From an uncultured Synechococcus sp. (GTDB lineage Bacteria; Cyanobacteriota; Cyanobacteriia; PCC-6307; Cyanobiaceae), in the NCBI GenBank assembly GCA_903855705.1, contig CAINZT010000140.1:1-41670 (forward strand): a DNA stretch of 41,670 bases, in the 5' to 3' direction. Shown in pieces: positions 1 to 41,670 of this stretch (position 1 is the first letter of the stretch; each line of letters opens with the position of its first letter). The translations under genes were made by a program, and so were the position numbers. The notes under the pieces are model-generated. The model did no database searches. It saw nothing but the letters and a program-made list of their open reading frames with translations, and had not been told where the DNA came from.

Positions 1-2
1 AG

Positions 3-287
3 CGCAAACGCCAAAGCGAGGGCCGCTCCTTCTGGCTGAGCCTCAGCGAAAAGTTCCACCGCACCTTTGCCGTTACCACGGTGGCTGGACCAGCCCGCCC
101 CCGCGGCTCGAGCACCAGTAAGGCCAAGGCCAAAGCAACGGGTGCTGCCAGCGAAGAGGCGGGCCGAGAGGGTGTTGGCGCGGACGCGAATGGCTCGGGC
201 CCAGCCGGCGCGGGAGCCGCCGCCGCCCCAGATCACCAACCAGGGGACTTGGGCGCTGGGGACAGCGCCTGGGAAACGCCTGATTAA
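3..287 (+). CDS. C-terminal end of an unrecognised protein (5' end outside the window)
   Basis: An open frame enters the window at base 3 with no start and stops at TAA 285-287. The first ~30 residues look like ordinary protein (the piece FWLSLSEKFHRTFAV is visible). The remaining ~60 residues are a low-complexity tail rich in Ala, Gly, Pro and Ser, first basic (Lys-Ala repeats), then acidic. Such tails are common at the ends of high-GC picocyanobacterial proteins. I do not recognise the family from this fragment. It lies 100 bp upstream of the YggT gene on the same strand, so the two may be co-transcribed. That the frame is coding rests on its openness, its strand agreement with the neighbour and the normal composition of its first part. 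Confidence 0.5.
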   Translation, partial: RKRQSEGRSFWLSLSEKFHRTFAVTTVAGPARPRGSSTSKAKAKATGAASEEAGREGVGADANGSGPAGAGAAAAPDHQPGDLGAGDSAWETPD

Positions 288-387
288 GCCCCTCCCCCTC
301 CAACGGCTAGCTCCCTTGCCAGATGGCGAATCGACCCGCCCCGGCTGACTGCATAGAGTCGAGCAACCGTTCCAATTCCCCTTCCCC

Positions 388-681
388 ATGGATGCCGTGA
401 GCCTGTTGCTGAGCGTTCTTGGCCGCACCCTGGAGATCTATTCGCTGATCCTGCTGGTGCGGGTCCTGCTGAGCTGGTTCCCCAACCTCGATTGGAGCAA
501 CCCCCTGCTCTCCACCGTGAGCTCGATCACCGACCCCTATCTCAATGCCTTCCGCGGCCTGATTCCACCACTGGGGGGCCTCGATCTGTCCGCGATCGTT
601 GCCTTTCTGGCCCTGAGCCTGGCCCAGCAACTGCTCGGCAGCCTGAGCATGAGCCTGATGGGCAGCGGCTACGCCCTCTAA
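388..681 (+). CDS. YggT/YlmG (Ycf19-like) family membrane protein
   Basis: A 97-residue integral membrane protein with two hydrophobic segments (about residues 5-28 and 68-92). Between them is the family signature LLVRVLLSWFPN (residues 21-32) followed by SSITDPYLNAFRGLIPP, the YggT hallmark of a Ser/Thr-Asp-Pro-Tyr-Leu stretch and a short polar loop. YggT/YlmG proteins are linked in cyanobacteria and chloroplasts to nucleoid or thylakoid distribution and to cell division; the biochemical activity is unknown. The ATG at 388 gives the usual family length of about 90-100 residues. The gene is followed directly by a GC-rich hairpin and converges on the minus-strand gene at 720-1271. Confidence 0.9.
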   Translation: MDAVSLLLSVLGRTLEIYSLILLVRVLLSWFPNLDWSNPLLSTVSSITDPYLNAFRGLIPPLGGLDLSAIVAFLALSLAQQLLGSLSMSLMGSGYAL

Positions 682-690
682 CAGTCGCAA

Positions 691-720
691 AGCCCCCAAG
701 CTGTCTCGGCTCCGGGGGCT
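691..720. terminator. GC-rich hairpin between convergent genes
   Basis: AGCCCCC (691-697) pairs with GGGGGCT (714-720) around a 16-base loop. It sits ten bases after the yggT stop, and its right arm touches the stop codon of the convergent minus-strand gene. There is no long T-run, so it is either a weak intrinsic terminator or a shared bidirectional 3' end. Confidence 0.5.
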
Positions 721-1271
721 CAGTTCGCCGCCAGGGCCTGCTCTAGGGGCAGCAATTCATCATCCGCGCCGGCCCGGGTCCGCACCGGCGCGCTGAAGCC
801 GCGGGCTTTGGCGTGGCTCACCTGCAGCGGTCCGGGGGTGCCGGCCGGTACGGACAACCGCAGGGCAAAGGGAGAGATGCCGGGAGGCACATCCCCAATC
901 GACCCCACCCGCGACCGGTTCTGGAGCACGGGCTCGCCGCTGGAATCGAGGATCTGGGCAAACACATCGGTATCCACCACCGGCCGCTTGCCGGGGTTAA
1001 CCACCTCGCCCCTCAGGGCGTAGCAACTGGCGCCACTGGGGCGCCTTTGCTCGGGCTGGGCGCCCACATCGGCTTCGGGGCAGGGCTCGAGCCGGATCTC
1101 CCGCACCACTAGGTCACTGGCCCAGGCTCCGGTGGGGACCAAAAACAAGGCGGCCAAAACGGCAGCGCTCAGCCCTAAGGCGGCCTGAAGGGGTAGCGCC
1201 TGCAGCAGCTGTCCCAGGGCAACGCCTGCCGCCACCCACGCCCTTGCAACCCGCTGCGCCGCCTGAGTCAC
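720..1271 (-). CDS. Membrane-anchored/secreted conserved hypothetical with a FxLYD/DUF3426-like beta domain
   Basis: A 183-residue protein. The N-terminus carries a hydrophobic stretch at about residues 27-50 ending in an Ala-rich signal/anchor boundary (PTGAWAS). The rest is a predicted beta-sandwich containing LRGEVVNPGKRPVVDTDV, then a DSSGEPVLQNRSRVGSIGDVPPG pattern. That arrangement (a 'new bond or remodelled from the parent' extracytoplasmic fold with NxGxxPV and PPG) resembles the FxLYD/DUF3426 type of domain; this is my reading, not a verified match. The start is GTG at 1271, overlapping the upstream mazG-like stop in GTGA, so the two are translationally coupled. It presumably acts outside the cytoplasm; the role is unknown. 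Two Cys near residues 63 and 82 could form a disulphide. Confidence 0.7.
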   Translation of the reverse strand: MTQAAQRVARAWVAAGVALGQLLQALPLQAALGLSAAVLAALFLVPTGAWASDLVVREIRLEPCPEADVGAQPEQRRPSGASCYALRGEVVNPGKRPVVDTDVFAQILDSSGEPVLQNRSRVGSIGDVPPGISPFALRLSVPAGTPGPLQVSHAKARGFSAPVRTRAGADDELLPLEQALAAN

Positions 1272-1597
1272 CGCTGATCGCCACTGCCTGCGATCACGTT
1301 ACGGGCGGCGCGGCTGGCCAGCTTCTCCAAATTGGCGCGGGCAATGGAGTCGAGGTCAAAGCCCAATTCACTGGCCAGCTGGGCCACGTACCAGAGCACA
1401 TCGCCCAGTTCCAGCTTGAGGCTTTCGCGCACCGACTCACTGAAAACGCCGTCGTCGTCGCGGATCACCTTTTTGACCTTGTCGGCCACTTCGCCCGCCT
1501 CACCGCAGAGTCCCAGGGTCGGATAGATGGGGTTGGAGCCCACCTGGGGGTAGCGGGCCGTGGCCCTGGCCCCCTGCTGATACTGGTTGAGGTCCAT
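1268..1597 (-). CDS. MazG-like nucleotide pyrophosphohydrolase
   Basis: A 109-residue all-alpha NTP-PPase. The family signature is clear: GLCGEAGEVADKVKK (residues 29-43, ExxE half) and ELGDVLWYVAQLASELG (63-79, ExxD half), which together bind Mg2+. These single-domain enzymes hydrolyse (d)NTPs to NMP plus pyrophosphate and clean up non-canonical nucleotides. The ATG at 1597 is chosen because the family begins with a short xxxYQxxA helix (here MDLNQYQQGARATA); the frame stays open further upstream but that would run antisense into pyk. It is divergent from pyk (58 bp between starts) and overlaps the downstream gene by four bases, so the two form an operon. Confidence 0.88.
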   Translation of the reverse strand: MDLNQYQQGARATARYPQVGSNPIYPTLGLCGEAGEVADKVKKVIRDDDGVFSESVRESLKLELGDVLWYVAQLASELGFDLDSIARANLEKLASRAARNVIAGSGDQR

Positions 1598-1655
1598 GGT
1601 GGGGCCGGGGCGGAGGTGCTGGATGGTAGTTTCCGACTTGACTTTGGCCCCGCCA

Positions 1656-3083
1656 ATGGCCCTCCCCGATCTGACGCGTCGCACCAAGATCGTGGCCACC
1701 ATCGGCCCCGCCACCGAATCGCCCGAACGGCTGCGCGAGTTGGTGCTGGCTGGTGCCACCACCTTCCGGTTGAATTTTTCCCACGGCGACCACTCCGAGC
1801 ACGCCGCCCGCATCGAAACGATCCGGGCCGTGGCCAAGGAACTGGGCACCCACATCGGCATCCTCCAAGACCTCCAAGGCCCCAAAATCCGCCTGGGTCG
1901 CTTTGCCGAGGGACCGATCACCCTGGCCAATGGCGATCCCTTTGCCCTCACCGCCCGGGAGGTGAGCTGCAACAAAACCATCGCCACGGTCACCTACGAC
2001 AACCTGGCCCAGGAGGTGACACCCGGCAGCCGCATCCTGCTCGATGACGGCCGGGTTGAAATGGTGGTCGAATCGGTCGACACGGTGGAGCAGACCCTGC
2101 ACTGCCGCGTCACCGTGGGCGGGGTGCTCTCCAATAACAAGGGGGTGAATTTCCCCGATGTGCAGCTCTCGATCCGGGCCCTCACCGATAAGGACCGGGA
2201 AGACCTGATCTTCGGCCTGGCCCATGACGTCGATTGGGTGGCCCTGAGCTTTGTGCGCAATCCCTCCGACATGGAGGAGATCAAGGCCCTAATCAAGAGC
2301 CATGGCCACAACACTCCGGTGGTGGCCAAAATCGAGAAGTTCGAGGCCATCGAGCAAATCGACGCGATCTTGCCCCTCTGCGATGGCGTGATGGTGGCCC
2401 GCGGCGACCTCGGCGTGGAAATGCCGGCCGAAGAAGTGCCATTGCTGCAAAAGGAACTGATCCGCAAGGCCAACAGCCTCGGCATTCCGATCATCACGGC
2501 CACCCAGATGCTCGATTCGATGGCCTCCTGCCCCCGGCCCACCCGGGCTGAGGTCAGCGATGTGGCCAACGCCATCCTCGATGGCACCGATGCGGTGATG
2601 CTCTCCAATGAAACCGCCGTGGGCGATTACCCGGTGGAGGCCGTGGCCACGATGAGCACGATCGCCCGCCGCATCGAGCGCGATTACCCCCTGCGTTCGG
2701 TGGACAGCCGCATGGCCTCCACGATCCCCAACGCCATCAGCCAGGCGGTGAGCACGATCGCCCGCCAGCTGGAAGCCGCCGCGATTTTCACCCTCACCAA
2801 GAGCGGAGCCACGGCCCGCAACGTCAGCAAATTCCGCCCCTCCACCCCGATTCTGGCCGTCACCAGCGATGGGGCCGTCGCCCGCCAGTTGCAACTGGTT
2901 TGGGGGGTCAGCCCCCTGGTCGTTGCTGAGCAAGCTGACGATGGCAGCACCTTCGAAGTGGCCATGGATGTGGCCCGCGCTATGGGCGTGCTGCGCAGCG
3001 GCGATCTGGTGGTCGAGACGGCTGGCACCTTGAGCGGCGTTAGTGGCTCCACCGATCTGATCAAGGTCGGCATCGTCGCCTAA
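1656..3083 (+). CDS. pyk: Pyruvate kinase
   Basis: A 475-residue enzyme catalysing PEP + ADP to pyruvate + ATP, the last step of glycolysis, in the cytosol. Visible family motifs: RRTKIVATIGPAT (8-20), FRLNFSHGDH (37-46), QDLQGPKIR (71-79), VVAKIEKFEAIEQID around the catalytic lysine (222-236), MVARGDLGVEMP (246-257, Mg2+ ligands), ITATQMLDSM (280-289) and DAVMLSNETAVGDYP (312-326). The start ATG at 1656 gives MALPDLTRRTK, matching the usual N-terminus. The chain ends after the C domain and lacks the extra PEP-utiliser-like C-terminal domain found in some ~590-residue cyanobacterial paralogues. MLSNETA has Asn where many bacterial enzymes have Gly. Co-oriented with the permease gene downstream. 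Confidence 0.97.
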   Translation: MALPDLTRRTKIVATIGPATESPERLRELVLAGATTFRLNFSHGDHSEHAARIETIRAVAKELGTHIGILQDLQGPKIRLGRFAEGPITLANGDPFALTAREVSCNKTIATVTYDNLAQEVTPGSRILLDDGRVEMVVESVDTVEQTLHCRVTVGGVLSNNKGVNFPDVQLSIRALTDKDREDLIFGLAHDVDWVALSFVRNPSDMEEIKALIKSHGHNTPVVAKIEKFEAIEQIDAILPLCDGVMVARGDLGVEMPAEEVPLLQKELIRKANSLGIPIITATQMLDSMASCPRPTRAEVSDVANAILDGTDAVMLSNETAVGDYPVEAVATMSTIARRIERDYPLRSVDSRMASTIPNAISQAVSTIARQLEAAAIFTLTKSGATARNVSKFRPSTPILAVTSDGAVARQLQLVWGVSPLVVAEQADDGSTFEVAMDVARAMGVLRSGDLVVETAGTLSGVSGSTDLIKVGIVA

Positions 3084-3240
3084 GGGGGGTAAACCCCAAC
3101 CCTCCCTAGACGTCTGCCCCTAGACGGCTCCGCCCGACCAGGGCCAATCCCCCGGGGGTGCAGCCCACGATCACGCCTTCCGCAAGCCATGGTGGTGACG
3201 GACCAGCCTCCGCACCCCCCCAACCCAGCCTCCTCGACTG

Positions 3241-4470
3241 ATGGCCTCGAAGCTGCCCCTGGCCGAAACGGTGGCGATGGCCCTTACCACCCTGCGGGCC
3301 AACAGGCTGCGCAGCCTGTTGACCATGCTGGGCATCGTTATCGGCAACGCCTCGGTGATCACCCTGGTGGGGATTGGCAAGGGGGCCCAGAACCTGGCCG
3401 AGGGCCAGCTCAACACCCTGGGCGCCAACGTGCTGTTCGTGGTGCCCGGCAACAACGACACCCGGCGCCAGGGGATTGATTTCCCGAAAACCCTGGTGCT
3501 CGAAGACGCCAAGGCGATCGCCCAGCAGGTGCCCAGCGTGCGCCGGGTCGTCCCCCAGATCAGCCTCAATGAGGTGGTGCAGTCGGGTGCCCGCAGTTCC
3601 AGCAGTTCTGTCTCGGGAATCACGCCCGATTTCCTAACAGTGCGCCGCTTTGAGGTCGCCCAGGGCCGTTTCCTCAGCCAGCAAGACCTCGAATCGGCCC
3701 GCAATGTGGTGGTGATTGGCCCGGACCTGCGCACTAAATTGATGCCGGTGGGCTCTGCCCTGGGCCGCAGCCTGCGCATCCGCGACCAGGCCTTCACGGT
3801 GATCGGGGTGCTGGCCCCCAAGGGGGCCGTGTTCGGCTCCAACCAGGACGAGAACGCCTACATCCCGATCACCACGATGGTGAGCAAGCTCAGTGGCCGG
3901 GACCCCACCTACGGGGTCAGCCTCAGCTTCATCAGTGTGGAAGCTCGTGATGACAACAGCACCGGCGCCGCCAAGTTCCAGATCAGCAACCTGCTGCGCC
4001 AGCGTCACCACATCCTGCGGGACGACGACTTTTCGGTGCGCTCCCAAAAAGATGCCCTTTCAATCGTGGGCACCATTACCGGCGGGCTCACCTTGATGCT
4101 GGCGGCGATCGGCTCGATCTCCCTGCTGGTGGGCGGGATCGGCATCATGAACATCATGTTGGTATCGGTGAGTGAACGCACAGCCGAGATCGGCCTACGC
4201 AAGGCGGTCGGAGCCCGCAGCAGCGATGTGATGGCCCAGTTCCTGGTGGAATCGCTGGTGCTCTCCAGCCTGGGCGGGATCATCGGCAGCACCGTGGGTC
4301 TGGCAGCGATCACGGCCGTGGCCAGCTTCACGGCCCTGCCGGCGGCCATCGGGATGTCCAGCGTGCTGGTGACGGTGGCGGTGTCTGGCTCGATTGGCCT
4401 CTTCTTCGGGGTGGTGCCGGCCCGGCGGGCGGCCCAGCTGGATCCGATCACGGCCCTGCGCAGCCTCTGA
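3241..4470 (+). CDS. MacB/FtsX-like ABC transporter permease
   Basis: A 409-residue inner-membrane permease of the MacB type. The order is one N-terminal membrane helix (RANRLRSLLTMLGIVIGNAS, residues 19-38), a large periplasmic MacB_PCD domain (~40-270), then three C-terminal helices (~278-305, 335-360, 370-395) forming the FtsX domain. The hallmark GIGIMNIMLVSVSERTAEIG followed by LRKAVGARSSD is present around residues 299-329. Such permeases pair with a MacB/LolD-type ATPase for mechanotransmission or efflux of peptides, lipids or macrolides; no ATPase is nearby. The ATG at 3241 gives the standard N-terminus. The 157 bp upstream, after pyk, hold no gene; they include a 9-bp direct repeat CCCTAGACG at 3104 and 3118. 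Confidence 0.92.
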   Translation: MASKLPLAETVAMALTTLRANRLRSLLTMLGIVIGNASVITLVGIGKGAQNLAEGQLNTLGANVLFVVPGNNDTRRQGIDFPKTLVLEDAKAIAQQVPSVRRVVPQISLNEVVQSGARSSSSSVSGITPDFLTVRRFEVAQGRFLSQQDLESARNVVVIGPDLRTKLMPVGSALGRSLRIRDQAFTVIGVLAPKGAVFGSNQDENAYIPITTMVSKLSGRDPTYGVSLSFISVEARDDNSTGAAKFQISNLLRQRHHILRDDDFSVRSQKDALSIVGTITGGLTLMLAAIGSISLLVGGIGIMNIMLVSVSERTAEIGLRKAVGARSSDVMAQFLVESLVLSSLGGIIGSTVGLAAITAVASFTALPAAIGMSSVLVTVAVSGSIGLFFGVVPARRAAQLDPITALRSL

Positions 4471-4540
4471 GGCCGGCGAGGAGACAGCTGGAGCAGGGCC
4501 CGCGAACAAAGAAATCATTAAGAAGCCCAAAGAGTGTCGA

Positions 4541-4900
4541 ATGGCACACAAGCCATGGCAACGCAATGGCTTGATGGGTCATCGATTTGAGGGTCATTCC
4601 TTGGGCCAGCTCTCCTGTGGCTACCGCAATGCCAGCGATCGCATGGTGATCCTGCGTTGTATTGGTCCCCAGGAGTTTTTTCTGGAACGGGTGGTGTTCC
4701 CCTTTGAACTGCTCAGTTTTTGCGCCCCCGCCCGCGCCTCGGTACAAATCTGGACCCATGGCCTGGGCGGTCCTGAATTGATGGAATCAATCGATGTGGG
4801 GGAACTGAGCATCGACATCGAGCCCCTGGTGGCGAGCGAAGCCGTTGAAGCCAATCCCATGCTCGTTGCGGGCGGCGTTGAGGACTGGTGCAAGGCCTAA
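4541..4900 (+). CDS. DUF1830 family protein (cyanobacterial, unknown function)
   Basis: A 119-residue soluble protein. The core matches what I know of DUF1830: a cysteine-containing opening SCGYRNASDRMVILRC (residues 25-40), then FFLERVVFPFELLSF (46-60), followed by a region that would pack as a small beta domain. This family is confined mainly to cyanobacteria and has no assigned activity. The ATG at 4541 is preferred over upstream in-frame starts because those would overlap the preceding permease gene and add non-conserved sequence. It lies 70 bp after the permease and about 105 bp before ftsH, all on the plus strand. The C-terminal ~30 residues are acidic and Ala/Val-rich. Confidence 0.82.
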   Translation: MAHKPWQRNGLMGHRFEGHSLGQLSCGYRNASDRMVILRCIGPQEFFLERVVFPFELLSFCAPARASVQIWTHGLGGPELMESIDVGELSIDIEPLVASEAVEANPMLVAGGVEDWCKA

Positions 4901-5005
4901 GGCCCAGGCGCCCTGGGTCGTGAACGGACCCTGGTTCGAAAGGCCCACTGCAGACCGGCAAGCGCTTTACACTTGTTCAAATTCAAGTCGCGAGTCCGCA
5001 CGGCC

Positions 5006-6934
5006 ATGAACCAACGCTGGCGCCTCATCGCTCTTTGGCTTCTGCCCGTTGGGGTGGCCCTGTTCTTCGGCTGGCAAATCCTCGGCAATGGCGGCGCCGC
5101 CCGCCTCGGCCAGGGGGGCCCGGCGGGCCCAACCGTGGCACCCCGCAATGCGGCCGTGGCCCGCATGACCTACGGGCGTTTTCTCGATTACGTCGATGCT
5201 GGCCGGGTCACCGCCGTTGACATCTTCGATGGCGGCCGCACCGCAGTGGTGGAGGCCTCCGATCCCGACCTCGATAACCGGGTCCAGCGCCTGCGGGTCG
5301 ACCTGCCCGGCCTGGCCCCCGAGCTGATCAACAGCCTCAAGGCCAAGGGCATCAGCTTTGACATCCATCCGCCCAAGGCCGCGCCGCCCCTGCTGGGCAT
5401 CCTCGGCAACCTGCTCTTCCCGCTGCTGCTGATCGGCTCCCTGATCCTGCTGGCGCGCCGCTCCTCCAACATGCCGGGCGGTCCTGGCCAGGCCATGCAG
5501 TTCGGCAAAACCAAGGCCCGCTTCCTGATGGAAGCGGAAACGGGTGTGAAATTCGATGATGTGGCGGGCGTTGAGGAAGCCAAGCAAGACCTCCAGGAAG
5601 TGGTCACCTTCCTAAAAACCCCTGAGCGCTTCACCTCCGTTGGCGCCAAGATTCCCCGGGGTGTGTTGCTCGTGGGCCCTCCCGGAACGGGCAAGACCCT
5701 CCTGGCCAAAGCGATTGCCGGCGAAGCGGGCGTGCCCTTCTTCTCCCTTTCAGGGTCGGAATTTGTTGAGATGTTCGTGGGCGTGGGCGCCAGCCGGGTG
5801 CGCGATCTGTTCAAGCGGGCCAAGGAAAACAGCCCCTGCCTGATCTTCATTGATGAGATTGATGCGGTGGGCCGCCAGCGGGGAGCTGGCATCGGTGGTG
5901 GCAACGACGAAAGGGAGCAAACCCTCAACCAGTTGCTCACCGAGATGGATGGCTTTGAGGGCAACAGCGGCATCATCATCATTGCGGCCACCAACCGGGC
6001 CGACGTGCTTGATTCAGCCCTAATGCGTCCAGGTCGTTTTGACCGCCAGGTGATGGTGGATGCCCCCGACATCAAGGGCCGCATCTCGATCCTGAAAGTC
6101 CACAGCCGTAACAAGAAACTGGGCGACGACGTGTCGCTTGAGGCCGTGGCCCGCCGCACCCCTGGCTTCACTGGCGCCGATCTTGCCAACCTGCTCAATG
6201 AGGCGGCAATCCTCACAGCTCGGCGCCGCAAGGAGGCCACTGGCAATGCCGAAATTGACGATGCCGTCGACCGGATCATCGCCGGCATGGAGGGCAAACC
6301 GCTCACCGATGGCCGCAGCAAGCGCCTGATCGCCTATCACGAAGTCGGCCATGCCCTGGTGGGCACGCTGGTTAAGCAGCATGACCCCGTCCAGAAAGTC
6401 ACCCTGATCCCCCGGGGCCAGGCCCAGGGTCTCACCTGGTTTTCCCCCGATGAGGACCAAATGCTGGTGAGCCGTTCCCAGTTACGGGCGCGGATCATGG
6501 GAGCCCTGGGCGGCCGGGCGGCAGAAGCGGTGGTTTTTGGCCACGCCGAAGTCACCACCGGGGCCGGCGGAGATATTCAGATGGTGGCCTCCATGGCCCG
6601 CCAGATGGTGACCCGGTTCGGCATGAGTGATTTGGGACCCATGTCCCTGGAGGCTGGCAACCAGGAGGTGTTCCTTGGCCGCGATCTCATGACCCGCAGC
6701 GACATGTCCGATTCGATTGCTAGTCGCATTGATGATGCCGTGCGCCAGATCGTTCAAAGCTGCTACACAGAGACCCTGGCCCTGGTCAATGCCAACCGCC
6801 CTTGCATGGACCGAGTAGTGGAACTGCTGATCGAAAAAGAAAGCCTCGATGGCGAAGAATTCCGGTCGTTGGTGGCTGAATTCACTGAGGTGCCCGTGAA
6901 GGAGCGCTTCATGCCTGTGCTCGGGGCAAGTTGA
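5006..6934 (+). CDS. ftsH: ATP-dependent zinc metalloprotease FtsH (FtsH2-like, thylakoid)
   Basis: A 642-residue membrane AAA+ protease that degrades damaged membrane proteins; the cyanobacterial FtsH2 type works with FtsH3 in photosystem II repair (D1 turnover). Visible: TM helices at ~6-25 and 128-150; a lumenal domain with [19 protein letters not shown] and a DPDLDNRVQ stretch, which resembles FtsH2 rather than FtsH1/3; Walker A GPPGTGKT (224-231); Walker B LIFIDEID (279-286); second region of homology [20 protein letters not shown] (328-347); zinc-binding HEVGH (445-449). ATG 5006 gives an N-terminus like the family ([14 protein letters not shown]); an in-frame TTG at 4973 would add 11 basic residues and is less likely. 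A very strong hairpin terminator follows. Confidence 0.96.
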
Positions 6935-6980
6935 AAACAAAGCCAAGGCCAGAAACAACTTGACGGGCTAGTTAAAAACA

Positions 6981-7014
6981 AAAGCCCTGCCCTGATCATC
7001 CAGGGCAGGGCTTT
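6981..7014. terminator. Strong bidirectional intrinsic terminator after ftsH
   Basis: A perfect 14-bp stem: AAAGCCCTGCCCTG (6981-6994) pairs with CAGGGCAGGGCTTT (7001-7014) around the loop ATCATC, followed by further T on the plus strand and preceded by A-rich DNA that gives T on the minus strand. It lies 46 bp after the ftsH stop, between convergent ftsH and clpP. Confidence 0.93.
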
Positions 7015-7040
7015 TTAATTAGCACTCAATACATACAATT

Positions 7041-7068
7041 AAACCCAGCGACAAAAGCTGCTGGGTTT
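7041..7068 (-). terminator. Hairpin terminator after clpP
   Basis: AAACCCAGC (7041-7049) pairs with GCTGGGTTT (7060-7068) around a 10-base loop. Read on the minus strand it lies about 40 bp after the clpP stop and runs into TTTAATT, as expected for termination of clpP. It is separate from the ftsH terminator 27 bp away. Confidence 0.7.
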
Positions 7069-7106
7069 ACGCCTGAACCCGGTGAATCCCTTGCCGGCGT
7101 TGCAAG

Positions 7107-7697
7107 TCAGACCGAACGAATCGGCCGCTTTTCGATCACCTTATCGATCAGGCCATAGCCAATCGCTTCCTGGGGTGACATGAAGAAGTCCCGGTCGGTG
7201 TCCTGCTGGATGCGCTCCAGGGGTTGGCCGGTGCGATCGGCCAACTCAGTGTTGAGCTTGTCCTTGAGATAAAGAATCTCATCGGCCTGGATGCGGATGT
7301 CGCTGGCCTGGCCCCTGGCACCGCCTAAGGGTTGGTGGATCATGATGCGCGAATGGGTGAGGCTGCTGCGTTTGCCCTTAGTGCCGGCGCAAAGCAGGAA
7401 AGCACCCATGCTGGCCGCCAGACCGAGGCAGACGGTTTGCACATCGGGCTTGATGTGCTGCATGGTGTCGAAAATGCCGAGGCCGTCGTAGACCGAACCT
7501 CCGGGGGAATTGATATAAAGGAAAATATCCTTCTCGGGATCTTCCGCTTCAAGGAACAGCAACTGGGCCACGATCCTGTTGGCCGACTCGGCCGTCACCG
7601 TTTCCCCCAGGAAAACGATGCGCTCGCGCAGCAGGCGCGAGTAAATGTCGAAGGCGCGCTCACCCCGCCCGGACTCTTCAATCACGATCGGGATCAT
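7107..7697 (-). CDS. clpP: ATP-dependent Clp protease proteolytic subunit ClpP
   Basis: A 196-residue serine protease subunit that forms the tetradecameric chamber used with ClpC/ClpX ATPases. The catalytic triad is complete: Ser96 in [11 protein letters not shown], His121 in MIHQPLGG, and Asp170 in [10 protein letters not shown]. Substrate-groove motif INSPGGSV is at 62-69. The N-terminus [21 protein letters not shown] is that of the catalytically active cyanobacterial ClpP paralogues, not of the ClpR type that lacks catalytic residues. The start is ATG 7697; the frame stays open to 7829 but the extra 44 residues look unconserved. The gene is divergent from thf1 (100 bp between starts). Confidence 0.95.
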
Positions 7698-7797
7698 CGG
7701 CTCATCAGGGACTTCCAAACCTGATCCTACTGAGGCCCCATCACCAATCGCCCGGAGTCGGGCGGCGCTATGGTCATTTGACCCTGGCCTGAACTGA

Positions 7798-8520
7798 GTG
7801 GGCGCCTGCCTCACCGTCGCTGATAGCAAGCGCGCCTTCCATCGCGCCTTCCCCTTCGTGATCGCGCCGCTCTATCGCCGCATGGTCGATGAGCTGTTGG
7901 TGGAACTGCATCTTTTGAGCCATCAGAAGGGGTTTCACGCTGATGGCCTCTTTGCCGTGGGGCTGATCCAGGTGTTTGAGAGCTTTTCCAAGGGCTACCG
8001 GCCCGAGGCCCAGCGCCAGCCCCTGCTTGAGGCCCTCTGCGGCTCCTCCGGCTTTTCGGCCGGCGATCTCGAGCAGAAGCGCCAAGTGATGGTGGCAGCC
8101 GTGGGGCACCACAGCCTCGAAGAAGTGTCCGCCTGGCTAGGCAGCGGCGGCGAAGGCGCCCCAGCGCCGATTGCCGAGGTGCTGAGCGCTGTCAAGCAGC
8201 CTGATTTTCACTATTCCCGTCTTGCTGCGGTGGGACTGTTGACCCTGTTGCAGCTTGCCGCTGGCGCCGATGCGGTCGAGCCCTCTGCCCTGCGCCAATC
8301 CGCCCACGAGATCGGCGAGGCCATGGGCCTGCTCAAGTCGCGGCTGGATAAGGACTTGAGCCTCTATGCCAGCAATGTGGAGAAGATGGCCCAAGCCGTG
8401 GAGCTGATGGAAGAAACCGTGGCGGCCGATCGGCGCCGCCGTGAACGCCAACTGGAAGCCGCCGCCAATCCGGCGGAACAAGCCCCGGCTCCCGCCGATC
8501 CCGGCCCAAGCGCCGGCTAA
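7798..8520 (+). CDS. thf1: Photosystem II biogenesis protein Thf1/Psb29
   Basis: A 240-residue protein of the THF1/Psb29/Psp29 family, which is needed for normal PSII assembly and for stability of thylakoid FtsH complexes. Family motifs: [20 protein letters not shown] (residues 6-25), then [37 protein letters not shown] (48-66) and [11 protein letters not shown]. The C-terminal part (~180-225) is a charged coiled coil with [13 protein letters not shown], followed by a Pro/Ala tail. The GTG at 7798 gives a residue layout close to the family N-terminus, and no ATG exists before the conserved block. Its location near ftsH (5006-6934) and clpP fits a protease/PSII repair neighbourhood. Confidence 0.94.
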
Positions 8521-8613
8521 GGACACCACGGCCTTGCAGGCCCCTACCGAGGGCTGCCCCCTTGGACGCAGGTCCCAACCAGCTCGCTTTGGCGCCAGCC
8601 CGGGGGCCCAGCA

Positions 8614-10149
8614 TCAGGGTTTGACTCTGGATCTTGCTAAGGGAAGTTCCAGCCGACCGGCCACCTGGCTGGGGCCTGGTGCTGAAGACCAACCGCCGGA
8701 ATCGAGAGCCCTGGCGTTGATCTGTAGGGAACTCGAGCGCTTGAGCAGGGGGGGAAGCCCCGTGGGCCAAAGGCCGAGGCGGGCTAGGGCCTGGGGTTGG
8801 GCCCAGAGGCTGAGCTGGTCGGCGCGCCCCTGGCCCGGATCCCTTGTAGCCAGACGAGCGGAACTGGCCGGGGCGAGCTTGGGCTCGGGCCCCAGAAACA
8901 AAACCAGTTCTTGAGGTTGGCCCGGGCCAGGGGCGCTCTGGGATGCTCCAGGGCGAAGGTGTTGCCAGCGCCAGCCACCCACCACGGTGCTGCCATTAGA
9001 GGTGCTGCCATTAGGGGTGTCTCTTCTAGGAGTGTCTTTATTAGCGGTGTTTTCACCAGGGGCGCTGCCACCAGGGCTGCTGGGAGCCACCGTGCTTTCT
9101 GCGCGCTGCCAGGTGCTGGCGCTGAAGCGATTGCCAGGGGCCTGACGTTGCCATTGGGGAATGGTGGCTTCCCGTTCCTCCAGCCCCTGGGCCAGCAGGC
9201 CCTTGCGCAGGCCTGCCAGTAGGGCCTGCCAGTCGGCGGGGTGGGCGCCCAGGGCAAGGTGCAACTCCAAACTGGCCTGATAGGGGCCCTTCGCCTCGGA
9301 GCGAAGCCTGAGCAGGAAGGGTGCCTGGCGCAGCAGGCCTAGCTGGGAAGGACCAAGGCCATAGGTTTTCTGGAGCGGTTCGCTCACGAGGCGGCTAGCC
9401 AACAGGCCGTCAACCAACGGGGCAAGCCGTGTCCCTTGCAGCAGCAACAACGGTTCGGCATCCGGGTGGGCGGGCGGCGGCTCCTGCAGCGGTCCCCCAG
9501 GGGCCGTGCCGGCCTGGCTTGGCCCGAGGGGACTGGCTTGGCCCTGCCAGAGAAGGGCTTTCCCTTCACCCGACAGCACAAAGCAGCCCTGCTGAAAGGG
9601 CAGGAACAGGGGAGTGAGCGGGCCCAGCAATTCGCCGAGGGTGGGACCACTCCAATAGACGGATACCGAGTTCTGGAGCCCGTTGATGCAGTGGCGCTGC
9701 AGGCCCTGGGGGGGAGCAAACTTCAGGCGCAACTGGTCCTGCAGCCACTGGCGGTTAAGAGGATCGGCCGCGAGCACCACCAGGTCATCCACCTGCAGGG
9801 CAGTGGGCGGCAGCGGCAGAGGGTTGATGCCGCCAAACGCCTCGGCTGGCAGGGCTAAGAATTCGGCGCCATCGCCATGGCCTCCCCAGAACTGCCACCA
9901 GAGGCCCGAATGGCGGGACCAGAGTTGCTGGGCCAGCCCCGCGCCTAGGCGGCGGCTCCACAGGGCTGGCGGTGGCTGCTGACCGCCACTGCGAAAACTC
10001 TGCAGCAGGGCGGCACTGGCGGCCAGGCGCTCCAAGCCCGCGGCATGGAGCCTGGGATGCCGCACCAACCACCCCCCTGGCCCAAGCAAGAGCAGGGCAA
10101 GGGTCAAACCGGTGACCAGCAAGGGAGGGCGTGAGCGAGCCAGCTGCAT
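8614..10149 (-). CDS. Large membrane-anchored hypothetical protein
   Basis: A 511-residue protein. A single N-terminal hydrophobic anchor covers about residues 9-30 (PPLLVTGLTLALLLLGPGGW); the remainder would be outside the cytoplasm. I do not recognise the family with confidence; the organisation (anchor, then ~450 residues of alternating hydrophobic strands with FWGG, FGGINPL, YWSGP segments) recalls cyanobacterial DUF3352-type proteins, but that is only an impression. The ATG at 10149 is preceded by GGGAGG at a good distance; an upstream in-frame TTG (10191) is less likely. Residues around 365-400 form a tandem pentapeptide repeat (see 8986-9075). It lies downstream of petN on the same strand, separated by ~160 bp of gap plus a tiny ORF. 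Confidence 0.72.
   Translation of the reverse strand: MQLARSRPPLLVTGLTLALLLLGPGGWLVRHPRLHAAGLERLAASAALLQSFRSGGQQPPPALWSRRLGAGLAQQLWSRHSGLWWQFWGGHGDGAEFLALPAEAFGGINPLPLPPTALQVDDLVVLAADPLNRQWLQDQLRLKFAPPQGLQRHCINGLQNSVSVYWSGPTLGELLGPLTPLFLPFQQGCFVLSGEGKALLWQGQASPLGPSQAGTAPGGPLQEPPPAHPDAEPLLLLQGTRLAPLVDGLLASRLVSEPLQKTYGLGPSQLGLLRQAPFLLRLRSEAKGPYQASLELHLALGAHPADWQALLAGLRKGLLAQGLEEREATIPQWQRQAPGNRFSASTWQRAESTVAPSSPGGSAPGENTANKDTPRRDTPNGSTSNGSTVVGGWRWQHLRPGASQSAPGPGQPQELVLFLGPEPKLAPASSARLATRDPGQGRADQLSLWAQPQALARLGLWPTGLPPLLKRSSSLQINARALDSGGWSSAPGPSQVAGRLELPLARSRVKP
8986..9075 (-). repeat. 15-bp tandem repeat, six degenerate units, in frame
   Basis: Six consecutive 15-bp units (8986-9000, 9001-9015, 9016-9030, 9031-9045, 9046-9060, 9061-9075). 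The first two are 14/15 identical (GGTGCTGCCATTAG plus A or G) and divergence grows towards 9075. On the minus strand the units encode, in protein order, PGGSA, PGENT, ANKDT, PRRDT, PNGST, SNGST. The gradient suggests recent duplication at the 8986 end of an older array. Confidence 0.85.
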
Positions 10150-10309
10150 CACGGCCTCCCAGGGCAACCCGGCGGCGAACAAGGAGAACAATTAAAAGGC
10201 GAGTAGTCAGCCAGCGGCGGAGTAGCCGGCAGAGAAGCAACCTGCCTAGCCAAACTGGACCCGAGCAGCCGCCAAGGCTGGAGCGGCTGACCTGCCGATC
10301 CAAAGCCAG

Positions 10310-10459
10310 TCAACGGCGGGATAGGGGGGCGGCCTGACGGCGCCGGCGATCCCGCCATTCGATCGTGGAGAGATAGAGCACTCCGCCGCTGACAAAAACA
10401 AGCAACAAGCTTGCCGTTGCCGCCAGCAGGGTTGAGGTGCTCAGGGAAAACTCAGGCAA
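10310..10459 (-). CDS. Tiny single-pass membrane ORF directly after petN
   Basis: A 49-residue frame starting at TTG 10459, three bases after the petN stop, and ending at TGA 10310. It reads as a short polar start, one 20-residue hydrophobic helix (LLAATASLLLVFVSGGVLYL, residues 11-30), then a strongly basic tail (EWRDRRRRQ). The layout is that of a small thylakoid or plasma-membrane protein with a cytoplasmic basic tail. I do not recognise it. In favour: tight coupling to petN, sensible topology and the open frame. Against: a TTG start and no clear ribosome binding site of its own. It may be translated by re-initiation after petN. Confidence 0.5.
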   Translation of the reverse strand: MPEFSLSTSTLLAATASLLLVFVSGGVLYLSTIEWRDRRRRQAAPLSRR

Positions 10460-10462
10460 GGC

Positions 10463-10564
10463 TCAGAAGTTGAGGGTGCCGTCACCATTGCGGCCCCACA
10501 CCACCATGGCGATCGAGAAGGTGAAAATGGCAGCCAGGGAAGCCCAACCCAAGGTGATCAGCAT
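10463..10564 (-). CDS. petN: Cytochrome b6f complex subunit VIII, PetN
   Basis: A 33-residue single-helix membrane subunit of the cytochrome b6f complex, which passes electrons between photosystems II and I. The sequence opens [20 protein letters not shown] and ends [13 protein letters not shown]; the GWASLAA helix start and the VVWGRNGDG end are the strongly conserved PetN signature. The ATG at 10564 and TGA at 10463 give exactly the usual cyanobacterial length. It is divergent from clpS (66 bp between starts), and that gap must hold both promoters. It is very short and easily missed by gene callers. Confidence 0.95.
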
Positions 10565-10630
10565 GGGGATTTGTGGAAGTGAGGCCAGTGTACCTAGGCT
10601 AGGTCCCGCCTCGAGCAGCCGATCCGGGCC

Positions 10631-10966
10631 ATGACCACCACCCCTGCCCTCACCAGCACGCCCGTTAAGCCCCTGGAGCCGGCGCCCCAGGCCAGGCCAG
10701 GCACCGTGAGCCGCAGGGAGCAGCAGCCCTATCCCCAGGCCCGGGTCATCGTGCTCGATGACGACGTCAATACCTATCAACATGTGGTTGAGTGCCTGTT
10801 GCGCCACATCCCAGGCATGGATCCAGATCAGGCCTGGCAGCTGGCCCACCGGATCGACACCCAGGGCTCGGCAGTGGCCTGGAGCGGCCCCTTTGAACAG
10901 GCAGAGCTTTATCACCAGTTGCTCGCCGCCGAAGGCCTGACCATGGCGCCCCTGGAGCGGATCTAG
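10631..10966 (+). CDS. clpS: ATP-dependent Clp protease adaptor ClpS
   Basis: A 111-residue N-end-rule adaptor that delivers substrates to the Clp ATPase (ClpC/ClpA). The core shows [19 protein letters not shown] (residues 39-57), in which the Asp-Asp-x-Asn-Thr stretch lines the N-degron pocket, and later [19 protein letters not shown] (68-86), matching the family's helix plus His-x-x-Gly-like turn. The first ~33 residues are a Pro/Thr-rich flexible extension, as usual for ClpS. The start is ATG 10631. Having clpS and clpP in one 4-kb stretch fits a shared proteolysis role, although the two are on different transcripts. A hairpin overlaps the stop codon. Confidence 0.93.
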
Positions 10967-10990
10967 GCCGCCGCCGGCCTGCCTAGATTT
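10961..10990 (+). terminator. Hairpin overlapping the clpS stop codon
   Basis: A perfect inverted repeat ATCTAGGC (10961-10968) / GCCTAGAT (10981-10988) encloses a 12-base GC loop and is followed by TTT. The left arm contains the clpS stop TAG (10964-10966). It probably terminates or attenuates transcription before the next gene, which starts 48 bp after the clpS stop. Confidence 0.6.
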
Positions 10991-11013
10991 GCGCCCCTAC
11001 CGGGATCGCTGCC

Positions 11014-11295
11014 ATGGGGCGGGTGGTCATCACCCACAGCACCTATGTGGAGGGCCTGATCCCTTTGCTGCGCAAGCTGGCGCTCCATCCCCAGGTGGAC
11101 ACGATCACCCCCGCGGTGATCAGCCGGGCGCGGGGGCGCAGTATCGGCCTGCGGCTGCGGGTGTCGGCGCCCCTGATCGGCGGCTGGAAGCTGGTGGCCC
11201 GGCGCGGTAGCTCGGCCCAGGAGGTGTTTCTCACCACCAGCCTGGATCGTGAAGCGTTACAAGGCGCTGTCGATGCCCTGCTCGACTTGCGTTAG
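11014..11295 (+). CDS. DUF2103 family protein
   Basis: A 93-residue protein, mostly alpha/beta, matching what I recall of cyanobacterial DUF2103: it opens MGRVVITHSTYVEGLIPLL, followed by KLALHPQVDTITPAVISRARG and an LRVSAPLIGGWKLVARRGSS segment (51-70). The family is sometimes described as predicted metal-binding; I see only two His (residues 8 and 25) and no cysteine cluster, so I would not press that here. Function is unknown; the fold is likely small and nucleic-acid- or nucleotide-related. ATG 11014 is the only sensible start. The next 505 bp downstream hold no convincing gene. Confidence 0.8.
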   Translation: MGRVVITHSTYVEGLIPLLRKLALHPQVDTITPAVISRARGRSIGLRLRVSAPLIGGWKLVARRGSSAQEVFLTTSLDREALQGAVDALLDLR

Positions 11296-11800
11296 CCATG
11301 GCATCAAAACCGGTTCCAGCGGCTAGGGACCGATAGGCCTGCCGGTGCCTGAGATCCGGCCGTTGATCTGCGCAAGAGACGTCCAGAGTCAACGCGGCCA
11401 GGCCGCAATCGCATCGATCGCTGCTTACTTTTTGCTTTTTTTGCAAGAACTTAGGCCGCCTTGATTGCGCTCTTGATGACTTCAGGCCTGGGCAAGCATA
11501 GTTTTGCGCTAATCGCCAGCCAGCAGCGCGCTCAGACGCGAGCAAGCAGAGGATCAGGCCAAGAGACAGCCCGTTCAAAAACCAGATAGCCAAAGGCTTT
11601 TCCCTGGGTACCGCCCCCAAGGACTCGGCGCCATCGCAGGCCCATTGGTTGACAAAGTGCCGCATATCTGGTGTAGGATTGATGCAATAGTTGATGGTTC
11701 AGCCACCCCTTATCCCTTCCTTGCCGGCGTTTCCGTTCATGGGGTCATCACTTGAGTCAACGGTGACTTTGAGCCTGCAGCTTCCGATCCTCAGGCAGCT
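11296..11800. other. 505-bp gap with no convincing gene
   Basis: Between DUF2103 and the GGDEF-EAL gene. It is less GC-rich than its surroundings and includes a T-rich tract near 11427-11443 (TTTTTGCTTTTTTTGC), a short inverted repeat GCGGCC-A-GGCCGC at 11394-11406, and a promoter-like element near 11649. A minus-strand frame at 11231-11665 crosses it but runs antisense into DUF2103 and has no family features, so I did not call it. An unrecognised small RNA is possible. Confidence 0.5.
11649..11679 (+). promoter_or_regulatory. Putative sigma-70-type promoter of the GGDEF-EAL gene
   Basis: TTGACA (11649-11654, perfect -35 consensus) and TAGGAT (11674-11679, two mismatches to TATAAT) are 19 bp apart, slightly long. 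This would give a 5' untranslated leader of about 115 bases before GTG 11801. It is prediction by eye only. Confidence 0.4.
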
Positions 11801-13537
11801 GTGACTGAGTTGAGCAGTCCCCTGGGTCACCTTGTTGAGTTAATAGAACTCTTTGATCCAGACCAGGGCCATCCCTTAGGCAACGCCCTCGACCATGTGG
11901 CGAATGCCCTGAACTGCCAAGTGGTGGTCCTGCTTCGCAACGGCCAGATTCGCCAATCCCTTGGCCTCATCGCCAAGGATCGTGACAAGGTCATCGAGGT
12001 CAGCCCCGATCAGCCCGATCGACTGGAGGTTGCCCTTGGGGCGATCCAAACGGCCTGGATCCCCATGGCTGATCAGGAGCAGTTGTTGGTCGGTCGCCTC
12101 GGCGAGCCTTTTAGCCCCGCGGACCTAGACCTGATCGTGGCCTTGGGCCGCACCATCCAGGTCGCCGACAAGAGCTGGGATGCCCTGCACCTTGAACGAC
12201 AAGCCCATGAGGCCGCCGTCATCAGGGCGACCCATGACAGCCTGACGGGACTACCCAATCGGGAATTGGCGCTTGAGCAACTCGGCAACTGGCTAACCGA
12301 GAGCAATCAGAAGCCGCGACCAGAGTCCGTGATTGCGGTTCTGTTTATTGATCTCGATCGCTTTAAAAATGTCAATGATGCCTACGGCCATGTCGCCGGA
12401 GACCAATTCCTAATCACGGTGGCTCGCATCCTGCAGCAACTGGTTGGCCCCCAGGACGTTTTGGCTCGCCTTGCCGGCGATGAATTCATCGTTCTCTGTC
12501 GCTACGACCTTGCCTATCAGGCCTTAAAACTAGCCGAACAAATCATCGCAGAGATCAGCATTCCCATCAATTTAGGCGGTCGCCTGCTATCCCATTCCGC
12601 CTCCATTGGCCTAGCCTATGCCAATGGACGGGACACGGCCGACTCCCTGCTGGAAAACGCCGATTTGGCCATGTATGAAGCGAAGCAAAAGGGTCGCCAT
12701 TGCGTCATCAACTTTGACCATGGCATGCGCGAATCGGCCCAGCAACGCACCTCGATGGAGTCTGAGCTGCGAAGGGCCCTGGCCAATGGCGAGTTGGAAT
12801 GCTATTTCCAACCGATTTTGGAACTCTGGACCAATCGCATCAGCGGCTTTGAAGCCCTGGTGCGCTGGATCCATCCCCAACAAGGCATGCTCAGCCCAAT
12901 AGACTTTATTCCTATTGCCGAAGAAACGGGCCTAATTGTTGATCTAGATGCCCAGATTCTTGAGCAGGCATGCAAAAAAATAACCGAATGGAATCTGGTA
13001 TGTCCTGAAAAGCTCCTAACCCTCTCAGTCAATATTTCGGCCCGCAGCCTGCTCGATGTCGCCCTCTCCGATCGGGTTGCCAGGGCGATTAAAACCCATC
13101 AGGTGCAGCCCGCCAATCTTTACCTGGAAATCACCGAAACAGCCCTCATCGACGATATCGAGCTCGCCACAACCTGTATCAACAAGTTGGAGAGCCTAGG
13201 GGTGCGCATGGCCATTGATGATTTTGGCACGGGCTATTCCTCCCTTCGCTACCTGAAAAATCTCCAGGTGGGCGTGCTCAAAATTGATCGCTCCTTTACC
13301 GATGGCCTCTCGGTTGACCATGGCGATAGCGTAATTGTCAAAGCGGTGATTGACATGGCCAGCGCCCTCAACATGGCGGTAGTGGCCGAGGGAATCGAAA
13401 CCCAACACCAACTTGACGTGCTCAAGGGCCTGGGCTGCGAATACGGCCAGGGCTACCTATTTGGCCGCCCCCTGAATGCGGCTGCAACCGAACAACTTCT
13501 AAAAACCACCTGGGCCAGCGCCTCAAGGGTCCACTGA
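11801..13537 (+). CDS. GGDEF-EAL cyclic-di-GMP protein, probably a phosphodiesterase
   Basis: A 578-residue protein. Residues ~25-125 look GAF-like (NCQVVVLLRNGQIRQSLGL). A GGDEF domain follows (~140-305: HDSLTGLPNREL, FIDLDRFKNVNDAYGH), but the signature reads AGDEF (225-229), and the place of the RxxD product-inhibition site reads GPQD. The EAL domain (~320-570) keeps its key motifs: EAL (351-353), NISARSL, EITETALIDD, IDDFGTGYSSL, LKIDRSF and VVAEGIET. I infer c-di-GMP hydrolysis with a weak or regulatory (GTP-binding) GGDEF half. No membrane helix or signal is seen, so it is likely cytoplasmic. The start is GTG 11801. The gene stands alone between two gaps and has lower GC than its neighbours. 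Confidence 0.93.
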   Translation: MTELSSPLGHLVELIELFDPDQGHPLGNALDHVANALNCQVVVLLRNGQIRQSLGLIAKDRDKVIEVSPDQPDRLEVALGAIQTAWIPMADQEQLLVGRLGEPFSPADLDLIVALGRTIQVADKSWDALHLERQAHEAAVIRATHDSLTGLPNRELALEQLGNWLTESNQKPRPESVIAVLFIDLDRFKNVNDAYGHVAGDQFLITVARILQQLVGPQDVLARLAGDEFIVLCRYDLAYQALKLAEQIIAEISIPINLGGRLLSHSASIGLAYANGRDTADSLLENADLAMYEAKQKGRHCVINFDHGMRESAQQRTSMESELRRALANGELECYFQPILELWTNRISGFEALVRWIHPQQGMLSPIDFIPIAEETGLIVDLDAQILEQACKKITEWNLVCPEKLLTLSVNISARSLLDVALSDRVARAIKTHQVQPANLYLEITETALIDDIELATTCINKLESLGVRMAIDDFGTGYSSLRYLKNLQVGVLKIDRSFTDGLSVDHGDSVIVKAVIDMASALNMAVVAEGIETQHQLDVLKGLGCEYGQGYLFGRPLNAAATEQLLKTTWASASRVH

Positions 13538-13831
13538 AGAAAGGTCAGGCTAGATCTAAGGCCCAGCCCATACCTGCAGGCAGGCTCAACAGAGCAGTTC
13601 GGGCTAGGCCCCTTGAGTGCTGAGCCCTAATTGTCAGAAATAGGGTGAACCACCGTGCCGTTCTGCCCCAGATTCCGACCTGGATGAACCAGAAGGGGCA
13701 TCAGAGCGGGGCTTCGTTTCCGGCTACGGGGCCGGTCTACGTCACCATCGCGACAGACACCCCATGTCGAAAAGGGAGTCAGATCAGAAAACTGTAGAAG
13801 GCAGTCACCAACACAGCAGTTCCAAATCAGC
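13538..13831. other. 294-bp gap between convergent genes, no gene seen
   Basis: This lies between the 3' ends of the GGDEF-EAL gene and purK. It contains several short GC hairpins (for example CCTGCAGGCAGG near 13574) but no clear T-tailed terminator, open frame or tRNA-like cloverleaf that I can identify. Confidence 0.5.
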
Positions 13832-15241
13832 TTAAGCCCAATCCTGGGCGGGCAGGGGCCAGATCGTGCGGATCTCCTCCAACCGTTGGCGCGCTTCGCT
13901 CGCCCGCTCTTCCGGCCCTAGGGCTTGCAACAGCACGGTGATGTGGCCAAGTTTGCGGCCTAGGGCCGCCCCCTGCTTGCCGTACCAATGCAGCGTCGCC
14001 CCGGGCAGGGCCACCAGGCTGGCCAAGGCGGCAGCCCGCTCGGCCTCGCCCCTATCGGTGCCGAGCAGGTTGACCATCAAAGCCCCGGCCGCCGTTAGGT
14101 GGGGCGCTTGCAGGGGCTGGCCGGCGACAATGCGCACCTGCTGGGCGAACTGGCTGATCGAGCAGGCCTCGATGCTGTAGTGGCCGGAATTGTGGGTGCG
14201 GGGAGCCAGTTCGTTAACGAGCAGCCCTGCAGGGCCATAGAAGAATTCAATCGACAGCACCCCCACGTAGTCCAGGGCCGTCAGCAGGGAGGCCGCCATA
14301 TTGCGGGCCATGGCCTCCAGGGCCTGACTGGCCTGGGCCGGAGCCAGGACCCAGTCGCAGACCTGGTGGTGCTGCTGGGTTTGCACCAAGGGATAGCAGG
14401 CCACCGCGCCGGTGTGGTCGCGACAGGCCACCATCGCCAGCTCCCGTTCAAAGGCGACGAAGTCTTCCAGGATCCACAGGGCCGGATCCACCTGCTCCAG
14501 CAATCGGCCCAGCTCCTGCTCCGATCGCACAATCAGCGTGCCCTTGCCGTCGTAGCCGCCGCGAATCGCCTTGGCCACAACTGGGAAACTCCAGCCCGAA
14601 GGCAAACAGCCCAAGGCCGTTGGTTCGAGCCCAGCCGCAGCGGGCCCAGCCGTTTCAGGGGCCCACTCCCCCGGAGCCTGGGCGGTGGCACCAGGGTCAG
14701 AAGCGGGCGCCGGGCTGGCCAGTTGCCAAGGAACGTCCGACGCGAAAAAGCCGGCAATGGCATCGGGGTTGCTGGCCTGCTCCTGGGTCGAGGGCGAAGG
14801 GGCTCGGGCAGGAGAAAACAGGGCATTGAGCGGAAACCAGCGGGGCGTTGGGATCGACAGGCGGCCCAGCAGTTCCCGTTGCTGGCGTTTATCGACCAGG
14901 AAGCGCAGCGACTCCAGGCTGGGCAGGAACCGCACTCCCGCCTCGGCCAGGGGGGCCAGGGCGTCTAAATCCACCCATTCGTTCTCAAAGCTGATGGCTC
15001 GGCAACGGCGGCTCAGCTCCCGGGTAGCGCTGGCATCGTCAATCTCCGCCTGGATCACCGTGGTGGCTAACCGCACGGCTGGGTCAGCAGGCCCCGGGGT
15101 TTGCAGATGCAGGGGCACCGCCTGCTCCTGCGCCGCTTCGGCCAGCATCAAGGCCAGTTGCCCCCCCCCCACGATGCCGATCCCCGATCCATCGGCAGGC
15201 CCATCAGGCTGGATCGGCAGCAAGGAGGGATCAGTGCTCAC
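13832..15241 (-). CDS. purK: N5-carboxyaminoimidazole ribonucleotide synthase PurK
   Basis: An ATP-grasp enzyme of purine biosynthesis: AIR + bicarbonate + ATP to N5-CAIR. Visible: GIGIVGGGQLALMLA at the N-terminal nucleotide-binding fold, then SFENEWVDLDAL, the ATP-grasp core VAKAIRGGYDGKGT, AFERELAMVACRD, and the metal/phosphate region LSIEFFYGPAGLLVNELAPR-THNSGHY. About 78 Pro/Ala/Ser-rich residues (14597-14830) are inserted just before the ATP-grasp core, making it much longer than the usual ~370-390 residues. Start is uncertain: GTG 15241 gives 469 residues; an in-frame TTG at 15310, ten bases after the permease stop, would add 23. No ATG precedes the conserved block. It follows the permease gene on the same strand. 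Confidence 0.92.
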   Translation of the reverse strand: MSTDPSLLPIQPDGPADGSGIGIVGGGQLALMLAEAAQEQAVPLHLQTPGPADPAVRLATTVIQAEIDDASATRELSRRCRAISFENEWVDLDALAPLAEAGVRFLPSLESLRFLVDKRQQRELLGRLSIPTPRWFPLNALFSPARAPSPSTQEQASNPDAIAGFFASDVPWQLASPAPASDPGATAQAPGEWAPETAGPAAAGLEPTALGCLPSGWSFPVVAKAIRGGYDGKGTLIVRSEQELGRLLEQVDPALWILEDFVAFERELAMVACRDHTGAVACYPLVQTQQHHQVCDWVLAPAQASQALEAMARNMAASLLTALDYVGVLSIEFFYGPAGLLVNELAPRTHNSGHYSIEACSISQFAQQVRIVAGQPLQAPHLTAAGALMVNLLGTDRGEAERAAALASLVALPGATLHWYGKQGAALGRKLGHITVLLQALGPEERASEARQRLEEIRTIWPLPAQDWA

Positions 15242-15319
15242 AACCAACCTCGTGCCTGCGGCAGGCCAATCACCCAGTTTCGCACTGGATCGCACCGCAC
15301 CAGAGTCCAAGCCCCAAAC

Positions 15320-16210
15320 TCAGCTCAGGCCCCGCTCGCCCGCAGCCACAAGCCGCACCAGGCTGAGCAGCAGCACAATCACGAAAAGGGCGAGGCCAAC
15401 GGTGCAGGCGTAACTGATTTCCAGTTCGGAAAAGGCCTGGTCATAGACGTAATACACAAGCGTGCGGGTCGAATCGGCAGGCCCGCCCTGGGTCATCAAG
15501 AACACCTCTTCAAAGACCTTGGTGGCCGCAATCGCCGAGATCACCGCCACCAGGGTGATGTAGGGCCTTAGCAGGGGCAGGGTGATATCAACGTGCTGGC
15601 GCCAGCCCTCACTGCCATCGAGGGAAGCCGCTTCGTAGAGATCCTTGGAGATGCCCTGGAGACCGGCCACAAAGATCACCATGTAGTACCCAAGGCCCTT
15701 CCAGAGGGTCACCAGCATCACCGCCGGCAGGGCCAACAGGGGATTGGTGAGGAAGCCAATGGGCGAAAAGCCGGGTCCGAGCAGACTGGCCAGCCAGCCA
15801 TTGATCAGGCCCGTTTCGGCGTAGAGCCAGCGAAAGGCAATCGCTGCGACCACGATCGATACCAGCACGGGCGCATAGAAGGCGGCCCGGAACCAATGGA
15901 TGCCTGGCAGCTGGCGGTTGACCAGCACAGCTAGGACCAGGGAGCCGCCAACAATCGGCGGCACAACGCCGACCAGGTAAATCAATGTGGTCCCCAACAC
16001 CCGAAAAAACATCGGGTCATGGAGCAGGCGCCTCAGATTGGCCAGCCCCACGAATTTCAGGGGTTCAGACACATCAAGGCCGCTCTGGCTGACGCTCATC
16101 AGCAGGGCCAGGGCCGCCGGCACCAGCACCGATAGTCCAAGAAGCACAAGCGCCGGTGCCAGGAAGGCCCAGGCCGTGCCATTGCGTCGGTGGCTGGAAG
16201 CCTCGGCCAT
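15320..16210 (-). CDS. Sugar-type ABC transporter permease (MalF/UgpA-like)
   Basis: A 296-residue inner-membrane permease with six hydrophobic segments. The cytoplasmic coupling loop [20 protein letters not shown] (around residues 213-232) matches the EAA motif (EAAxxDGA-x-x-x-x-F-x-x-I-x-L-P) that docks with the ATPase. The N-terminal helix with [13 protein letters not shown] and the VYYVYDQAF region near the C-terminus are typical of the CUT1 family, which imports oligosaccharides or glycerol-phosphate-like compounds. No solute-binding protein, second permease (MalG-like) or ATPase is in the window, so its partners must lie elsewhere. ATG 16210. It is divergent from aroB, with ~195 bp between the starts. 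Confidence 0.9.
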
Positions 16211-16357
16211 GGCCCAAACCTTAGGGGCAATGGGGCCCAGGCAGGCTCAGGCGGCAGACTCGATCCAGCCCAAACGCCCTCGCCCGTGCCCGCCGTGAGC
16301 AGTAGCAGCCCCACCCCAGCCAGCACGCTCGTGGCGGACCAAGCCGCTACTTCAGGT

Positions 16358-16393
16358 CAAAGCGGGACTGGTCGCCAAAGCGGGACTTTTCGC
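16358..16393 (+). repeat. 18-bp tandem duplication upstream of aroB
   Basis: Two adjacent copies, CAAAGCGGGACTGGTCGC (16358-16375) and CAAAGCGGGACTTTTCGC (16376-16393), differ by two bases and are followed by a partial CAAA. They end 12 bp before the aroB start and so lie in its leader. Confidence 0.85.
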
Positions 16394-16405
16394 CAAATCA
16401 AATCC

Positions 16406-17500
16406 ATGGAAACGATTGAGGTGGCCCTGCAACACCGGCCCTATCCGGTGGTGATTGGGGCTGGCGGCCTGGCCCAGCTTGGGGACCTAGTGGCCCAACA
16501 GGGCTTTGGCGCCGGCACGAAGGTGTTGATCGTTAGCAATCCTGAGGTGGAGGCCCTCTATGGGGCAACGGCCCTGGCCAGCCTGCAGGCAGCCGGCTTC
16601 GCAAGCCAGCTTGTCGTGGTGGAGGCGGGGGAACAGCAGAAAACCCCGGCCACCATTGGCCTGATTCACGATGCAGCCTTCGAGCGCAAACTGGAACGGC
16701 GCTCCTTGCTGGTGGCCCTTGGCGGTGGGGTCGTCGGCGACATGACCGGCTTTGCCGCCGCCACCTGGCTCAGGGGAATTGCCGTGGTGCAAGTGCCCAC
16801 CACCCTGCTGGCCATGGTTGATGCGGCGATCGGTGGCAAGACCGGCGTCAACCATCCGGGCGGCAAGAACCTGATCGGGGCCTTCCACCAGCCCGCCCTA
16901 GTGCTGATCGATCCCCTCACCCTGGCCAGCCTGCCGGAGCGGGAGTTCCGGGCCGGCATGGCCGAGGTGATCAAGTACGGCGTGATCGGCGATCCGGAGT
17001 TATTTGCGGCCCTTGAGGCCGCAGGCGACCTCTCCAGCCTGGAGCGCCTCACCCCAGGGCTGCTCCAGGCGATCCTGCTGCGTTCGGCGGCGGCCAAAGC
17101 CAAGGTGGTGGCGGCCGATGAGCACGAGGGCGGGCTGCGGGCGATCCTCAACTACGGCCACACCCTGGGCCATGTGGTCGAAGCCCTCTGCGGCTACGGC
17201 ACCTATTTGCACGGCGAAGCCGTGGCGATCGGCATGGTCGCCGCCGGCGAAATCGCCCTTGCCCTGGGCCTGTGGACGGAGAGCGACCAACAGAGGCAAC
17301 GGCGCCTGGTGGCGGCCGCCGGCCTGCCCCAGCACTGGCCCGATCTGGACCTGGAGGCCGTGTTGGCCTGCCTGCAGGGGGATAAGAAGGTGCGCGACGG
17401 CCGGGTGCGGTTTGTGCTGCCCACGGGCATCGGCAGCGTTGTGATCCGCGATGACATCAGCGCCGCAGTGATCGGCGCGGCCCTGGAGCGGCTGGCCTAA
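16406..17500 (+). CDS. aroB: 3-dehydroquinate synthase
   Basis: A 364-residue enzyme of the shikimate pathway: DAHP to 3-dehydroquinate, NAD+ and divalent metal dependent, cytosolic. Motifs: EAGEQQKT (73-80), [19 protein letters not shown] (106-124, NAD binding), [20 protein letters not shown] (130-149), AEVIKYG (186-192, metal-ligand Glu), and [11 protein letters not shown], in which the His residues bind the metal. The ATG at 16406 begins METIEVAL, the usual start. The frame is open upstream to 16190, but that stretch carries an 18-bp repeat and no conserved sequence. It is convergent with the methyltransferase gene, with only six bases between the stops. Confidence 0.97.
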
Positions 17501-17506
17501 GCCGGT

Positions 17507-18799
17507 TCAAGGATCGCGCAAAAACAACGGCAGCGGGGACTCCCCGGGGGGCTGGCTTGATTCGGGCCTGTCCTCACCAGAGGTTGGGGCAGACAATCGA
17601 TTCCGGCTGAAGGCAAACCAACGGAATGCCCCAAGCCCCGCGGGATCCACCAGGCGCAGCAGGCTTTCACGCCGCCCCAGGGCCGTGGCCAGATCAAGCC
17701 GTTCCCCGGCCGCCGGGGTTTGCAGGCCATGGAGACGCTGGGCCAAACCCAGGGCCAGCAGGGCCTCCCCCTGGCTGCGTTGGCCTAGCAGGCGCCAGCC
17801 CCCTTGGCGGGCCGCTAGCACCAAGCTGTCGCTGCAGAGGTGGGCGGTGAGGTCCCAGTGGCCGGGTTGGCGCAAAGGGTCGCCACTGGCCTCCTGCTGG
17901 CGATAGGCCATCAGGGTGCCGTCTAGGCGCTGGGGGGCGTAGTAGCGCTCGGTGGGGATGGCGTAATCAATCACCAGCAGCCGGCCTTGGGCGATCCCGG
18001 CGGCGCAGCTGGCCAGCCAGGGGGCCAGCTCGGGATGCAGTTCCGTCGCCCAGCCCGGGCCCCGGCGCGGGTCGGGGGGCCAGAGCCCGAGGGACTCCAG
18101 GGTGGGTTCCGCCTCCGGCTCCAGGGAATCGCCATCGATGAGCTGCAGGCACTCCGGCTGGTCAGCCGCCTGGCTGAGGGCCACCCGTTGCTGGCGCCAC
18201 TGGCGGCCATCCCAACGGATCCGCTCCACCGCCAGGGCATCGAGCACCTCATGGGCGAGCACCACGCCGGTGCAGGGGGATTGGGCCAGGTCCTCGGCGC
18301 TGCACCAGCGACAGGGCAGGGGACTGGCCTCCAGCCGCTGGCGCTGGCGGGCCGCCATGCCGCCATTGGGTTCCACCAAGACCAGCTCGCAGCAGGCCGC
18401 CAGCTCGGGCCACCCCTGGGCCAGGGCCTGGGCCAACTGCAGGGCCAGCTCCCCTTCGCCGGGGCCGGTTTCCACCAGGGCCAGGGGCCGGCTGAGTGCG
18501 CAGCCAGCTCCAGGGAGGCCACCAGCCCCATCAACATCCAGCCCTAGCTCCGCCGCCAGCTCCGCCAGCCAGGCGGCCAGCTGGGGGGCGAGCAGGGCCG
18601 CGAAGTCTGAGCCCAGGGAGGGGGAGGTGACGAAATCGCCGCGGCGGCCAATCTGCAGCCGGCCGCTGCCATAGGCCCCGTGCTCGGGATCGTGCAGGGC
18701 CCAAGCCATGTAAGTACTGAATGGCACCGAGCCTCCCGCCGCCAGCAACCGCTGCCGCAACCACTCGGGCAGGTCTGTTTCGTCGAGGCGGGAGGTCAA
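17507..18799 (-). CDS. SAM-dependent methyltransferase, MidA/NDUFAF7-like (COG1565)
   Basis: A 430-residue protein. The N-terminal signature VPFSTYMAWALHDPEHGAYG (residues 25-44) plus RRGDFVTSPSLGSDFAALLA (52-71) is diagnostic of the MidA/NDUFAF7 family. The SAM-binding motif I is VETGPGEGELALQL, with VEPNGGM as the second acidic loop, and a later LLVIDYAIPTERYY strand. Mitochondrial NDUFAF7 methylates an arginine on a complex I subunit; in cyanobacteria a role in NDH-1 maturation is an inference from homology. A Pro/Ser-rich ~30-residue tail ends the protein. ATG 18799 fits the family. It is divergent from the TPM-domain gene (100 bp). Confidence 0.88.
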   Translation of the reverse strand: MTSRLDETDLPEWLRQRLLAAGGSVPFSTYMAWALHDPEHGAYGSGRLQIGRRGDFVTSPSLGSDFAALLAPQLAAWLAELAAELGLDVDGAGGLPGAGCALSRPLALVETGPGEGELALQLAQALAQGWPELAACCELVLVEPNGGMAARQRQRLEASPLPCRWCSAEDLAQSPCTGVVLAHEVLDALAVERIRWDGRQWRQQRVALSQAADQPECLQLIDGDSLEPEAEPTLESLGLWPPDPRRGPGWATELHPELAPWLASCAAGIAQGRLLVIDYAIPTERYYAPQRLDGTLMAYRQQEASGDPLRQPGHWDLTAHLCSDSLVLAARQGGWRLLGQRSQGEALLALGLAQRLHGLQTPAAGERLDLATALGRRESLLRLVDPAGLGAFRWFAFSRNRLSAPTSGEDRPESSQPPGESPLPLFLRDP

Positions 18800-18898
18800 G
18801 CGGGCGAGATCACGGGGTTGGGGCCACTGGGCCTAGGAGAAGCACTCACGGCACCGCCTGGGAGTCGGTGAGAATGCGGTCCCACTGAAGCAGCAGCC

Positions 18899-19729
18899 AT
18901 GGGCCTTTGCGAGACGTTCAGGCGCCTGGGTCGCTTCGCCGCAGCCCTGTTGCTCCTGATCAGCCTGCTGGGGTTTGGCCCCGGCGCCGCCCAGGCCTAT
19001 GACAACCCCGACCTGCTGCCGGACCACCCCACGCCAGTGATCGACCTGGCCAAGGCCCTCAGCGATGGCCAGCGGGCCAGCCTGGAGACCACCCTCAACG
19101 CCTTTGAAGCCAGCAGTGGCTGGAAGCTGCGGGTGCTGAGTCAGTACGACCGCACCCCAGGTCTGGCGGTGAAGGAGTTCTGGGGCCTGGATGAACGCAG
19201 CCTGGTGCTGGTGGCCGACCCCCGCGGCGGCAACCTGCTCAACTTCAACGTTGGCGATGCCCTCTTCGCCCTGATGCCGCGCACTTTCTGGGTCGAACTG
19301 CAAACCCGCTACGGCAACCAGTACTACGTGCGCGAACACGGCGAAGATGGATCCATCGTTGATGCCCTCTCGGCGGTGCAGGGCTGCCTGGAGCGGGGTG
19401 GCTGCCAGGTGGTGCCAGGCCTGCCCCAGGAGCAGTGGCTGCTCACCTTTTGCACGTCCTTGCTGGGCGGCCTGATCGTCGGCTTTGCCGCCTACCCCCG
19501 CAAGGAAGGACACACGGTGGAATGGGCCTGGGTGCTGCTGCTCTCACCCCTCTGGGGAATCCTCTTCATCGTGTTTGGCCTCGGGCCGGTGGTGACCCGC
19601 ACCAGCGACTGGCTGCCGATCAGCCGCAACTGCCTCGGTTTTTTAGCCGCAGCCCTCGCTGCCTATCTGATCGCCCAGCAAACCGTGGGGCGCTCGCGCC
19701 TGAGCGACCAGGGCAGCGGAGACACCTGA
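18899..19729 (+). CDS. TPM-domain membrane protein (Psb32/TLP18.3-like)
   Basis: A 276-residue protein. It has a signal peptide (~1-33: RFAAALLLLISLLGF, cleavage near AQAYDN), an extracytoplasmic TPM domain (~34-165: TPVIDLAKALSDGQRASLE, FGLDERSLVL-like WGLDERSLVLVAD), then two to three membrane helices (~182-200, 212-232, 245-262). TPM-domain proteins in cyanobacteria and plants (Psb32, TLP18.3) protect or repair PSII in the lumen; assignment to that exact subfamily is not certain. A pair of Cys around residues 162 and 167 (QGCLERGGCQ) could form a disulphide. ATG 18899 gives a good signal peptide. Short tandem repeats follow the stop. Confidence 0.85.
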   Translation: MGLCETFRRLGRFAAALLLLISLLGFGPGAAQAYDNPDLLPDHPTPVIDLAKALSDGQRASLETTLNAFEASSGWKLRVLSQYDRTPGLAVKEFWGLDERSLVLVADPRGGNLLNFNVGDALFALMPRTFWVELQTRYGNQYYVREHGEDGSIVDALSAVQGCLERGGCQVVPGLPQEQWLLTFCTSLLGGLIVGFAAYPRKEGHTVEWAWVLLLSPLWGILFIVFGLGPVVTRTSDWLPISRNCLGFLAAALAAYLIAQQTVGRSRLSDQGSGDT

Positions 19730-19762
19730 TCGGGCCTTGCTGGCGATGGTCCTGGCTGTCGA

Positions 19763-19801
19763 TGGACCTTGTTGGCGTTGGACCTTGTTGGCGTTGGACC
19801 T
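19763..19801 (+). repeat. 16-bp tandem repeat, two full copies plus a partial
   Basis: TGGACCTTGTTGGCGT occurs at 19763-19778 and again, identical, at 19779-19794, followed by the start of a third copy (TGGACCT, 19795-19801) that then diverges. It lies in the non-coding DNA between the TPM gene and the convergent lysozyme-like gene. Confidence 0.9.
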
Positions 19802-19902
19802 GGCTGGGTGGGCTTCGATCCAGACGGCTTCACTGACGAAGGCCGGGCAACGGTTCCGATCCTTCAGCTTGGATCGGCTGCCCTAACCCGGAAGCAAAGC
19901 CC

Positions 19903-20781
19903 TTAGAGCGAGGGGCCGGGGCCATCCACCGGACGGCAGACGAGTAGCCCCAGGTCACAGGAGGTTGCCCCGGCTAGGGAGCCATTGGCGTTGTCCCTGG
20001 GAGTTTCCCCCAGCAGCTGGGCCAGGTTGTCTTCGTAAAAGCGCTTCAATTCGGCGAAACGACGCACGGGTTGGCCGTAGAAGCTGCCCCCCCGCAGGGT
20101 CGGGAACGAGGCCCACTCCGGGGCCAGCCGGGCGGCCAGGTTGGGGGTGAAACGGCCCTCATCGGCCAGGGACAGGGCGCCGCGGCGCTGGATCAGCAGC
20201 AGGGCGGCCTGGTCCTGCTCCTCAGGGCTGAACCGCTGCAAACCCAGCAGTCGGCTAGCCAAAGACCAGGTGAAGGGCATGAACTGGTAGGCGCCCGCCG
20301 CAGCACTGGCGTAGCGGGCCGTGCGGATCACCAGGTTGGGATGGCGCTCCATGGAGCGCATCAGGCTGCCGCCGAACAGGATGCGGTAGCCAATCTCCTG
20401 ACCGCCGGCCCAGGTGCCTTCCGAGTAGCGGATTGTGTTGAGCAAAGCCCGGCGGGCCGGGGTGATCGGATAGCTGGCCCGCACGGGTGGCGGACTGGCC
20501 ACCGGGAACGGTGCCGCCGACGGAGCATCGAAATCGAGCAAGGCCAGGCGCTGGGCCGGCTGCTCCAGCTGACGCACCAATCTGGAGCCGGTGGTGAGCT
20601 CACGGCCAGCGTCCAGGCTGGAGGCAAGGGCAGGTGAAAGGGCCGAAGCCGTCAGGGACGCCGGGCCAAGGCCCGTGCCCAGGCTCTCCCGGGGCGCAGC
20701 GGTGGCCGCCAAGGGAGCGGCCAGAGCGACCAGGCCTAAAGCAAGCCAACGGACTGGGCGGCGTGACCCGTGGGCGCTCAC
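19903..20781 (-). CDS. Secreted lambda-lysozyme-like muramidase (GH104/COG4678 type)
   Basis: A ~292-residue secreted protein. With GTG 20781 the N-terminus is a clean signal peptide (basic n-region, then RWLALGLVALAAPLAATAA). A Ser/Ala/Pro-rich linker (~35-110) leads to the catalytic domain: LLNTIRYSEGTWAGGQEIGY, then RILFGG, RHPNLVIRTARYASAAAGAYQFMPFTW and a long Gln/Ala-rich helix with DQAALLLI. The Glu in RYSEG is the expected catalytic acid, and AAGAYQF is the family hallmark, shared with phage lambda lysozyme. It probably remodels peptidoglycan in the periplasm. A longer start, TTG 20826, is possible but would blunt the signal peptide. No phage genes are near, so it looks like a host enzyme. 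Confidence 0.85.
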   Translation of the reverse strand: MSAHGSRRPVRWLALGLVALAAPLAATAAPRESLGTGLGPASLTASALSPALASSLDAGRELTTGSRLVRQLEQPAQRLALLDFDAPSAAPFPVASPPPVRASYPITPARRALLNTIRYSEGTWAGGQEIGYRILFGGSLMRSMERHPNLVIRTARYASAAAGAYQFMPFTWSLASRLLGLQRFSPEEQDQAALLLIQRRGALSLADEGRFTPNLAARLAPEWASFPTLRGGSFYGQPVRRFAELKRFYEDNLAQLLGETPRDNANGSLAGATSCDLGLLVCRPVDGPGPSL

Positions 20782-20826
20782 GGCACCCGGAGCGGGATTG
20801 AGCTGGGTGGAAAAAACTGGATTCAA

Positions 20827-21260
20827 AGCGGTTCAGGCAAGGTCGACAAGGTGCTTGGCTTTGCCGAACGGGCAAGGCAATGGGCAACGCTGCAGTGCGC
20901 AGAAGCCGGGTTGATTAATGCTGGAAATCGTTTGAGGGGCGCTGGCTGGGGCGACGCGAAAAAACGACGTTGACGAAAATGAAAGGTGAGTTGAGGTGGC
21001 TGAAATCCGCAAAGGCGCGGATTGCTTCAACGAAAAACAGCAATTTGCTGGTTGCCAAGATTTTGTCGAACAAGATGCGCCAGCAAACCTATCGAGTGCC
21101 AGTCACACAGCTGTCCATTTGTAATCAGAATGACGCGGTGAGGTTCAGATCACTGTGAGTCACTGATTTCAGTGCACCACTACAGGCAGCCCCTGATCGT
21201 CAGCCTCAATCGCTATCACTGCCAATGATTCGCGTTGCTGATCATTGACTTGACATCGGG
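20827..21260. other. ~430-bp AT-richer gap with no convincing gene
   Basis: This lies upstream of the lysozyme-like gene and downstream of the glycosyltransferase. By eye the base composition from about 20910 to 21260 is close to 50% GC, well below its neighbours. A 62-residue basic frame (20970-21158, TTG start, alternative ATG at 20979) has no ribosome binding site or family features and was not called. A perfect hairpin CACTGA-TT-TCAGTG lies at 21161-21174, about 85 bp after the glycosyltransferase stop read on the minus strand. Confidence 0.5.
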
Positions 21261-22349
21261 TCAAGCCTTGCCGCGCAACAGGTTTTGCTGAATGAAGCGC
21301 TCCAGCAGGCCAGCGGCCTGGTCGGCGCCATCGGCGACCAGGGGATCCCTGCTGGCGGGTCGCAGGGGGTGATCCAGTTGCCAGTCCCCCGCCAACAGCT
21401 GCTCGCGGCTGAGCAGGCGGTGCTGGCCATGGGCCTGCAGGGCGGCCTCGAGCACGGGCGCTTCGGCGAAACCGTCGCGGCGCACCAGGTGCACCCCCAA
21501 TCCCTGGGACAGGGCCTCGCAAAAGGTGCTGTAGCCCGGCTTGGTCAGCACCCGGCCGCAGACGGGCATGGCATCCAGGGGCCGCAGCCCCTCGCTCAGT
21601 AGGGATGCATTGGCGGCCGCCGCGGCCAGCTCCGGATCGGTCACCAGGAACTGGTGGTCTGGCCAGCGGCTGAACAGCTCCGCTGGCAGGGCAAAGCCCA
21701 TGCCCCCAAAGCCCACCAGCACGGTGCGCTCGGTGGGCGTTTCGATCGCCAGCAGGCGGCGCAAGCTGGCGGGATCGAGCCGAGGCCGGCCGGCCGTCAG
21801 CCCCACGGGCCAGTGGGGGATCTCCCAGTCCATGGCCATGGCGAAGGGGCACTCGATCACCGCCTCCCCCTGGCGATAGGCCTGCAGGGCCCGATCCGCC
21901 CAGGCAACAAAGGACCCGCCCATGGGCCGATAGATGGCATCCCAGCCGAAGTTGCCGATCCAGATCACCGGTGCCCCTAGGGCCTGGGCAAGGGCCGCCG
22001 CCGACGGGGGCACATCGCCTAGCACCAGCAAGGGTTCTGCCTGGCCAACCAGCCAGGCCGCCTCCTGGCTGATCTGGTCGGGCAGCTGGCGCTCTAGGGC
22101 GGCTAGGGCCACCAGGGTGGCGGCGGCATCGGCGCCGAGGGCATCAGCCTGCACCACCCCCACATCCCAACGGCAGGGCCGGTGCTCAAACGGCACCGGC
22201 CCGAAGGCGAGCCGAAGCGTGGCTTCCGGCAAGGGGGTGGAGAGCAGCAGGCGCCAGGCGGGCTGGAGCTGGTGCAAAGCGGTGAGGATCGAGGCCGTGC
22301 GCGAGAGATGGCCGTAGCCGTGGCCGCTGATGCAGGCAACGATCAGCAT
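21261..22349 (-). CDS. Glycosyltransferase-like protein (GT-B fold)
   Basis: A 362-residue protein with a two-Rossmann GT-B layout. The N-terminus MLIVACISGHGYGHLSRTAS is the glycine/histidine loop of the UDP-glycosyltransferase/MurG-like superfamily, also seen in the N-terminal half of plant L-arabinokinases. The C-terminal half has VLVGFGGMGF, then MPVCGRVLTKPGYSTFCEAL, in which KPGY-ST-EAL corresponds to the donor-binding PGGxxT/E region. Acceptor and donor are unknown. The ATG at 22349 overlaps the stop of the upstream metallophosphoesterase gene (ATGCTGA), so the two are translationally coupled. Soluble; no membrane segment seen. Confidence 0.82.
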   Translation of the reverse strand: MLIVACISGHGYGHLSRTASILTALHQLQPAWRLLLSTPLPEATLRLAFGPVPFEHRPCRWDVGVVQADALGADAAATLVALAALERQLPDQISQEAAWLVGQAEPLLVLGDVPPSAAALAQALGAPVIWIGNFGWDAIYRPMGGSFVAWADRALQAYRQGEAVIECPFAMAMDWEIPHWPVGLTAGRPRLDPASLRRLLAIETPTERTVLVGFGGMGFALPAELFSRWPDHQFLVTDPELAAAAANASLLSEGLRPLDAMPVCGRVLTKPGYSTFCEALSQGLGVHLVRRDGFAEAPVLEAALQAHGQHRLLSREQLLAGDWQLDHPLRPASRDPLVADGADQAAGLLERFIQQNLLRGKA

Positions 22350-23272
22350 GGAGCTGGCTCAGGGGCCTGAACCTCAGGCGCGGGTTGCTGATAAAGCCGC
22401 TGTTCATAGAGCAGCTGTCCGCCCTTGCCATACCAGCGGTGGCTGGCCTGATGCAGTTGGCCATCCCGCAGCACGACCCAGCTGAAGTGGCGCAGGGCCC
22501 TGCCCTGGTCGTCATTGCCGTGGCGGGGCACACAGGCCGTGTTCAGGTAGGCGGTGCCGGCCCGATCGCGCAGGAAGCTAAGTCGCTCGCCCTGGCCCCG
22601 CTTGAGCCGGTGGTGCATATGACCAAACACCACCAGGGGCAGGGGTCGGTGGCGGCGGATGCGCTCGATCGCCATGGTCAGGTCCTGGTCCCCCCAGTCG
22701 ACAGCCGGTTTTTTCCAGTCCCGGCCACAGGGATCGGCGCAGGTGCTACCCAGGCCGCTTGGGCCGCAATGGGCCAACAGCACCATGGGCAGCCCCGGAT
22801 CGGCGGCCAGGGCCGCCGCCGTGATCCGATCCGCCGATTCCTGCATGGTCACTGGACCAAACACGGCCAAGGCGCCCGGGTTGAGCCTGAAACCACCACC
22901 GGCACTGGCCGGCCGGCCTCCTACCACCGCCAGGCCCGGCGGATCCAGGCAGCGCAAACCCCAGCCGCAATGGCGATCGCCGAGGAGGGCCAGCTGCTGT
23001 TGCAGGGTGCGGCCACTCGCGTCGCGGCCGGCGTCATGGTTTCCCAGCACACAGGCCATGGGCAGCTCGAGCCGACCCAAGCGGGCCGCAATCAGTTGCT
23101 GGCCATCGCTGAGGTCGCCGACCACCATCAGGGCATCGGGCCGCAACAGTTCAAGAAGATCCTCATCCAACCCATCCCATTGGCCGTGCAGGTCTCCAGC
23201 AATGGCGATCTGCAGGTCCTTTTGCGGGGTCTTGCCGCTATTCGGATCGGCTGATGCCCCAATCACAGCCAT
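22343..23272 (-). CDS. Metallophosphoesterase, cyanobacterial TIGR04168-like family
   Basis: A 309-residue calcineurin-like phosphoesterase. The metal-binding motifs are in order: AIAGDLHGQWDG (D-x-H, residues 23-34), VVGDLSDGQ (GDxxD-like, 50-58), CVLGNHDAG (GNHD, 74-82), LLAHCGPSG (H, 164-172) and VFGHMHHRL (GHxH, 214-222). This set binds the two metals used to cleave phosphomonoesters or diesters. The length and C-terminal segment FSWVVLRDGQLHQASHRWYG fit my recollection of the cyanobacterial TIGR04168 family; the substrate is unknown. ATG 23272, 34 bp from the divergent nadA start. Its stop overlaps the start of the glycosyltransferase gene, which suggests a shared pathway. Confidence 0.88.
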   Translation of the reverse strand: MAVIGASADPNSGKTPQKDLQIAIAGDLHGQWDGLDEDLLELLRPDALMVVGDLSDGQQLIAARLGRLELPMACVLGNHDAGRDASGRTLQQQLALLGDRHCGWGLRCLDPPGLAVVGGRPASAGGGFRLNPGALAVFGPVTMQESADRITAAALAADPGLPMVLLAHCGPSGLGSTCADPCGRDWKKPAVDWGDQDLTMAIERIRRHRPLPLVVFGHMHHRLKRGQGERLSFLRDRAGTAYLNTACVPRHGNDDQGRALRHFSWVVLRDGQLHQASHRWYGKGGQLLYEQRLYQQPAPEVQAPEPAPC

Positions 23273-23306
23273 CCAAAATGCCTAGGGTGGCTCCACTGTG
23301 CATCAG

Positions 23307-24299
23307 ATGAGGCTTCGCTTGGTTTTCGCGGCATCCCAGGCCACAGCGAACGGTGTCCGGGAAGGCCGCCCGGCGGCGGCGGAGCTGCCAGCGGCGATCG
23401 CCGAACTCAAGCGCCAGCGCAACGCCGTGATCCTGGCCCACTACTACCAGGAGCCCGCCATCCAGGACATCGCCGACTTCATCGGCGATTCCCTCGAGCT
23501 CTCGCGCAAAGCCGCGGCCACCGACGCGGATGTGATCGTGTTTTGCGGCGTGCACTTCATGGCCGAAACGGCGAAAATCCTCAATCCGGGCAAAACCGTG
23601 TTGCTGCCGGATCTGAACGCGGGCTGCAGCCTGGCCGATGCCTGCCCGGCCGAGGCCTTTGCCTCCTTCCGCGCCGCCCATCCCGACCATTACGTGGTGA
23701 GCTACATCAACTGCTCGGCGGCGGTGAAGGCCCAGAGCGACCTGATCTGCACCAGCAGCAACGCGGTGGACCTGATCAACCAGCTGCCCGCAGGCCAGCA
23801 GATCCTGTTTGCCCCCGACCAGAACCTGGGCCGCTGGGTGCAGCGCCAAAGCGGCCGTGATCTAAGCCTTTGGCCCGGCAGCTGCCAGGTGCATGAAACC
23901 TTCAGTGAGCAGGCCCTGCTCCAGCTCCAGCTCGATCACCCTGAGGCCGAGGTGATCGCCCATCCGGAGTGCCAGCAAAACCTCCTCGATCTGGCCGACT
24001 TCATTGGCTCCACCAGCAGCCTGCTGCGCCACGCCGCCGATAGCCCGGCACCGGCCTTCATCGTGCTCACCGAGCCAGGAATCCTGCACCAGATGCAACG
24101 GGCCCTGCCGCAAAAAGCCTTCTACGCCGTGCCCGGCCAGGACGGCTGCAGCTGCAACACCTGTCCTTATATGCGGCTCAACACCCTGGAAAAACTCTGG
24201 GACTGCCTCCACAACCTGGCTCCGGCCATCGACCTCGATGAGGAGCTCAGACTCCAGGCGCTGGCGCCGATCGAGCGCATGCTGGCGATGAGCCGCTGA
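23307..24299 (+). CDS. nadA: Quinolinate synthase NadA
   Basis: A 330-residue [4Fe-4S] enzyme of NAD biosynthesis: iminoaspartate + DHAP to quinolinate. Motifs: [37 protein letters not shown] (first cluster Cys), [28 protein letters not shown] (a conserved Cys) and [18 protein letters not shown] near the C-terminus (last cluster Cys). NadA is oxygen-sensitive, so its cluster needs protection in an oxygenic phototroph. The start is ATG 23307; an in-frame GTG at 23298 would add three residues. The gene is divergent from the phosphoesterase with only 34 bp between starts, so the promoters must overlap. Confidence 0.96.
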
Positions 24300-24387
24300 G
24301 TTGGCCCTGGATCTGCCCCCCTCTCACCGATTTTGAAGACGGTTTAGGAGGACTCACCTCTGGGGCCGCACGAACCGAAGGGGCCGA

Positions 24388-24468
24388 TCAGGTGCGCTCA
24401 AGCCGCCGCACGATCACGGTCATGAGCACCAGGGAGCCAACTAGGGCGATCAGCAGGGCAATGGTCAT
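24388..24468 (-). CDS. Possible 26-residue single-helix membrane peptide
   Basis: ATG 24468 to TGA 24388 encodes MTIALLIALVGSLVLMTVIV followed by RRLERT: one continuous hydrophobic helix with a basic C-terminus, the layout of small thylakoid subunits such as PetL, PetG or PsaM. It does not match any of these that I remember. No clear ribosome binding site. A 26-codon frame can arise by chance, so this is a candidate only. It is 48 bp downstream of the small gene at 24517-24777, on the same strand. Confidence 0.35.
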   Translation of the reverse strand: MTIALLIALVGSLVLMTVIVRRLERT

Positions 24469-24516
24469 GGAAGCGGCGCAACACAGGACCGATTCTCGGG
24501 GCTGGCCGGCAATCCC

Positions 24517-24777
24517 TCAGCCGGCTTCGGCCAGCAGCCAATCCGCCATCTCCATGCGCAAGGCGTAGGCCTCCTCAAAGGCCCCCGCGTTTTCGAGGCT
24601 GGCCAGCCGCTGTTCCAGCCAGTCCTGCAGCAACCCGATCAGGGGAGTCGCCTGGGCAAGTGAGGCGTCAGATGGCAGCTCAGATGCTTGGTTAGAGGGA
24701 TGGTCCGTTGCCCGATCAGCCAACTGGTCAATGGGCTGGTCGCCGGGCAACAGCCCCCCATCCAGACAAGGAACCAT
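24517..24777 (-). CDS. Small acidic hypothetical protein
   Basis: An 86-residue frame from ATG 24777 to TGA 24517. Residues ~1-40 are polar, with repeated Asp/Gln/Ser (QPIDQLADRATDHPSNQASE). Residues ~45-86 look like two amphipathic helices (LLQDWLEQRLASLENAG and FEEAYALRMEMADWLLAEAG), which is the part most likely to be conserved. I do not recognise it. It lies 122 bp downstream of the AAA+/polyferredoxin fusion on the same strand and may share its transcript. No good ribosome binding site is seen at the ATG; a start closer to the helices is possible. Supported mainly by strand, context and the helix pattern. Confidence 0.5.
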   Translation of the reverse strand: MVPCLDGGLLPGDQPIDQLADRATDHPSNQASELPSDASLAQATPLIGLLQDWLEQRLASLENAGAFEEAYALRMEMADWLLAEAG

Positions 24778-24899
24778 GGGGGCATCCCCGAGTGCAACCA
24801 GCCTGCTCCAGCGCAGGCAAGCCGAAGGGCTCTCGCCTCAGGACTGCCGCACCAATGGGATCCAGCTGGGGGATTGGCCTGGGCCCCTACCGGCCAAGT

Positions 24900-27125
24900 T
24901 CAGGGCAGGGCCACCAGCCAGCGGCCGCCGGCGGCCAGGGCCAGGGCCAGTAAGGAGGCCGCCGGTAGGGCAGAACTGCCGGCGCGCAGCAGGCGACGCA
25001 GCAGCACCAAGGCGCCCGCCAAACCGACCAGCACGGCCACGCTCTGGCAGAAGCCGATCACATGGCCATCGGCGCTCCAGCTCGGCAGCTGGGCGGCGAA
25101 TGCGGCATGAATCGGGGCGAAGGACACAGGGAGAACCGTGCCGGCTTCGGCCATGCCCAGGGGCAGGTATCGGGCCAGCAGCAACCCCCACAGCAGGGGC
25201 AGCAGGGCATAAAGAATGCGGCGCAGGCGTTGGGGCGTGAACCAGGGCCGCATCAACAGGAAGCCCAAGGACGGCAGGGCCAGGGCCAGGGCGCCAAAGG
25301 CCAGCCGCGGCAGCAACGGACCCTCGCTGAGGCTGGACGGGGCCAGGGGCAGCGCCCCCAGCAGCCGCTGCCAGTGGTGCAGGGTCAGGTCGCCCGCCAG
25401 CACCAGGATCAGACCCGCCTCCGCCTCCGGCGCGTCCAAGTCCCGTTGCAGATCGGCCGCCGGTGGCCGGAGGCTGAGTTGCACCGAGCGGTGGGGACAG
25501 GCCTGGGCGCAGCTCATGCAGAGCACGCAATTGCGGTTGTTGCTGAGGTGGGCCGGGTGGGTACCCAGCGGGCAGCCGGCCGTGGCCAAGCCTTCGCCAT
25601 GGGCGGGTCCGCCCTTGAAACAGCCGTAGGTGCTGCAGCTGCCACTGCAGGTCCCCACCTGGGCGCGCAGTTCCAGGATCGACAGCTTGGCGAACAGGCC
25701 ATTCATGCCCCCCACCGGGCACAGATACCGGCACCAGAAACGTTTCTCAAAGCGCAAGGAGCCGATCACGGCCCCTGCGGTGATCAACAGGAGCAGACAA
25801 CTGCTCATCCAGGCGGTGTTCTCCAGGTCGCAGACCGATTCCCAGAGCAGGATCGCGGCAAAACCGGCCGCTAGCAGGGGTGCCGCCCAATCGTCGCTGG
25901 ATCCCCTGGGCCACTCCGCCGGTGTCCAGCCCAGCAGCCGGGCCAGCCGTTGGCTGATCTCCCCCCAAACCATGAAGGGGCAGACCGCACACCAGAGCCG
26001 GCCCACCAGCGGATAGCTCAGCAGGATCAGGGGCCACCACCAGGCCCAGAAGAGCGTGAGGCCGCCGTTGTGGGCCCGGTCCTGGGGCCCCAGCCACAGC
26101 CAAAGGTTGACCAGCACAAACAGCCAGCTGACCAGCCCGAACAGCACCACCTTCCAGACCAGGGGATTGCGCAGCCACTCGCGCAGGCCGGGCTTCCAGC
26201 GCCAGAGGTCGAAGCGGAAGCGCTGTTGGCGCGCCGGGGTCCAGAAGACCTCCTCGGGCAGCTGGGCCAACTCCGGACCGGCGGCTTTGGCACCCTGGCC
26301 GGCCGGGGCAGGCCGGGCCTGCTGCAGGGCCCGGTTGAGCAGCTCTTCGAGCTCCTGCAGGTTGCCGGGGAAGTCGTAGCTCTGCAGCCGCTGGATCACC
26401 GCCTCCGGCACCTGGGGAGGCTGCTGCCAGCCCAGGGCACGGCTGCGCATGCGCACGCTGTAGCGCACCCACTCGCCCAGGTCCTGGCGCCGCACCCGCA
26501 AAGCCGGCACCCGGATCGAGAGGCAGAGGCGATCCACCTCCGGCACGGCCACTTCCGAGGTGAAAAACACCCGGCCAGGGAACTGGTGCAGGCTGCCGCC
26601 GGGGCCGCCGGCGCGCCATTGGCCGGTGCGGGCAAGGCTGAGCAGGCTCTGCTGCAGGGGGGCCGGCACCTGGTCGATTTTGTCAATGAGTAGGGCACCA
26701 CTGCCGAGGCTCTCCAGCAGGGAACCGGCCCCGTCGCTGCTGGCGGAGCCAAACAGCTCGGCCCCGTCCTCGCGCAGCAATGCACCATCAAGGCGCACCA
26801 TCAGCTGGCGTCGGGCGGGCGAGCCGAAGTGGATCAGGGCGGCCAGGTTGTCCTTCTCCAGGCCGGGCTCACCGCTGATCAACACGGGCCTGGCCTGGCC
26901 GTCTTCCGAGGCCTGACGCACGGCCTCCCGCAGCCGGGTGGCATAGCGGCTCGTGCCGACAATGCCGCGGCGGGCCCGCACCACCAGGTGGGGCGCCAGA
27001 CGGCGGAAGCTTTCGGCACTGGGTAAGGGGGCCTCGGCTGCCACCTGGGCGCGGTTGGGATCTAGCGCTCCCGCCGGGGGATCGGCGAGGGGGCCATCCG
27101 CTGCTGGACTGGGTTGCTCGACCAA
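24900..27125 (-). CDS. Fusion of a degenerate AAA+ (NtrC-type) domain and a membrane 4Fe-4S polyferredoxin
   Basis: A 741-residue fusion. Residues ~50-270 follow an NtrC-type AAA+ domain from RGIVGTSRYATRLREAV through ELFG to DFPGNLQELEELLNRAL (sensor II-like). But Walker A reads GEPGLEKD (85-92), Walker B reads ALLIDKI (144-150) in place of LFLDEI, and no GAFTGA sigma-54 loop follows ELFG. Residues ~320-741 are a NapH/NosR/CcoG-like membrane protein: helices near 322-346, 357-377, 413-430, 438-455 and several beyond 605; Cys379/382 (CAVCP), Cys465/469 (CRYLCP), Cys493/497/502/518, and a classical cluster Cys533-536-539-543. I infer a membrane redox protein or sensor with a non-ATPase AAA+ module. 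The start is TTG 27125; GTG 27044 is an alternative. Divergent from the glutathione transferase gene. Confidence 0.88.
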   Translation of the reverse strand: MVEQPSPAADGPLADPPAGALDPNRAQVAAEAPLPSAESFRRLAPHLVVRARRGIVGTSRYATRLREAVRQASEDGQARPVLISGEPGLEKDNLAALIHFGSPARRQLMVRLDGALLREDGAELFGSASSDGAGSLLESLGSGALLIDKIDQVPAPLQQSLLSLARTGQWRAGGPGGSLHQFPGRVFFTSEVAVPEVDRLCLSIRVPALRVRRQDLGEWVRYSVRMRSRALGWQQPPQVPEAVIQRLQSYDFPGNLQELEELLNRALQQARPAPAGQGAKAAGPELAQLPEEVFWTPARQQRFRFDLWRWKPGLREWLRNPLVWKVVLFGLVSWLFVLVNLWLWLGPQDRAHNGGLTLFWAWWWPLILLSYPLVGRLWCAVCPFMVWGEISQRLARLLGWTPAEWPRGSSDDWAAPLLAAGFAAILLWESVCDLENTAWMSSCLLLLITAGAVIGSLRFEKRFWCRYLCPVGGMNGLFAKLSILELRAQVGTCSGSCSTYGCFKGGPAHGEGLATAGCPLGTHPAHLSNNRNCVLCMSCAQACPHRSVQLSLRPPAADLQRDLDAPEAEAGLILVLAGDLTLHHWQRLLGALPLAPSSLSEGPLLPRLAFGALALALPSLGFLLMRPWFTPQRLRRILYALLPLLWGLLLARYLPLGMAEAGTVLPVSFAPIHAAFAAQLPSWSADGHVIGFCQSVAVLVGLAGALVLLRRLLRAGSSALPAASLLALALAAGGRWLVALP

Positions 27126-27327
27126 GGGGGCCCGCGCGGCTTAGCCCCATTGTCGACCGGACTGGCGCCAGGGGCCGGCCCAGGGAATTCGCCAAGGCCC
27201 TGCCAATCAACCGGCCCAGCCCCCAGCCAATCCGCCTGCCAAACGGCCCGGGTGGGCGCCGGGCGCAGCCCAGGGTTCTAAGGCGTTTGCGGGCTGGATG
27301 ATGGAGGGGCACTGCACCCCTTTGGCC

Positions 27328-27909
27328 ATGGGCCTCACCCTGTTTGGCGGCCTGCGCAGCCGCGCCTCAATGCCCCGCTGGTACATGGCCGAAAAGGGCA
27401 TTGCCTACGACTGGACCCTGGTGGACATGGGCGCCAAGGAGCACCACCAGGACCCCTTTCTGGCGATCAATCCCTTCGGCAAGGTGCCCGCCCTAATCGA
27501 CCGGGATCCAGCCCTACCGGGGGGTGAACTGCGCCTGTTTGAAAGTGGCGCGATCCTGCTCTATTTGGCCGAGCGCTACGGCCAGGAATTCACTAGTGAC
27601 GCCGAACGGGCCCTGGCCCAGCAATGGATACTGTTTGCCAATGCCACTTTGGCCACGGCCCTGTTCAACCCCAGCCAGCGGGAAACGGAATTCCCCCGCT
27701 TGCTGGGAATTCTCAATGGGTTGTTGGTGCCAGGGGGATCGATCACCGGGGGGAGCTGGGGCGTGGCCGATTGCGCCATCAATGCCCACCTCGCCTACTT
27801 GCCGATCTTCTTTCCCCAGATCGATCTCTCCCCCTGGCCGGCCGTAGAAGCCACGATTCGCCTTACCCAGGAGAACCCCACCTACCAGCAGGCCATGGCC
27901 GTGGGCTAA
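27328..27909 (+). CDS. Glutathione S-transferase family protein
   Basis: A ~193-residue GST. The thioredoxin-fold N-terminal domain shows LTLFGGLRSRASMPRWYMAEKG, with the Ser in SRAS a candidate for activating glutathione thiol, then NPFGKVPALIDRD with the cis-Pro of the glutathione site, and ESGAILLYLAERYG, the Glu-Ser that binds the gamma-glutamyl group. An all-helical C-terminal domain follows (~95-190) with SWGVADCAINAHLAYLP, the N-capping box region. Likely roles are detoxification or redox handling; the substrate is unknown. The start is ATG 27328 because the family begins at the first strand; in-frame ATGs at 27298 and 27301 would add ten or nine residues. Confidence 0.9.
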   Translation: MGLTLFGGLRSRASMPRWYMAEKGIAYDWTLVDMGAKEHHQDPFLAINPFGKVPALIDRDPALPGGELRLFESGAILLYLAERYGQEFTSDAERALAQQWILFANATLATALFNPSQRETEFPRLLGILNGLLVPGGSITGGSWGVADCAINAHLAYLPIFFPQIDLSPWPAVEATIRLTQENPTYQQAMAVG

Positions 27910-27961
27910 CGGGTTTCAGGCGCAAGAGCTTCGCTACGGGGCCTGCCCCAGGCTGGATCCC

Positions 27962-29506
27962 TTGACGGGAGGCCCCCCCGACGACCAGCGTTATGCAGCA
28001 CATCGGGCCGCGGGTCGTCAGTTCTTGGAGAGTTCCCAGGTCCGGCCTCGCCTCCGGAAGCGACCCCACTACCAACGCAAACGCTGGCTGGTGATTGCCA
28101 TTCCCCTGGGCACCCTGGTGGCCCTGGTGGCGATTGCCCCTCCCCTGCCGCCGCGGCCTTCGCCCAACAGCCTGCAGCAGGCCAGTCCCCAGGGCAAAGC
28201 CTTTCGCTATCTCCCCGACCAGGAGGTGTATGCCCTGGACTTTGATCCGCGCAAGGTGCGGATCGGCCTGCTTGAGGGCTGGGATCGGGAACAGGAGGCC
28301 TATCGCGATCCCACCGCCCTGGCCTACGTGTCGGGGCCGATGTATGAGCGCCATGTCAATAGCAGCGGCCAGGAAACCACCGTGCCGTTGGGAGATATCA
28401 AACTGGGGGATCAGGTGTGGCGAGGCATCAACCGCACCGCCTCCCGGCAACGGGCCTATGTGGGCATCCGCCACGACGGCCATGTCGACTTTGGCTACGG
28501 CGAATTAACGCCGCAACGGGCCGCCCTCTATGACACCTTCATCGGCGGGCTCCATAGCATTTACAACGATCTGGAGGCACCGCCGCCGGCCTACAAGGGC
28601 GCCTACAGCATCAGCATGGGCCAGCAGATTCGTTATTTTCTGCCGAGAATTCGCATGGTGATCGGCCTGCGTTCCGATGGCCGGCTGGAAGTGTTAATGA
28701 GCCGCGATGGCCTGACCTTGGAGCAGACCCGCGCCCTAGCCCGGGAGCGGGGCCTACTGGCGGCCTACCTGCCCGACCATGCCTCCAAAAGCCGCTTCAT
28801 CATTCCGGGCGTGAAGGGCTTCAATGACGACGATGCCAACTGGATCAGTGGCGGCGCCACCAGTTTTGTGCACGTGCCCTACATGCTGCGGTTGAGTGAA
28901 CGGTCCGTGCCCCTGCAGGGCTCCCTCCTCGCCAACCTCTCCCCCCACCTGGAGGAGGCGGGCTGCCCCAATCCTTGGCAATGCGGCAAAACCCTGGGTA
29001 GCCAGATCCTTGATCGGGCCTTGGCGGGCTTCAACCGCTTGATGGAGCAGGGGGTCGAGCCGATTGCGCGCATGATCTGGGCCCCCCATGGCGGCAGCAA
29101 GGGTCCCAAGCACCCGGCCCAAAGCTCGCCCCTGCGCGAACCGCCTATCACCGCCGATCCCTTCTCCCTGCGCCAGCTCCAACAAAGCGACCAGCCGTCG
29201 GCCCCCAGCCCCACGCCCCTGCCCCTGGCACCGGACCTGCCAGCCCCGCTGTTGCTGGAGGACGGCCAGACCCTGCCCAAGGAGGTCAAGAGCCCGAACG
29301 CCCCCTGCCAAGGGGCGGACTGTTCCCGCTCCCCGGCCGATGGCCTGGTGACCCCGGAGCAGCGACCCGGCGAGTCAAGGGCTCCTGGCCCCAGCGGCCC
29401 CCAGGAACCCCCAGGCAGCACGGCTGGTGCGCCCGCCAGCCAACTGCCTGCAGCAGGCCCCGTCGTGCCGCCGCCCCCGCTGTTGCCGCCACCGCCAGTG
29501 CGCTGA
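27962..29506 (+). CDS. Membrane-anchored protein with a proline-rich C-terminal tail
   Basis: A 514-residue protein of uncertain family. After ~38 basic residues comes one membrane anchor (WLVIAIPLGTLVALVAIAPPLP, ~42-63). Residues ~85-320 form a globular domain with YALDFDPRKVRIGLLEGWD, GDQVWRGINRTASRQRAYVG, MVIGLRSDGRLEVLMSRDGL and DDDANWISGGATSFVHVPYM. The order (strand, gly-rich turn, 'G-DGRL', helix, then D-x-x-N-x-x-GGATS) recalls phosphodiester glycosidase (NAGPA/DUF2233) proteins; this is a suggestion only. The last ~150 residues are Pro/Ser-rich and end in a polyproline stretch (PPPPLLPPPPVR). The start TTG 27962 is uncertain, with no better start before the anchor. The two Cys at ~326-331 and a later pair suggest disulphides outside the cytoplasm. 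Confidence 0.7.
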   Translation: MTGGPPDDQRYAAHRAAGRQFLESSQVRPRLRKRPHYQRKRWLVIAIPLGTLVALVAIAPPLPPRPSPNSLQQASPQGKAFRYLPDQEVYALDFDPRKVRIGLLEGWDREQEAYRDPTALAYVSGPMYERHVNSSGQETTVPLGDIKLGDQVWRGINRTASRQRAYVGIRHDGHVDFGYGELTPQRAALYDTFIGGLHSIYNDLEAPPPAYKGAYSISMGQQIRYFLPRIRMVIGLRSDGRLEVLMSRDGLTLEQTRALARERGLLAAYLPDHASKSRFIIPGVKGFNDDDANWISGGATSFVHVPYMLRLSERSVPLQGSLLANLSPHLEEAGCPNPWQCGKTLGSQILDRALAGFNRLMEQGVEPIARMIWAPHGGSKGPKHPAQSSPLREPPITADPFSLRQLQQSDQPSAPSPTPLPLAPDLPAPLLLEDGQTLPKEVKSPNAPCQGADCSRSPADGLVTPEQRPGESRAPGPSGPQEPPGSTAGAPASQLPAAGPVVPPPPLLPPPPVR

Positions 29507-29549
29507 GGGGATGACTTAACGCGCCACCGGCTGCACCAGCGGGGGCTTC

Positions 29550-29576
29550 AACCGGCGCCTCAAGGCCCTGCCGGTT
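29550..29576. terminator. Inverted repeat between convergent genes
   Basis: AACCGGC (29550-29556) pairs with GCCGGTT (29570-29576) across a 13-base loop, immediately before the stop of the minus-strand CBS gene and 44 bp after the plus-strand stop at 29506. No T-run, so a weak shared terminator at best. Confidence 0.35.
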
Positions 29577-30040
29577 CAGCCGGCGGCGGCTAGGGCTCGC
29601 ACCACGTCGCCGCGGGTCAACACCCCGACCAACTCGGTTCCTTCGAGCACAAACAGGCGTTGAACGCTCTTGTCGTGCAGTTGTTTGGCGGCGGCGGGCA
29701 GGCCCAGCTCGCTGCTGCAGCTGTGGGGCTTGCTGCCCATCACCTCGCCAACGCTGTTCCCAAGCACCTGATGGACCTCCTTGTCCCACTGCAGGGGATT
29801 GCGCAGGTAGATCACCGCATCGAGCAGCATCACGTAGGGGCCGGGATCAAAGCCGCTTTCCCGCACCATCAGGTCCTGCTCGCTGAGTTCGCCCACCAGG
29901 GCGCCACTGGCATCCAACACGGGCAGGCCACTGAAGTGGTGCTCGCTCATCAGGTGCACCGCCTCCTGTAGGGGGGTGTCGGTGCGCACGCTGATCACCG
30001 GCGTTGACATCACATCGGCGACGCGCTGGGCCACAACCAT
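29576..30040 (-). CDS. CBS-domain pair protein
   Basis: A 154-residue protein made of two CBS motifs and little else. The first (residues ~6-65) reads VADVMSTPVISVRTDTPLQEAV...HHFSGLPVLDASGALVGELSEQDL; the second (~97-152) reads VGEVMGSKPHSCSSELGLPAAA...QRLFVLEGTELVGVLTRGDVV. CBS pairs bind adenine nucleotides and regulate partners; in plants and cyanobacteria single-pair proteins are linked to thioredoxin control. The insert between the motifs (DPGPYVMLLDAVIYLRNPLQ) is typical of cyanobacterial members. ATG 30040; divergent from the CDP-alcohol transferase gene, with 84 bp between starts. Confidence 0.9.
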   Translation of the reverse strand: MVVAQRVADVMSTPVISVRTDTPLQEAVHLMSEHHFSGLPVLDASGALVGELSEQDLMVRESGFDPGPYVMLLDAVIYLRNPLQWDKEVHQVLGNSVGEVMGSKPHSCSSELGLPAAAKQLHDKSVQRLFVLEGTELVGVLTRGDVVRALAAAG

Positions 30041-30124
30041 GGATCCGGATCAGTTGGGGCCATTGTGCCCGCCGGGGCGGGGCGCGCCGGCGGCGAGGAT
30101 TGGCCCGATGAGCGGAGCATTTGC

Positions 30125-30691
30125 ATGGCTGCCCTGATTCGCGCCCGCCAGCTTGCCGATGGCCTCACCCTGGGCCGGGCCCTCCTGGGCCTGCCCCTCC
30201 TGCTGGCCCTGGTGAACGGCGCCGAATCCCTGGCCTGGCTGCTGTTGTTGCTCGGGGGCCTGAGCGATGCGGCCGATGGCTGGCTGGCCCGCCGCAGCGG
30301 CGGCGGCTCGATCTGGGGGGCCCGGCTTGATCCGCTCACCGACAAGATCCTGATCAGTGCGCCCTTGCTCTGGCTGGGGGCGACGGGTCTGCTGCCCCTT
30401 TGGGCCGTGTGGCTGCTGCTGGCCCGCGAACTGCTGATCTCCGGCTGGCGCGCCGGCCAGGGCAGCGGCGGACCGGCCTCGGCGGCCGGCAAGGCGAAGA
30501 CGATCCTGCAATTCGCCTCCTTGCTGCTGCTGCTCTGGCCCTGCGGCTGGAGCCTGGGCAGCCCCGCTGCCTTTGGCCTGGTGGACTGGCTGCACTGGGG
30601 CGGCTTCCTGCTGTTCTGGCCGTCGTTGCTGCTGGCCCTCACCTCGGCCCTGGGCTACCTGCGCGCTGGTTCGCGCCCCGGGGGGACCTAG
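30125..30691 (+). CDS. CDP-alcohol phosphatidyltransferase
   Basis: A 188-residue membrane enzyme of the class I CDP-alcohol family, which makes phospholipids by displacing CMP from CDP-diacylglycerol. The signature D(x2)DG(x2)AR(x8)G(x3)D(x3)D is complete: it starts at the first Asp of SDAADGWLARR (residues ~51-61) and ends at RLDPLTDK. The enzyme has about six hydrophobic helices. A length near 190 residues and a single family domain make phosphatidylglycerophosphate synthase (PgsA) likely, PG being essential for thylakoids, but the acceptor cannot be read from sequence, so I give no symbol. ATG 30125. Its stop shares the tetranucleotide CTAG with the convergent gene's stop. Confidence 0.9.
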   Translation: MAALIRARQLADGLTLGRALLGLPLLLALVNGAESLAWLLLLLGGLSDAADGWLARRSGGGSIWGARLDPLTDKILISAPLLWLGATGLLPLWAVWLLLARELLISGWRAGQGSGGPASAAGKAKTILQFASLLLLLWPCGWSLGSPAAFGLVDWLHWGGFLLFWPSLLLALTSALGYLRAGSRPGGT

Positions 30692-31605
30692 GCCAGCAGG
30701 GCCCCATCAGCGCTGAAATCGGGGCTGCTGGGGGGCCGTAGGGCGTAGTCGTTGGCATAGGCATCGGCCAGGCTGCGGGCCAGGTCGAAACGGGGTTCCC
30801 AGGCCAGTTCCCGCTTGATCCGGTGGATATCTGTGAGGAAATGGGCCAGGCGCAAGGGGAAGGCCTTGCGGGCCTTGGGATCGAGGCGGGAAGGATCGAA
30901 GCTGCGGATTTCCACTTCAGCGGGATCCTTGCCGCAGGCCATTGCCGCGGCCGCCACCAGGCCCCGGAAGGTGACCCCCTGCTCGCCGCTGCAGTTGTAA
31001 ATGCGGTTGGCGGCCGCCTCCACGCCGATGCTGGCGGCCATGGCGCTGGCCAGGTCATCGACATGGCCGAGCTGGGTGATCGTGGTGCCATCGCCAGGCA
31101 GGGGCACGGGCCGGCCGTGGACGATGCGATCGAAGAACCAGCGCTCCACGGGGTTGTAGTTGCCGGCGCCGATGATGTAAGTAGGCCGGAAACTGGTGAA
31201 GGGAATCGCTTCGGCCCGCAACCAGGCCTCGGTGTCCGCCTTGCCGGAGTGGCGGCTGGCCGGATCGATCGGGGCGTCCTCATCGAGGGGCCAGAGCTCG
31301 CTATCGGCATACACGCCAGCTGAACTCACATAAATGAACCGGTGGCTCGGGGCTCCGGTCTGCTCGATCACGGCGCGGCTGTCGGCCAGGGTCCGGCCGG
31401 AGCTGTCGATGATGACGTCGAAACTGCGGCCTGCCAGCAGGCCCAGGCCCTCGGCCGTGGTGCGATCGCCCTGGAGGTGCTCAACCCCGTCCGGCAACGG
31501 CTGGCGGCCGCGGGTGAACAGGCTGAGGCTGTGGCCGGCGGCCAGCAACTGGGCCACCAGGGGCCTGCCGATGAAACGGGTGCCGCCCATCACCAGAATC
31601 TGCAC
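30688..31605 (-). CDS. NAD-dependent epimerase-fold protein, CSP41-like
   Basis: A 305-residue extended short-chain dehydrogenase. The N-terminus QILVMGGTRFIGRPLVAQLL carries the dinucleotide loop GGTRFIG; YVSSAGVYADSELWPLDED and FRPTYIIGAGNYNPVERWFF are the sequence stretches shared with chloroplast stem-loop-binding protein CSP41, whose plant members bind RNA and stabilise chloroplast transcripts. In canonical epimerases the catalytic pair is Tyr-x3-Lys; here the Tyr of AGVYADS is present but the Lys is not four residues on, so sugar epimerisation is doubtful. The start is GTG 31605 (VQILVMGG); the frame stays open far upstream but only antisense to hisA. Divergent from hisA. Confidence 0.9.
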   Translation of the reverse strand: MQILVMGGTRFIGRPLVAQLLAAGHSLSLFTRGRQPLPDGVEHLQGDRTTAEGLGLLAGRSFDVIIDSSGRTLADSRAVIEQTGAPSHRFIYVSSAGVYADSELWPLDEDAPIDPASRHSGKADTEAWLRAEAIPFTSFRPTYIIGAGNYNPVERWFFDRIVHGRPVPLPGDGTTITQLGHVDDLASAMAASIGVEAAANRIYNCSGEQGVTFRGLVAAAAMACGKDPAEVEIRSFDPSRLDPKARKAFPLRLAHFLTDIHRIKRELAWEPRFDLARSLADAYANDYALRPPSSPDFSADGALLA

Positions 31606-31695
31606 CGCGCCAGCCCAAAACTGGCGCCATTCAAACCCGGCTTGGCGCCCGGCCCGGCGGCCAAGATGGCGCCAGCGACCCGACTCCCCCCTGCC

Positions 31696-32466
31696 ATGGA
31701 GATCATTCCCGCCATCGATCTGCTGGGGGGCCAGTGCGTGCGGCTGCACCAGGGCGATTACGACCAGGTGACCCGCTTTAGCGATGACCCGGTGGCCCAG
31801 GCCCTGGAATGGCAGCGCCAGGGGGCCAGCCGCCTGCACCTGGTGGATCTCGATGGCGCCCGCAGTGGTGAGCCAACCAACGATCGGGTGGTGAAGGCGA
31901 TCACTACAGCCCTTTCCATTCCCGTGCAGCTGGGGGGCGGCGTGCGCACGGCGGAGCGGGCCGAGGAGCTGCTGGCCTTTGGCCTCGATCGGGTCATCCT
32001 GGGCACCGTGGCGGTGGAGCAACCGGAGTTGGTGCGCCAGTTGGCCAGCCGCCATCCCGGCCGGATCATTGTGGGAATCGATGCCAAACAGGGTCGGGTG
32101 GCGACCCGCGGCTGGATCGACGAGAGCCCCATAGAGGCCACGGCCCTAGCGGCCAGTTTCGAGGGCAGCGGCGTGGCGGCAATCATCAGCACCGACATCG
32201 CCACCGACGGCACCCTGGCCGGCCCCAACCTGGACTCCCTGCGGGCCATGGCCCAGGCCAGCCCGATTCCAGTGATTGCCTCGGGCGGCATCGGCAGCCT
32301 GGCCGATCTGCTGTCCCTGCTCTCCCTGGTGCCCCTGGGGGTGAGCGGTGTGATCGTGGGCCGGGCCCTCTATGACGGCCAAGTGGACCTGGCCGAGGCC
32401 CTGCAAGCGATTGGGCCGGCCCGGCTGCAGGACCCCCCTGGCCAGGGGTTTGGGTCTATAACATAG
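31696..32466 (+). CDS. hisA: HisA, ProFAR isomerase
   Basis: A 256-residue TIM-barrel isomerase of histidine biosynthesis (ProFAR to PRFAR). The start MEIIPAIDLLGGQCVRLHQG holds the catalytic Asp8 and the phosphate region; then VDLDGARSGEPTN, QLGGGVRTAERAEELLAFGLDRVILGT, IVGIDAKQGRVATRGW and ISTDIATDGTLAGPNLD, with the second catalytic Asp in the DIATDGT motif (where HisF has a different pattern), and ASGGIGSLADLLSL. The start is ATG 31696, 90 bp from the divergent epimerase-fold gene. The Fur-family gene follows after 21 bp. Confidence 0.97.
   Translation: MEIIPAIDLLGGQCVRLHQGDYDQVTRFSDDPVAQALEWQRQGASRLHLVDLDGARSGEPTNDRVVKAITTALSIPVQLGGGVRTAERAEELLAFGLDRVILGTVAVEQPELVRQLASRHPGRIIVGIDAKQGRVATRGWIDESPIEATALAASFEGSGVAAIISTDIATDGTLAGPNLDSLRAMAQASPIPVIASGGIGSLADLLSLLSLVPLGVSGVIVGRALYDGQVDLAEALQAIGPARLQDPPGQGFGSIT
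32435..32462 (+). promoter_or_regulatory. Palindrome and -10-like hexamer before the Fur-family gene
   Basis: A perfect 14-bp palindrome CCCCTGGCCAGGGG (32435-32448) inside the end of hisA is followed nine bases later by TATAAC (32457-32462), one mismatch from the -10 consensus. A -35 match is not apparent. It could be an operator/promoter for the downstream regulator, or chance in GC-rich coding DNA. Confidence 0.25.
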
Positions 32467-32487
32467 AAACACCTTCACCCTGCCCCG

Positions 32488-33012
32488 GTGCCCGCCAGCA
32501 AGCCAGCGTCACACCAGGCAGGCGTGGCCGTGAACAACGGGGCAGCTCCGCAGCAAGCCCTCTCCGTTGGCTCCAATGGAGTGGCGATCAGCACGGCCGA
32601 AGAGGGGCCAGGGTCCCTCGACGGGGCCTTCCTGCGCTGCCGCGACCTGGGCATGCGCCTGAGCCGCCAACGCAAAATGGTGCTCTCCCTGCTCTGGGAT
32701 AGCCAGGACCACCTCAGCGCCCGCGACATCTTCGAGCAGCTCAATGCCGAAGGCCGGGCCATCGGCCACACCTCGGTGTATCAAAACCTGGAGGCCCTGC
32801 AATCGGCCGGAGTGATCGAATGTCTCGATCGGGCCACCGGGCGCCTCTACGGCTACCGCAGCGATCCCCACAGCCATCTCACCTGCAGTGAGTCCGGGGC
32901 GATCCTCGATCTAGACATCCACCTCCCCGCCGACCTGATCGCCCGGATCGAAGCGCTCACGGGCTTTGAAATCGAGTCCTACACCCTGCAACTCACGGGC
33001 CACCGCCGCTGA
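32488..33012 (+). CDS. Fur-family transcriptional regulator
   Basis: A 174-residue Fur-type repressor. About 45 low-complexity residues precede the winged helix: CRDLGMRLSRQRKMVLSLLW, SARDIFEQLNAEGRAIGHTSVYQNLEALQSAGVIECL (77-112). The dimer/metal part reads YRSDPHSHLTCSESGAILDLD (123-143). The first Cys of the usual CxxC zinc site is present (133) but the second is Ser (136), and no C-terminal CxxC follows, so the structural zinc site looks lost. His128 and His130 are kept. Whether it senses Fe, Mn, Zn or peroxide cannot be read. The start is GTG 32488; GTG 32530 and ATG further in are alternatives. It lies 21 bp after hisA but has a possible promoter of its own. Confidence 0.9.
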   Translation: MPASKPASHQAGVAVNNGAAPQQALSVGSNGVAISTAEEGPGSLDGAFLRCRDLGMRLSRQRKMVLSLLWDSQDHLSARDIFEQLNAEGRAIGHTSVYQNLEALQSAGVIECLDRATGRLYGYRSDPHSHLTCSESGAILDLDIHLPADLIARIEALTGFEIESYTLQLTGHRR

Positions 33013-33039
33013 AGTGCGGCGGTGGCCGAGCGGCCTTTT
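33001..33039 (+). terminator. Terminator overlapping the end of the Fur-family gene
   Basis: CACCGCCGC (33001-33009) pairs perfectly with GCGGCGGTG (33016-33024) around TGAAGT, which holds the stop codon. A second small stem GGCCG/CGGCC (33024-33035) runs directly into TTTT (33036-33039). Together they form a likely intrinsic terminator. Confidence 0.7.
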
Positions 33040-33306
33040 CAACCGACGTCCCCCAGCGGCCTCCGGCACCATCTACAGCCTGGGCGCCCAACCGGCTGCA
33101 AGCCTGCCCCCTAGGAACAGCCACGAGCCGCCGCCCATCCGCCAAGGCTCTTTGAACCGTTTCTACAGAAATCTCTTGACGGCGGCTTTGGATCTGGAAC
33201 CTGATGGGCAGGAAGAACGGATCGCAAAACCCTGCTGGAAAGCCCTGACTGCAGCTGGAATGGCGCAGCCAGCCTGGGTAGGTTGGGCCCCTGTTGTGCC
33301 GCCCCT

Positions 33307-35019
33307 GTGACCCCGAGCCAGGCCAAGCCGCATCCCCAACTGCTGTTACTGGCTGCACCGCTGCTGCAGGAAGGGTTGCTCAGGCTCCTTGGCGAGGAAC
33401 CAGCCGAGGCTGCAGGCTCCCCTGGGAGCCGCGGCCCCTACCGGCTGGCCTGCGGCGAGGGTGATCTGGAGGGACGGCCCGATCTGGTGATCTGGTCGCC
33501 GGGCCAATCCCTACCCGCCCCAACCCTGGCCCGGGAACTGAGCGTGCTGATGGAGCGCTGGCATCCCCAGCCGGTGCTGGTGTTAATGGGGTCCGAGGGT
33601 CCCTACGGCGCCGATTTTCTCCTGGGCCTGCCCGCTGCCGGCCTCCTGCAACAGCCTGACGCCGAGACCGTGCGCCAGGCCGTGGCCACCTTGCTAGCGG
33701 GCGGGCGTGTGATCGACCTGCAGCCCGAACTGAGCAGGGCCAGGGATGGCCAACCCCTGGGCCTGGGTCAATGGCTCCTGCAAACGGGGCTGCAACAGAT
33801 CCAGGTTGAGGAAGCCCGCTGCCACCAATGGCTGGCCTTGGCCGATCCCAGCAGCCTGAGCGAGCTGCTGCTGCAGGGCCGCCTGCGCGAGCTGGCCGCC
33901 GCCCGGGCCCTGTTGCTCTGGCTTTGGGGACCGCTCAGCCTGGCCTGGGGGAGCGCTCCGGCCCCAGACTCAGGCGCTGACGACCTGGCGACGGTGGGGC
34001 CAGCCGGCTGGGGCAACACCCTCTCCGGCACCACCAGCGACTTCCCCAGTGCCACGGCCATCACCCTGCGGGACCGCACCGCCTTAGGGGTCTGGCTCGC
34101 CATCCGCCAACGGCTCGACCAGGCCGCCGAAGTGGGCCTGCGCAACAACAGTGGCCACCTGCTCGCCTTCGAAGGACTGGCCCCCCAGCACCGCCGCGAC
34201 CTGCTGCTGGCCCTGCTCAGTCACCTGGATCTGCTGCTCACCCGCCTGCGCCATGAGCGGCTGCGGGGTGAGGAGCTGGCCCAGCGCTGGCAACAACTCC
34301 AACCGGAACTGCGGCGCCTGGCCCTCAGCGCCATGGCCGGCCAATACGTGCAATTGCCCCAGGAGGGCAGCCTGCTGCCGGTGGCGATCACCCTGGCCAA
34401 GGAGGGGGATTTCGAGCTCGACGATCCCGAACTGCCCTCGCCCCTGCCCATGCTGCTAGCCCTGGTCCAGGGCCAGCCCCTGCTGGTCAATGGCCAGCTG
34501 CTGGCGCCCGATGAACCCCCGGCCCTGTTGCAGCTAGAGGCCCTGATCAGCAACTGGCTGATCCGCACGGCCGAACTGATCAGCGCCGAACTGCTAGCCA
34601 GCTGCAGCACCTGGCCCGAGCTGCGCCGCTACCTGCTCAGCGACGACTTGCTCGCCACCCGCAATCTCGAGCGGCTGCGCAACCAACTCAATGCCCAGCA
34701 ACGCTGGAGCGGCTGGTTCGAGCGGCCCATCCAGCTCTATGAGAGCCGCCGACTGCTCTATCGCCTCCAGGGGGGAGCGATCACACCCCTGCTGCTCACC
34801 GAACCCCGGGACCAGGAACTGCGGCGGCTGGGCTGGCTGCAGCAGCTGGTGACCCTGGCCCTGGAAAGCCGCGATGCGATCGCCCCCCAGCTCCATGCCC
34901 TAATCCGCCGCACGGGCGACCTGGTGGGCCTCCTACTCACCCAAGTGATCGGCCGGGCGATCGGCCTAGTCGGCCGCGGCATCCTCCAGGGGATGGGACG
35001 CAGTCTTGGCCGCAGCTAG
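33307..35019 (+). CDS. DUF3685 (Ycf55-like) protein with a receiver-like N-terminus
   Basis: A 570-residue protein. The C-terminal half matches DUF3685/Ycf55, known from cyanobacteria and red-algal plastids: RRLLYRLQGGAITPLLLTEP, LESRDAIAPQLHALIRRTGDL and the very end VIGRAIGLVGRGILQGMGRS. Residues 1-~125 look like a response-regulator receiver (LLLLAAPLLQEGLLRLL, DLVIWSP, PQPVLVLMG, AAGLLQQPDAETVRQAV), with the phospho-acceptor Asp position occupied by something else, so it is a pseudo-receiver at best. Function is unknown. The start is GTG 33307; no ATG precedes the conserved block. The 294 bp upstream hold the Fur terminator and a TTGACG (33176-33181) with no good -10. Confidence 0.85.
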   Translation: MTPSQAKPHPQLLLLAAPLLQEGLLRLLGEEPAEAAGSPGSRGPYRLACGEGDLEGRPDLVIWSPGQSLPAPTLARELSVLMERWHPQPVLVLMGSEGPYGADFLLGLPAAGLLQQPDAETVRQAVATLLAGGRVIDLQPELSRARDGQPLGLGQWLLQTGLQQIQVEEARCHQWLALADPSSLSELLLQGRLRELAAARALLLWLWGPLSLAWGSAPAPDSGADDLATVGPAGWGNTLSGTTSDFPSATAITLRDRTALGVWLAIRQRLDQAAEVGLRNNSGHLLAFEGLAPQHRRDLLLALLSHLDLLLTRLRHERLRGEELAQRWQQLQPELRRLALSAMAGQYVQLPQEGSLLPVAITLAKEGDFELDDPELPSPLPMLLALVQGQPLLVNGQLLAPDEPPALLQLEALISNWLIRTAELISAELLASCSTWPELRRYLLSDDLLATRNLERLRNQLNAQQRWSGWFERPIQLYESRRLLYRLQGGAITPLLLTEPRDQELRRLGWLQQLVTLALESRDAIAPQLHALIRRTGDLVGLLLTQVIGRAIGLVGRGILQGMGRSLGRS

Positions 35020-35103
35020 CCAGTCGGCTTGGGGCCGCAGATCCTTCAAGGCAGAAGGCCACAATGGCGCCATCGTCCCGGCTCCCTTGATCCGGCTTCC
35101 TTG

Positions 35104-35667
35104 ATGCTCCGCTCCCCGGCCCGGCTGTTGCTCTTGGGTCTGCTGCTCTGCCTGACCTGGATCCTGCCGGGGCCCGGCGCTTCGGCTGCCTGGGCGGCCC
35201 GTGACACCAACAGCTACGACGGCAACATCTACGCCCTCTATGCCGGCAACGGCTCCCTGGTGCCACCCAGAAACAGCCTGGCCGACTCCCTGAGCGACCA
35301 CCGCGTCACCGTGCTGGGCTTTTATCTCGATGACAGCGCCGACAGCAAGCGCTTCGCGCCGGTGTTCAACGAACTGCAGCGACTCTGGCTGCGCAGCGCC
35401 GAACTGATCCTGGTCTCCACTGACGAACTGCAGAACCGCGCCGACGGCGGCCCCAGCGATCCGGCCCATTACTGGAAGGGCTCCATCCCCCAGGTGGTGG
35501 TGTTCGATGCCCAGGGAAAGGTGATTTTTGATGGCAGCGGCGCCATCAACATCGATGGGATCAATGCCGCCCTCAGCCGCGCCACCGGCCTCAAGCCCCA
35601 GGGGGAAGGCACCAGCAGCAACAACGAGTTCAACGAGCTCAACAGCGAGATCACCTATTCCCGATGA
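35104..35667 (+). CDS. Thylakoid thioredoxin-fold protein, PSI accumulation factor-like
   Basis: A 187-residue exported protein. A signal peptide (~2-28: RLLLLGLLLCLTWILPGPGA, cleavage near AWAA) is followed by YDGNIYALYAGNGSLVPPR and HRVTVLGFYLDDSADSKRFAPVFNELQ, the conserved block I associate with the cyanobacterial 'thylakoid membrane photosystem I accumulation factor' family; the thioredoxin-like fold continues with ELILVSTDELQ and IPQVVVFDAQGKVIFDG, including the cis-Pro turn. The family has no CxxC, and this copy lacks one, so it is not a thiol oxidoreductase. The acidic/Asn-rich tail (NNEFNELNSE) is a feature of the family's C-terminus. ATG 35104; fumC follows after 22 bp. Confidence 0.8.
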   Translation: MLRSPARLLLLGLLLCLTWILPGPGASAAWAARDTNSYDGNIYALYAGNGSLVPPRNSLADSLSDHRVTVLGFYLDDSADSKRFAPVFNELQRLWLRSAELILVSTDELQNRADGGPSDPAHYWKGSIPQVVVFDAQGKVIFDGSGAINIDGINAALSRATGLKPQGEGTSSNNEFNELNSEITYSR

Positions 35668-35689
35668 TCGGTTCAAGAGCCCGCTGCCG

Positions 35690-37144
<1,455 letters not shown>

Positions 37145-37211
37145 GCCCCAGCAACGGCCCCCCTGCGACGGCCCGGGCCGGGGACGCCTACGCTCCCGCA
37201 GTCATCGATCC

Positions 37212-38405
37212 ATGGATGTGCCTGCTCTCCATCCCCTGATCAACCTGGTCCTGGCCGGCGCCCTGCTGTTCGGCCTGATCCTGGTGGTGATGGAGTTGCG
37301 CCACCGGCTGCGGCCGGCCTCGCCCCTGCGGCTGCGCAGTGGCGCCTGGCAGGTGCGCAGCGAAGCCAACAACAGCCTGGTGGTAGAGGGCGAGATCCAG
37401 ATCAGCAACCCCCACCCCCGCATGGAGGTGATGGTGCCCGAGCTCCAGGTGCTGCCCACCCTGCTGGGCCAGGGCCGGCTCGATGGCGTGGGTATCCAGA
37501 TCCAGATCGATCCCGACCACCCCGATGAGGCGGCCCGGCCCGATGGCTACTGGTTCGCCTACATCGTCAAGGGCGGCAAAAGCACGACAGCCCGGATCAG
37601 CCTGCGCCTCAATGCCCCGGCCGAAACCCCGATCGGCCCCCTGCTCGACACCCTCTGGCTCGACATCGACTGGGTGAACTACGGACCCTTTGGCCGCCTG
37701 CAGCGCCGTGATGGCGTGCTGGTTCCCCTGCGCCGGCCCGAGCCCCTCGCTCCAGCAAGTGCCCTCTGGCGCCAGGGCGATGACAGCCAGGTGTTGCCGA
37801 TTCGCACCCACCTGCTGGGGGTGCTCGACGATCCAGCCGCGGTGCTGCGCCACTACGCCGGCGCCCTCCTGCTGCCCGGCGACGTGCTCACCATCGGTGA
37901 AACGCCCCTGGCGGTGATGCAAGGGCGCTACCACCACCCGAGCACGGTGGAGCCCTCGGCCCTGGCCCGGCTGCTTTGCCGCGTCTTCCATCCCACCAGC
38001 AGCCTGGCCACGGCCTGCGGCCTGCAGAGCCTGATCGACCTAGTCGGGCCGGCCCGGGTGATCTGTGCCTGGCTGGTGGGCATGGCCCTGAAGCTGGTAG
38101 GCAGCAAGGGCTGGTTTTATCGCCTCGCTGGCGACCAGGCCCGCCTGATCGATGACATCACCGGCACCACGCCCCCCTACGACCAGACCATCGTGCTGGG
38201 GCCCGAGCGCCCCGCCGAGCTCTGCCGCGAGCTGGCCGCCCAACTGGGGGTGGCCGTGGCCGTGGTCGATGTCAACGACCTGGGGCGGGTGAAGGTACTG
38301 GCCTCCAGTCCCGGCTGCGATGAAGCCCTGCTGCAACGGGCCCTGCGGCCGAACCCGGCTGGCAATGCCAACGAACGCACCCCCCTAGTGCTGGTGCGTC
38401 GCTAG
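37212..38405 (+). CDS. F420-0:gamma-glutamyl ligase-like protein with a membrane anchor
   Basis: A 397-residue protein. One N-terminal membrane helix (~9-28: LINLVLAGALLFGLILVVME) is followed by a beta-rich domain (~35-175: SNPHPRMEVMVPELQVLP) and a C-terminal CofE-like domain (~195-397: LPIRTHLLGVLDD, LLPGDVLTIGETPLAVMQG, GEQ-like AGDQARLIDDITGTTPPYDQ, VVDVNDLGRVKVLA, ERTPLVLVRR). CofE adds glutamate to coenzyme F420, but most cyanobacteria of this type make little or no F420 that I know of, so the real substrate is open. The name comes from annotation tradition. ATG 37212. Confidence 0.8.
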   Translation: MDVPALHPLINLVLAGALLFGLILVVMELRHRLRPASPLRLRSGAWQVRSEANNSLVVEGEIQISNPHPRMEVMVPELQVLPTLLGQGRLDGVGIQIQIDPDHPDEAARPDGYWFAYIVKGGKSTTARISLRLNAPAETPIGPLLDTLWLDIDWVNYGPFGRLQRRDGVLVPLRRPEPLAPASALWRQGDDSQVLPIRTHLLGVLDDPAAVLRHYAGALLLPGDVLTIGETPLAVMQGRYHHPSTVEPSALARLLCRVFHPTSSLATACGLQSLIDLVGPARVICAWLVGMALKLVGSKGWFYRLAGDQARLIDDITGTTPPYDQTIVLGPERPAELCRELAAQLGVAVAVVDVNDLGRVKVLASSPGCDEALLQRALRPNPAGNANERTPLVLVRR

Positions 38406-38467
38406 CGCTGGGGCGTCGATAGGCTTAGGAGGTCGATAGCATCGATGCAGGCCTGTTGATCTGGGCG

Positions 38468-39580
38468 ATGCCCGTGCCGAACGAGCCGACACCTTTTCCC
38501 CTGGCCGCTTCGGTCCGCCGCGACCCCGCTGGTGCCAACGGCCCGTTGCTGTCGCCATCGGCCCCTCCCCTGGTGATTGAAACGCTGCGGGGCTGGCACA
38601 TGCCCCTGCTCCAGGACCCCGCCTTCCTGGATCTGCAACCTTTGCTGCAACGGGCCCTGCTGCTGAAAGGGCCCGAGCAGCTGCTCCATGCCCTGGCGGC
38701 CCGGCGGCCCCTGGCACCGGAGGTGCTTGTGGCCTATCGGGATCCCCAGCAGCCCCTGGGCCTGGTGGTGAGCCAACGGCTCAACCGCAGCGGTAGCTGT
38801 TTTGAACTGCAGCACCTGCGCAGCGCCGAGGCCTGCCTGGCGGCCGCCGAGATCGGCGCCGCAGCCCTGGAATCGGCCCTCGTGCGCGAAGCGATTCCCC
38901 GGGCCCGCAGCGCCGCCAGCTGGATCGCCAGCTGCTCCAGCCTCGATCTGCAACGCCAGGGCCTGCTGCGCCAACTGGGCTTCCAGCCCCTACGCCAGGA
39001 GATGCTCTGGCGCTGGCAGCCCCCCCAGGCCAAACCGGCCACCCGGGGCCTACCCGCCGACCTGCAACTGCGCCCCCTCAACCGCCGCCAGGGCGCCCTG
39101 CTCTGGCACCTGGAGCAGGCCAGCTGCCCGGCCCAACTGCGCCAGCTGCTCGATCGGCGCTGCGAAGACCTGCTCGACCAGGGCCAGGCCCCCAGCCTGC
39201 TCTTGGTGGACACCAACCGCCAGGTGGCCGTGGCTGCGGTGCGGCGGCTGCGGCGCTGCAGCGCCGGGCTGCCCGAGGTGGAATTGACCTTGCATCCGCT
39301 CTGGCAGCACCTGATCGGCGCGCCCCTGGAACAGCTGCTGCTGGCCGCCACGGCCGGCAGTGGGGCCTGCCTAATCCGCAGCGACCTGCTGGCTGGCGAG
39401 CTCAACGGCTGGCTGCACCAGCTCGGCCTCGAACGGTTGGGCGAGGAGGTGCTGCTGGGCCGCAGCGTCTGGCGGCGCCAGATTCCCCAGGCCAACGACG
39501 CCATGGCCCGGCGGCTGGAGGCGGTGGTGGCCCAATGGCAGCCCCGGCGCCGGCCCATGCCCACCCCCCTGGGCCGCTGA
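38468..39580 (+). CDS. Conserved hypothetical upstream of ruvX, acyltransferase-like
   Basis: A 370-residue Leu/Ala/Arg/Gln-rich soluble protein. I do not recognise a firm family. Two halves seem to repeat a similar pattern: residues ~85-185 (VLVAYRDPQQPLGLVVSQRL, then LRQLGFQPLRQEMLWRW) and ~235-355 (LLVDTNRQVAVAAVRRLRR, then LHQLGLERLGEEVLLGRSVW). In each, a beta-strand pair is followed by a 'xLGF/LxxL-x-E-x-L' end resembling the C-terminal strand of GNAT acetyltransferases, so it may be a double GNAT-like protein; the acetyl-CoA loop (Q/RxxGxG/A) is not evident. ATG 38468, with in-frame TTG 38456. It ends 26 bp before the ruvX start. Confidence 0.72.
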   Translation: MPVPNEPTPFPLAASVRRDPAGANGPLLSPSAPPLVIETLRGWHMPLLQDPAFLDLQPLLQRALLLKGPEQLLHALAARRPLAPEVLVAYRDPQQPLGLVVSQRLNRSGSCFELQHLRSAEACLAAAEIGAAALESALVREAIPRARSAASWIASCSSLDLQRQGLLRQLGFQPLRQEMLWRWQPPQAKPATRGLPADLQLRPLNRRQGALLWHLEQASCPAQLRQLLDRRCEDLLDQGQAPSLLLVDTNRQVAVAAVRRLRRCSAGLPEVELTLHPLWQHLIGAPLEQLLLAATAGSGACLIRSDLLAGELNGWLHQLGLERLGEEVLLGRSVWRRQIPQANDAMARRLEAVVAQWQPRRRPMPTPLGR

Positions 39581-39606
39581 CGGCCTCCCCGTCCCGCCGG
39601 CCACCG

Positions 39607-40161
39607 GTGCCCCGGTCGGTGCTGGCCATCGATGTGGGCCGGCGCCGCATCGGTCTGGCCGGCTGTGATGGCCTGGGCATCTGCGTCAGTCCCCTGCCGG
39701 CCCTGCGCCGCGGCCGCTTCCCAGACGACCTGGCCCAGCTCCAGCGGCTGGTGAGCCAGCGGCGGGTACGGGCCCTGGTGGTGGGCCTGCCCCTCGATGC
39801 CCAGCAACAACCCACCGAGCAGGCGCTCCATTGCCGCCGCTATGGCGAGCGCCTGGCCCGGGCCCTAGAGCTGCCCCTGGCCTGGGTGAACGAATACGGC
39901 AGTAGTTGGGCCGCGGCAGAGCTGCACGGACTCCAGGGCGACCGCACGGGCGCCCTGGACAGCGCTGCCGCCGCCCTGTTGTTGCAGCAATGGCTGCAGG
40001 AAGGTCCGGAAGCCACCATGCTCGGCGCCCCGCTTGGAGCTCCTAGTGGGGCCGCTGGAAACGGCGCGAATGGGGCCTCAGAAGGGGACGCCGACCAGGA
40101 CCCTGTCTTGGACGCTGCCGTGGCCAAGGGGAACGCTCTGAGACACTCTGAAGAGGTCTGA
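39607..40161 (+). CDS. ruvX: Holliday junction resolvase-like protein RuvX/YqgF
   Basis: A 184-residue RNase H-fold nuclease, involved in 16S rRNA 5' maturation and/or Holliday junction resolution. AIDVGRRRIGLAGCD carries the first catalytic Asp and the DxGxxRIG motif; VVGLPLDAQ follows. The second acidic site reads VNEYGSSWAAAEL where most members have DERLTT; the Glu is kept. DSAAAALLLQQWL provides the third Asp. About 50 residues after that are a Gly/Ala-rich, acidic tail not usual for the family. The start is uncertain: GTG 39607 or GTG 39619; an ATG at 39535 would overlap the upstream gene by 46 bp. The DUF3727 gene starts nine bases after the stop. Confidence 0.88.
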   Translation: MPRSVLAIDVGRRRIGLAGCDGLGICVSPLPALRRGRFPDDLAQLQRLVSQRRVRALVVGLPLDAQQQPTEQALHCRRYGERLARALELPLAWVNEYGSSWAAAELHGLQGDRTGALDSAAAALLLQQWLQEGPEATMLGAPLGAPSGAAGNGANGASEGDADQDPVLDAAVAKGNALRHSEEV

Positions 40162-40170
40162 AAATTCCCC

Positions 40171-40737
40171 ATGAGTGCCGAAGGCCCCAATTCCTCCGGA
40201 TCCGGTGATGTGCCCACGGTGCTCGTCAAAGACAGCCAGGGCCTGCAACTGCTTTGTTTCCTTGAGCAGCTGATCCCCCTAGACGGCCACGATTACGCCC
40301 TGCTCACCCCCGTGGACACCCCGGTTTGCCTGGTGCGCATCGCCGCCGACGAGGACGGCGAAGACGAGGTGATCGAAGAGCTCGATGGCGCCGAGGCGAT
40401 CCTGTCGGTAGCCGATGTGGTGCTACAGGAACACGACCTCACCCTGGTGCGCTCGGCCGTGACCCTGACCGTGAGTGGCGAACTCGATGAGCCCGACCTC
40501 GACGAGCTCGAGGACGAACTCGAGGGCGAGGACGACGAGGACGACAGCGACCTCTACGAGATGTTGATCCAGTTCCGCTCCGGCGACCAGGAATACGGCC
40601 TCTACATCCCGCTCGATCCCTTCTTTGTGGTGGCCCGCCTGGAAGACGGCGTTGGCGTGCTGGTGGAAGACGAGGAATTCGAGCGCATCCAGCCCCGGAT
40701 CGAGGCCGAACTGGACGAACGGGAGATCGGCGGGTGA
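40171..40737 (+). CDS. DUF3727 family protein
   Basis: A 188-residue acidic protein of a family shared by cyanobacteria and plant chloroplasts. Two similar small beta domains are visible: residues ~16-75 (VLVKDSQGLQLLCFLEQLIPLDGHDYALLTPVDTPVCLVRI) and ~128-185 (EMLIQFRSGDQEYGLYIPLDPFFVVARLEDG), joined by a very acidic linker (~98-125, mostly Glu/Asp). The first half resembles DUF1292. The function is unknown. ATG 40171; its end overlaps the start of the next gene by four bases (GTGA), so the two are coupled in an operon with ruvX upstream. Confidence 0.87.
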   Translation: MSAEGPNSSGSGDVPTVLVKDSQGLQLLCFLEQLIPLDGHDYALLTPVDTPVCLVRIAADEDGEDEVIEELDGAEAILSVADVVLQEHDLTLVRSAVTLTVSGELDEPDLDELEDELEGEDDEDDSDLYEMLIQFRSGDQEYGLYIPLDPFFVVARLEDGVGVLVEDEEFERIQPRIEAELDEREIGG

Positions 40738-41246
40738 GCTTGACCCGCCTGCTGCAACCGAGCTGGCTTGCCAGTGGCACCCTGGCCGAACTGCCGCTGG
40801 AGCCCTTCCGGCGCCAGGGGATCCGCGCCCTGGTGCTGGATGTGGATCGCACCTTGCTGCCCCGGCGCCAGGCCCAGCTGCCGGCGTCGGTGGAGCTGTG
40901 GCTGCAGCAGGCCAAGGCCGAACTGCACCTGCACCTGTTCAGCAACAACCCCTCGCGCGAGCGCATCGGATCGGTGGCCCGCCAGCTGGGGGTGAGCTTC
41001 ACCACGGCGGCCGGCAAACCCCGGCGCAGTGCCCTGAGAAGGGTGCTGGCCGACCTGCAGCTGCCCCATGACCAGGTCGCCCTGGTGGGGGACCGGCTAT
41101 TCACCGATGTGCTCGCCGGCAACCGCATGGGCCTATTCACGGTGTTGGTGAAGCCCGTGGATGGGGCCGGCCAGCCCTGCCAACGGGACCGGCTCCAGGC
41201 CACCGAGGTGCGTCTGGCCCGCTGGCTCGGCGCCGAGTTGCACTAG
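40734..41246 (+). CDS. YqeG-family HAD phosphatase (HAD-IIIA)
   Basis: A 170-residue HAD phosphatase. VLDVDRTLLPRRQ carries the DxDxT nucleophile motif (Asp36, Asp38), LHLFSNNPSRERIG motif II (Ser/Thr-Asn), AGKPRRSALRRVL the motif III Lys, and ALVGDRLFTDVLAGNRMGL motif IV with its Asp pair. YqeG proteins are related to phosphatidylglycerophosphate phosphatase (plant PTPMT/GEP4 type, 'PGPP1'), so a role in phosphatidylglycerol synthesis is plausible here, particularly since a CDP-alcohol transferase lies in the same window. The start GTG 40734 overlaps the DUF3727 stop. A near-repeat spans its stop codon (41241-41293). Confidence 0.9.
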   Translation: MSLTRLLQPSWLASGTLAELPLEPFRRQGIRALVLDVDRTLLPRRQAQLPASVELWLQQAKAELHLHLFSNNPSRERIGSVARQLGVSFTTAAGKPRRSALRRVLADLQLPHDQVALVGDRLFTDVLAGNRMGLFTVLVKPVDGAGQPCQRDRLQATEVRLARWLGAELH

Positions 41247-41293
41247 CCAGGTTGCCCTAGCCGAATTTCACTACCCCAGTTGCCCTAGCCGAA
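41241..41293 (+). repeat. 25-bp direct repeat at the end of the YqeG gene
   Basis: Copy 1 at 41241-41265 and copy 2 at 41269-41293 (28-bp period) share the start CACTA and the end TTGCCCTAGCCGAA; they differ at three or so bases in the middle. Copy 1 contains the YqeG stop (TAG 41244-41246). A shorter echo (TTTAGCCG) follows at 41298. Confidence 0.85.
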
Positions 41294-41316
41294 ACGCTTT
41301 AGCCGCCATTCATTCC

Positions 41317-41670
41317 ATGGGACAGCGCCGGGTCATCAAGGTGGGCACCAGCCTCCTGCGCGGGCAGGAGGGCCGCAGCACTGCCGCGGTGATTGCCGAT
41401 CTGGCCGCCAGTTTGAGCGGCCTCTGGCAGCGGGGCGAACCGGTGGCCCTGGTCACCAGCGGCGCCGTCGGCCTGGGCTGCCAGGCCCTGGGCCTACAGG
41501 AGCGCCCCCGGGAGCTGGAGGCCCTCCAGGCCGCCGCCGCCGTGGGCCAGGGGCGGCTGATGGGCCTCTACGACCAAAGCTTTGCCAGCCACGGCCGCAG
41601 CGTCGCCCAGGTGCTGCTCACCCGGGGCGATCTGGCCTCCCGGCGCCGCTACCAGAACGCCTGCCGCACC
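41317..41670 (+). CDS. proB: Glutamate 5-kinase, N-terminal part (3' end outside the window)
   Basis: The first 118 codons of a kinase from ATG 41317 run off the window end in frame. MGQRRVIKVGTSLLRGQEG is the glycine/serine ATP-phosphate loop of the amino-acid kinase family (KVGTSLL), VALVTSGAVGLGCQALGL the conserved VSSGA(V/I)xxG site for glutamate binding, and LQAAAAVGQGRLMGLYDQSF then QVLLTRGDLASRRRYQNA match glutamate 5-kinase closely. It catalyses the first step of proline synthesis (glutamate to gamma-glutamyl phosphate). The start fits the family; no other ATG lies near. Confidence 0.93.
   Translation, partial: MGQRRVIKVGTSLLRGQEGRSTAAVIADLAASLSGLWQRGEPVALVTSGAVGLGCQALGLQERPRELEALQAAAAVGQGRLMGLYDQSFASHGRSVAQVLLTRGDLASRRRYQNACRT

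Follow-up and report, generated by a model that had tools for sequence, protein, structure and literature searches.

We find that the window, by which we mean the whole 41,670-nucleotide stretch of DNA that was analysed, encodes a real, widespread and uncharacterised protein, by sequence a membrane iron-sulfur protein, joined to an NtrC-type head that has lost the ATPase motifs of that class. A single uninterrupted frame of 741 amino acids runs on the minus strand from 27125 to 24900, and proteins of this kind are present in about two thirds of the sampled cyanobacteria. We believe, with a probability of roughly 0.55, that the protein is not a transcription factor but carries out redox chemistry in the membrane through [4Fe-4S] clusters, with a regulatory head that does not hydrolyse nucleotide and has perhaps kept the ability to bind it. 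Annotation as a nitrogen regulator that interacts with sigma-54 is misleading in organisms that are mostly without sigma-54, and the result puts this right. A search of the open-access literature, which leaves most subscription journals outside it, found no published description of the AAA+/polyferredoxin architecture.

The original prediction, which was made from the letters alone, had an NtrC-like AAA+ region and a membrane polyferredoxin in one frame, and the open reading frame and Pfam both agree with it. Matches above the curated cut-offs were to Sigma54_activat (1.9e-08, residues 56–171), AAA_lid_14 (residues 210–268) and Fer4_5 (residues 445–481). The AlphaFold model has a mean pLDDT of 85, with values below 50 in the iron-sulfur loop. 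The N-terminal LVEQPSPAA is also present in a near relative (L051). We ruled out a sequencing frameshift or an assembly join because the identical fusion is found again in three near relatives (90–92% identity) and in more than 100 other loci. The features of the gene and its surroundings are collected in Table 1.

Table 1. Features of the fusion gene and its neighbours, in window coordinates.
Feature	Position	Strand	Basis or remark
Whole gene, pseudo-AAA+/membrane polyferredoxin fusion, 741 aa, TTG start	24900..27125	-	ORF and Pfam
NtrC-type AAA+ domain with lid, residues 50-275	26301..26978	-	Pfam; Foldseek
Walker A variant GEPGLEKD, residues 85-92, Lys91 invariant	26850..26873	-	Motif comparison
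Walker B variant LLIDKID, residues 145-151, another residue for the catalytic Glu in all relatives	26673..26693	-	Motif comparison
Sensor II region FPGNLQEL, residues 252-259, Gln local	26349..26372	-	Motif comparison
Four predicted membrane helices, residues 320-460	25746..26168	-	AlphaFold helices and hydropathy
First conserved Cys pair CAVCP (379-383)	25977..25991	-	Alignment
Second conserved Cys pair CRYLCP (465-470)	25716..25733	-	Alignment
Ferredoxin-like loop, eight conserved Cys (493-545), two [4Fe-4S] sites proposed	25491..25649	-	Pfam and alignment
C-terminal membrane helices, residues 604-738	24912..25316	-	AlphaFold helices and hydropathy
Divergent glutathione S-transferase-like gene	27298..27909	+	Same arrangement in 10/25 family loci
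Small 86-aa frame just downstream of the gene	24517-24777	-	Same orientation in 4/25 family loci

The head has the NtrC-type AAA+ fold of sigma-54 activators according to Pfam, Foldseek and alignment; the Foldseek matches were to NtrX, FleQ and PspF, with TM-scores of about 0.7–0.75 of the target where the structure has a single domain. The three altered motifs are present as they had first been read, and we compared them across 169 aligned relatives from both the window's clade and its sister clade. Walker A is less broken than had been claimed, since its Lys is kept in all 169 sequences and the window protein has Asp where activators have Glu after that Lys (GESGTGKE in NifA). The P-loop glycine position is Glu in 95 of 100 sequences from the window's family, which could mean weaker nucleotide binding. 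Walker B is degenerate, as predicted: 84 of the 100 family members keep the Asp, the 52 members of the window's clade outside the family all have Asn there, the sister clade has no fixed residue at this position, and the catalytic Glu that an activator would have after the Asp is found in 0/169. The GAFTGA loop is absent after ELFG, both in the window protein, where this had been noticed, and in every aligned member. When aligned against NifA, this loop and a further segment are gaps; the latter we take, from what is known of PspF, to be the arginine-finger helix, so the fingers of an activator would be deleted too. The reading of Gln for the sensor II Arg is correct for the window but is not general, since Arg is present in 94/100 relatives from the family (it is variable overall), which makes the Gln local to the window's group. 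The losses make it very probable that the head is no longer an ATPase. A decaying pseudo-domain was ruled out by dN/dS values for the head of 0.05–0.17 against near relatives, which indicate purifying selection, weaker in most comparisons than that on the iron-sulfur core.

No helix-turn-helix or other DNA-binding domain was found in any member scanned with Pfam, and the head has no cognate sigma-54 that we could find. Two profile families detected no rpoN in the window's genome, as was expected from the prediction that cyanobacteria lack it; the assembly is 93% complete, so the absence is strong but not absolute. Across 194 genomes of the class there were four short rpoN matches (33–41 profile positions), one of which (38 positions) was just above the cut-off and is read as spurious. 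We rejected an intact sigma-54 system because no rpoN was found in the window's own genome and the matches in the class are short. Surveys have also reported sigma-54 as missing from cyanobacteria with rare exceptions (PMC3162934; PMC12316311). Three outcomes had been named in advance as counting against the prediction, namely relatives with intact Walker motifs and GAFTGA, a frameshift, and rpoN in this genome, and none of them appeared: no aligned homologue has GAFTGA or a complete Walker set. Separately, a fragmented cyanobacterial assembly (G152) contains a 495-aa frame (L134) with a true GAFTGA and 251 bits to Sigma54_activat, which is either contamination or a rare genuine activator.

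In the membrane half, the original count of about 12 Cys in cluster-like spacing holds, and all 12 are common to both clades (379, 382, 465, 469, 493, 497, 502, 518, 533, 536, 539 and 543). Their spacing would fit three [4Fe-4S] clusters, which we consider a probable number. From the helix order in the model, the Cys motifs and the head would lie on the same, cytoplasmic, side. The protein has the Fer4_5 helices with paired Cys and the 4Fe-4S motif of a NapH-like membrane polyferredoxin. Its match to TIGR02163 (1.4e-11) scores 44.5 bits against a cut-off of 213.05, which places it outside the NapH/MauN family proper. Searching solved structures by sequence with this half gave only weak matches to complex I.

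The wide cyanobacterial spread, the usual cNMP-like front domain and the cysteine-synthase-linked sister clade all go beyond the original prediction. Of the 101 genomes of the window's family 34 have a relative, and so do 265 of the 390 that were sampled from the class; a scan of genome contigs confirmed 502 relatives, of which 80 were kept. Hardly any strong NtrC-type AAA+ match in the sampled cyanobacteria comes from outside this family of proteins. When a phylum sample was searched with a sister-clade protein, the matches beyond the class covered AAA+, cNMP-like or polyferredoxin parts alone, and none was full-length. Other phyla were sampled through plasmids only, where five records match; in two, both cyanobacterial, the match spans the AAA+/polyferredoxin junction, and in the remaining three it is confined to the polyferredoxin core. 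A record titled Bifidobacterium breve (L097) has a member at 67% identity, and this record is probably a cyanobacterial bin under a wrong label.

Compared with most members from outside its family, which have about 850 aa and a cNMP-binding-like domain (Pfam) at the front, the window's protein is a trimmed form; a few lineages outside the family are also without the domain. By inspection, the phosphate-binding cassette of this domain is incomplete in the relatives: neither clade has its Arg, and the window's clade is without its Glu as well. Three genomes (G124, G138 and G151) have frames of 1134–1137 aa with two Sigma54_activat matches, and the one at 6104–9505 of L200 (G124) has the cNMP-like domain and two AAA+ domains followed by the polyferredoxin. 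Across genomes, the presence or absence of the protein did not go with that of hydrogenase (Fisher p 0.53) or of cytochrome bd (p 1.0), with phylogeny ignored. A frame of 475 aa in the window's genome (G000:C101:59-1306) resembles a hydrogenase large subunit (PF00374).

Seventeen sequences, which we call the sister clade, group together with full support at the end of a long branch, although the tree is from a quick search and its long-branch joining may be false. Gly-Lys-Thr is kept in their P-loop, which is canonical. In 14 of the 17 loci the next frame downstream, or the next but one, is a cysteine synthase gene in the same orientation, and the one that we scanned is a cysteine synthase A (TIGR01139). 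Cytochrome bd, SQR-III-like flavoproteins, rhodanese and DUF302 are found near single or few loci, and a plasmid locus has DsrE and catalase-peroxidase nearby. For the window's clade there are no conserved neighbours outside the window's family, so the neighbourhood gives no pathway link.

We picture a membrane electron-transfer protein, seen here in cyanobacteria only, whose eight predicted membrane helices would hold the three probable clusters. Its head, without the residues for hydrolysis and sigma-54 contact but with the phosphate-binding Lys, would most likely have an adenine nucleotide, or else a protein partner, as its ligand, and would switch how the membrane part is assembled or how electrons flow in it. 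The head had been proposed as a non-ATPase scaffold or sensor, and we agree in so far as an NtrC fold has been taken off sigma-54 work and placed on an iron-sulfur protein. However, "scaffold" ignores the invariant P-loop Lys, and nucleotide binding may be retained because of that Lys and the canonical P-loop of the sister clade. Conservation of Lys91 can also be structural, and there is perhaps one chance in a few that the head is a nucleotide-free platform for oligomerisation or for docking a protein partner. The degenerate Walker B, sensor I, sensor II and arginine-finger elements are consistent with such a platform, and since the cNMP-like domain of relatives is also without its usual binding residues, loss of ligand sites may be general; the Lys and the sister-clade P-loop argue against it. 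It is quite improbable that the "nitrogen regulator" annotation is right and the protein is a membrane-tethered, VpsR-like transcription regulator working without sigma-54, as none of the scanned members has a DNA-binding domain and the gene runs on into a membrane protein. VpsR does come close in its motifs, and Synechocystis slr1529 ("nitrogen assimilation regulatory protein"), which we compared by the product name it shares with a sister-clade member (AP018309), probably belongs to this family. Earlier work handled slr1529 as a regulator, and at 72 h its knockout showed one of the largest metabolite changes of those compared, but no growth change was reported (PMC5318462). Its transcript is lower in iron deprivation (PMC3516471) and under high copper (PMC4182526).

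An unlikely but compatible idea, which adds a substrate to the redox protein with a regulatory head that we prefer, is that both clades reduce or handle sulfur species or thiols and feed cysteine synthesis. Within our preferred reading, the linkage to cysteine synthase in the sister clade already suggests sulfur or thiol redox chemistry as a wider theme, and it is a concrete starting point for function; the cytochrome bd, SQR-like, rhodanese or DsrE genes found close to a few sister-clade loci also speak for the idea. Extending the theme to the window's own clade is only a guess: the divergent GST-like gene in 10 of 25 loci would suit it, but cysteine synthase is not a neighbour there and the GST adjacency may reflect only synteny among close species. 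We tentatively suggest, as a minority view of our own, an old cyanobacterium-wide redox class whose NtrC-type AAA+ domain gave up hydrolysis and now acts as a switch, gated by nucleotide, on the flow of electrons through membrane [4Fe-4S] clusters, with one branch devoted to sulfide capture with cysteine synthase.

Among known systems, NapH/MauN, NosR and CcoG are like the window protein in their Fer4_5 helices, CxxCP and CxxxCP pairs and 4Fe-4S loop. The window protein differs in its own 12-Cys pattern and its AAA+ head, and unlike in those systems we saw no NapG, NosZ or oxidase partner adjoining the genes of the window's clade. Stand-alone 4Fe-4S binding proteins of Deinococcus ficus, Natronorubrum and Sulfurovum are 22–30% identical over the polyferredoxin core, but the AAA+ head is unmatched and the neighbours are different. 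For the head, VpsR of Vibrio cholerae (7v2b), an NtrC-family AAA+ protein, is among the nearest solved relatives, and like the proteins described here it has the AAA+ fold and no GAFTGA and, as in part of the window's clade, Asn at the Walker B Asp (LLLND). VpsR is soluble, with a receiver and a DNA-binding domain, whereas the head described here is fused to a membrane iron-sulfur protein and is without the arginine-finger helix. VpsR functions without sigma-54 and shows that an NtrC-class AAA+ domain that has neither GAFTGA nor the Walker B Asp can still be useful to the cell.
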